This document shows, piece after piece, positions 1-33,194 of a stretch of 33,194 bases of DNA. Position 1 is the stretch's first letter. Every line of letters starts with the position of its first letter. The DNA comes from a virus: positions 1 through 33,194 of the IMG/VR virus record IMGVR_UViG_3300025896_000103; one strand, 5' to 3'. Made by a program: the position numbers and the translations under genes. The notes beneath the pieces are model-generated. The model was not told the DNA's origin. It saw only the letters and a list, made by a program, of their open reading frames with translations, and made no database searches.

Positions 1-151
1 GGCGCGGCGATAGTACCGCCACCCCCCGAGGTCTTGCTGGGTGGACACTTTGGCTTTGATGAGCGCGACAAGGACACAAAACGGGTCAGGGAAGAAGAGG
101 AAAAGCGCCGGGTAAAGATTAAAACGGCACTTTTTGGCCTTCCCCCCGAGG
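1..151. repeat. Terminal redundancy, left copy (circular contig overlap)
   Basis: Bases 1-151 match 33044-33194 with a single difference (C at 25, T at 33068). The gene reading through the junction stays in frame, so the overlap marks a circular or circularly permuted genome of about 33,043 bp rather than a genuine internal duplication. Confidence 0.93.
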
Positions 152-312
152 AACGGGAACTCATTACCACAGCCCCCGAGCAAACAATCATGCTTGCGGC
201 GCAGACAGAAATAAATTACGATAGAGTCATGCAGGAAATCGCACAAATATCCGCAAGGATAGAATTTGAGCGTGACGAGCAAGATATTGAGGATTTATTG
301 GAGTTTCTTTGA
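1..312 (+). CDS. Small virion-region protein, 3' part of a gene spanning the contig junction
   Basis: This is the 3' part of a gene whose GTG start lies at 32999. Joined across the junction it encodes about 118 residues starting MFGYAAFAELPFATIG. That opening is of a kind I associate with small phage proteins placed just after fibre genes. The middle is highly charged and probably helical (RVREEEEKRRVKIK), and the C-terminus is acidic (EDLLEFL). The TGA stop overlaps the TTG start of the next gene. It sits between the first fibre gene and the scaffold block, so a virion or assembly role is likely but no function can be assigned. Taken alone, the window suggests a false TTG start at 34; the joined reading is better supported. 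Confidence 0.8.
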   Translation, partial: GAAIVPPPPEVLLGGHFGFDERDKDTKRVREEEEKRRVKIKTALFGLPPEERELITTAPEQTIMLAAQTEINYDRVMQEIAQISARIEFERDEQDIEDLLEFL

Positions 313-731
313 GAACTACTTGGGTTTATCCATCTGACGGCACAGAGCCGTATGAAAAGCACAATGCGCCCATGAACGAGGGTTTAATGATCTATGGGGA
401 CTTTGAGCCTTTTCGATCACCAGATGGGGCAATGATTATGGGCAAGGCCCAATGGCGCGAGCATCTTAAAAAGACAGATTCCATTGAGATGGGCCATTCG
501 GATGTGAAATATGCACAACAAGAATGGAACAAGAAAAAGGAACAGCACCGAGAGCGATTAAAGGGCCAAGTGGCTATGGTTCAAGAGTTTGACCGCCCCG
601 GTGCGCCTATTTCTCCGCATAAAATGTCCAACTTAAATGTGGAAATGGCGAATCGGTTGCATAATCGGCCTATGCCAGAGCGCAAAGAAATGATTAAAAT
701 GACCCTTGAACAAATGAAAAGGATGAGGTAA
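309..731 (+). CDS. Conserved phage hypothetical protein upstream of scaffold
   Basis: A 140-aa protein starting at TTG that overlaps the preceding TGA stop (TTGA); a GGAG at 300-303 lies 5 nt upstream and supports this start. The N-terminal half carries the pattern VYPSDGTEPYEKHNAP, GDFEPFRSPDG and WREHLKKTDSIEMGHSD, which I recognise from small proteins encoded just before scaffold genes of podovirus-like phages. The second half is basic, Met/Gln-rich and helical. There is no enzyme motif, signal peptide or membrane segment. The position fits a head-assembly accessory role, which is inference only. The downstream scaffold gene starts immediately after its stop. Confidence 0.8.
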   Translation: MRTTWVYPSDGTEPYEKHNAPMNEGLMIYGDFEPFRSPDGAMIMGKAQWREHLKKTDSIEMGHSDVKYAQQEWNKKKEQHRERLKGQVAMVQEFDRPGAPISPHKMSNLNVEMANRLHNRPMPERKEMIKMTLEQMKRMR

Positions 732-1769
732 ATGGAAAACGAAGTTGTCGCACCCGACACAGTAGAAACACCAGCACCAGAAACCCCGTTAGTTGAAACG
801 TCAGCGGTTGAAGAACCGCAAAGCCGTGCGGACACTATCCGCGAGGCATTATCTAAAAACCCCACCAATCGGGGTAAACACGCAGCAAGCCAGCCCCGTG
901 AATCGGGCAAGTTTGCGCCTAAAGAACCCAAATTCCCAACTTCTGATGCGCCAACCCGCGCAGAAATGCCCAAGTCATTGCGGCTTGAGTTAAAAGATCA
1001 TTGGGAAAAAGCCCCGCCCGAATTACAACAAGCCATTGCCCAGCGTGAGGCCGATTTTGAGCGTGGGATTAACACCTACAAGAGCCGGGATGCCGAGGCC
1101 AAGGCGATTACTGAGTTATTCCAGCCCTATGAGTGGATGCTGAGAAACGAGAACGCAACCCCGGCAACGGCAATTGGGCCATTGCTCCAGACGGCGGCAT
1201 TGCTGAGAACGGGCACACCACAGCAGAAAAGCCAAGCTGTAGCCCAGATGATCCAGCAGTTTCAGATTCCTTTGGATCAAGTGGCGGCATTTTTTGGCGG
1301 TGAGCAACCACAACCCCAAGATAATCAATATAATCAATTAGCGCAACAGGTGCAACAGCTTACGGCACACATCACGCAAAGCCAGTACCAAGCGCAGAAA
1401 CAGAATGAAAGCCGGGCACTCTCGGTTATCCAGCAGTTTGCGAGCGACCCCGCAAACGTGCATTTTGAGGCAGTCTCTGACCGAATGTTGCAGCTTCTCC
1501 AAGCGCCACAAGTGTTAGGTGACACAAGTCAAATGTCAGAACGCGAGAAATTGCAACTGGCTTATGACACGGCGGTAAGGCTTGATCCAACCACGGCGCA
1601 ACAGATATATGCTCAACAGCAACAATCTATGCAAGCGGCAAATCAAGTTCAACGAGCAAAAACGGCGGCAGTACAAGTGAGGGGCGCACCGAGCGCATCT
1701 CCTAGTTTTGTCACAAATCAATCTGACAGACGAGCCGTGATAGCCAATGCGCTCCGGCAAGTCGGTTAA
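732..1769 (+). CDS. Capsid scaffolding protein
   Basis: A 345-aa acidic, Pro/Glu-rich then Gln/Ala-rich protein that is mostly predicted helix, placed directly before the coat gene as scaffolds are in many podoviruses. Residues about 1-75 are low-complexity and acidic or basic. A more conserved block follows (MPKSLRLELKDHWEKAPPEL, then QREADFERGINTY, LFQPYEWML), typical of phage scaffold-like proteins. The C-terminal part is rich in QQ runs suited to coiled coils. GAGG 5-6 nt before the ATG is a usable ribosome site, and the gene abuts the previous stop. No protease motif is visible, so a separate or host protease, or reversible scaffold exit, would be needed. Confidence 0.82.
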   Translation: MENEVVAPDTVETPAPETPLVETSAVEEPQSRADTIREALSKNPTNRGKHAASQPRESGKFAPKEPKFPTSDAPTRAEMPKSLRLELKDHWEKAPPELQQAIAQREADFERGINTYKSRDAEAKAITELFQPYEWMLRNENATPATAIGPLLQTAALLRTGTPQQKSQAVAQMIQQFQIPLDQVAAFFGGEQPQPQDNQYNQLAQQVQQLTAHITQSQYQAQKQNESRALSVIQQFASDPANVHFEAVSDRMLQLLQAPQVLGDTSQMSEREKLQLAYDTAVRLDPTTAQQIYAQQQQSMQAANQVQRAKTAAVQVRGAPSASPSFVTNQSDRRAVIANALRQVG

Positions 1770-1783
1770 AAAGGAGTAAAGTT

Positions 1784-2764
1784 ATGGCATACGCCAATAG
1801 TAATTACTCAGACGTATTAGCAACCACCATTGAATCGCGTTCCGGCATTGTTGCTGACAACGTGACCAAAAACAATGCGTTGCTGACCCGTCTGCGCGAG
1901 AAAGGCCGTTACAAGCCCTTCTCTGGTGGTTCGACAATCTTGCAAGAGTTGTCATTCCAAGCAAACAGCACAGCCATGTATTACTCGGGCGCTGAAACGT
2001 TGAACATCTCCCCAGCGGATGTGATCAGCGCGGCACAGTTCCCAATTAAACAGGCAGCGGTTGCGGTCACGATCAATGGCCTTGAAATGTTGCAAAACAG
2101 CGGCGAAGAGCAAATCATTGATTTGTTTGATGCCCGTTTGGACGTTGCAGAGGCATCCATTGAGAACTTGATCTCGACTGGTATCTACTCGGACGGCACA
2201 GCCAACAACGGCAAGCAGATCACTGGTCTGCAAGCTATGGTGGTTGCAAGCCCCAGCACGGGTGTGGTTGGCGGTATTGACCGGGCTACTTGGTCATTCT
2301 GGCAAAACCAGACTTTTGACTTTTCCAGCGACCTCGGCGCAAGCGCATCTAGTTCCAACATCCAGACTGGTTTTAACCGCCTGTATGCCAAGACCAGTCG
2401 CGGCAGCGATGTTGTTGACTTGATCCTGTTGGATAACAACTTGTGGGGATTCTTTATGTCTTCCCTGCAAAACATCCAACGTTTCCCCGGTTCATCAAAG
2501 ATGGCAGAACTTGGTTTTGTTGCATCAAAGTACATGAACGCTGATGTGGTCTTGGACGGCGGTATTGGCGGCAACATTCCGACCTCTACTGGTTATTTCC
2601 TTAACACGAAATACATTTTCTTCCGACCCCACCAGAACCGCAATTTCGTCCCAATCGGCGATGAGCGTATGAGTACCAACCAAGATGCCATCGTGCGCTT
2701 GATTGGCTGGGCTGGCAATATGACTGCCTCGGGACTTCAGTTCCAAGGCATCATGACCGAATAA
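1784..2764 (+). CDS. Major capsid protein (HK97-fold-like)
   Basis: A 326-aa protein immediately after the scaffold, with a strong AAAGGAG ribosome site 8 nt before the ATG, as expected for a highly expressed coat gene. N-terminal text SNYSDVLATTIESRS, then LLTRLREKGRYKPFSGGSTILQEL, and the GLQAMV segment match phage coat proteins of this size class. The C-terminal NFVPIGDERMSTNQDAIVRL segment and the closing GLQFQGIM are also typical of the family. No delta-domain is obvious within the protein; the separate scaffold would provide that function. The gene order portal, fibre, small genes, scaffold, coat, decoration is coherent. Confidence 0.88.
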   Translation: MAYANSNYSDVLATTIESRSGIVADNVTKNNALLTRLREKGRYKPFSGGSTILQELSFQANSTAMYYSGAETLNISPADVISAAQFPIKQAAVAVTINGLEMLQNSGEEQIIDLFDARLDVAEASIENLISTGIYSDGTANNGKQITGLQAMVVASPSTGVVGGIDRATWSFWQNQTFDFSSDLGASASSSNIQTGFNRLYAKTSRGSDVVDLILLDNNLWGFFMSSLQNIQRFPGSSKMAELGFVASKYMNADVVLDGGIGGNIPTSTGYFLNTKYIFFRPHQNRNFVPIGDERMSTNQDAIVRLIGWAGNMTASGLQFQGIMTE

Positions 2765-2776
2765 GGAGTAATCAAA

Positions 2777-3310
2777 ATGGCAGATTACGTAACAGACGGC
2801 AAAATTGGCATTGACTTGACGGCGACCTATGCGTCAACCTCTGCTGGTTCTACGACCCTTTTCCCGGTTACTCCGGGAACTCGGGTCAACACCTCCAACA
2901 ACGGCGTGTATATTTTCGCCCGTGCGGAATCCGACATTGCGGCTTATGACGCTGTGGTCATGTCCACGTATAGCGATAGTGCGTCCCAAACGCCTGTCCT
3001 ACGCGCTGTGCCTGTCACAACGACTAATGCCGCTGCGTTGGGCTTTCCTATGGTTGGCTTTGCACAAAATGCAATTGCCTCTAGCTACTACGGCTGGATC
3101 GGCATTAACGGCATTTTGAAGGTCAGCTTGCTGGTTGCTTGCCAACCTAAAGTGCCTTTGTATACCACCTCAACTGCGGGTAAATTGGACGATACTACTG
3201 TGTCGTCTGGTTTCATCCAAGGTATTGTGGCTAATACATCTGCCACTTCTGCATCTGCACCATTCTGCGTGGTGAACAATGCAGGCTTGATGACTTCTAA
3301 TCCAGTCTAA
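2777..3310 (+). CDS. Probable capsid decoration / head-associated protein
   Basis: A 177-aa Thr/Ser/Ala/Gly-rich protein encoded 12 nt after the coat gene with a good AAGGAG ribosome site. Composition (few charged residues, many beta-branched residues, repeated TTT/SAS runs) suggests an all-beta virion surface protein. The position directly after the coat gene is where decoration or head-fibre-like proteins usually lie. No conserved enzymatic motif is seen. The assignment rests on position and composition, so an auxiliary head protein of other type is possible. An intrinsic terminator follows the stop codon by only 8 nt. Confidence 0.6.
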   Translation: MADYVTDGKIGIDLTATYASTSAGSTTLFPVTPGTRVNTSNNGVYIFARAESDIAAYDAVVMSTYSDSASQTPVLRAVPVTTTNAAALGFPMVGFAQNAIASSYYGWIGINGILKVSLLVACQPKVPLYTTSTAGKLDDTTVSSGFIQGIVANTSATSASAPFCVVNNAGLMTSNPV

Positions 3311-3318
3311 TAGCGGAC

Positions 3319-3348
3319 GCTCTCTCCCCAAAAAGGAGAGGGCTTTTT
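3319..3348 (+). terminator. Intrinsic terminator after capsid block
   Basis: Stem arms 3319-3327 and 3335-3343 (core CTCTCC / GGAGAG, extended by GC pairs and one G-U wobble) enclose a 7-nt A-rich loop, followed by TTTTT at 3344-3348. The GGAG of the right arm also lies 11 nt before the ATG at 3350, so terminator and ribosome site of the next gene share bases. Confidence 0.8.
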
Positions 3349-3349
3349 A

Positions 3350-4984
3350 ATGAGTTTTTTACCTCTCAAGATAACTGGTAAATGTGTCGCAGATGATGAG
3401 ACACTATTTACAAACATGGAATCCGCGATAGCGCGGGGACTGCCACAAGTCAAGCAAAGCGAACCCCCCAAGGATGGGACGATTGTTTTGGTGGCTAGTG
3501 CGCCAAGTGTCAAGGGACAAATAGAACTTATTAAAAAAATGAAAGCCCAAGGGTTGCCCATAGTGGCGATCAAAGGGGCGCACGATTGGTTAATTGACAA
3601 TGGGGTGATGCCAGATTACGCATTGGCAATTGACCCCCAAGAACATCGCATTTCTTTTTATAAGCCCCAAGACGGGGTGCATTACATGATTGCCTCACAA
3701 TGCCATCCGGCAATGTTTGACAACTTGGAAGGCCGCAAAGTCACGATTTGGCATCCTTATGTGATGAAGGGCCAAGACCGCCCCGCTAAGTCATTGCTGA
3801 TTGGCGGCGGGACTACCTCGGGGCTTAGGGCTATATCGCTGTTTTACGTTTTGGGTTGGCGGCACTTTGCTTTGTTTGGCTTTGATTCATGTAATGATGG
3901 CGAGACTCTCAGGGTCAACGGGGATGGGCTTAAAGAAGGTGACAAACTACTTGAGGTTAGGATTGAGCCTGATGGTGAGCCGTTTTATTGCAATGCGTCT
4001 ATGGCTTTGCAAGCAGAGCATTTCCAGACTTATTACGACTATTTGCCTGATGCCACTTATGAGGCGTATGGGCATGGCCTGATTCAAGCAATCATTAAAA
4101 AACGCACAGAAAATGGCGCGGCATTGCAGCAGATCATTGACCAAGATTACAAGCCAAATGACCGGGTTTCGTTTATCCATTGGGGGGATAAGACCTCGGC
4201 AAGTTGGCGGTATCGGGCAAAAATCCCAAGTGCGGGATGGGCAAACATAAATGATTTGCTGGCAGATACTTTGATCTTTGCCAAACCCCAAGCCAATGAA
4301 TTGATGGACATGGCACGGGCCAAAGCCCGAGGTGCATGGATTGTGGTTGATTTCTGTGATGACCATTTTGATTGGACACATTACGCCGAGGCATTGCGCC
4401 TTGCTGATGTGGTGACCTGTCCAACCGAGGAAATGGCCCGTAGGATTAAAGCATTGGGCCGAGATGCGGTGGTTATTCCAGACCCATTTGAATACCCAGA
4501 GGCCATGCCCCATTGCAAGGGGACTAACCTTTTATGGTATGGACACGCTGTCAACAAGCACAGCTTGCAGAGAATATTGCCGGACTTGGCAGATTACCCG
4601 TTGCGGGTGGTTTCCAACTTTGGGGGCACAATTCCTTGGTCTTATGAAACCATGTTGGAAGAATTTGCCCGAGCCGATATAGTAGTGATCCCGGCAACCG
4701 AAACCTACAAAAGCGCAAACAGGGCGATTGAGGCGACCAGACAAGGTTGTTTTGTGGTGGCAGAACCTCACCCATCACTTAAAGGTTTTCGCGGGATTTA
4801 TATCGGCAACATCAAAGAAGGCATTGAATGGACACGACAGCAGAACGTCAGGAGCGATATTTTGGTGGCACAACAATACGTGAAGGAAAAATTTACGCCG
4901 CAAATACTGATCAAAATGTGGAAGACAGCTACGAAACGGCCTATAACCTCGGATGTGGAACTAAAAAATGGGACGGTTGGATAA
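3350..4984 (+). CDS. DUF115 (MptE-like) domain fused to a GT4-like glycosyltransferase domain
   Basis: A 544-aa two-domain protein. Residues about 45-250 look like the DUF115/MptE-like fold: IVLVASAPSV (45-54), GAHDWLIDNGVMPDY (76-90), DPQ (95-97), LLIGGGTTSG (149-158) and FGFDSC (176-181). Residues about 275-500 resemble a GT-B glycosyltransferase: FCDDHFDW, NLLWYGH (393-399), and the C-terminal KSANRAIEATRQGCFVVAEPHPS block (454 on), where family members place the nucleotide-sugar-binding Glu. DUF115 proteins are known from glycan and flagellin modification loci, so sugar transfer to a virion or host glycan is plausible but unproven. It lies directly after a terminator, between capsid and connector genes, and its 3' end overlaps a methyltransferase gene by 157 nt. 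Confidence 0.75.
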   Translation: MSFLPLKITGKCVADDETLFTNMESAIARGLPQVKQSEPPKDGTIVLVASAPSVKGQIELIKKMKAQGLPIVAIKGAHDWLIDNGVMPDYALAIDPQEHRISFYKPQDGVHYMIASQCHPAMFDNLEGRKVTIWHPYVMKGQDRPAKSLLIGGGTTSGLRAISLFYVLGWRHFALFGFDSCNDGETLRVNGDGLKEGDKLLEVRIEPDGEPFYCNASMALQAEHFQTYYDYLPDATYEAYGHGLIQAIIKKRTENGAALQQIIDQDYKPNDRVSFIHWGDKTSASWRYRAKIPSAGWANINDLLADTLIFAKPQANELMDMARAKARGAWIVVDFCDDHFDWTHYAEALRLADVVTCPTEEMARRIKALGRDAVVIPDPFEYPEAMPHCKGTNLLWYGHAVNKHSLQRILPDLADYPLRVVSNFGGTIPWSYETMLEEFARADIVVIPATETYKSANRAIEATRQGCFVVAEPHPSLKGFRGIYIGNIKEGIEWTRQQNVRSDILVAQQYVKEKFTPQILIKMWKTATKRPITSDVELKNGTVG

Positions 4985-5430
4985 ACGTTGATTTGCATTC
5001 AAACGTTTCTGATCTGAAATGCGATTTGCGAAAGCTGGAGATTGCAAGCGATAGCGCCGATGCTGTGGCGGCAATTCATGTTTTAGAGCATTTTTACGAA
5101 TGGGAAGTGCGGGATTTGCTGATTGAGTGGATGCGGGTTCTTAAACCCGGTGGCAAAATGATCCTAGAATTGCCATGTATGGATAAAGTGTTTGCTTACA
5201 TCCATAACTGTGTGGTCAGCAAAGAACCCATCCAGCCGTTTATGTCGCTGTTTGCTTTGTATGGTGATCCCAAATACAAATCTGAGGCTATGTGTCACAG
5301 GTGGGGATGGTTTCAAACCCCCTTGCGTTTGATGCTGGAATCTGCGGGGTTACAGCGCATAGAGTTTTGCGAGCCGCGCTACCATTTTCCATTTCGAGAC
5401 ATGAGGATTGAATGCTACAAGGGGTCTTGA
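4828..5430 (+). CDS. SAM-dependent class I methyltransferase
   Basis: A 200-aa protein with classic class I methyltransferase motifs: NLGCG (residues 40-44, SAM-binding motif I), an acidic VDL (54-56), DSADAVAAIHVLEHFY (75-90, motif IV region of type-11 methyltransferases) and LKPGG (105-109). The only ATG is at 4828, inside the preceding gene, and an AGAAGG 6-9 nt upstream supports it; a GTG at 4918 is the next alternative but lacks a ribosome site. The first 52 codons overlap the DUF115-glycosyltransferase gene in another frame. Neighbours are two DUF115 proteins, so a sugar or polysaccharide O-methylation role is likely. The substrate is unknown. Its 3' end overlaps the next gene by 19 nt. 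Confidence 0.82.
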   Translation: MDTTAERQERYFGGTTIREGKIYAANTDQNVEDSYETAYNLGCGTKKWDGWINVDLHSNVSDLKCDLRKLEIASDSADAVAAIHVLEHFYEWEVRDLLIEWMRVLKPGGKMILELPCMDKVFAYIHNCVVSKEPIQPFMSLFALYGDPKYKSEAMCHRWGWFQTPLRLMLESAGLQRIEFCEPRYHFPFRDMRIECYKGS

Positions 5431-6140
5431 GCAACGATCAGCGCCACGCGCAAATGGCCTTGGCAAAAGGCCAAATGCTTAAAAAGCGGGGCAAATTTAA
5501 CGACAAGTGGGCATCCATTGTTTGCTACGGGCCAAGCCTTGCAGACACTTGGAAAGTCATCAAGCGCCCAATTGTGACTGTCTCAGGGGCGCATGACTAT
5601 CTGGTGGACAGGGGCATAGTGCCCGATTTCCATGTGGATTGTGACCCCAGAGCGCACAAGGCCAGAATGCTTAAAAAGCCCCAGAAGGGCACGATATACC
5701 TTATGGCATCTGTGTGCCACCCAGACTTTTGGGAGGTCTTAAAGGGCCATAAGGTGCGTTTGTGGCACTTGATCAATGGGGATGATCTGGAGACTGTGGC
5801 ATGGGTTGCCCAAAACCACCCCGAGGGCATGAAATGTTTGATTGGCGGGGGGTCTACTGTGGGCATGAGGTCAATGAATGTGATGGCGGCGCTGGGTTAC
5901 AGGCGGTTTCAGATTCATGGGATGGATTGCAGTTTTACCACCCAGAGACACGCCGGGGAACATTTGGGCAAGGAACAAGATAAAATATTTGCAAAGGCTG
6001 GAAACAGGGTTTTTCAGACCACAAAGCAAATGTTACAAGCGGCGATGGAGATGGAGCAATTCATCAAAACTCAGGATGCAGAGGTTGCATTTTTCGGTGA
6101 TGGTCTGATGCAAGAGACCGCAATTCAACTAAGGGGCTAA
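5412..6140 (+). CDS. Second DUF115 (MptE-like) protein
   Basis: A 242-aa single-domain protein that aligns by eye with residues 40-200 of the DUF115-glycosyltransferase fusion two genes upstream. Shared signatures are GAHDYLVDRGIVPDF (59-73), DCDPRAHK, IYLMASVCHP (95-104) and CLIGGGSTVGMRS (142-154), followed by an LGYRRFQIHGMD block. It lacks the glycosyltransferase part. The N-terminal 30 residues are basic. The methyltransferase stop overlaps its start by 19 nt, and the AGGA before the ATG is a usable ribosome site. Known DUF115 proteins act in glycan or flagellar glycosylation loci or as MptE pterin kinases; no pterin genes are present, so the glycan reading is preferred. Confidence 0.75.
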   Translation: MLQGVLSNDQRHAQMALAKGQMLKKRGKFNDKWASIVCYGPSLADTWKVIKRPIVTVSGAHDYLVDRGIVPDFHVDCDPRAHKARMLKKPQKGTIYLMASVCHPDFWEVLKGHKVRLWHLINGDDLETVAWVAQNHPEGMKCLIGGGSTVGMRSMNVMAALGYRRFQIHGMDCSFTTQRHAGEHLGKEQDKIFAKAGNRVFQTTKQMLQAAMEMEQFIKTQDAEVAFFGDGLMQETAIQLRG

Positions 6141-6141
6141 T

Positions 6142-6729
6142 ATGAGAAACGAAGGCGCTGGCTGGACAGATGAGAATTTTGCAGACAACAACCGGGGAAA
6201 GATGCACATTTTCTTTCATGCGGTACAGGTTCAAAACAACCACAAAACCGCACTAGAAAAGCGTCCAATCTTTGAAGAACGCATTTTTATCAAGAAACTT
6301 GTGCCCGGTGACTCGACTTTGGTGGTTGACCGCCCCATGCGAATGCAAGACATGGAAGATTTCCCTGTGGAATGGGCGCGATTTGAGCAAAAGAAAGAGC
6401 AAAAAGTCACGGGTACGCCTATTGATGCGTGGATGGCAATTTCTGAGACCCAAAAGGCCGAATTTAAGGCTTTGCACATTTTCACCATTGACCAGTTTGC
6501 CCAGCTTGCAGACTCGGCTGGCAACAAAATCATGGGTTTTAACGAATTGAGGTCGAAAGCACGGGCATTTATAGACGCTGCCCAAGATTCTCAGTTGATG
6601 GACAAGATTCGCGCCGAAACCGATGAAAAATTGCAGGCCCAAGAGGTTGAAATGGCGAAACTCCGTGCGATGATTGACGAATTGTCAGCGAAGAAAGCTG
6701 GCAGACCCAAAAAGGAATTGGTGGAATAG
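6142..6729 (+). CDS. Conserved phage structural-module protein
   Basis: A 195-aa protein with AGGGG 5-9 nt before its ATG. The N-terminal part (MHIFFHAVQVQNNHKTALEK, RPIFEE, IKKLVPGDSTLVVDRPM) and the centre (GTPIDAWMAISETQKAEFKALHIFTIDQFAQL) match a family I have seen in head-to-tail regions of many phages; the LxxLxIxTIDQFAQL stretch resembles a helix-hairpin-helix-like unit. The C-terminus is a coiled coil (LQAQEVEMAKLRAMIDEL) ending in a basic GRPKKE tail. Its precise role is unknown. It resumes the virion module after the glycan cassette. Confidence 0.7.
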   Translation: MRNEGAGWTDENFADNNRGKMHIFFHAVQVQNNHKTALEKRPIFEERIFIKKLVPGDSTLVVDRPMRMQDMEDFPVEWARFEQKKEQKVTGTPIDAWMAISETQKAEFKALHIFTIDQFAQLADSAGNKIMGFNELRSKARAFIDAAQDSQLMDKIRAETDEKLQAQEVEMAKLRAMIDELSAKKAGRPKKELVE

Positions 6730-7647
6730 ATGTCCTACACATTATTGGAGTTGGTTGATCAAGTCTCGGGCGAACTCGGGTTAGTTCAACCGACCTCAGT
6801 AATTGGGTCAGCTACCAACCAGACACAGCAAATTCTTGCCTTGGCCCAGCGCCTTGGTAAGGATTTGGTAAGGGATTTTGAATGGCAGCGTTTGGTGCAA
6901 GCGTACATCTGGCAAACCCAGACAGCAATTACCACAACGGGCAACATTACCGCAAACAGTAGCGTTATTACCGCAATCCCCTCAACGGCTGCATTACAAG
7001 TTGGTAACGTTGTTACGGGTACGGGTCAAGCGGCATTTGCTGAGATTTTGACCATTGACAGCAACACGCAAGTGACGCTGAATATGCCTGTAACCACTAG
7101 CACGGCCTCGGTTAGCCTGACATTTGCCAAACAGGACTACGATTTACCCGCTGGGTATGACCGCATGATTTCAGACACAAACTGGGATCGGACAGACCAT
7201 TGGCGTAATCTGGGAACTAAATCAAGTCAGGATTGGCAATTCTTGCAGGGCGGCATTATCAGTATTGGGCCACGCGAGCGCTATCGAATCTACAACAACA
7301 AATTCCGAATATTCCAAGCCTTGACCACAGTCTATAACTTTTCGTTTGAGTATGTCTCAAATTATTGGGTTTGTGCGACTGGGTCAAGCGTTGGGTCAAA
7401 AGCGGCATATACAGCAGATAGTGATACCTGTATTTTTCCCGATGACCTGATGATGGCGGGATTAAAGTTCTATTTCTTAAAAGCCAAAAAACTGGACTTT
7501 GGGGTAGAACTGGGTGAATTTACCCGTGCGCTCAGTTACTCAAAGGCGCAAGATGTGCCTGTATCCAGCATGAGCCTAGCCCCAGTTGGAATGAACCAAT
7601 TGGTAGGCCCGTGGAGTGTGCAAGATGGTAATTGGCCTACAGTCTGA
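6730..7647 (+). CDS. Head-tail adaptor / connector protein (P22 gp4-like role)
   Basis: A 305-aa protein whose first 60 residues (LLELVDQVSGELGLVQP, LALAQRLGKDLVRDFEWQRL) are the helical start typical of podovirus portal-adaptor proteins. A Thr/Ser-rich beta domain is inserted at about residues 65-135 (TTTGNITANSSVITAIP, ending QDYDLPAGYDRM), followed by the conserved WDRTDHWRNLG and QGGIISIGPRERYRIY elements. The C-terminus ends in an APVGMNQLVGPWSVQDGNWP tail. Position before the tail hub-type gene fits. Identification is by recognition of the family pattern without a search. The stop TGA overlaps the ATG of the next gene. Confidence 0.72.
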   Translation: MSYTLLELVDQVSGELGLVQPTSVIGSATNQTQQILALAQRLGKDLVRDFEWQRLVQAYIWQTQTAITTTGNITANSSVITAIPSTAALQVGNVVTGTGQAAFAEILTIDSNTQVTLNMPVTTSTASVSLTFAKQDYDLPAGYDRMISDTNWDRTDHWRNLGTKSSQDWQFLQGGIISIGPRERYRIYNNKFRIFQALTTVYNFSFEYVSNYWVCATGSSVGSKAAYTADSDTCIFPDDLMMAGLKFYFLKAKKLDFGVELGEFTRALSYSKAQDVPVSSMSLAPVGMNQLVGPWSVQDGNWPTV

Positions 7648-9203
7648 TGCTTAATCAATTTAGTCGATACGGGAAGATGCGTACTCAAGCAAGTACGACT
7701 GTGAGCATTCCCGCGCCTATTGGGGGATGGAACGCCCGAGATTCGCTAGGTGCAATGGCGGTTGAAGATGCCGTAACCCTAACGAATTGGTGGCCCGGTA
7801 CAAACTCGGTGATCTTGAGAAATGGTTATACAAAGTGGGCCACAGGAATTACAGGACAAGTTGAATCGATATTGTCGTATTCTGGCGGCACATCAAATAA
7901 GCTGTTTGCCGCTGCCACAACCAAGGTTTACGACATCACAAGCGGTGGTGCGGTGGGGTCACCAGACCTAACCAGTTTGACCAATGCGCGGTGGCAATAC
8001 GTGAATATGCGAACCACGGCGGGGTCATATCTGATGATGGTTAACGGCGCTGACAAGCTGAGATTTTATGATGGGTCAGCTTGGCACAAGGACGGGGACG
8101 GCGCTGGATGGGACATAACTGGGGTGGATACCTCAACTTGCGTCAACATCAACCTGTTTAAAAACCGAGTTTGGTTGGTGGAAAACGGGACAATGAAGGC
8201 TTGGTATCTGCCTATTAACTCAATTGCTGGGGCGGCTACAGCGCTGGACATGAGCAGTCTGGTGATGATGGGCGGCTACATCATGGCGGGAATGAACTGG
8301 ACGCTAGACGCTGGTTATGGCATGGATGACTATTTGGCCTTTATAACTAACAATGGCGAGGTTTTGGTGTGGCGATTGACTGACCCCACCACCCCCACAG
8401 GCATCAGCTTAATTGGAGTCTACAACATTGGTGCGCCTATAAATCGGCGGTGCTGGGTAAAGTTTGGCGGGGATTTGTTGATCATCACGCAAGATGGCGT
8501 AGTGCCCATGTCGGGTGCGTTGCAGTCATCCAGACTTGACCCGAGGGTAAGTATCACCAATAAGATTCAGTACGCCATGAGCGCTGCTATATCGACTTAT
8601 GGGGCTAATTTTGGTTGGCATTTGCTGTATTACCCAAAAGAAAACCAGTTGATTCTTAACGTGCCGATTGCCGAGGGTAGCCAGCAACAGCAATATGTGA
8701 TGAACAACATCACTAAATCTTGGTGTAATTTTACGGGCTGGAACGCTAACTGCTGGGAACTATACGAGGATAATCCTTACTTTGGCGGTGACGGGTTTGT
8801 GGGGTTGGCGTGGGATGGAACTGTTGACGATGTAAACAGCATCCAGAGTTTTGCCATACAGAGTTTTCAGACCTACGGCGTACCTTCCCAAAAGCAATGC
8901 CAGATGATCAGGTTTCACCTATTCACCAATGGGTCACCAGCACTTTACGGCAACGTGAACGTGGATTACAACTTGTCCGATTTAAGTGTGCAATTGGGCA
9001 CTACGGCACAAGAATATGGATTGTGGGATGTGGCGCTGTGGGATCAAGCAAATTGGGGTGCTGGGCTAATGCCAACGGCTGAATGGCAAGGCGTAACTGA
9101 GATTGGCTACACATTTGCGCCAATTATCAAGACAGCGACAAACGGGATTCAAGTTCAATGGGTAGCATCTGATTTGGTTTTCCAAGGCGGCGGCACTTTG
9201 TAA
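7647..9203 (+). CDS. Tail hub / stabilization-type tail protein
   Basis: About 518 residues from the ATG at 7647, which overlaps the previous stop as TGATG; an in-frame TTG at 7632 would add five residues. The N-terminal IPAPIGGWNARDSLGAMAVEDAVTLTNWWPG is the standard start of podovirus tail proteins in the tail-tubular-B or P22 gp10 position. The rest consists of repeated beta-propeller-like strands (NKLFAAATTKVYDI, GSYLMMVNGADKLRFYDG, KNRVWLVENG, GGDLLIITQDGVVPMS). The C-terminus is beta-rich. It probably forms part of the short tail below the adaptor. No enzymatic domain is seen. Confidence 0.78.
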   Translation: MLNQFSRYGKMRTQASTTVSIPAPIGGWNARDSLGAMAVEDAVTLTNWWPGTNSVILRNGYTKWATGITGQVESILSYSGGTSNKLFAAATTKVYDITSGGAVGSPDLTSLTNARWQYVNMRTTAGSYLMMVNGADKLRFYDGSAWHKDGDGAGWDITGVDTSTCVNINLFKNRVWLVENGTMKAWYLPINSIAGAATALDMSSLVMMGGYIMAGMNWTLDAGYGMDDYLAFITNNGEVLVWRLTDPTTPTGISLIGVYNIGAPINRRCWVKFGGDLLIITQDGVVPMSGALQSSRLDPRVSITNKIQYAMSAAISTYGANFGWHLLYYPKENQLILNVPIAEGSQQQQYVMNNITKSWCNFTGWNANCWELYEDNPYFGGDGFVGLAWDGTVDDVNSIQSFAIQSFQTYGVPSQKQCQMIRFHLFTNGSPALYGNVNVDYNLSDLSVQLGTTAQEYGLWDVALWDQANWGAGLMPTAEWQGVTEIGYTFAPIIKTATNGIQVQWVASDLVFQGGGTL

Positions 9204-9213
9204 GGGGATATAA

Positions 9214-10563
9214 ATGCAATTATCAGAAAAAGCACAACAACTACGTTCTAAGGGCCGAGGCGGGGATACTATCCTTGCTCACATAAACCCCACAGAGGCG
9301 GCAATGTTAAAGGCTATGGGCGGGTCTGGAACGACCAACCCAAAAACGGGTTTGCCTGAGTTTGGTTTTTTTGATAACCCAATCGGTGCTGTAACTAACT
9401 TTATTGCCGCACCATCTACCGCTTTTGCTGGTACATCTACCCCTGCTGCGCCAGCTACGCCCGATTTCACGGCGGCGGCTAATGCTCAAGGAGTGGCTAA
9501 TTTAGAGGCTGCAAGAACAACCGCCAAATTATCAAATCCCAATATTGTTAATCCTTACGGGACGCAGACTGTTACTTATGCCAATGATCAGCCAACAGTA
9601 ACCCAGACGCTAAACCCAATGGCGCAAAAGGCGCTGACTTCCCAACAAAGTCTGCAAGCAAACATGGCAGACTTGGCAAATACGGGATATGCCAATGCTT
9701 TTGGGGTGTTAAGCAAACCTTTTTCCTTTGGTGGGCCAGCCGTTCAGACTTCTTTGGCATCACCGGGAACATTGCAAGCTGGGCCTACAAGCCGTCAATA
9801 TGGCACGGCACTAGGCGGTGTAAATGAACCTAATTTGCAAACTAGCCTTGATTTAAGCGGTGTAGCCAAGATGCCTGTAAACGCTGGAATGACGGCGCAA
9901 GAGGCAATCATGGCCCGTCTTGAGCCTTCATTGGCAAGAAACCGGGTTAGCACAGAAACCCAATTGATCAACCAAGGTTTGCGCCCCGGTACAGAGGCTT
10001 ACGACAATGCCGCCAGAATCCTTGGACAACAAGAAAACGATCAGCGCACACAAGCGGCTTTGCAGGGCTTAAACCTTGACATGAGCGCCAACCAACAAGG
10101 CTTTGGACAGGCTTTAAACGCTGGTCAATTTGGCAATACCGCACAGCTTGCGGGGTTTGGTGCTGGTCTGCAAAACCAACAAGCCGCCAATCAAGCAATT
10201 GCACAAAACTTTGGTCAAGGCCAATCGGCGGCACAAGCCAACAATGCAATGGTTGCTCAACAAGCTAACCAAAATATGCAACAAGGCCAGTTTGCCAACA
10301 CCGCCCAACAGCAAGCAATGGCCCAAGCGTTAATGCAAAGACAATTGCCGATCAATGAGATTTCTGCAATTACAGGTCAATCGCAAATACAAAACCCACA
10401 GTTTGCCGCTTATCAGGGGGCGAACATTGCGCCAGCACCAATTGCAAATGCGGCGGCACAAACGTCAGCATTCAATCAAAATTTGTATAACCAACAAATG
10501 AATGCGGCAAACGTAAACACGGCTGGTCTGTATCAACTTGGTTCATCATTGCTGGGAAGATAA
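9214..10563 (+). CDS. Internal virion / DNA-ejection-type protein, Ala/Gln/Asn-rich
   Basis: A 449-aa protein with AAGGGG 7 nt before its ATG. It is very rich in Ala, Gln and Asn. The NPYGTQTVTY and QPTVTQTLNPMAQKALTSQQ segment (about 110-150) is a recurring signature of podovirus proteins encoded after the tail hub. The RLEPSLARNRVSTETQLINQGLRPGTEAYDNA block (about 232-263) is another. The C-terminal third is a long helix-prone Q/A/N repeat (QQAANQAIAQNFGQGQSAAQ and similar). It is the first of three large consecutive proteins in the place where ejection proteins are encoded; assignment to ejection is inference from position and composition. Confidence 0.68.
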   Translation: MQLSEKAQQLRSKGRGGDTILAHINPTEAAMLKAMGGSGTTNPKTGLPEFGFFDNPIGAVTNFIAAPSTAFAGTSTPAAPATPDFTAAANAQGVANLEAARTTAKLSNPNIVNPYGTQTVTYANDQPTVTQTLNPMAQKALTSQQSLQANMADLANTGYANAFGVLSKPFSFGGPAVQTSLASPGTLQAGPTSRQYGTALGGVNEPNLQTSLDLSGVAKMPVNAGMTAQEAIMARLEPSLARNRVSTETQLINQGLRPGTEAYDNAARILGQQENDQRTQAALQGLNLDMSANQQGFGQALNAGQFGNTAQLAGFGAGLQNQQAANQAIAQNFGQGQSAAQANNAMVAQQANQNMQQGQFANTAQQQAMAQALMQRQLPINEISAITGQSQIQNPQFAAYQGANIAPAPIANAAAQTSAFNQNLYNQQMNAANVNTAGLYQLGSSLLGR

Positions 10564-10566
10564 AAA

Positions 10567-12123
10567 ATGGCTGATATAAATTTATCCCCATATAGCGCAG
10601 AATCCGATGCGATTGCGCGCAAATTGCGTATGGCTGAAATGCTTAATCAGCAGGCCATGCAACCGCTAGAAATACCGCAACAAATGGGTGTGCCCATTAG
10701 TCATTTTGCTGGTTTAGCAAAAATGCTGCAATCTTACAAAGGCGCACAAAAAGAAAAAGAAGCTAAAGACGAGGCCAAAGCATTGGCGGAAAAGTACCGG
10801 GAACAAAGTCAAAATGAGGTTGCATCATTTCTTGATGCTATACAAGGTAAAAAAGAAATTGCAGGGCAATTTATTCCTCAACAAAACTTTACCCCAAGCG
10901 GTGCTGATTTGGTTCAAGGCCCAGAGGCCGCGCCATTGCCTAGAAATGATATGGGCGAGGTTATTCAACAAACTTATTACAAGCAAGCAGAACCCGCTGT
11001 AGCCCCTGATATGCAAAAAGCCCTAGCGGTTGCATTGGGCGCACAGGCTAACCCAACCATCCAAGCGGCTGGCGGGGCTTTGCTTAGTAGCATGATGAAA
11101 CCCGCAGAATCAGCGTTTGCCAAACTTAATCCCAAGGATTACACGGCTGATTCAGTCAAAGTGTTTATGGCTACTGGTGGCAAAGATTACAGTCTTTTAA
11201 AACCGCTTGAAAAACTAACGACAACCGACACAAATGGCGTAATACAAGCAAGAAATCCTTACACATTTGAGCCTGTTGGCCCAGCAATATCAAAAGAAAT
11301 TGACCCGGCAACAGTTGCGCGACTTAAACAAGAACGCGAATTGTCAGATCGTGCATTTGGTCAACTTAGCGCCAATCAACGGGCGCAATTGGCTAATGAC
11401 GCTGCGCGAATTGGAATTAGCGCACAAGAATTGTTTTACAACACAGGCATCCAAGCGGGTGGTGGCGCTATGGGTGGCGGGGTTGCACCGCCCATGGCCC
11501 AACAGCCAAACGCGCCTACGAGTGCGCCTTCAGCTATGGGAGCGCCAGCCGCACCGCAAAGGCCCAGTTACACGCCATTGGGACAAATGCCCATGGGCGG
11601 TACAAATTTGCCACTTAAAATGCAAAATCAAATGGCTTTGGAAAATTTGCAAGCAGATGCTAAAAAAGCCAGAGGTATGCAGGGCATAGGAACTGTCATT
11701 GATCAAGCAAGAAATGTTTTGACAGGCAAGACAGTCAATGAAAAAGGCGAGGTTGTACAAGCGCCATTGCCTACCCAAAGTTATTTAGGGGCTGCTGGAG
11801 ATGTGCTGGCAAGCGTTGCAGCTAGATCACCTCAAGGTGCGGCGCAAGCTGATCAATTGAAGGTTTTAGGCGGTGCGTTGGTTATGTCCATGCCTAGAAT
11901 GGAAGGGCCACAATCAAACGCTGACATGATTCTTTATCGTGAAATGGCTGGACAAATTGGCGACAATACTTTACCCGTTGCAAGGCGTTTGACTGCTTTG
12001 GGCGAGGTGGAGAGGTTATATCGTAAATACGATTTATCGTCACCTACCGCACCCGAGCCGACACAACCAACACAACCAATGACGGGTCAACCCCCGCCCG
12101 GTGCTGTCAGGAGAATTAGATAA
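10567..12123 (+). CDS. Probable internal virion / ejection protein
   Basis: A 518-aa protein, helix-rich at the N-terminus (YSAESDAIARKLRMAEMLNQ, then a Lys/Glu-rich stretch at 57-82). Low-complexity Ala/Pro/Gln/Gly linkers occupy the middle (about 300-345), and the C-terminal domain (about 370-490) has SYLGAAGDVLASVAARSP and the closing DNTLPVARRLTALGEVERLYRKY. No catalytic motif for a transglycosylase is visible. It lies between two other large proteins in what looks like an ejection-protein set. The TAA stop shares its last base with the next ATG (TAATG), and AGGAG near the end serves as ribosome site for that gene. Confidence 0.62.
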   Translation: MADINLSPYSAESDAIARKLRMAEMLNQQAMQPLEIPQQMGVPISHFAGLAKMLQSYKGAQKEKEAKDEAKALAEKYREQSQNEVASFLDAIQGKKEIAGQFIPQQNFTPSGADLVQGPEAAPLPRNDMGEVIQQTYYKQAEPAVAPDMQKALAVALGAQANPTIQAAGGALLSSMMKPAESAFAKLNPKDYTADSVKVFMATGGKDYSLLKPLEKLTTTDTNGVIQARNPYTFEPVGPAISKEIDPATVARLKQERELSDRAFGQLSANQRAQLANDAARIGISAQELFYNTGIQAGGGAMGGGVAPPMAQQPNAPTSAPSAMGAPAAPQRPSYTPLGQMPMGGTNLPLKMQNQMALENLQADAKKARGMQGIGTVIDQARNVLTGKTVNEKGEVVQAPLPTQSYLGAAGDVLASVAARSPQGAAQADQLKVLGGALVMSMPRMEGPQSNADMILYREMAGQIGDNTLPVARRLTALGEVERLYRKYDLSSPTAPEPTQPTQPMTGQPPPGAVRRIR

Positions 12124-14162
12124 TGTCTACCTTCCAAGTTGACATTGGCAATGCCACTTATGAGGTAGATGCGCCTGATGAAACAACAGCATGGAAAATG
12201 GCTAATCAAGTTCATACTATTGCCCCATCTGTTGCGCCCAAACAAAATATCAATGAATCTATCCTTCAACAGCTAAAGCCCCCGCCTAATGCGGCGGCGA
12301 GTGGTTTGTTGATGGGCATAAAAGACCCAATCAATGCTGGCGCACAAATAGTCTCTAGCATGATGCCCGAGGCAATCAATCGTGCTGTTGACTTTCCATC
12401 TTTGCGGGAAAGCGAAAACCCATTGGTTAAAGCCTTGGCAAGCAGGGTTTTAGCCAATCCAAGGCCAGAAGCTATTAACGAGGAAATCCGCAAACAAGAA
12501 CGCGCCTACCAGCAAGAACGCCAGCAAACAGGCGACACGGGTTTTGATACAGCGCGAATGGTGGGCAATGTGTTGCCGACAATGGCGGCGGGTATTGGTG
12601 CTTTGCCAAAGGCGGCAATGTCAACCATTCCTAGATTCTTGGCATCATCGGCGGCATTGGGCGCGGCAACCAGTCAATTGACCCCGGCGGTTAGTCTTGA
12701 AGAGCAAAAGAATTTCCCGCAAACAAAAGAAAATCAAGCAATGTTTGGGGCAATGCTTGGCCCTGCCGGGACAATTATTGGCAAAGGATTGGGCGCTGGT
12801 GCAAGCAACATTGCACAGCGATTTAGTGAATCATCCGCAGCAGATGCGGCAAAACTCAAACTTGCTGAATTGCTGTCTAAAAGCGGCGTGGGTAATATTT
12901 TCCAAACGGGTGGTGCTAATCCTTTGGCCCAAGTTGAGGCTAAATTGGCAAGCACCGGGCCGGAAGGAACAATTGCGGTAGCTGGGCGCGGTAGAACCTT
13001 GTCGGCATTAGACACACTTGCCACGTTGCCCGGTCAAGCAAAAGATTTGGTAGAACAGTTTATCCATAACCAACAAGCTAGACGCGCAAGCAGACTTGTT
13101 ACGGCGGCTGATGAGGCATTGGGTACAGGTGGCAAATCTTTCACGGGCGCAATTGGCGATTTGATTGAACAGAAAAAGACCGCCGCAGGGCCGTTATATG
13201 ACCAGTTAAAGGGCGTTTCTTTTAAAGTGGATGATGAGTTAGCCTCAATTATCCAAGCCTCTAAAAGCGCTCATGGTAGTGCTGAATTGTTGGCTGAATT
13301 GAAACGCGCAACACCTATTGACATATCCAAAATTAAAGCGGGTGACGATGTACCCTTAGATGCCTTGGATAAGGTCAAGCAAGCGCTTTACACATTGGAA
13401 ATAAACTCAAAAGGCGACTTTGGTAAAAGCACTCCAATCAGTAGCGCATACAGCGACTTGCGTAATGCGTTAACTCAAAAACTTGATGATTTAAGCCCTA
13501 AAGACAAAAACGGGTCTATTTACAAACAGGCTAGAGATGCGTTTGCTGGGCCAAGCCAACTAGAAGATGCTATTCGGGTTGGGCGTGATGCAATAAAAAA
13601 AGACGCTATTGCGGTTGCTGATGCCACAAAAGGCATGACCCAAAGCGAACTTGACGCATACCGCATTGGTGTATTGCAAGCCTTGAAAGACAAGGTAGGG
13701 ACAGAGGGTGGGCAAACCTCATTGCTTAAATTTTGGAAAGAACCTAAAACTAGCAGTGTGCTTAAAGAAACTTTTGGCAATGATTACAAGCAATTTGCCG
13801 CTGATGTTTTGCGTGAAAGCAGACTTAAAACTATTGAATCGGTAGGCCGTGGATCACAAACAGCGTCAAGGCTTGCGGCAATTGAAGATGACAATTTAAG
13901 CAATGTTGTCCAAGCTGGTCAAGCGGGTGCGGCGGCGGCGGCGGGTAATCCTTTTCCGGCATTGGGCACATTGTCAAAGATGATCACCAAGGCCAGCACC
14001 CCAGAGGCCACGCGCAATGAATTGGCTAAATTGCTACTCCAGCAAGGGCCAATGGCAACAAGGACAATCCAACAACTTCCCGCCCAAGTACGGGCCTACA
14101 ACGAAAAACTTGCAAACCAAGCGGCTTTAGCAAATGCTTTGGCTCAACAACAGCAAAGGTAA
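12123..14162 (+). CDS. Large internal virion / ejection protein
   Basis: A 679-aa protein, the largest of the three. The N-terminus VDIGNATYEVDAPDETTAWK is a short beta-domain I recognise from the start of phage ejection-type proteins. The rest is Ala/Gly/Lys/Gln-rich, with long helical stretches and several small-residue hydrophobic patches (TMAAGIGALPKAAM, FLASSAALGAATS, AGQAGAAAAAGNPFPALG) that might contact membrane during DNA entry. A repeating Lys/Leu/Asp pattern (KTAAGPLYDQLKG, LDKVKQALYTLEINSKGDFG) occupies about 340-560. There is no lytic transglycosylase or protease signature. The start overlaps the previous stop and has AGGAG about 8 nt upstream. Confidence 0.65.
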   Translation: MSTFQVDIGNATYEVDAPDETTAWKMANQVHTIAPSVAPKQNINESILQQLKPPPNAAASGLLMGIKDPINAGAQIVSSMMPEAINRAVDFPSLRESENPLVKALASRVLANPRPEAINEEIRKQERAYQQERQQTGDTGFDTARMVGNVLPTMAAGIGALPKAAMSTIPRFLASSAALGAATSQLTPAVSLEEQKNFPQTKENQAMFGAMLGPAGTIIGKGLGAGASNIAQRFSESSAADAAKLKLAELLSKSGVGNIFQTGGANPLAQVEAKLASTGPEGTIAVAGRGRTLSALDTLATLPGQAKDLVEQFIHNQQARRASRLVTAADEALGTGGKSFTGAIGDLIEQKKTAAGPLYDQLKGVSFKVDDELASIIQASKSAHGSAELLAELKRATPIDISKIKAGDDVPLDALDKVKQALYTLEINSKGDFGKSTPISSAYSDLRNALTQKLDDLSPKDKNGSIYKQARDAFAGPSQLEDAIRVGRDAIKKDAIAVADATKGMTQSELDAYRIGVLQALKDKVGTEGGQTSLLKFWKEPKTSSVLKETFGNDYKQFAADVLRESRLKTIESVGRGSQTASRLAAIEDDNLSNVVQAGQAGAAAAAGNPFPALGTLSKMITKASTPEATRNELAKLLLQQGPMATRTIQQLPAQVRAYNEKLANQAALANALAQQQQR

Positions 14163-14165
14163 ATC

Positions 14166-15830
14166 ATGTCCTACAACGGCTCTGGAACATTCCAAATCAA
14201 CACATCTGGGCAACCAGTAGTTACGGGCACATCTATCAGCAGCACAGTTTTTAATGCGCTGACGGCTGACCTTGCCACGGGTTTATCAACTGCCATTACC
14301 AAGGATGGACAGACCACTACAACGGCGCGAATTCCCTTTGCATTGGGGATTAACTCTACATTGGTGACAGATGCGACAAACACCACATCTGGGTCAATTA
14401 TTACGGCTGGCGGGGTAGGCATAGCCAAAGCGCTTTATGTGGGCACTACGGCTAACGTAGCGGGTGCTGTGACCCTTGGCGGTGTGGCTACATTTAGCGC
14501 ACAACCAATCTTTTCTAGCCTGACGGCATCAAGCGCGGTGGCTACTGATGCGTCTAAGGGTCTTGTGAGTGTTACTAATACAGGCACAGGCAACAATGTA
14601 TTGGCTACAAGCCCCACGCTAACCACACCTGTTTTGGGTACGCCATCTAGCGGCACTTTAACTAACTGCACGGGATTGCCTGCATCCACAGGAATTACTG
14701 GAACGCTTGGAACGACCAACGGCGGCACAGGCTTAACTTCATTCACCGCAAATGGTGTGGTTTATGCCTCAAGCTCAAGTGCGCTGACCACGGGTAGTGC
14801 GTTGAATTTTGATGGGACAAACTTGGGTGTGGGTAGTGCATCACTTAGTTCATCTTCTGGCAGAACTGACTTTACGCTTAATGGTTCTTCATCTGGCGGC
14901 ATCATTTCGTTTGGCAATGGTGGTGTTCGCAAGGGATATTTGTACCAAGATGGAACTGATTTTTCTATTGCCAATGAAGTCTCTGGAGCTTTGCGTTTCA
15001 TCAATAACGGCTCAGAACGCGCCCGTATCGACTCCAGCGGTAACTTGGGATTGGGTGTTACGCCTAGTGCTTGGGGAAGTCCATTAAAACCAGCAATAGA
15101 GTTGCCAAATGGTGTTTATGTAACTTCTTACAATGGTGGGGCACTTTCTGCGTATTTTGGTGCAAATAATTATTACAACGGAAGTTCTTACATTTATAAA
15201 AATAATGGTTATGCAACTCAATATGCACATGGAAGTGGTGGTGCACACGTTTGGAATATAGCACCATCTGGAACGGCAGGAAACACCATCTCCTTCACCC
15301 AAGCAATGACCCTTGACGCAAATGGAAAACTAACCATTGCTCGGACAGATGGCACAGGTATACAAGCCATAGGTGTTTACAACACAACAACAGCAAGCTC
15401 TGGTAACGTGGTTGTTATTTCTGATGGGGTTTTCCAACGTTCAACTTCATCTGCTCGATTTAAAACTGATGTAGAAACCATTGACGTTCAGTACGCACAA
15501 AATATTCTAAATGCACGACCTGTTTGGTATCGCTCTTTGTGTGCTAATGATAATAAAGATTGGGGTCATTGGGGATTCATTGCTGAAGAACTTGCAGAAA
15601 TTGACCCCCGCTTGGTTTATTGGAAAACAGAAGAAACCACGTTTGTTACAGAAGAAATTGATGGTCAGTCAATTACAAAACAAGTATCTACAAAGCTGGA
15701 TACCCCGATTGCTGATGGCGTTCAATACGACAGATTTGTTCCATTGCTTTTAAAACAGCTTCAAGAACAACAAGCCCTCATCACAACCCTGACTGACCGA
15801 ATCACAGCACTTGAGGCGCGTAATGGTTGA
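14166..15830 (+). CDS. Tail fibre/spike with C-terminal S74 intramolecular chaperone
   Basis: A 554-aa fibre. The first ~190 residues are Thr/Ser/Gly repeats typical of trimeric fibre shafts (SGTLTNCTGLPASTG, TTNGGTGLTSFTANGVVYAS). The centre holds a beta region (GTNLGVGSASL, ARIDSSGNLGLGVTPSAWG) often seen just before S74 domains. From about residue 429 (SSARFKTDVETID) the sequence matches the Peptidase_S74/endosialidase chaperone: RPVWYRS, GHWGFIAEELAEIDPRLV, GVQYDRFVPLLLKQLQEQ and a final coiled coil. In known members the chaperone trimerises the fibre and cleaves itself off at a Ser near the SSARFK motif; self-cleavage here is expected, not shown. It is likely the receptor-binding protein. 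Confidence 0.88.
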   Translation: MSYNGSGTFQINTSGQPVVTGTSISSTVFNALTADLATGLSTAITKDGQTTTTARIPFALGINSTLVTDATNTTSGSIITAGGVGIAKALYVGTTANVAGAVTLGGVATFSAQPIFSSLTASSAVATDASKGLVSVTNTGTGNNVLATSPTLTTPVLGTPSSGTLTNCTGLPASTGITGTLGTTNGGTGLTSFTANGVVYASSSSALTTGSALNFDGTNLGVGSASLSSSSGRTDFTLNGSSSGGIISFGNGGVRKGYLYQDGTDFSIANEVSGALRFINNGSERARIDSSGNLGLGVTPSAWGSPLKPAIELPNGVYVTSYNGGALSAYFGANNYYNGSSYIYKNNGYATQYAHGSGGAHVWNIAPSGTAGNTISFTQAMTLDANGKLTIARTDGTGIQAIGVYNTTTASSGNVVVISDGVFQRSTSSARFKTDVETIDVQYAQNILNARPVWYRSLCANDNKDWGHWGFIAEELAEIDPRLVYWKTEETTFVTEEIDGQSITKQVSTKLDTPIADGVQYDRFVPLLLKQLQEQQALITTLTDRITALEARNG

Positions 15831-16020
15831 CAGCACAGAGACCCGTTTGGCGGTGCATGAAGCGGTATGTCTGGAAAGATATAACGCTATTGACCGATCA
15901 TTGCGGGACGGCGATAAACGCATGACAAAAATAGAAATGCTTTTGTATGTGCTGATTGTTGCTGTGCTGTTTGGGCCGGGTGTAGCTGGCGAGTTCGTCA
16001 AAAAGATTTTGGGGATATGA
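15823..16020 (+). CDS. Small single-TM protein, hemolysin XhlA-like / lysis accessory
   Basis: A 65-aa protein starting at ATG 15823 (overlapping the fibre gene by 8 nt, GAGG 5-8 nt upstream); an in-frame TTG at 15811 is less likely. Residues 1-40 form a charged helix (ERYNAIDRSLRDGDKRMTKIE) and residues about 41-60 a membrane span (MLLYVLIVAVLFGPGVAG), with a basic C-terminus. This layout is that of XhlA-like phage membrane proteins found next to holins and lysins. It begins the membrane/lysis block; direct pore formation is not shown. Confidence 0.68.
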   Translation: MVDSTETRLAVHEAVCLERYNAIDRSLRDGDKRMTKIEMLLYVLIVAVLFGPGVAGEFVKKILGI

Positions 16021-16021
16021 A

Positions 16022-16591
16022 ATTGACCCAATCACAGCGTTTGCCTTATGCAAAGGGGCGTATGAGGGCATAAAAGGCTGTGTGGCCGTCTACCAAGACC
16101 TGAAGAAAACCGGGTCTGATCTGTCAAAGATCACGGGTGAAGTTGGCGGGGCATTGTCGGGGTTTTTTAAGGGTCAGGCAGAACTTGAGGCAGGCCATGA
16201 AAAAACAGAGGTTCAGCGGGAAGAAAACAAGCGCAAAGGAATCAAAGACGATTTAGCCAGTCAAGCAATTGACAATGTAATGTACTTGCGGCAAACCAAG
16301 CAGTTTTACGCCGACTTAGAGAGAATGGTGCGCTGGGAGATGGGGCAACCCGACCTCTGGCGTGAATTCGTGGATGAGTATCAGCGGCTACTTGATCAAA
16401 AAGCCGAGGACAACGCAAGGGAACTGCACAAAAAACGGGTGGCTGAATGGCGGCGACAAAAGTTAAAAAACAAAATACTGGACAGGGCGCTGGAAACGGG
16501 GCTGGTTCTTTTCGTAGCCGCTTACCTGATTATTCTGATGTGGATGATCAGTCTGCACCACAAGGGCCGTCTGGGTATGTTTTTGTCCTAA
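16022..16591 (+). CDS. Membrane-anchored lysis-region protein, probable ATT start
   Basis: About 189 residues if translation begins at ATT 16022; the GTG at 16082 would give 169. The longer form starts DPITAFALCKGAYEGIKGC, which resembles the usual MDPITAF-type start of a phage family in lysis regions, and a GGGG at 16011-16014 sits 7 nt before the ATT. The body is charged and helical (KKTGSDLSKITGEVGG, then many Lys/Arg/Glu) and ends with a membrane span (GLVLFVAAYLIILMWMISL). No lipobox or lysozyme motif is present. The last 145 nt overlap another membrane-protein gene in a different frame. A lysis or membrane-remodelling role is inferred from position. The start codon is the uncertain part. 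Confidence 0.66.
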   Translation: MDPITAFALCKGAYEGIKGCVAVYQDLKKTGSDLSKITGEVGGALSGFFKGQAELEAGHEKTEVQREENKRKGIKDDLASQAIDNVMYLRQTKQFYADLERMVRWEMGQPDLWREFVDEYQRLLDQKAEDNARELHKKRVAEWRRQKLKNKILDRALETGLVLFVAAYLIILMWMISLHHKGRLGMFLS

Positions 16592-16761
16592 TACTTTTTG
16601 TCATTGTTTTTGCGATGTTGTTGCCGCTGATTGGCATGATGTACGTGGATACTATGGTGACCAAGCGCGAGGCCAAAGCCCAAATGGAAAAAGTAGAAAA
16701 ATTGCGAAAGCAAATCGAAGAGGAAAGAAAAAATGCTAACCCTGTTTTCAAGCCTAATTAG
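16447..16761 (+). CDS. Small membrane protein with coiled coil, overlapping lysis-region gene
   Basis: A 104-aa protein whose ATG lies inside the preceding gene (145-nt overlap), with GGGTGG just upstream. Residues 1-43 are polar and flexible, residues about 44-72 are a long hydrophobic segment (GYVFVLILFVIVFAMLLPLI), and the rest is a Lys/Glu coiled coil (KAQMEKVEKLRKQIEEERK). Topology resembles an inner-membrane spanin-like subunit, but no partner with a lipoprotein signal was found. It also overlaps the following holin gene by 29 nt. A lysis accessory role is plausible. Confidence 0.6.
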   Translation: MAATKVKKQNTGQGAGNGAGSFRSRLPDYSDVDDQSAPQGPSGYVFVLILFVIVFAMLLPLIGMMYVDTMVTKREAKAQMEKVEKLRKQIEEERKNANPVFKPN

Positions 16762-17239
16762 TTTTTTGATGGGCGGTCTGCCCAAGATACTTGACTTCAT
16801 TCAAGACAAATCCGACAAAAAGCATGAACTAGCATTAGCCGCAATGCAGACAGAAAGGGAACTGACCCTCAAAAAAGCCGGGTTAGAGGCCCAAGAGCGC
16901 ATCGAGCATATTCAAACCGAGCAAATTCAAATTACCGCTGATGTGCAAATGATGCAAGCCCAAATGCAAGAGCGTCAAGCCCTATACGCACACGATATAG
17001 CCTTGGGGCAGGGTGCATCTACATGGGTGATCAACATGAGGGCTGCGACCCGTTCAGTCATTACATACGGAATGTTTGTAATGTTTATGTTTGTTGAGGT
17101 GTTTGGGTTTTACTATGCTTGGCACACCGGGGTGGCCTTTGACGTTGCGCTAAACCAATTGTGGGATGACGATACACAAATTATCTGGTCATGTATTGTG
17201 TCGTTCTGGTTTGGCGGTCAAGCATTCAAATCGAAATAG
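16733..17239 (+). CDS. 3TM-type phage holin (GTA_holin_3TM-like)
   Basis: A 168-aa membrane protein. A short N-terminal hydrophobic segment (LTLFSSLISFLMGGLPKIL) is followed by a charged helical stretch (about 25-85, including KSDKKHELALAAMQTERELT). Two C-terminal spans follow (VITYGMFVMFMFVEVFGFYYAW and the IIWSCIVSFWFGGQAF end). The RAATRSVITYGMF and C-terminal WFGGQAF patterns are those of the 3TM holin family first named from gene transfer agents. Located next to the lysozyme gene, it would form the lesion that lets the signal-less lysozyme reach the cell wall. GAGGAAAG about 7 nt before the ATG is the ribosome site. Confidence 0.78.
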   Translation: MLTLFSSLISFLMGGLPKILDFIQDKSDKKHELALAAMQTERELTLKKAGLEAQERIEHIQTEQIQITADVQMMQAQMQERQALYAHDIALGQGASTWVINMRAATRSVITYGMFVMFMFVEVFGFYYAWHTGVAFDVALNQLWDDDTQIIWSCIVSFWFGGQAFKSK

Positions 17240-17263
17240 GGGCTTGATTTGGTCTTTAACTGG

Positions 17264-17316
17264 GCGTAGAAGAAAGCCAGAAAACTCTACGCATCGACAT
17301 CCTCAAATGCTGGCTT
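17264..17316 (+). ncRNA. Pseudoknot-shaped leader upstream of lysozyme
   Basis: Two perfect 7-bp inverted repeats are interleaved: GCGTAGA 17264-17270 with TCTACGC 17286-17292, and AAGCCAG 17274-17280 with CTGGCTT 17310-17316. The left arm of the second lies in the loop of the first, the topology of an H-type pseudoknot (loops 3, 5 and 17 nt). It fills most of the 98-nt gap before the lysozyme gene. Whether it folds or regulates is untested. Confidence 0.4.
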
Positions 17317-17337
17317 AACACCCCAAATAAATATAGC

Positions 17338-17817
17338 ATGAACATAAGCCCTAAAGCTATTGAGATGATCAAGCACCATGAAGGGGTGAGGTTTAAGCCT
17401 TACCGCTGCCCAGCAAAACTATGGACAATAGGAGTAGGCCATGTTTTATACCCAGATCAAGGAAAAATGCCAATTGATCAAAGAGACAGTTATGGGTTAC
17501 GCCCAGAAGATAATCGCACGTTTTCAGCAGAAGAAGTAAATGGGATTCTTAGAGCTGATCTGCAACGCTTCGAGCGTGGGGTGCGTCTTTTCTGTCCTGT
17601 CGATCTTACACAAGGTATGTATGACGGGCTTGTTTCTTTTTCTTTTAATGTCGGTCTGGGGACACTCCAGCGTTCTACGCTACGCCAAAAGATGCTACGA
17701 GGCGATAAAGCGGGCGCTGGTGAGGAATTCTTAAAATACTGTATGGCAGGGGGCAAAATCTTAAAAGGCTTGCAAAACCGCCGTATTGACGAGCGAGCGT
17801 TATTCCTCAACCCATAG
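17338..17817 (+). CDS. Endolysin, phage-type lysozyme (GH24)
   Basis: A 159-aa muramidase of the T4-lysozyme/P21 family. The catalytic pattern E-8aa-D/C-5aa-T is intact as Glu15, Cys24 and Thr30 in HHEGVRFKPYRCPAKLWTIGVGH. The C-terminal half keeps the usual LVSFSFNVGLGTLQRSTL and the GLQNRRIDERALFL end. There is no signal peptide or SAR helix at the N-terminus, so it should be soluble and depend on the upstream holin. The ATG at 17338 has no Shine-Dalgarno sequence but is preceded by an AT-rich leader and the pseudoknot-like structure. The 3' end overlaps the end of a leftward micro-ORF by 18 nt. Confidence 0.92.
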   Translation: MNISPKAIEMIKHHEGVRFKPYRCPAKLWTIGVGHVLYPDQGKMPIDQRDSYGLRPEDNRTFSAEEVNGILRADLQRFERGVRLFCPVDLTQGMYDGLVSFSFNVGLGTLQRSTLRQKMLRGDKAGAGEEFLKYCMAGGKILKGLQNRRIDERALFLNP

Positions 17818-17895
17818 CAAAATTTGTACGAATAGCCACCCGGCAACAATTGTGATTGCGCCGCCCAAACTTAAAAGCAAAAATATTTCAATCAC
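17800..17895 (-). CDS. 31-aa single-TM micro-protein (tentative)
   Basis: A GTG-started ORF of 31 codons encoding a near-continuous hydrophobic helix (IEIFLLLSLGGAITIVAGWL then FVQILLWVEE). It overlaps the stop of the upstream 51-aa gene (GTGATTGA) and runs 18 nt into the end of the converging lysozyme gene. The hydrophobic profile with a charged C-terminus suggests a real small membrane protein at the distal end of the leftward operon. Its size makes this uncertain. Confidence 0.38.
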   Translation of the reverse strand: MIEIFLLLSLGGAITIVAGWLFVQILLWVEE

Positions 17896-18043
17896 AGACA
17901 CCCCGCATTTCCCAACCCATTAAAAAATAATTCCAGCGCATAACCATGTTTTGTTGGGTAAATCTTTCGCCGTCCCACTCTAATTCTTGTGCTGAATAAC
18001 CTTTGCCTGTCATGAGGGCAATAAAAACTTGTCTGGCTTTCAT
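17888..18043 (-). CDS. 51-aa conserved-style phage micro-protein
   Basis: ATG at 18043 overlaps the TGA of the upstream epimerase gene (ATGA), and the ORF closes with TGA at 17888. The 51 residues include GYSAQELEWDGERFTQ and MRWNYFLMGWEMRG. This resembles a recurring small phage protein type ending in RWxYFLxGWxMR. No known domain; function unknown. Translational coupling to the epimerase gene supports expression. Confidence 0.62.
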   Translation of the reverse strand: MKARQVFIALMTGKGYSAQELEWDGERFTQQNMVMRWNYFLMGWEMRGVCD

Positions 18044-18498
18044 GCTTGTGCATCTTTCTTAGATAAAACTGGAGTTATGGATGTAGGCCATTTAATGTTG
18101 TATTGATCCCATCTATATAATTTTTCTTTGCTTTGATCATAAGGAGCATCTACAACATATTGCACAATTACCTCGGCAGATAGCACCAGATACCCGTGAG
18201 CATATTGAGGCGGTATCAACAAACTTTTCGAGGCATCTAATTCAATGCCAAACCATTTACCTGTGTTTGGGTCTAACACCACATCAAATATCTTGCCCAC
18301 AATTGGCATAACAAATTTAGTCTGATCTTGGTAGTGCATTCCCCGTAAAACACCAAACGTTGAAAAAGCACAATTAAGCTGGCGATAGCTGCCTCGCATG
18401 GGAATTTTAGAATTCCACATCTCCAGAAAATAACCCCGGTTGTCCAAAAATTTGTAGTTGCTGACAACTTTAATTCCCGGCAACATTTCGCCATTCAT
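18040..18498 (-). CDS. RmlC-like dTDP-4-dehydrorhamnose 3,5-epimerase family protein
   Basis: A 152-aa cupin. The start is the ATG at 18498, chosen because GGAGG lies 4 nt upstream and the ATG overlaps the previous TGA (ATGA); a longer ORF reaches 18552 but lacks a ribosome site. RmlC signatures are present: DNRGYFLEMWNSK, RQLNCAFSTFGVLRGMHYQ (including the conserved His of GMHYQ), GKIFDVVLDPNTGKW, LLIPPQYAHGYLVLS and a YVVDAPY strand. RmlC makes dTDP-4-keto-rhamnose from its 6-deoxy precursor. The protein is shorter than cellular RmlC (about 180 aa), lacking some C-terminal sequence, so epimerase activity on dTDP-sugars is probable but not certain. It is oddly placed in the leftward early operon. 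Confidence 0.82.
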   Translation of the reverse strand: MNGEMLPGIKVVSNYKFLDNRGYFLEMWNSKIPMRGSYRQLNCAFSTFGVLRGMHYQDQTKFVMPIVGKIFDVVLDPNTGKWFGIELDASKSLLIPPQYAHGYLVLSAEVIVQYVVDAPYDQSKEKLYRWDQYNIKWPTSITPVLSKKDAQA

Positions 18499-18710
18499 GT
18501 GCCCTCCTTTGGCGGTGTCCATCCCATTGCGCCTCCACCACAAATGTTGCATTCCATCGCGCGCCAGCCTAAAGCCGCCAACTTTTCATAGTCCACAGGC
18601 TCTTTCTCTGCCACAAGTTTGGCAAAGTGATAGCGGATATACACCTCGCCATCTTTGATTGACTCTCGCATGGCCTTTTGCCAAAGAATGTCGATTTCAT
18701 CTTGTGTCAT
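18495..18710 (-). CDS. Small phage protein with CxxC motif
   Basis: A 71-aa protein that starts at ATG 18710, overlapping the previous gene's stop (ATGA), and ends in a 4-nt overlap with the epimerase start. The N-terminal half is helical and charged (EIDILWQKAMRES, YHFAKLVAEKEPVDYEKLAA). The C-terminal half has a CNICGGG segment with a CxxC pair. The IRYHFAKLVAEKE pattern is common in small early phage proteins of unknown role. A metal site is possible but only one Cys pair is present. Confidence 0.65.
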   Translation of the reverse strand: MTQDEIDILWQKAMRESIKDGEVYIRYHFAKLVAEKEPVDYEKLAALGWRAMECNICGGGAMGWTPPKEGT

Positions 18711-18928
18711 TTTTTTAATCCCCTGATGTACATTGAAAATGATTCAACAGTAGACCGACCAAACGGCCCTGTAAATTTTGTTTCCAAATGCTGTGCTATT
18801 TCTTCAATCACTCGATTTCGTTCAGCGTTTTCAGCAAAACGCATGATCTGGTGTTTCCTAGACCCTTGCAGACCCCAATCGCCTTGTTTGCGACTGAGTT
18901 CCTCAAATGCTTCATCTTCTTCTGTCAT
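18707..18928 (-). CDS. Small hypothetical early protein
   Basis: The preferred start is the ATG at 18928, which forms ATGA with the preceding gene's stop, giving 73 aa; an ATG at 18949 would add seven residues. The sequence begins MTEEDEAFEELSRKQGDWG and is charged and helical, with GSRKHQIMRF in the middle. I do not recognise a domain. It is coupled by 4-nt overlaps on both sides within the leftward operon. Confidence 0.62.
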   Translation of the reverse strand: MTEEDEAFEELSRKQGDWGLQGSRKHQIMRFAENAERNRVIEEIAQHLETKFTGPFGRSTVESFSMYIRGLKK

Positions 18929-19221
18929 AAGTCCCCCAGAATGCGCCATTCCCGTTCTTGGCGGTTTGATTTAGATTTGACTGTTTTGCCCGTCAAACCA
19001 ATCAATCCCAGCGTTTCCAGTTCTTTTAAACGCCGTGCCACTTGATTGCCATCCAGCCCTGTGTGGGCGGCGATGCCATCTTTGCCTTGCGGCCCGTGCT
19101 GGACAAGACAGGCCACGATCAGCGACCCGTGTTTTTTAGCCAATTCTTTGGCGTTGTCCGCTGCCACAAACGAGGTCAGCGGGTCAGATTTCCTTACCCT
19201 TGGAAATATAAATTCAAACAT
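18925..19221 (-). CDS. Winged-helix (HTH) DNA-binding phage protein
   Basis: A 98-aa protein from ATG 19221, 2 nt after the upstream stop. After a basic N-terminus (RVRKSDPLTSFVAADNAKEL) it shows a winged-helix layout: a helix (SLIVACLVQHGPQGKDG), then IAAHTGLDGNQVARRLKELE as helix-turn-helix, then a basic wing (LIGLTGKTVKSKSNRQ). This matches a family of small phage proteins with the DPLTS motif near the start. It may regulate transcription of the early units or act in replication; its targets are not evident from the sequence. Confidence 0.75.
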   Translation of the reverse strand: MFEFIFPRVRKSDPLTSFVAADNAKELAKKHGSLIVACLVQHGPQGKDGIAAHTGLDGNQVARRLKELETLGLIGLTGKTVKSKSNRQEREWRILGDL

Positions 19222-19223
19222 GA

Positions 19224-19472
19224 TCAAAAGGGCATATCGTCATCGTTATCTGCTGGCAAGCCCGGCAATTTTGATTCGTAGGGGCGTGGGTCATTAATGT
19301 ATGCCCAGCCGTCCCACCCATTTTCTTTGAGTGGAATAACGTCCAGTTTTAGCATTTCGCCATTGCGGGTTTCAATGATTGACCCAATCCGTTGATAGCG
19401 GTTCTTTTGTTGGCCTTCTTTGTTGGTGTACTGGCCCACGATGGCGGTGATTTCTTTTTTAACTTTAGACAT
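19224..19472 (-). CDS. Small SSB-like protein with acidic C-terminal tip
   Basis: An 82-aa protein whose ATG overlaps the exonuclease stop (TAATG). The first 60 residues (KKEITAIVGQYTNKEG, RYQRIGSIIETRNGEMLKLD) look like a minimal beta-barrel, and the tail DNDDDMPF closely resembles the DDDIPF tip by which bacterial SSB recruits partner proteins. It lies directly downstream of the exonuclease and annealing-protein genes, as phage ssDNA-binding proteins often do. It is much shorter than bacterial SSB (about 170 aa), so the OB-fold reading rests on pattern and context. Confidence 0.7.
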   Translation of the reverse strand: MSKVKKEITAIVGQYTNKEGQQKNRYQRIGSIIETRNGEMLKLDVIPLKENGWDGWAYINDPRPYESKLPGLPADNDDDMPF

Positions 19473-20101
19473 TATTTGCTTTCAATGATTTTGTTGAGTT
19501 GCTGAACTTGGGATTTGACTTCTGCAAGAAATTTAACAATCTCTGCTTCAATCTCTGCGATGTATTTGTCATCACGCTCAACCCGTTTGACAAATAATTG
19601 CGCCTTCTCTGGCATTCGTGGGTCAAACACCACATAGTCAGTCCATTTGCGACCTGTGCAAGCCATTTGAAATTGCATTTGGGTGATGTATTTGCTAGGC
19701 ACTTTTTGGGATAGCAACGTTTCAATCATGGTCAGAGTATTGGGGCACTTGATCTCCACTAACCCATCGTCCCCAACAAGGCCATCAGGTGACGCACCAG
19801 CCCATTCAATTGTTGGGTGACGTACAAACCCTACTTCTTCCACCATTACGCCCTGTGCCGCCTCATAAGCCGCCCGTGCAAATGGTTCTTGATCTGTACC
19901 CCACTGCATCGCGGCATTGGTGTATGACTCTTGTTTGGTAAAGGTCAGGCGTTCAACTACAAGCTGGGCCATGTAGTTGTCGCGGCTGGTGCTGTAACCC
20001 GTCTTTGTCTTAGCGATTACATCTGCAACCCTGCTGGCGGTAACTTTGCCCAGACGTTGGTAAAACCATTCGGTTGAACCTTGGATAATTTCAGTTTCCA
20101 T
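19472..20101 (-). CDS. YqaJ / lambda-exonuclease-like recombination nuclease
   Basis: A 209-aa protein from ATG 20101, chosen because AAGGA lies upstream and the family starts here; the open frame extends further but only through the annealing-protein gene. Motifs fit PD-(D/E)XK: QGSTEWFYQRLGKVTASR at 7-24, GASPDG (102-107) with Asp106, and VEIKCP with Glu116-x-Lys118. A MQFQMACTGRKWTDYVVFDP block follows. Lambda Exo-type enzymes chew 5' ends of dsDNA and pair with an annealing protein; here that partner is the ERF gene immediately upstream, overlapping by 11 nt. Confidence 0.88.
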   Translation of the reverse strand: METEIIQGSTEWFYQRLGKVTASRVADVIAKTKTGYSTSRDNYMAQLVVERLTFTKQESYTNAAMQWGTDQEPFARAAYEAAQGVMVEEVGFVRHPTIEWAGASPDGLVGDDGLVEIKCPNTLTMIETLLSQKVPSKYITQMQFQMACTGRKWTDYVVFDPRMPEKAQLFVKRVERDDKYIAEIEAEIVKFLAEVKSQVQQLNKIIESK

Positions 20102-20684
20102 TTTCTTTTTCCTTTTTAGCTTTAGCGATGCGGTCTGCCTTGGCCCTGATAACTTTGGCAATCCATGTCTGATCGCCCTTGCAAGCCTCATAAGCTGATT
20201 TGTAGGCAAGCTGCAATTCTTCTTTGTTGGCGCTGGCATCAATGGCGGCGATGTGGTCTGCCATCATTCCAGCGTCAATCTGTGGCGTTTCTGTGCGGCG
20301 TGAACCGGCATTGCCATCGTCATCTTCTGGGGCGAGGCCAGTGGCGGCTAAAAGGCTGTAACGCCGAGCGTAGGTCAAGGCCGAGCCATACCCTTGGGGG
20401 TCTTGTTTAGCGGCTGGTACATGAAGCAACCCGCATTCCATTGCTTCCCCAGATTCATGGACAAAGATTGTCTCAACCATTACGCCTGTTGGACAGTCAT
20501 AAGTGCGCTGCATTAGGCCAATCCCGTTGTCGTTTAAAGCCCCAATGACGGCCTCAATGCAATTACTGAGGTCAGCATACTTAGACCGAAAATGAGGGTT
20601 TGTGCTAGTCTTTAAAGCTGGCCCAAATGCCTTCTGTGCTTTAACAAAGGCGGCGGCGATTTGTTTTCCAATTGGTGTTTCCAT
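20091..20684 (-). CDS. erf: ERF-family single-strand annealing protein
   Basis: A 197-aa protein with the classic ERF pattern: NPHFRSKYADLSNCIEAV at 28-45, GLMQRTYDCPTGVMVET, FVHESGEAMECG, then KQDPQGYGSALTYARRYSLL and GLAPEDDDGNA at about 116-125. ERF proteins anneal complementary single strands during recombination and, in P22, circularise the genome. The last part (about 140-197) is Ala/Lys-rich. It is followed by the nuclease and the SSB-like protein in one operon, a complete Red-type set. Its start overlaps the preceding gene's stop as TAATG. Confidence 0.92.
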   Translation of the reverse strand: METPIGKQIAAAFVKAQKAFGPALKTSTNPHFRSKYADLSNCIEAVIGALNDNGIGLMQRTYDCPTGVMVETIFVHESGEAMECGLLHVPAAKQDPQGYGSALTYARRYSLLAATGLAPEDDDGNAGSRRTETPQIDAGMMADHIAAIDASANKEELQLAYKSAYEACKGDQTWIAKVIRAKADRIAKAKKEKENGN

Positions 20685-20881
20685 TATTCAGAGTCCTTTG
20701 CAATAAGTTTGGTTTCAAGTTCTTTGATGTATTCCCGCGAGGTTTCTAAAAGGTTGATGTGTGTACGCAAATGTGACTCCAACAATCCAACGTGGTAGGC
20801 CAGCCGATTGGCGGGCGGTTCGCCAAAATACTGTTTGTCTGCAACTTCTTTGATGGACTCAATGATTTGGTCTGCGTTCAT
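20684..20881 (-). CDS. Small hypothetical early protein
   Basis: A 65-aa protein from ATG 20881, preferred over a GTG/TTG further upstream because GGAG lies 8 nt before it. It is helical and charged (ADQIIESIKEVADKQYFGEPP, then ESHLRTHINLLETSREYIKELE) and may form a coiled coil. No domain recognised. Coupled to the ERF gene by TAATG overlap. Confidence 0.65.
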   Translation of the reverse strand: MNADQIIESIKEVADKQYFGEPPANRLAYHVGLLESHLRTHINLLETSREYIKELETKLIAKDSE

Positions 20882-20882
20882 T

Positions 20883-21059
20883 TCATGGTCTCCAAATAAA
20901 ACAATCAAGGGCAAGCACGATCAAGGCAACCAAGGCCAAAGCCCTGATAACTTTGTCGCCAATGGAATGTTGGGCAACATGGATTTCTATAGCAGCGCCA
21001 TATTCCATGGTTTTTGGAAAAGCCTCATTCATCGTTCTGGGGTATCTGGGGTACTTCAT
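20883..21059 (-). CDS. 58-aa small membrane protein
   Basis: This ORF has an excellent GAGGAGG ribosome site; the second of two adjacent ATGs (21059) gives 6 nt spacing, the first (21062) adds one Met. The N-terminal 35 residues are polar (KYPRYPRTMNEAFPKTMEYG) and the C-terminal ~20 form a membrane span (VIRALALVALIVLALDCFIW). It overlaps the end of the upstream 43-aa ORF and ends two bases before the next gene. Role unknown. Confidence 0.6.
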   Translation of the reverse strand: MKYPRYPRTMNEAFPKTMEYGAAIEIHVAQHSIGDKVIRALALVALIVLALDCFIWRP

Positions 21060-21156
21060 CATCGTCCTCCTCTTGTGTGGGTTGATCGTCTGGGTGTATA
21101 CGGCGGGTTAGGATTTTTTCCCAAGCCCATTCTGATTCGTCAATTTCTGAGTACAT
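21025..21156 (-). CDS. 43-aa acidic small protein
   Basis: ATG at 21156 follows the upstream stop by 2 nt. The 43 residues are strongly acidic (MYSEIDESEWAWEKIL, then TQEEDDDEVPQ). The ribosome site of the next gene lies inside its 3' end. Too short for a domain call; the operon position and uninterrupted tiling of genes support it. Confidence 0.5.
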   Translation of the reverse strand: MYSEIDESEWAWEKILTRRIHPDDQPTQEEDDDEVPQIPQNDE

Positions 21157-21158
21157 GA

Positions 21159-21545
21159 TTAAATAATCCAGCCTTCTAACGTGGCTTTAATGGGTGCGTT
21201 TAGCCTGTCGTATGCAGCCAAGTCTTCGGGCCATTGCATTGCACGTTCAATGTTGGTGTATTCTTTTTCTGTTAATGCAATTATTTTTTCTTTATGCAAT
21301 TTAGCAATGCGTTGACGAGCAGTTGCATAAGCCCACAAAGTTGCCGATGGTTGATCAGCAAAAGACTTGCTACGCTGTTGTGCGCCAAAGTCTTTCCACA
21401 CACCAAATTCGCGCCGTGCGTTTTGCACATAAGCGCGAAAGTCTGTGCCGTTGTCGCGGAATCCAACAATAAAGCCAATCTCACGGCCTTTGCTGTCTAG
21501 CTTTCCGCTATTCATGTATGTTTGAGTGATTACGCCGTATTCCAT
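21159..21545 (-). CDS. First gene of the leftward early operon, hypothetical
   Basis: A 128-aa protein from ATG 21545, with AGGAG 7 nt upstream; a longer open frame starts near 21599 but would overlap the promoter. Residues 1-60 suggest a small beta fold (YGVITQTYMNSGKLDSKGRE, IGFIVGFRDNGTDFRAYVQN). The remainder is helical and basic (ATLWAYATARQRIAKLHKEK). I do not recognise the family. As the promoter-proximal early gene it may be a host-takeover or regulatory factor, but nothing in the sequence proves this. Confidence 0.72.
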   Translation of the reverse strand: MEYGVITQTYMNSGKLDSKGREIGFIVGFRDNGTDFRAYVQNARREFGVWKDFGAQQRSKSFADQPSATLWAYATARQRIAKLHKEKIIALTEKEYTNIERAMQWPEDLAAYDRLNAPIKATLEGWII

Positions 21546-21594
21546 CTTGATACTCCTAAAAAGACCCTTATGCGTTTTGCTAGGGCATGGGCGA

Positions 21595-21624
21595 ATCATA
21601 AGCCAACTTATATATCCCAGTCAA
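21595..21624 (-). promoter_or_regulatory. Leftward early promoter (PL-like)
   Basis: On the minus strand TTGACT (21624-21619) is followed after 18 nt by TATGAT (21600-21595), a near-consensus sigma70 pair. Transcription would begin about 7 nt on, leaving a ~40-nt leader before the ATG at 21545 with its AGGAG site. Confidence 0.7.
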
Positions 21625-21634
21625 CCGTGGGGGT

Positions 21635-21648
21635 ATTAGCGCCCTAAT
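21635..21648. promoter_or_regulatory. Candidate operator (inverted repeat) in divergent switch region
   Basis: ATTAGCGCCCTAAT is a perfect 5-bp-arm inverted repeat with a 4-nt centre, 10 nt upstream of the leftward -35 and 13 nt before the Cro-like start codon. Its size and place suit a dimeric Cro-type repressor controlling both directions. Confidence 0.42.
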
Positions 21649-21649
21649 G

Positions 21650-21655
21650 TACAAT
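21650..21655 (+). promoter_or_regulatory. Possible rightward -10 box
   Basis: TACAAT matches five of six -10 positions and lies 6 nt before the ATG at 21662, which would give a leaderless transcript; the gene indeed has no Shine-Dalgarno sequence. No convincing -35 is visible (GTGGGG at the expected spacing), so activation or another promoter is possible. Confidence 0.3.
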
Positions 21656-21661
21656 TTGCGT

Positions 21662-21817
21662 ATGAACAAGGACAAATTTATAGCACTAGCAGGCTCACAG
21701 ACTGAGCTCGCCAGAATCTTGGGCATCCACCAATCGGCGGTTTCCCAATGGAAAGCCGTGCCACAAGCAAGAATTTGGCAATTGATGGTATTGCGTCCTG
21801 AGTGGTTTTCAATGTAA
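21662..21817 (+). CDS. Cro-like small HTH repressor
   Basis: A 51-aa protein, almost entirely one helix-turn-helix unit: KFIALAGSQTELARILGIHQ then SAVSQWKAVP, with the recognition helix around residues 24-32, and a C-terminal IWQLMVLRPEWF, the ending common in Cro/YdaS-type phage proteins. It faces the leftward operon across a 116-nt switch region with an inverted repeat. No partner CI-type repressor is found anywhere, so this may be the only dedicated regulator of the early switch. The ATG has no ribosome site. Confidence 0.82.
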   Translation: MNKDKFIALAGSQTELARILGIHQSAVSQWKAVPQARIWQLMVLRPEWFSM

Positions 21818-21837
21818 GATTGTTTGAAACCCGGCTA

Positions 21838-21904
21838 GGTGGGGAGTCATGAACCCACCGAAAAGAGAACCCACCCCTCCTGCCGAAGTTTCTTTTCTGG
21901 GTGG
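21838..21904 (+). promoter_or_regulatory. Paired hairpins / repeated GGTGGG-type elements in replication-gene leader
   Basis: GGTGGG 21838-21843 pairs with CCCACC 21854-21859 (10-nt loop), and CCACCC 21871-21876 pairs with GGGTGG 21899-21904. GAACCCACC occurs twice directly (21851-21859 and 21867-21875), 16 nt apart. They fill the gap between the Cro-like gene and the initiator gene; regulatory or protein-binding function is a guess. Confidence 0.4.
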
Positions 21905-21921
21905 ATGTTTAGGCGTGGGAA

Positions 21922-22671
21922 ATGCACTTTTACCAATTCCATATTGGTGACTACAAGTCACATACACACCATCTTTCATTGACGGAAGATTTGGCCTTTA
22001 GGCGTTTGCTAGATCACTATTATTTGCATGAAGTTCCCATAAAACAGCGGGACATTGCCAGACAAATAGGGATGCGAGACAACGAACAGGACGTTTTGAC
22101 CGTGCTAGACGAGTTCTTTGTTTCCACAGAGGCTGGCTACATAAACCCCCGTGCGGACGAGGAAATTTCCAAATATCGCAAGTTCTCAGAGGATGGAAAA
22201 AAGGGGGCTGCAATGAGGTGGCAAAAGCCCCCCAATGGGGAGGCTAATAGCCCCCCTAATGCCACCCCAATGGCAACCAATAACCATAAACCAATAACCA
22301 ATAACCATATTAAAGAATCTAAAGATTCTTTGTCGGCGGGATTGCCGACTTGCCCCCATCAGGACATTTTGAACCTTTACAAAAAGCATTTGCCCCAGCT
22401 TGCCCAGCCAAGGGTGTGGGATGGGTTCAGGCAGACTAACCTACGGCAAAGGTGGTTGCAAGCCGCCAAACCATCTGTATTTAGCCCGCAGGGATATGCA
22501 AGCCAAGCCGATGGGTTGGCATGGTGGGATTCGTTTTTTGCCTACATTGCTAACGATACCAAGCTGGCAAACGGGTTTGAAACTAAGGACAGGACATGGC
22601 GACCTGATTTGGTGTGGATAGTGAATGCAAACAATTTCGCCAAGATAATTGATGGAAAGTACCAAAAATGA
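21922..22671 (+). CDS. DUF1376 (YdaU-like) replication initiator / primosomal protein
   Basis: A 249-aa protein. Residues 1-90 match DUF1376: YQFHIGDYKSHTHHLSLTED, LAFRRLLDHYYLHEVPI and SKYRKFSEDGKKGAAMRW. A low-complexity Pro/Asn/Thr linker (about 100-140) leads to a C-terminal domain (TKDRTWRPDLVWIVNANNFAKI) that resembles the C-terminus of phage O-like or DnaT-like primosomal proteins. Such proteins bind the phage origin and load host DnaB helicase. The linker is encoded by five tandem 7-bp repeats followed by an AT-rich inverted repeat, as lambda's origin lies inside its O gene. There is no phage polymerase, so host replication machinery is presumably used. Confidence 0.82.
   Translation: MHFYQFHIGDYKSHTHHLSLTEDLAFRRLLDHYYLHEVPIKQRDIARQIGMRDNEQDVLTVLDEFFVSTEAGYINPRADEEISKYRKFSEDGKKGAAMRWQKPPNGEANSPPNATPMATNNHKPITNNHIKESKDSLSAGLPTCPHQDILNLYKKHLPQLAQPRVWDGFRQTNLRQRWLQAAKPSVFSPQGYASQADGLAWWDSFFAYIANDTKLANGFETKDRTWRPDLVWIVNANNFAKIIDGKYQK
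22276..22331. repeat. Iteron-like heptamer array and inverted repeat (candidate origin)
   Basis: Five tandem 7-mers run 22276-22310 (ACCAATA, ACCATAA, ACCAATA, ACCAATA, ACCATAT). Adjacent is a perfect inverted repeat, AAAGAATC 22312-22319 and GATTCTTT 22324-22331, in an AT-rich stretch. The array lies in the linker of the initiator gene; the 7-bp period is not a multiple of three, so it is not explained by a repeated peptide. Confidence 0.5.
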
Positions 22672-22898
22672 ACTTTGTAAAACCAGACACCAAAAAAGAC
22701 CCGATTGACGAGGTTCAGCGCCTGATGTGCTCTGTGCCAGGATGCCCCAAACGTTGGTCGGTTCACATGGAAGGCCAGCGCCCAATGTGTTCTGAACATC
22801 AATGGTCAGGCAGCAAACCAGTCAAAAAGGATATTTCTGCCTTGTTGCCCAACAGCAAACCCGTGAAACATTGGATGGATGATGGGGAGGTATTTTGA
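22668..22898 (+). CDS. Small zinc-finger-like protein
   Basis: A 76-aa protein whose ATG overlaps the initiator stop (ATGA). Residues 21-44 carry CSVPGCPKRWSVHMEGQ then MCSEH, a C-x4-C and C-x2-H arrangement suitable for one zinc. The rest is polar, with a Lys/Pro stretch and an acidic DDGEVF end. A GGGGAGG in its last codons serves the next gene(s). Probably a nucleic-acid or protein-binding accessory in replication; function unknown. Confidence 0.68.
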   Translation: MNFVKPDTKKDPIDEVQRLMCSVPGCPKRWSVHMEGQRPMCSEHQWSGSKPVKKDISALLPNSKPVKHWMDDGEVF

Positions 22899-23911
22899 AT
22901 GAGTTGGCTTTATTCGCGGGTGCTGGTGGAGGAATACTTGGGGGACACCTCCTTGGATGGCGAACAGTCTGCGCCGTTGAATGGGAATCCTACCCAGCTA
23001 GCGTATTGTGCGCCCGACAAAATGATGGACTTCTCCCGCCTTTCCCGATTTGGGATGACATACAAACCTTTGACGGCAAGCCGTGGAGAGGAATTGTTGA
23101 TGTCGTATCGGGCGGCTTTCCATGTACCGACATCAGCGCAGCTGGAAAAGGAGCCGGAATTGATGGAGAAGCCTCTGGAATGTGGCGAGAAATGGCGAGG
23201 GTCATTTGTGAAGTACGACCCAGATTCGTCTTTGTGGAGAACTCACCAATGCTCACTTCTAGGGGGCTTGGACGAGTTCTTGGAGACTTGGCCTCAATGG
23301 GGTTTGATGCGAGATGGGGAGTGCTGGGAGCAGCAGATGTTGGCGCAAACCATCAGAGGGACAGAATCTGGATTGTCGCCAAATGGCGTGGACAGCTTTC
23401 ACACGCCCAACACGACAGGATTAGACGGTGGGAGCAACAGCAGGAAGGCATTGAAAAAGAAAATGGAGAATTGGCCAACTCCTCGATCATGTTCAGCAAT
23501 GGCGGCAACGATAACGCCAGAATCAGCATGGAACGAAAAACGCAATCCGAATTTGGAAACAATAGTAGGTCAACGGTTATGGCCTACACCAACATCACAC
23601 ATGGCAAAGGAAACCAATGCGCCCAGCGAACACAACAGGAACACGCCAACCCTAACGGCACAAGTGAACTGGCCAACACCCAGAACCAAGGGAATGTGTG
23701 GAGGAAGTGGCAGTTGGGATTTGCTAAACAAAAACACTACCAAGGAAGAAGCGCGACAAATGGGCGCAGGGAATGGTGGGAAGTTGAACCCAATGTGGGT
23801 CGAGTGGCTGATGGGGTGGCCGCTAGGGTGGACAGACTTAAAGCCATTGGAAATGGACAAGTCCCATTGTGCGCCGCAACCGCTTGGAGAATCCTAAGTG
23901 AACTACTTTGA
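22895..23911 (+). CDS. C5-cytosine DNA methyltransferase (Dcm-type)
   Basis: A 338-aa C5-methyltransferase with the full motif order: motif I ALFAGAGGGILGG (5-17), motif IV GGFPCTDIS (73-81) with catalytic Cys77, motif VI ENSPM (115-119), motif VIII HQRDRIWIV (153-161), and motif IX/X RVADGVAARVDRLKAIGNGQVP (303-324). The variable region about 165-295 is the presumed target-recognition domain and contains repeated LAN/MAYTN segments. The start is TTG 22895 (overlapping the upstream TGA), only 4 nt after GGAGG. It probably protects phage DNA from restriction. Its whole length is also open in the +1 frame (separate entry). Confidence 0.88.
   Translation: MNELALFAGAGGGILGGHLLGWRTVCAVEWESYPASVLCARQNDGLLPPFPIWDDIQTFDGKPWRGIVDVVSGGFPCTDISAAGKGAGIDGEASGMWREMARVICEVRPRFVFVENSPMLTSRGLGRVLGDLASMGFDARWGVLGAADVGANHQRDRIWIVAKWRGQLSHAQHDRIRRWEQQQEGIEKENGELANSSIMFSNGGNDNARISMERKTQSEFGNNSRSTVMAYTNITHGKGNQCAQRTQQEHANPNGTSELANTQNQGNVWRKWQLGFAKQKHYQGRSATNGRREWWEVEPNVGRVADGVAARVDRLKAIGNGQVPLCAATAWRILSELL
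22899..23897 (+). CDS. Second-frame ORF fully overlapping the C5-methyltransferase
   Basis: A 332-codon ORF lying wholly inside the methyltransferase gene in the next frame. It starts at ATG 22899 with GGAGG at the optimal 8 nt, better than the methyltransferase's own TTG. The product begins MSWLYSRVLVEEYLGD, contains three WPTP repeats (192-195, 228-231, 258-261) and ends with GKLNPMWVEWLMGWPLGWTD. I recall near-identical N- and C-terminal strings annotated as phage hypothetical proteins, always the +1 reading of such methyltransferases. That shows the frame is kept open in relatives but not that it is translated. No domain is known. It may be a true overprinted gene or a by-product of composition. 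Confidence 0.5.
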   Translation: MSWLYSRVLVEEYLGDTSLDGEQSAPLNGNPTQLAYCAPDKMMDFSRLSRFGMTYKPLTASRGEELLMSYRAAFHVPTSAQLEKEPELMEKPLECGEKWRGSFVKYDPDSSLWRTHQCSLLGGLDEFLETWPQWGLMRDGECWEQQMLAQTIRGTESGLSPNGVDSFHTPNTTGLDGGSNSRKALKKKMENWPTPRSCSAMAATITPESAWNEKRNPNLETIVGQRLWPTPTSHMAKETNAPSEHNRNTPTLTAQVNWPTPRTKGMCGGSGSWDLLNKNTTKEEARQMGAGNGGKLNPMWVEWLMGWPLGWTDLKPLEMDKSHCAPQPLGES

Positions 23912-24134
23912 CGCACACAAACTTTTGGATAGGGTAAAAGATGGACAAACCTTCAGCCGTGTCGTTATCGACCGAGCGCTTGCGCTTACTGGAGACCATG
24001 AGGCACACCGAGGCGAAAGAATGGTTGCAGAGGTTCAACCAGAAAATCAAGGATGTGGGCAAAGAAAAGGCGACTGCTTGGTGGCAAGCAACAATTGCAG
24101 ACATTGCACGGCGCAGGGGCGAGGTTGCCGCTGA
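23898..24134 (+). CDS. Small early protein, overlapping next gene
   Basis: Starts at GTG 23898 directly after the second-frame ORF's stop. The first ~34 residues (NYFDAHKLLDRVKDGQTFSR, IDRALALTGD) match a recurring small phage protein start. The remaining 44 residues, Cys/Gly/Arg-rich, lie over the next gene and look like its shadow, so the functional part may be only the N-terminal half. The two genes share 23941-24134. Confidence 0.5.
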   Translation: MNYFDAHKLLDRVKDGQTFSRVVIDRALALTGDHEAHRGERMVAEVQPENQGCGQRKGDCLVASNNCRHCTAQGRGCR

Positions 24135-24177
24135 TGACTTACGAAAGCGCATGAATGCGATACGCCGCGAGGGTTGA
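23941..24177 (+). CDS. Small hypothetical protein, helical
   Basis: A 78-aa protein from ATG 23941, in a different frame from the preceding gene it overlaps. From residue 18 on (LETMRHTEAKEWLQRFNQKI, then KEKATAWWQATIADIARRRG and DDLRKRMNAIRRE) it has the look of a conserved phage protein with strongly patterned helices. The first ~17 residues (MDKPSAVSLSTERLRLL) are less convincing. No domain assigned. Its 3' end overlaps the nuclease gene by 23 nt. Confidence 0.65.
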   Translation: MDKPSAVSLSTERLRLLETMRHTEAKEWLQRFNQKIKDVGKEKATAWWQATIADIARRRGEVAADDLRKRMNAIRREG

Positions 24178-24421
24178 TGCCAACCAAGACCAGATTGTTA
24201 GCGCTTTGCGAGCCGCTGGCGCTAATGTCTGGATTATTGGCCTACCTGTTGACCTTTTGGTGGGATACAAGGGGCACACCTTTCTGGTGGAGGTCAAGAA
24301 TGGCCCTAGAAAGCGTTTAACGGCCCTACAAGCCGACTTTTTTAAAAGTTGGGGCGGAGGTACGCTGGCAAGGATTGACGGCCCAGAAGCGGCCCTACAC
24401 ATGATTGGAGTTTTAAAGTGA
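24155..24421 (+). CDS. Small PD-(D/E)XK (VRR-NUC-like) nuclease
   Basis: An 88-aa protein with the catalytic layout of small VRR-NUC/Holliday-resolvase-like nucleases: VDLLVGYKGHTFLVEVKNGP (Asp at about 33, then Glu46-x-Lys48), preceded by NQDQIVSALRAAGANVWIIG. The C-terminus is LTALQADFFKSWGGGTLARI, as in those families. It probably cuts branched DNA during recombination or packaging. It lies among other DNA-processing genes, and its stop overlaps the next start (GTGA). Confidence 0.75.
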   Translation: MRYAARVDANQDQIVSALRAAGANVWIIGLPVDLLVGYKGHTFLVEVKNGPRKRLTALQADFFKSWGGGTLARIDGPEAALHMIGVLK

Positions 24422-24747
24422 AACCAGAAGATGCCGCTCAAGACATCCGCAACAAAGCCCGAGCATATGGCGATGCCAAAGCCCAGCGGGTTTATCTTGA
24501 GGAATTTCGCAAGTCTAAAAAAGCCCTTTTGATGAAAGATGCCCTGCAAATGGGCTACGAGGCGGCAAACGCCCAGGAACGCGAGGCTTACGCAGACCCC
24601 GAATATCACACTTTGCTAAAAGGGCTGGCGGCGGCAATAGCGCAGGAGGAAACCTTACGCTGGGAGATTGAGGCGGCAAGGCTTGACATTGAGATATTTA
24701 GAACTAGAGAGGCTACCAACCGATTGCAAGACAGGGCGCACCAATGA
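24418..24747 (+). CDS. Hypothetical helical protein
   Basis: A 109-aa protein starting GTG that overlaps the nuclease TGA (GTGA) and ending ATGA into the next gene. It is entirely helical, rich in Ala/Glu/Lys/Arg (DAAQDIRNKARAYGDAKAQR, EFRKSKKALLMKDALQMGYE). It resembles small phage proteins found beside recombination genes, but I do not recognise a named domain. Role unknown. Confidence 0.65.
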   Translation: MKPEDAAQDIRNKARAYGDAKAQRVYLEEFRKSKKALLMKDALQMGYEAANAQEREAYADPEYHTLLKGLAAAIAQEETLRWEIEAARLDIEIFRTREATNRLQDRAHQ

Positions 24748-24929
24748 AATGCCCCGAATGCGGGACATGGACAATAGTCAAAGAAACGCGAATGTTGCAA
24801 CAAAATATTCGAAAAAGACGATACGAATGTGCAAATATGCACAGGTTTTCCACAGCGGAGAGATTAGTTGATACCAAAACGCGAATACGTCCGATCAAAA
24901 AAGCTGCTGAAACTGGTGGCAAGCCTTGA
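24744..24929 (+). CDS. NrdR-like / Ogr-type zinc-ribbon protein
   Basis: A 61-aa protein with MKCPECGTWTIVKETRMLQQ and YECANMHRF: a CPxC knuckle followed by a second Cys/His pair, like the zinc ribbon at the start of NrdR and Ogr/Delta regulators, without their further domains. It is coupled by ATGA to the gene before. It may regulate late genes as Ogr does, but that is inference; zinc binding is the firmer part. It overlaps the HNH gene by 62 nt. Confidence 0.62.
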   Translation: MKCPECGTWTIVKETRMLQQNIRKRRYECANMHRFSTAERLVDTKTRIRPIKKAAETGGKP

Positions 24930-25197
24930 CTGTCAAGCCTGCGGGTCTGGCAATATGGTGCAAGCGGCACACACAAACTGGGGCGGCGGCAAAGCCAAAA
25001 GCATCAAAGCTGATGACAATTTGGTGGCTGCGCTGTGCCTTGGATGCCACTACGAGATTGACCAAGGCAAAAATTTAAGCCGCCAAGAACGCCAAGAAAT
25101 GTGGCTAAAGGCCCATCACAGGACAATTGACAATTTAAAAGACGTATGGCCCAAAGATGTGCCATTTCCGATAGAATCAGATGGCAGTAGCCATTAG
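24868..25197 (+). CDS. HNH-type recombination nuclease (DUF968/Ref-like)
   Basis: A 109-aa protein from TTG 24868 (GGAGAG about 5 nt upstream). The motif set CQACGSGNMVQAAHTNWGGG and ALCLGCHYEIDQG gives the zinc Cys pairs and the His of AAH, as in DUF968/Ref-type HNH proteins of phages. The N-terminus YVRSKKLLKLVASLDCQACG is standard for this family. Ref of P1 is a RecA-dependent nuclease; this one may act in the same recombination setting. It is the last gene before the strong terminator. Confidence 0.75.
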   Translation: MIPKREYVRSKKLLKLVASLDCQACGSGNMVQAAHTNWGGGKAKSIKADDNLVAALCLGCHYEIDQGKNLSRQERQEMWLKAHHRTIDNLKDVWPKDVPFPIESDGSSH

Positions 25198-25222
25198 GGG
25201 GGCTGTGTCCCCCCTCTTTTTT
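25196..25222 (+). terminator. Strong intrinsic terminator ending the rightward early unit
   Basis: A GGGGGG / CCCCCC stem (25197-25202, 25209-25214; an A-T pair outside) with a 6-nt loop is followed by T-rich TCTTTTTT. It sits right at the stop codon of the HNH gene and before AGGGG, the ribosome site of the next gene. Confidence 0.88.
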
Positions 25223-25232
25223 AGGGGATGCT

Positions 25233-25601
25233 ATGGCAGTTGAAGACAAAGATGTAGCGGATTTTGTTAGTACGCTACTGCATTCCGGCACAGTTGCCCA
25301 CTTTATGCACCTTGGCACAGACAGCCTTGGGGTGCATTTGGCTACGGGTGACTACTACACCACAATTATTGACTTGGTAGACCAGTTTGCCGAGGCATAC
25401 ATGGGGTGTTACGGGAAAAAGATAAAGAACTTTCCCGAGAACTTCCACAATGCCAAAGACCCCATTAAATACTTGGAAAGCCTGTCAAAGTACGTGGAGA
25501 CCAACCGCAAAGCAATGCCTGATGACACTCAATTGCAAAACATCATTGATGAAATTGCCCAATTGATTGACTCAACCCTATTCCGCTTGACGCTGAAATG
25601 A
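25233..25601 (+). CDS. Dps/ferritin-like-fold phage protein (DUF5856-like)
   Basis: A 122-aa protein after the terminator. The pattern HFMHLGTDSLGVHLATGDYY then TIIDLVDQFAEAYMGCYGKK resembles phage proteins annotated as Dps-like or DUF5856, with a helical bundle layout. It has the conserved His and acidic residues one expects, but I cannot confirm a ferroxidase site. The C-terminal half is helical (LESLSKYVETNRKAMPDDTQ). Function in the phage is unknown; its place before a glycosyltransferase in a separately terminated block suggests an accessory gene. Confidence 0.58.
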   Translation: MAVEDKDVADFVSTLLHSGTVAHFMHLGTDSLGVHLATGDYYTTIIDLVDQFAEAYMGCYGKKIKNFPENFHNAKDPIKYLESLSKYVETNRKAMPDDTQLQNIIDEIAQLIDSTLFRLTLK

Positions 25602-26278
25602 TCAGGATATTTGCAGGATACGATCCGCGAGAGGCCATTGGCTATCACGTTTTTTGCCAAAGCCTAATTGAGAGATCAACCGATGGGGTGGCTATAACCC
25701 CCCTATTTGGCAAGCAAAGGGACGGGACAAACGCCTTTACCTATCAAAGATTCCTGATTCCTTATTTCATGGGGTTTCAAGGACGGGCCATATTTTTGGA
25801 TGGCGCTGATATGCTGATGCTGGGGGACATTGCCGAATTGGACAAGCTATTTGACCCCACCAAGGCGGTGCAAGTGGTCAAACACGACTATCAGACCAAG
25901 CACCCAAGAAAATATATCGGCACACCAATGGAATCGGCAAATCGGGACTATCCGCGCAAAAACTGGTCAAGTTTAATACTTTGGAACTGCGCTCACCCCC
26001 GAAACAAAGTGCTGACCCCAGAATTTATCGAGGAAAACAGCGGAGCAGACCTACACCGATTCGGATGGTTGCCAGATTCACTTATCGGTGAAATACCGAG
26101 AGAATGGAATGTGCTGGTGGGTGAGCAAGACCACTTGAGAATCAAGATTGCCCACTACACGTTAGGAATACCAGAATTTGAATATTATGAAGATTGTGAT
26201 TATTCTGAGGAATGGAAACGCACCAAAGGCAGAATGATTAACGGCCTTATCAAAATGAAGGATACCCAAGATGCCTAG
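25598..26278 (+). CDS. Glycosyltransferase (GT8-like, GT-A type)
   Basis: A 226-aa protein starting ATGA over the previous stop. It opens RIFAGYDPREAIGYHVFCQS, then FTYQRFLIPYFMGFQGRAIF and LDGADMLMLGD, where DGAD stands at the place of the metal-binding DxD. It continues HPRKYIGTPMES, YPRKNWSSLILWNCAHPRNK, LHRFGWLPDSLIGEIP and HYTLGIPEF. These match the phage glycosyltransferase family I know with FVGYDPREA and RKNWSS motifs. The acceptor is unknown: DNA, virion protein or cell surface sugar. It is the third glycan locus besides the DUF115 cassette and RmlC. Confidence 0.8.
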   Translation: MIRIFAGYDPREAIGYHVFCQSLIERSTDGVAITPLFGKQRDGTNAFTYQRFLIPYFMGFQGRAIFLDGADMLMLGDIAELDKLFDPTKAVQVVKHDYQTKHPRKYIGTPMESANRDYPRKNWSSLILWNCAHPRNKVLTPEFIEENSGADLHRFGWLPDSLIGEIPREWNVLVGEQDHLRIKIAHYTLGIPEFEYYEDCDYSEEWKRTKGRMINGLIKMKDTQDA

Positions 26279-26417
26279 CACCTCAAAGAAACAAGAGAAA
26301 TTCATGGCGGCAGCGGCGCATAACCCTAAATTTGCAAAGATGGCGGGTATTCCTGTGAAAGTTGCCAAGGAATACAACAAAGCCGATCAAGCTAAAAAAC
26401 CCGTAAAAAATGGCTGA
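26271..26417 (+). CDS. 48-aa DUF3008-like small protein
   Basis: ATG at 26271 overlaps the glycosyltransferase end by 8 nt. The product starts MPSTSKKQEKFMAAAAHNPK and continues KMAGIPVKVAKEYNKADQAK, the recognisable pattern of a common phage/bacterial small protein (MPSTSKKQxxFM type). Basic and helical; function unknown. It overlaps the next gene by 8 nt. Confidence 0.75.
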   Translation: MPSTSKKQEKFMAAAAHNPKFAKMAGIPVKVAKEYNKADQAKKPVKNG

Positions 26418-27558
26418 TTACAGAGATTTGGCAGCGGCGTTGGGTGCTGGGTATGGACAAGATACCGGGCCGATAACCGCTGACACATTGCAAACCTTAA
26501 AAAGTGGGTACAGATCGCCCAACTTTTTGGGAATGCTTGCCGACATAGGGCGGGGGTCTTTGAGTAATCTGGAATCGTTGGTTAGGGGTGGAGTGGCGCA
26601 AGTGCCGGGAACTGCTGGAGACATAGAGGCATTGGCCCGAATGGGGCTAAACAAGTCTTTTGGGGCTGGCGGGGTAAACGTCAACCAAGAGACAGCATTG
26701 CCAACCACAGCAGACATAATGAAGATGTTGCCCCAAAGAATGACTCAAACAAGGCCCGAAACGGCTGGCATGGAGGAATTGGGCACAGTCATAGGGCCGG
26801 GGCTAGGAAAAGCCGTTAAACCCTTGGCAAAGGCTTATGGTAATTTGGCCTTGGAAGAGATTGCAATGGCAAGCACAGGCCAGCCCACCAGATCGTTGCT
26901 GGGGGACATTACACCCAAGCCCTTGATGGTCGTTGAAACTAATGCTAAAAACATAAACAAATTGCCATCTGATTATTATGAGCTAAACGGCATGGCTACA
27001 CAAGCCTACTCAGACTTACGCGCCAAACCAAGCCAAGAAACTGCTGATTACTACAAAGCAATTATGAAAGCCCGTGATGAGGCTTCTAATAATCCCTCAA
27101 ACAACTATACGTCACCTGTGCCTGATGTAGAACCACAAAGCTACAAAGGTCAACACGCTGCACCAACAAAAGATGGCGGCGCTGCCTTATGGGACATGAA
27201 AGGAATTTATCCTGATGACTTTTACAGTTCAAAAGGCGCTCAGTATTACGGTGATGGAGCAGAACCATTAAGAGATGCCATGATTGTTCGACAAATGCAA
27301 TCAATGAAAAATCGTCCAAATGCTCCAGTAACAATTTATCGCGCAGTTCCTAAAAGTGTTTCAACGAAAGAAGCATTGAATACTGGGGATTGGATAACGC
27401 TTGATCGTCAATATGCAAAAGAGCATGGTGAGGGTGCATTAAATGGCGATTACAAGATTGTTAGCAAAACAGTTAAAGCACGTGATTTATTTACAAATGG
27501 TGATTCAATTTATGAAATGGGATATGATCCACAACCACGCATTTTGAAAACAAAATAG
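26410..27558 (+). CDS. Virion-type protein with C-terminal ADP-ribosyltransferase-like domain (ART-PolyVal type)
   Basis: A 382-aa protein. Residues 1-165 look like the N-terminus of phage internal proteins (LLGDITPKPLM, TRPETAGMEELGTVIGPGLG, small-residue rich). Residues about 250-378 match the ART domain of phage polyvalent proteins: DDFYSSKGAQYYGDG, APVTIYRAVPKSVS with Arg311, LNTGDWITLDRQYAKEHGEG with Thr330, GDYKIVSKTVKARDLFTNGD, and IYEMGYDP with Glu369, an R-S/T-E-type triad. ARTs transfer ADP-ribose from NAD to targets; T4 injects its own with the DNA. The 3' half is more AT-rich than the 5' half (about 35% G+C over 27481-27540 against 48% over 26521-26580 by hand count), suggesting a domain acquired later. 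It sits directly before the terminase. Confidence 0.78.
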   Translation: MADYRDLAAALGAGYGQDTGPITADTLQTLKSGYRSPNFLGMLADIGRGSLSNLESLVRGGVAQVPGTAGDIEALARMGLNKSFGAGGVNVNQETALPTTADIMKMLPQRMTQTRPETAGMEELGTVIGPGLGKAVKPLAKAYGNLALEEIAMASTGQPTRSLLGDITPKPLMVVETNAKNINKLPSDYYELNGMATQAYSDLRAKPSQETADYYKAIMKARDEASNNPSNNYTSPVPDVEPQSYKGQHAAPTKDGGAALWDMKGIYPDDFYSSKGAQYYGDGAEPLRDAMIVRQMQSMKNRPNAPVTIYRAVPKSVSTKEALNTGDWITLDRQYAKEHGEGALNGDYKIVSKTVKARDLFTNGDSIYEMGYDPQPRILKTK

Positions 27559-27560
27559 TT

Positions 27561-27875
27561 ATGTCAGAAACTAAAGTAGTTAAAGATAGAAAAAAGGCAG
27601 GAGGGCGCACCATAGGAACGCCCAACAAGGCCACAGCACAGGCTAGAGAGGCCATAGCCGCCTTTGTTGATGGCAACGCATACCGCCTTACCGAGTGGCT
27701 AGATGAAGTCGCTAACGGCGATCCTAGTCGAGACATAAAGCCCAACCCAGCAAAGGCGTTTGAACTCTTCCAAAGCGTAGTGGAGTACCACGTACCCAAG
27801 CTGGCAAGGACTGAGGTGACTGGGGCAGATGAAGGCCCGATAGAAATGGTGGTTAAGTGGGCAGCAGAGAAATAA
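27561..27875 (+). CDS. terS: Terminase small subunit
   Basis: A 104-aa protein placed just before the large terminase and overlapping it by 19 nt. The N-terminus is basic (KVVKDRKKAGGRTIGTPNKA) and the centre AREAIAAFVDGNAYRLTEWL then NPAKAFELFQSVVEYHVPKL matches small terminase-type proteins of this phage group. The small subunit recognises the packaging site and feeds DNA to the large subunit. Shorter than many TerS (about 150 aa), lacking part of an oligomerisation region, so the call rests on context as well. Confidence 0.75.
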   Translation: MSETKVVKDRKKAGGRTIGTPNKATAQAREAIAAFVDGNAYRLTEWLDEVANGDPSRDIKPNPAKAFELFQSVVEYHVPKLARTEVTGADEGPIEMVVKWAAEK

Positions 27876-29176
27876 TCCTTCCCTACGCGCCCCGTAAGGC
27901 GTTCATGCCCTTTCACCAAAGGACAGAGCGTTGGTCATGCTTGGTGGCACACCGCAGGGCTGGCAAGACAGTAGCCGCCATTAACGACTTGATTAAACGG
28001 GCCATAACTGAGGGCAACAGGCAAGCCCAATATGCTTACATTGCCCCATTCAGAAGTCAGGCCAAGCGGGTAGCATGGGATTACATCAAGTATTACGCCG
28101 CACCGATAACCAAATCCACCAATGAAAGCGATCTGATGGTGGAACTGGTCAATGGGGCAAAAATCATGCTGTTTGGTGGTGATAACGCTGACGCAATGCG
28201 TGGAATGGGGTTCAACGGGGTGTATTTAGACGAATACGGCGATTTTCGGCCTAGCGTCTGGGGTAATGTCATAAGACCCACTTTGTCTAGCACTATGGGC
28301 TGGGCCGTGTTTGGGGGCACTCCCAAGGGTAAAAACCAGTTTCATGACATATATAGGGTCAGTCAGGCTACACCAGATTGGTTTTTATTAAGACTCCCCG
28401 CCTCGGCATCTAAGCTATTGCCGGACACAGAACTAAGAGCCGCCCGGGAGCAATTGAGCCAAGATCAGTACGATCAAGAATATGAATGCTCATTTGATGC
28501 CGCCATTTTGGGGGCGTTTTACGGGTTGGAGATGCGCCGGGTGGATGAAGAGGGGCGTATCAAAGAGTTGCCATTTGAGCCAGAAAGCCCGGTTTACACA
28601 GCTTGGGACTTGGGTTACCGGGATGACACCGCGATTTGGTTCTATCAAGTGGTCAGGGGCGAAATTAGGGTTATGGACTACTTTGCGGTCAGCGGGGCAA
28701 GCATCGAGGAAATATGCCAAGCCGTAATTGACAAGGGGTATCTCTACACCCGGCATTGGTTGCCCCATGACGCACGGGCCAAAACATTGGCAAGCGGTGG
28801 AAAGTCAATCATCGAGCAGTTAGCCGAGCATTTGGGCATGAGCAAGTTGGCAATAGTGCCCGAAATTGGGGTGCAAGACGGCATCCAAGCGGTGCGGATG
28901 GTGCTACCTCGGTGCTGGTTTGATCCAAGCTGTGACGAGGGGCTTGAGGCACTCAGACAGTACCAAAGAGAATATGATGAGGACAAAAAGGCTTTTCGAC
29001 AAAATCCCCGCCATGACTGGTGTTCGCACCCCGCAGATGCCTTTAGAATGTTAGCAGTAGCCTATAAAGTTGAGGCTAAAGACGAAAAACCGCCCAAGGG
29101 CAAGACCCTACAAACCATCACACTTGATGAACTGTGGGACTTTGAGACTGAATACAAGCAGGAGCAGAGAATATGA
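27857..29176 (+). CDS. terL: Terminase large subunit
   Basis: A 439-aa packaging ATPase/nuclease. ATPase motifs: AHRRAGKT (31-38) as Walker A, GVYLDEYGDF (121-130) with Asp125-Glu126 as Walker B, and GGTPKG (153-158) as motif III. The RNase H-like nuclease follows: AWDLGYRDDTAIWF from 249 with Asp251, and the C-terminal HDWCSHPADAFRML. The GTG at 27857 is used as start, overlapping terS. The headful or cos mode cannot be told from sequence, but the circular permutation implied by the contig overlap fits headful packaging. Confidence 0.93.
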   Translation: MGSREIILPYAPRKAFMPFHQRTERWSCLVAHRRAGKTVAAINDLIKRAITEGNRQAQYAYIAPFRSQAKRVAWDYIKYYAAPITKSTNESDLMVELVNGAKIMLFGGDNADAMRGMGFNGVYLDEYGDFRPSVWGNVIRPTLSSTMGWAVFGGTPKGKNQFHDIYRVSQATPDWFLLRLPASASKLLPDTELRAAREQLSQDQYDQEYECSFDAAILGAFYGLEMRRVDEEGRIKELPFEPESPVYTAWDLGYRDDTAIWFYQVVRGEIRVMDYFAVSGASIEEICQAVIDKGYLYTRHWLPHDARAKTLASGGKSIIEQLAEHLGMSKLAIVPEIGVQDGIQAVRMVLPRCWFDPSCDEGLEALRQYQREYDEDKKAFRQNPRHDWCSHPADAFRMLAVAYKVEAKDEKPPKGKTLQTITLDELWDFETEYKQEQRI

Positions 29177-29451
29177 GTCAACCAGTAGCCGAAGTCGGTG
29201 GATACAAAAACATCACAGCAACGGGCGCGGTCACTCCCGGCCCATGTCAATTGATCGGGTTTTACGTCAACAGCACCACGATTGGCACATTGGTGCTACG
29301 CAATGGCGGCGCAAGCGGTGAGGTAATGTCCGGCACAATTACCCCGGCGATTGGGTTTCACCGATTCCCCGCCAACGTGGGTGTCAGCCTGTATGCCACG
29401 ATTGCTGGAACTGGCTTAGATGTGACATTTTTCTTTGCTGCGGGTAGCTGA
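29173..29451 (+). CDS. Small beta-rich head-associated protein
   Basis: A 92-aa protein starting ATGA over the terminase stop. Gly/Thr/Val-rich, with alternating hydrophobic strands (KNITATGAVTPGPCQLIGFY, TLVLRNGGASGEVMSGTI, GVSLYATIAGTGLDVTFFF), which suggests a small jelly-roll or similar fold. Between terminase and portal, such genes often encode head decoration or head-fibre subunits. No firm family. Confidence 0.65.
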   Translation: MSQPVAEVGGYKNITATGAVTPGPCQLIGFYVNSTTIGTLVLRNGGASGEVMSGTITPAIGFHRFPANVGVSLYATIAGTGLDVTFFFAAGS

Positions 29452-31739
29452 TGGCATCCTACGAAGACGCATATGAGGGGGAAGACCCCGGCCCGTTTTG
29501 GCATGACCAGATCGAAAAAGCTACCAAGATTTTCGACAAGTGGGAAAAGCGCGGACACAAGGTAGTTAAACGCTATAGGGATGAGCGAGATGCGGTAGAG
29601 ATGCCGCGCATGAAGTTCAACATCCTTTGGTCAAACATACAGGTGCTTTTTCCCGCGCTTTATGGCAGACAAGCCAAGCCCGAGGTTTCCCGGCGCTACA
29701 TGGATCAAGACCCCGTAGGCCGTTTGGCCTCAACAATGCTTGAGCGCGTCATGGAGTACGAGGTTACCCAATTTGGGGACTTTGACGCTGCCATGCAAGG
29801 CGCGGTGCAAGACCGATTGCTACCGGGACGGGGCACGGCGTGGATTCGCTACGAGCCGATCATTACCGGGCCAGAGCCAACCGAGTACATGGGTGAGGTT
29901 GAGGCCGATGAAGGCGCAACCATTAGCAATGCCGAGGAAATAGAACAGATTGATGCGGCGCACAGCCCAATAGATTACGTCTATTGGTGCGACTTCATCC
30001 ACAGCCCCGCCCGTACATGGGATGAAGTTTGGTGGGTTGCCCGTGCTGTCTATATGACCAAAGAAGAGGGCACAGAGCGCTTTGGGGATGTGTTTAAAAA
30101 CGTGGGCATGACCTCCGAAAACACAGACATGGACGGCAAGAACCCCCAGACTGCCAAACAGGGTTACGACAAAAAAGCCAAGGTATACGAAATTTGGAAC
30201 AAGCGCACCATGAAAGTGTGCTGGGTTGCCAAGGGTTACCCACAGGCTTTAGATGAGCGTGATGACCCGCTGGAATTGGAAGAATTCTTCCCATGTCCCC
30301 GGCCTTTGCTGGCAACCACCACCACCGGGACAATGATTCCCGTGCCGGACTACTGCCAGTATGAAGATCAAGCCCAAGAACTCGACAACCTAACCCAGCG
30401 TATTTACTTGCTGACCAAGGCTTGCAAGGCCGTGGGTGTGTTTAACGCCGAGTTTAAGGAACTGGGCCGACTGTTTACCGAGGGGGTGGACAACAAGTTA
30501 TTCCCGGTGACGGGCTGGGCCGCAATGAGCGAAAAGGGCGGTTTGAAGGGTGCTATCAATATGATGGACACCACCCAGATCGTTGCTACGCTGGCGCAGT
30601 TGTACGGGGCGCGGGAACAGGTCAAGCAGATCATCTATGAAATTTGTGGCATCAGCGACATTTTGCGGGGCGCAAGCAAAGCACAAGAAACTCTAGGCGC
30701 ACAACAGCTAAAAGCCAACTTTGGCAGCTTGCGGTTAAAGAGCGCCCAAGGCGATGTGGCCCGGTTTGCGTCTGACATATTTAAGTTAAAAGCGCAGATT
30801 ATCTGTAAGTTTTACCCGCCTGAGTTGATTGTGGAAATGTCTGGGGTGATGAATACCCCAGAGGGCCAAGACCCGCAATTGTTGCAAGCCGCCATTCAGA
30901 TGCTGTCCAGCGGCACGATTCGGGACTACCACATAACTGTGGAGAGCGATTCTCTTGCCCAGATTGATGACCAAGCTGAAAAGCAAAATGCACAAGAGGC
31001 GATTGCCGCTATCGGTGGATTTTTGCAAAATACTTTGCCGATGGTGCAGGGTGCGCCCGAATTGTTGCCGATGGCCTCTGAGATGCTTTTGTTTATGGTT
31101 CGCCGATACCGCGCAGGGCGTGGATTGGAAAGCGCCATTGAACAGGCCATGAAACAGCTACAGGTTAAGGCGCAACAGGCTATGGCACAGCCCCCGCAAA
31201 ATCCCGAAATGATGAAGATGCAGGCCGAGCAACAGGCCGAGCAAATGCGGATGCAAGCACAAGCGCAAGGCGAGCAGATGAAAATGCAAGCCGAGATGCA
31301 ATTGGCGCAGGCTAACGCCCAGCTTGAAATGCAAATGCAACAGGCCAAAACTCAAGCGGATATGCAGCTTGAGCAGATGAAAGAACAATTCCAACAGGCT
31401 ATGGCTAACCAAGAATTGCAAATCAAAGCCCGTGAGATGCAAGGCCGCGAGGAATATGACCGTTGGAAAGCTGAACTAGATGCGGCAACCCGAATCATGG
31501 TAGCCCAGATCGGCGCTAAAGCGGGGCTTGATCAAGCGGCATTGAGCGCACAATTGGCGGCATCTGAGGAAATTGATGCAACCCTTGGTGACGGCATGAG
31601 CGAGGCAATCAACCGCCTAGCCGATATGCACGGGCAGACGCTGGGACAGATCACCGGGGTAATGCAGGCTATATCTGCCCCCAAGCGGATTGTCCGAGGC
31701 CCAGATGGTAGAGCAGCGGGTGTAGAGTTGATCACATGA
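29451..31739 (+). CDS. Portal protein (P22-like, long Gln-rich C-terminus)
   Basis: A 762-aa portal, sharing one base with the previous stop. The N-terminal ~300 residues have portal-type signatures (HKVVKRYRDERDAVEMPRMK, FNILWSNIQVLFPALYGR, HSPIDYVYWCDFIHSPARTW). A clip/crown region is followed by ISDILRGASKAQETLGAQQL, typical of P22-type portals. Residues about 580-690 form a very long Gln/Met/Glu-rich coiled coil (QAEQQAEQMRMQAQAQ, LEMQMQQAKTQADMQ), like the barrel that extends the P22 portal inside the head. It would form the dodecameric DNA channel and bind adaptor and terminase. Confidence 0.9.
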   Translation: MASYEDAYEGEDPGPFWHDQIEKATKIFDKWEKRGHKVVKRYRDERDAVEMPRMKFNILWSNIQVLFPALYGRQAKPEVSRRYMDQDPVGRLASTMLERVMEYEVTQFGDFDAAMQGAVQDRLLPGRGTAWIRYEPIITGPEPTEYMGEVEADEGATISNAEEIEQIDAAHSPIDYVYWCDFIHSPARTWDEVWWVARAVYMTKEEGTERFGDVFKNVGMTSENTDMDGKNPQTAKQGYDKKAKVYEIWNKRTMKVCWVAKGYPQALDERDDPLELEEFFPCPRPLLATTTTGTMIPVPDYCQYEDQAQELDNLTQRIYLLTKACKAVGVFNAEFKELGRLFTEGVDNKLFPVTGWAAMSEKGGLKGAINMMDTTQIVATLAQLYGAREQVKQIIYEICGISDILRGASKAQETLGAQQLKANFGSLRLKSAQGDVARFASDIFKLKAQIICKFYPPELIVEMSGVMNTPEGQDPQLLQAAIQMLSSGTIRDYHITVESDSLAQIDDQAEKQNAQEAIAAIGGFLQNTLPMVQGAPELLPMASEMLLFMVRRYRAGRGLESAIEQAMKQLQVKAQQAMAQPPQNPEMMKMQAEQQAEQMRMQAQAQGEQMKMQAEMQLAQANAQLEMQMQQAKTQADMQLEQMKEQFQQAMANQELQIKAREMQGREEYDRWKAELDAATRIMVAQIGAKAGLDQAALSAQLAASEEIDATLGDGMSEAINRLADMHGQTLGQITGVMQAISAPKRIVRGPDGRAAGVELIT

Positions 31740-32998
31740 GTTTGGTTCTTCTTGACCGGGTGCGGGAAACCACAACCACAACAGGATCAGGCTTATTAAC
31801 GCTGGATGGGGCGGTTACGGGGTTTCAAGGCTTTTCAGCGCTTGGCAACGGCAACACTACGTATTACACAATCCAAGGCACTACCCAATGGGAGGTAGGC
31901 ATTGGCACGTATACGGCGGGGACACTTAGCCGGGATACTGTCATTAGTTCAAGCGCTGGCGGTTCTAAGCTGACCCTAACAGACGGGACAAAAGACGTAT
32001 TTGTAACCCTACCCGCTGAGAAATTGGTAATTTCGGTAGCTGGGCGCACGGGTGAAGTGTCGTTAAGCAATACTGACATTAGCGGTTTGGGCACAATGTC
32101 AACGCAAAATGCCAATGCGGTGGCTATTACAGGTGGAACGGCAAGCCTAACAAGTTTAACAACAGCAACCATACAAGCTACAAATTCGGCTGGGTTATCC
32201 CTTAAAAATTCAGCGGGGACAACCCAGATCAACATGGGGGCTGGCGGCGGCGACAATCTTTCGTTAAATGTTTCAACAAACATTAACGGCACAAATGCCC
32301 AAGTTGACATTAGCCCAACGGGTACAGGTCATGTACACATGAAACCATCTGGAACGGGATCGGTAGAGATTGCGCCTACAAATGCCGGGACGATGGACAA
32401 CATTACCATTGGTGCAACAACCCCGAAAAATGGCAGTTTTGTTGATTTGAGTGTTACGGGCACAACCAGTTTTGATGGCAGTCAGGGCACATCTGGGCAA
32501 GTTTTAACCTCTGCTGGCGCTGGCGCTACGCCTACTTGGACAACACCGACATCGGGCACAGTCACATCGGTATCTGGAACTTCTCCAGTAGCATCATCTG
32601 GTGGCGCAACCCCCGCCATTAGCTTATCGTCAGCTTACGGCGATACGCTAAACCCTTACGCTGTCAAAACAGCAAAGTATTTTTTAGCCGCACCCAATGG
32701 CGCTGATGGTGTGCCTGTGTTTCGGCTAATCGTAGCCTCAGATATTCCAACCCTAAACCAAAACACAACGGGCACGGCATCTAATGTCACCGGGACTGTG
32801 GCGGTGGCTAACGGCGGTACGGGCGGCACAACCGCAGCAGATGCCAGAACCAACCTTACTGCGGCAAAAAGTGGGGCTAACACAGATATAACCTCGGTAG
32901 GCTTGACTACGGGCACAATATCCACAGCCCCGAGCGCCGCGACTGATATTGTCAATAAAACATACGCCGATGGATTGACTGCCAAATGGGGTGCATAA
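31736..32998 (+). CDS. First tail fibre / fibre-like protein
   Basis: A 420-aa Thr/Ser/Gly/Ala-rich protein with ATGA overlap. The N-terminal 110 residues match a fibre adaptor domain (LVLLDRVRETTTTTGSGLLT, WEVGIGTYTAGTLSRDTVIS, DGTKDVFVTLPAEK), and the shaft has repeats (NPTGTGHV-like PTGTGHVHMKPSGTGSVEI, VAVANGGTGGTTAADARTNL). The ending SAATDIVNKTYADGLTAK is common in fibres. It lacks an S74 or receptor domain, so it may be a partner of the S74 fibre, a collar or head fibre. It lies unusually between portal and scaffold genes. Confidence 0.78.
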   Translation: MSLVLLDRVRETTTTTGSGLLTLDGAVTGFQGFSALGNGNTTYYTIQGTTQWEVGIGTYTAGTLSRDTVISSSAGGSKLTLTDGTKDVFVTLPAEKLVISVAGRTGEVSLSNTDISGLGTMSTQNANAVAITGGTASLTSLTTATIQATNSAGLSLKNSAGTTQINMGAGGGDNLSLNVSTNINGTNAQVDISPTGTGHVHMKPSGTGSVEIAPTNAGTMDNITIGATTPKNGSFVDLSVTGTTSFDGSQGTSGQVLTSAGAGATPTWTTPTSGTVTSVSGTSPVASSGGATPAISLSSAYGDTLNPYAVKTAKYFLAAPNGADGVPVFRLIVASDIPTLNQNTTGTASNVTGTVAVANGGTGGTTAADARTNLTAAKSGANTDITSVGLTTGTISTAPSAATDIVNKTYADGLTAKWGA

Positions 32999-33194
32999 GT
33001 GTTTGGATATGCAGCCTTTGCTGAATTACCCTTTGCCACGATAGGCGCGGCGATAGTACCGCCACCCTCCGAGGTCTTGCTGGGTGGACACTTTGGCTTT
33101 GATGAGCGCGACAAGGACACAAAACGGGTCAGGGAAGAAGAGGAAAAGCGCCGGGTAAAGATTAAAACGGCACTTTTTGGCCTTCCCCCCGAGG
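32999..33194 (+). CDS. 5' part of the junction-spanning small virion-region protein
   Basis: The GTG at 32999 follows the fibre stop TAA directly. Residues 1-15 read MFGYAAFAELPFATI, and the frame continues from 33044 as the left terminus does from base 1. In this copy residue 24 is Ser (TCC) where the left copy has Pro (CCC). See the entry at 1-312 for the rest of the gene. Confidence 0.8.
   Translation, partial: MFGYAAFAELPFATIGAAIVPPPSEVLLGGHFGFDERDKDTKRVREEEEKRRVKIKTALFGLPPE
33044..33194. repeat. Terminal redundancy, right copy
   Basis: Same 151 bases as 1-151 with one difference at 33068 (T for C at 25). Closing the circle here removes 151 bases. Confidence 0.93.

What the first reader, a model, noticed from the sequence alone, without database searches (positions are those of the whole stretch)
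26410..27558. ADP-ribosyltransferase-like domain fused to a virion-type N-terminus next to the terminase
The C-terminal 130 residues show an ART-PolyVal-like layout with an Arg311/Thr330/Glu369 triad on an N-terminus resembling internal virion proteins. The AT-richer 3' half suggests a swapped-in effector domain. This could be a packaged enzyme injected with the DNA to ADP-ribosylate host targets or block defences.
Basis: partly seen in the sequence, partly recalled or inferred. Interest (0 to 1): 0.72.

Follow-up and report, generated by a model that had tools for sequence, protein, structure and literature searches.

The report
Swappable ADP-ribosyltransferase warhead beside terminase
This phage gene joins a conserved front half to a back half that is predicted to be an enzyme of the ADP-ribosyltransferase superfamily, and close relatives keep the front half but carry entirely different back halves, as if the virus loads interchangeable protein tools to act on the bacterium it infects.

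Summary
The ORF at 26410-27558 (382 aa) is real, and its two halves behave as separate parts. Residues 1-173 form a leader found in 47 distinct proteins of uncultured phages. Residues 179-382 are a module found on other N-termini and in giant polyvalent proteins. In near-identical phages (91-94% DNA identity on both sides) only 26929-27567 is replaced; at least ten sequence-unrelated modules occur on this leader, including ART-PolyVal, LPD23/HELQH and ParB-like ones. GC drops from 0.53 to 0.40 at the junction. AlphaFold models residues 233-382 confidently (pLDDT 90.9). Of 198 PDB chains compared, those reaching Z>=2 are ADP-ribosyltransferase-fold proteins as I read their titles, though no Z exceeds 5.3. 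Arg311 is conserved 46/46, Glu369 41/41, Thr330 (T/S) 45/46. The family is not ART-PolyVal, which uses H-Y-D and which no member matches. It lacks the (E/Q)xE loop of classic R-S-E toxins and has no Pfam or NCBIfam model. Best reading: a late-made effector, probably packaged and injected like T4 Alt, on a non-MuF polymorphic leader without an immunity gene. Catalysis, packaging and target are inferred, not shown. New variant of a known kind.

The parts
26410..27558 (+). Whole effector gene, 382 aa
26410..26928 (+). Conserved leader (aa 1-173), shared by 47 distinct proteins of related phages; GC 0.53; structure not confidently predicted (helices, low pLDDT)
26929..27567 (+). Replaced segment: DNA homology to L021/L022/L024 (91-94%) stops at 26928 and resumes at 27568; GC of 26929-27558 is 0.40
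26944..27555 (+). Module (aa 179-382) that recurs on other N-termini (L001, L002, L003, L008 and others)
27142..27534 (+). ART-fold catalytic domain (aa 245-375), PHROG 2579 region; AlphaFold pLDDT 90.9, pTM 0.82
27340..27342 (+). Arg311 codon, predicted beta-1 NAD-binding Arg (46/46)
27397..27399 (+). Thr330 codon, predicted beta-2 S/T (45/46 T or S)
27514..27516 (+). Glu369 codon, predicted catalytic Glu (41/41)
27561..27875 (+). TerS-like small ORF, 2 bp downstream; leaves no room for an immunity gene
27857..29176 (+). Terminase large subunit
   Evidence: phrog_2, E 1e-41
29451..31739 (+). Portal protein
   Evidence: phrog_12082, E 5e-180
25598..26278 (+). Conserved upstream neighbour (phrog_28018, unknown function); left edge of the syntenic slot

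Best explanation
The gene encodes a late-expressed phage effector made of two parts. The leader (aa 1-173) is an adaptor that most likely takes the protein into the virion. The C-terminal module is an NAD+-using ADP-ribosyltransferase of the R-[S/T]-E type that acts in the newly infected cell. Mechanism, with inferred steps marked: the protein is made with terminase and portal (position shown, co-expression inferred); the leader docks it in the procapsid (inferred); it enters the host with the DNA (inferred); Arg311 and Thr330 hold NAD+ and Glu369 drives cleavage (inferred from fold plus invariance); ADP-ribose goes to an unknown host target, as with T4 Alt (inferred). Related phages keep the leader and exchange the module by recombination at aa ~173 (shown by comparison), giving a polymorphic set of delivered enzymes.
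For: Domain swap: in L021, L022 and L024 the DNA is 91-94% identical up to 26928 and mostly 90-92% identical from 27568, with an unrelated ~957 bp in place of 639 bp. Forty-seven distinct leader proteins carry at least ten module types with no mutual BLAST match, among them ART-PolyVal, LPD23 with a HELQH motif and ParB-like sequences. The module alone is shared at 83% DNA identity with L018, where only it and one other 171-bp stretch match the window. Fold: pLDDT 90.9, pTM 0.82; the seven best PDB Foldseek rows are the ART toxins Vis and ExoS; the VIA rows with Z>=2 are ART-fold proteins as I read their titles, while non-ART candidates did not reach 2. End-ranges put Arg311 on cholera A1 residue 7 and Glu369 on residue 112 (catalytic roles of R7 and E112 from my own knowledge). 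Triad conservation and purifying selection. Relatives occur in polyvalent proteins with ART-PolyVal, LPD38/39, SLT, GNAT and weak RelA/SpoT domains, and directly before TerS/TerL on different leaders.
Against: No structural Z exceeds 5.3 and no PDB Foldseek E-value is below 0.07, so the fold call rests on unanimity plus residue conservation. The ARTT motif (E/Q)-x-E is absent: position 367 is I/L/W/P. The leader resembles no known virion protein and has no confident model. The domain also occurs as a bare 129-aa protein in mycobacteriophage Pumpkin, so it need not be packaged to work.
Confidence: 0.58

Rival explanations
1. Same enzyme, but not packaged: made late in the infected cell, it modifies host or phage proteins, or guards against superinfection, as T4 ModA/ModB act without being injected. 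The leader would be a targeting or stability segment.
For: The bare domain exists as a stand-alone intracellular-size protein in mycobacteriophage Pumpkin and as a 145-aa ORF in L076/L077. The leader has no virion homologue.
Against: The leader is under strong purifying selection while modules are replaced, and the slot sits in the terminase-portal gene block even with other leaders. The module repertoire matches that of polyvalent proteins, which are predicted to be virion-delivered (PMC5512222).
Confidence: 0.2
2. The ART fold is used to cleave NAD+ (NADase or phosphorylase) or to modify a nucleic acid or small molecule rather than protein; the phage depletes NAD+ or tags RNA/DNA. (Overlaps with the packaged and unpackaged versions, so its confidence is not exclusive of them.)
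For: The (E/Q)xE motif of protein- and DNA-targeting R-S-E ARTs is missing. The best structural rows are KptA/Tpt1, which act on tRNA.
Against: Most Z differences between the leading rows are within the tie range, so KptA ranking first says little; a shared fold does not give a substrate.
Confidence: 0.3
3. The domain is a non-catalytic DNA-binding or partition element, as the PHROG label 'ParB C-terminal domain' says.
For: PHROG 2579 match, E 1e-37; several GenBank records carry that name.
Against: No ParB domain in P0001, in Pumpkin gp129 (bare domain) or in Pupper gp109 by Pfam; an invariant R/E pair in an ART fold; purifying selection.
Confidence: 0.04

Closest known systems
Phage T4 Alt (head-packaged, injected R-S-E ART)
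   Same: Predicted R-[S/T]-E ART encoded among late genes; same proposed delivery logic
   Different: No (E/Q)xE, no recognisable sequence relation to a known ART family by Pfam or phmmer, a swappable leader; packaging not shown
ART-PolyVal (PF18760) in polyvalent proteins
   Same: Occupies the same slot on the same leader in sibling phages; both kinds occur together in L018, L060 and L069
   Different: H-Y-D active site; no Pfam match for our domain; profile comparison insignificant
MuF polymorphic toxins of temperate phages (PMC5576092)
   Same: Conserved N-terminal part with exchangeable C-terminal enzymes, ARTs included, in the DNA-packaging module
   Different: No MuF domain; no small immunity ORF (TerS starts 2 bp downstream); slot is upstream of TerS rather than next to the portal
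PHROG 2579 / mycobacteriophage Pumpkin gp129, Gordonia phage Pupper gp109
   Same: Homologous domain, same invariant residues
   Different: Bare or on unrelated N-termini; named 'ParB C-terminal domain' without support found here

Membership tests
R-S-E class ADP-ribosyltransferase | ART core fold (six strands and a helix) | tested here: met
   Confident model. As I read the titles, all VIA rows with Z>=2 are ART-superfamily structures and non-ART candidates fell below 2; best Z 5.3, 80 residues, 3.2 A, so each match alone is weak
R-S-E class ADP-ribosyltransferase | Arg on strand 1 | tested here: met
   R311 46/46, strand model residues 74-82
R-S-E class ADP-ribosyltransferase | Ser/Thr on strand 2 | tested here: met
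   T330: T39, S6, A1; strand 95-98
R-S-E class ADP-ribosyltransferase | Catalytic Glu on strand 5 | tested here: met
   E369 41/41 where covered, next to strand 138-140 of the model
R-S-E class ADP-ribosyltransferase | ARTT loop X-X-phi-X-X-E/Q-X-E | tested here: not met
   Position 367 is I30/L5/W4/P2; position 364 mostly G (motif from PMC7827354). So it is not filed as a canonical toxin-type R-S-E member; this does not argue against the ART fold itself
R-S-E class ADP-ribosyltransferase | NAD+-dependent transferase activity | not testable with these tools
   Needs biochemistry
ART-PolyVal (PF18760) | Match to the Pfam model | tested here: not met
   0 of 46 members match at E<=1
ART-PolyVal (PF18760) | H-Y-D active site | tested here: not met
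   R-T-E instead (definition in PMC5512222)
MuF polymorphic toxin | N-terminal MuF domain | tested here: not met
   No Pfam match for the leader
MuF polymorphic toxin | Exchangeable C-terminal effector on a constant N-terminus | tested here: met
MuF polymorphic toxin | Small immunity ORF downstream | tested here: not met
   The stop is 2 bp before a TerS-like ORF conserved across the family
Polyvalent-protein type virion-delivered effector | Domains of the polyvalent repertoire, late-gene context | tested here: met
   Domain fused to ART-PolyVal, LPD38, LPD39, SLT, GNAT in relatives; leader sibling with LPD23; terminase-portal context
Polyvalent-protein type virion-delivered effector | Present in the virion and injected | not testable with these tools
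   Needs virion proteomics

The most novel reading that the evidence does not exclude
A phage delivery platform independent of MuF and without immunity genes: one conserved leader at a fixed pre-terminase slot carries at least ten exchangeable warheads, one of them an undescribed ART family (R-T-E, no ARTT loop) spread through phages and polyvalent proteins under a mistaken 'ParB' name.
Probability: 0.5. Interest if true: 0.72.

Novelty: new variant of a known kind. Interest (0 to 1): 0.56.

Why it matters
If true, phages exchange injected effectors the way bacteria exchange polymorphic toxin tips: by swapping only the enzyme behind a constant carrier. The leader could then be used to find delivered effectors of unknown function (most of the modules here match no Pfam family), and the ART family gives a testable set of NAD+-dependent host-takeover or counter-defence enzymes, including bare versions in cultured mycobacteriophages. 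It would also correct a database label ('ParB C-terminal domain').

Tried and rejected
Sequence searches against Pfam, NCBIfam and PDB sequences gave no significant relative of the domain. The superantigen rows are short chance stretches, and the one NCBIfam row at E 5e-5 (Endoglyc_H) concerns a single member. ART-PolyVal membership was rejected. The 'ParB' label was rejected. The leader structure could not be predicted (pLDDT 44.6), so no fold search was made with it. Cluster 3 is chained: only the window, L127, L140 and L161 carry the R-T-E domain on this leader, while L131 and L155 were joined through a second domain. L020's protein runs into the TerL C-terminus and is treated as a chimera or deletion. 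Promoter and terminator scans gave no more sites than shuffles. The phage record is not near any deposited genome beyond short DNA matches, so no virion data could be borrowed.

Full report
What is there. The ORF 26410-27558 (+) encodes 382 aa. It is followed after 2 bp by a TerS-like ORF, then TerL and portal. The contig is a 33,194-bp virus record with major head protein, tail, amidase and structural genes elsewhere.

Two parts, one junction. A protein search in IMG/VR returned mostly two disjoint sets of relatives: proteins alike only over residues 1-174 or so, and proteins alike only over ~179-382. At DNA level the window is 94% identical to L021 over 25192-26928, then 639 bp of the window are replaced by 957 unrelated bp, and homology returns at 27568. 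L022 and L024 show the same breakpoints at 91-92%. The sequence is nearly identical through '...ATTACxCCxAAGCCCTTGATG' and then changes. Independently, the largest within-gene GC step among 23 window genes lies at 26923, six bases from this breakpoint, with GC 0.53 against 0.40 and GC3 0.55 against 0.28. Conversely L018 shares with the window only the module (83% over 593 bp) and one other 171-bp stretch, so the module has moved between otherwise unlike phages. Both parts evolve under purifying selection.

A polymorphic leader. A profile of the leader found 58 loci and 47 distinct proteins. Behind the leader lie at least ten module types without mutual BLAST similarity. Groups recognised: ART-PolyVal (PF18760: L125 E 5e-10; L021 E 7e-7, just under Pfam's own cut-off); an LPD23 protein with a HELQH motif (L120, E 4e-6, also just under the cut-off); and two ParB-like sequences (L042, L153; by eye, with weak PHROG support for one). 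Several large groups match nothing in Pfam. In four leader proteins (the window and L127, L140, L161) the module is the domain studied here; the L127 version is only 45% identical to the window's while its TerL is 85% identical, which suggests separate acquisition. Proteins with other leaders hold the same place just before TerS/TerL (L002, L003, L006, L074, and the complete Manatee Spring genome MW202462).

The catalytic domain. An alignment of 46 non-redundant domains gave a confident AlphaFold2 model of residues 233-382 (pLDDT 90.9, pTM 0.82). Foldseek against the PDB ranks the ARTs Vis and ExoS in its first seven rows, but with E 0.07 at best. VIA-align compared 198 of Foldseek's candidates; the rows that reached Z 2 are KptA/Tpt1, CNFy, Vis, TreX, LT-IIb, cholera A1, IcmQ, a Listeria ART, ExoS, VIP2 and SidE, which to my knowledge all contain ART-fold domains, although I did not verify this for CNFy and IcmQ in a paper. 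The best Z is 5.3. Each match alone is weak; the agreement, plus invariance of the residues that ART chemistry needs, is what carries the claim. The aligned end-ranges for cholera A1 (model 73-142 on residues 1-117) place Arg311 on residue 7 and Glu369 on residue 112 if the terminal segments are ungapped; the same arithmetic on LT-IIb gives residues 5 and 110. Arg311 46/46, Glu369 41/41, Trp328 46/46, His249 43/43, Thr330 T/S 45/46.

What family. R-S-E ARTs have Arg, Ser and Glu on strands 1, 2 and 5 and an ARTT loop ending (E/Q)xE (PMC7827354). The triad is met with Thr for Ser; the ARTT motif is not, because position 367 is hydrophobic. ART-PolyVal is defined by H-Y-D (PMC5512222) and is excluded by residue type, by Pfam and by an insignificant profile match, though that weak alignment does place our Arg on its His. 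[quoted passage not shown] the present domain occurs in proteins with ART-PolyVal, LPD38, LPD39, SLT and GNAT domains, so if its R-T-E chemistry is confirmed it adds to that picture. It is the C-terminal part of PHROG 2579, labelled 'ParB C-terminal domain'; a bare 129-aa member (Pumpkin gp129) and Pupper gp109 show no ParB domain.

How it probably works. Inference: a place in the packaging-gene block, a constant leader selected to stay the same, and modules typical of virion-delivered proteins point to packaging through the leader and release with the DNA, after which the enzyme transfers ADP-ribose from NAD+ to a host target. The precedents are T4 Alt and the MuF-linked ARTs (PMC5512222, PMC5576092, PMC9503650). 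Unlike MuF toxins there is no MuF domain and no room for an immunity gene, which fits a host-takeover or counter-defence role rather than a toxin aimed at competitors. Nothing here shows packaging, activity or target; the missing (E/Q)xE and the bare intracellular version leave NADase, RNA/DNA or late intracellular roles open.

Verdict.

Noticed in passing
L020:215-1267: Leader plus start of an ART-PolyVal-like module runs in frame into the C-terminus of TerL (joins window-equivalent 28768): assembly chimera or real deletion of the intervening genes.
   Followed up: partly
PHROG 2579; NC_042027 gp129, NC_054723 gp109: 'ParB C-terminal domain' name in RefSeq phage records seems unfounded for this domain.
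   Followed up: partly
L071, L074, L075, L090, L107, L108, L111 (domain ORFs): Many relatives carry a 40-60 aa insertion between the YRAVP and GDWVT motifs, between predicted strands 1 and 2; possibly a substrate-recognition insert.
   Followed up: no
L018:2003-3505 and L127:5001-6713: Tandem proteins: L018 has ART-PolyVal followed by the R-T-E domain; L127 has the R-T-E domain followed by an unassigned domain with an HGS...FASSDP pattern that looks ART-like.
   Followed up: partly
L038/L039/L040 (309-aa module) and L027/L028/L049 (630-aa module): Two of the commonest modules on the leader match no Pfam family; candidates for new delivered effectors.
   Followed up: no
window 22895-23911 and 22899-23897: The 338-aa ORF at 22895, which looks like a cytosine methyltransferase, is almost fully overlapped by a 332-aa ORF in another frame (sequences).
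   Followed up: no
window 25598-26278: The conserved gene left of the effector slot (phrog_28018, unknown) has a glycosyltransferase-like look (FLDGADMLMLGDI); not tested.
   Followed up: no
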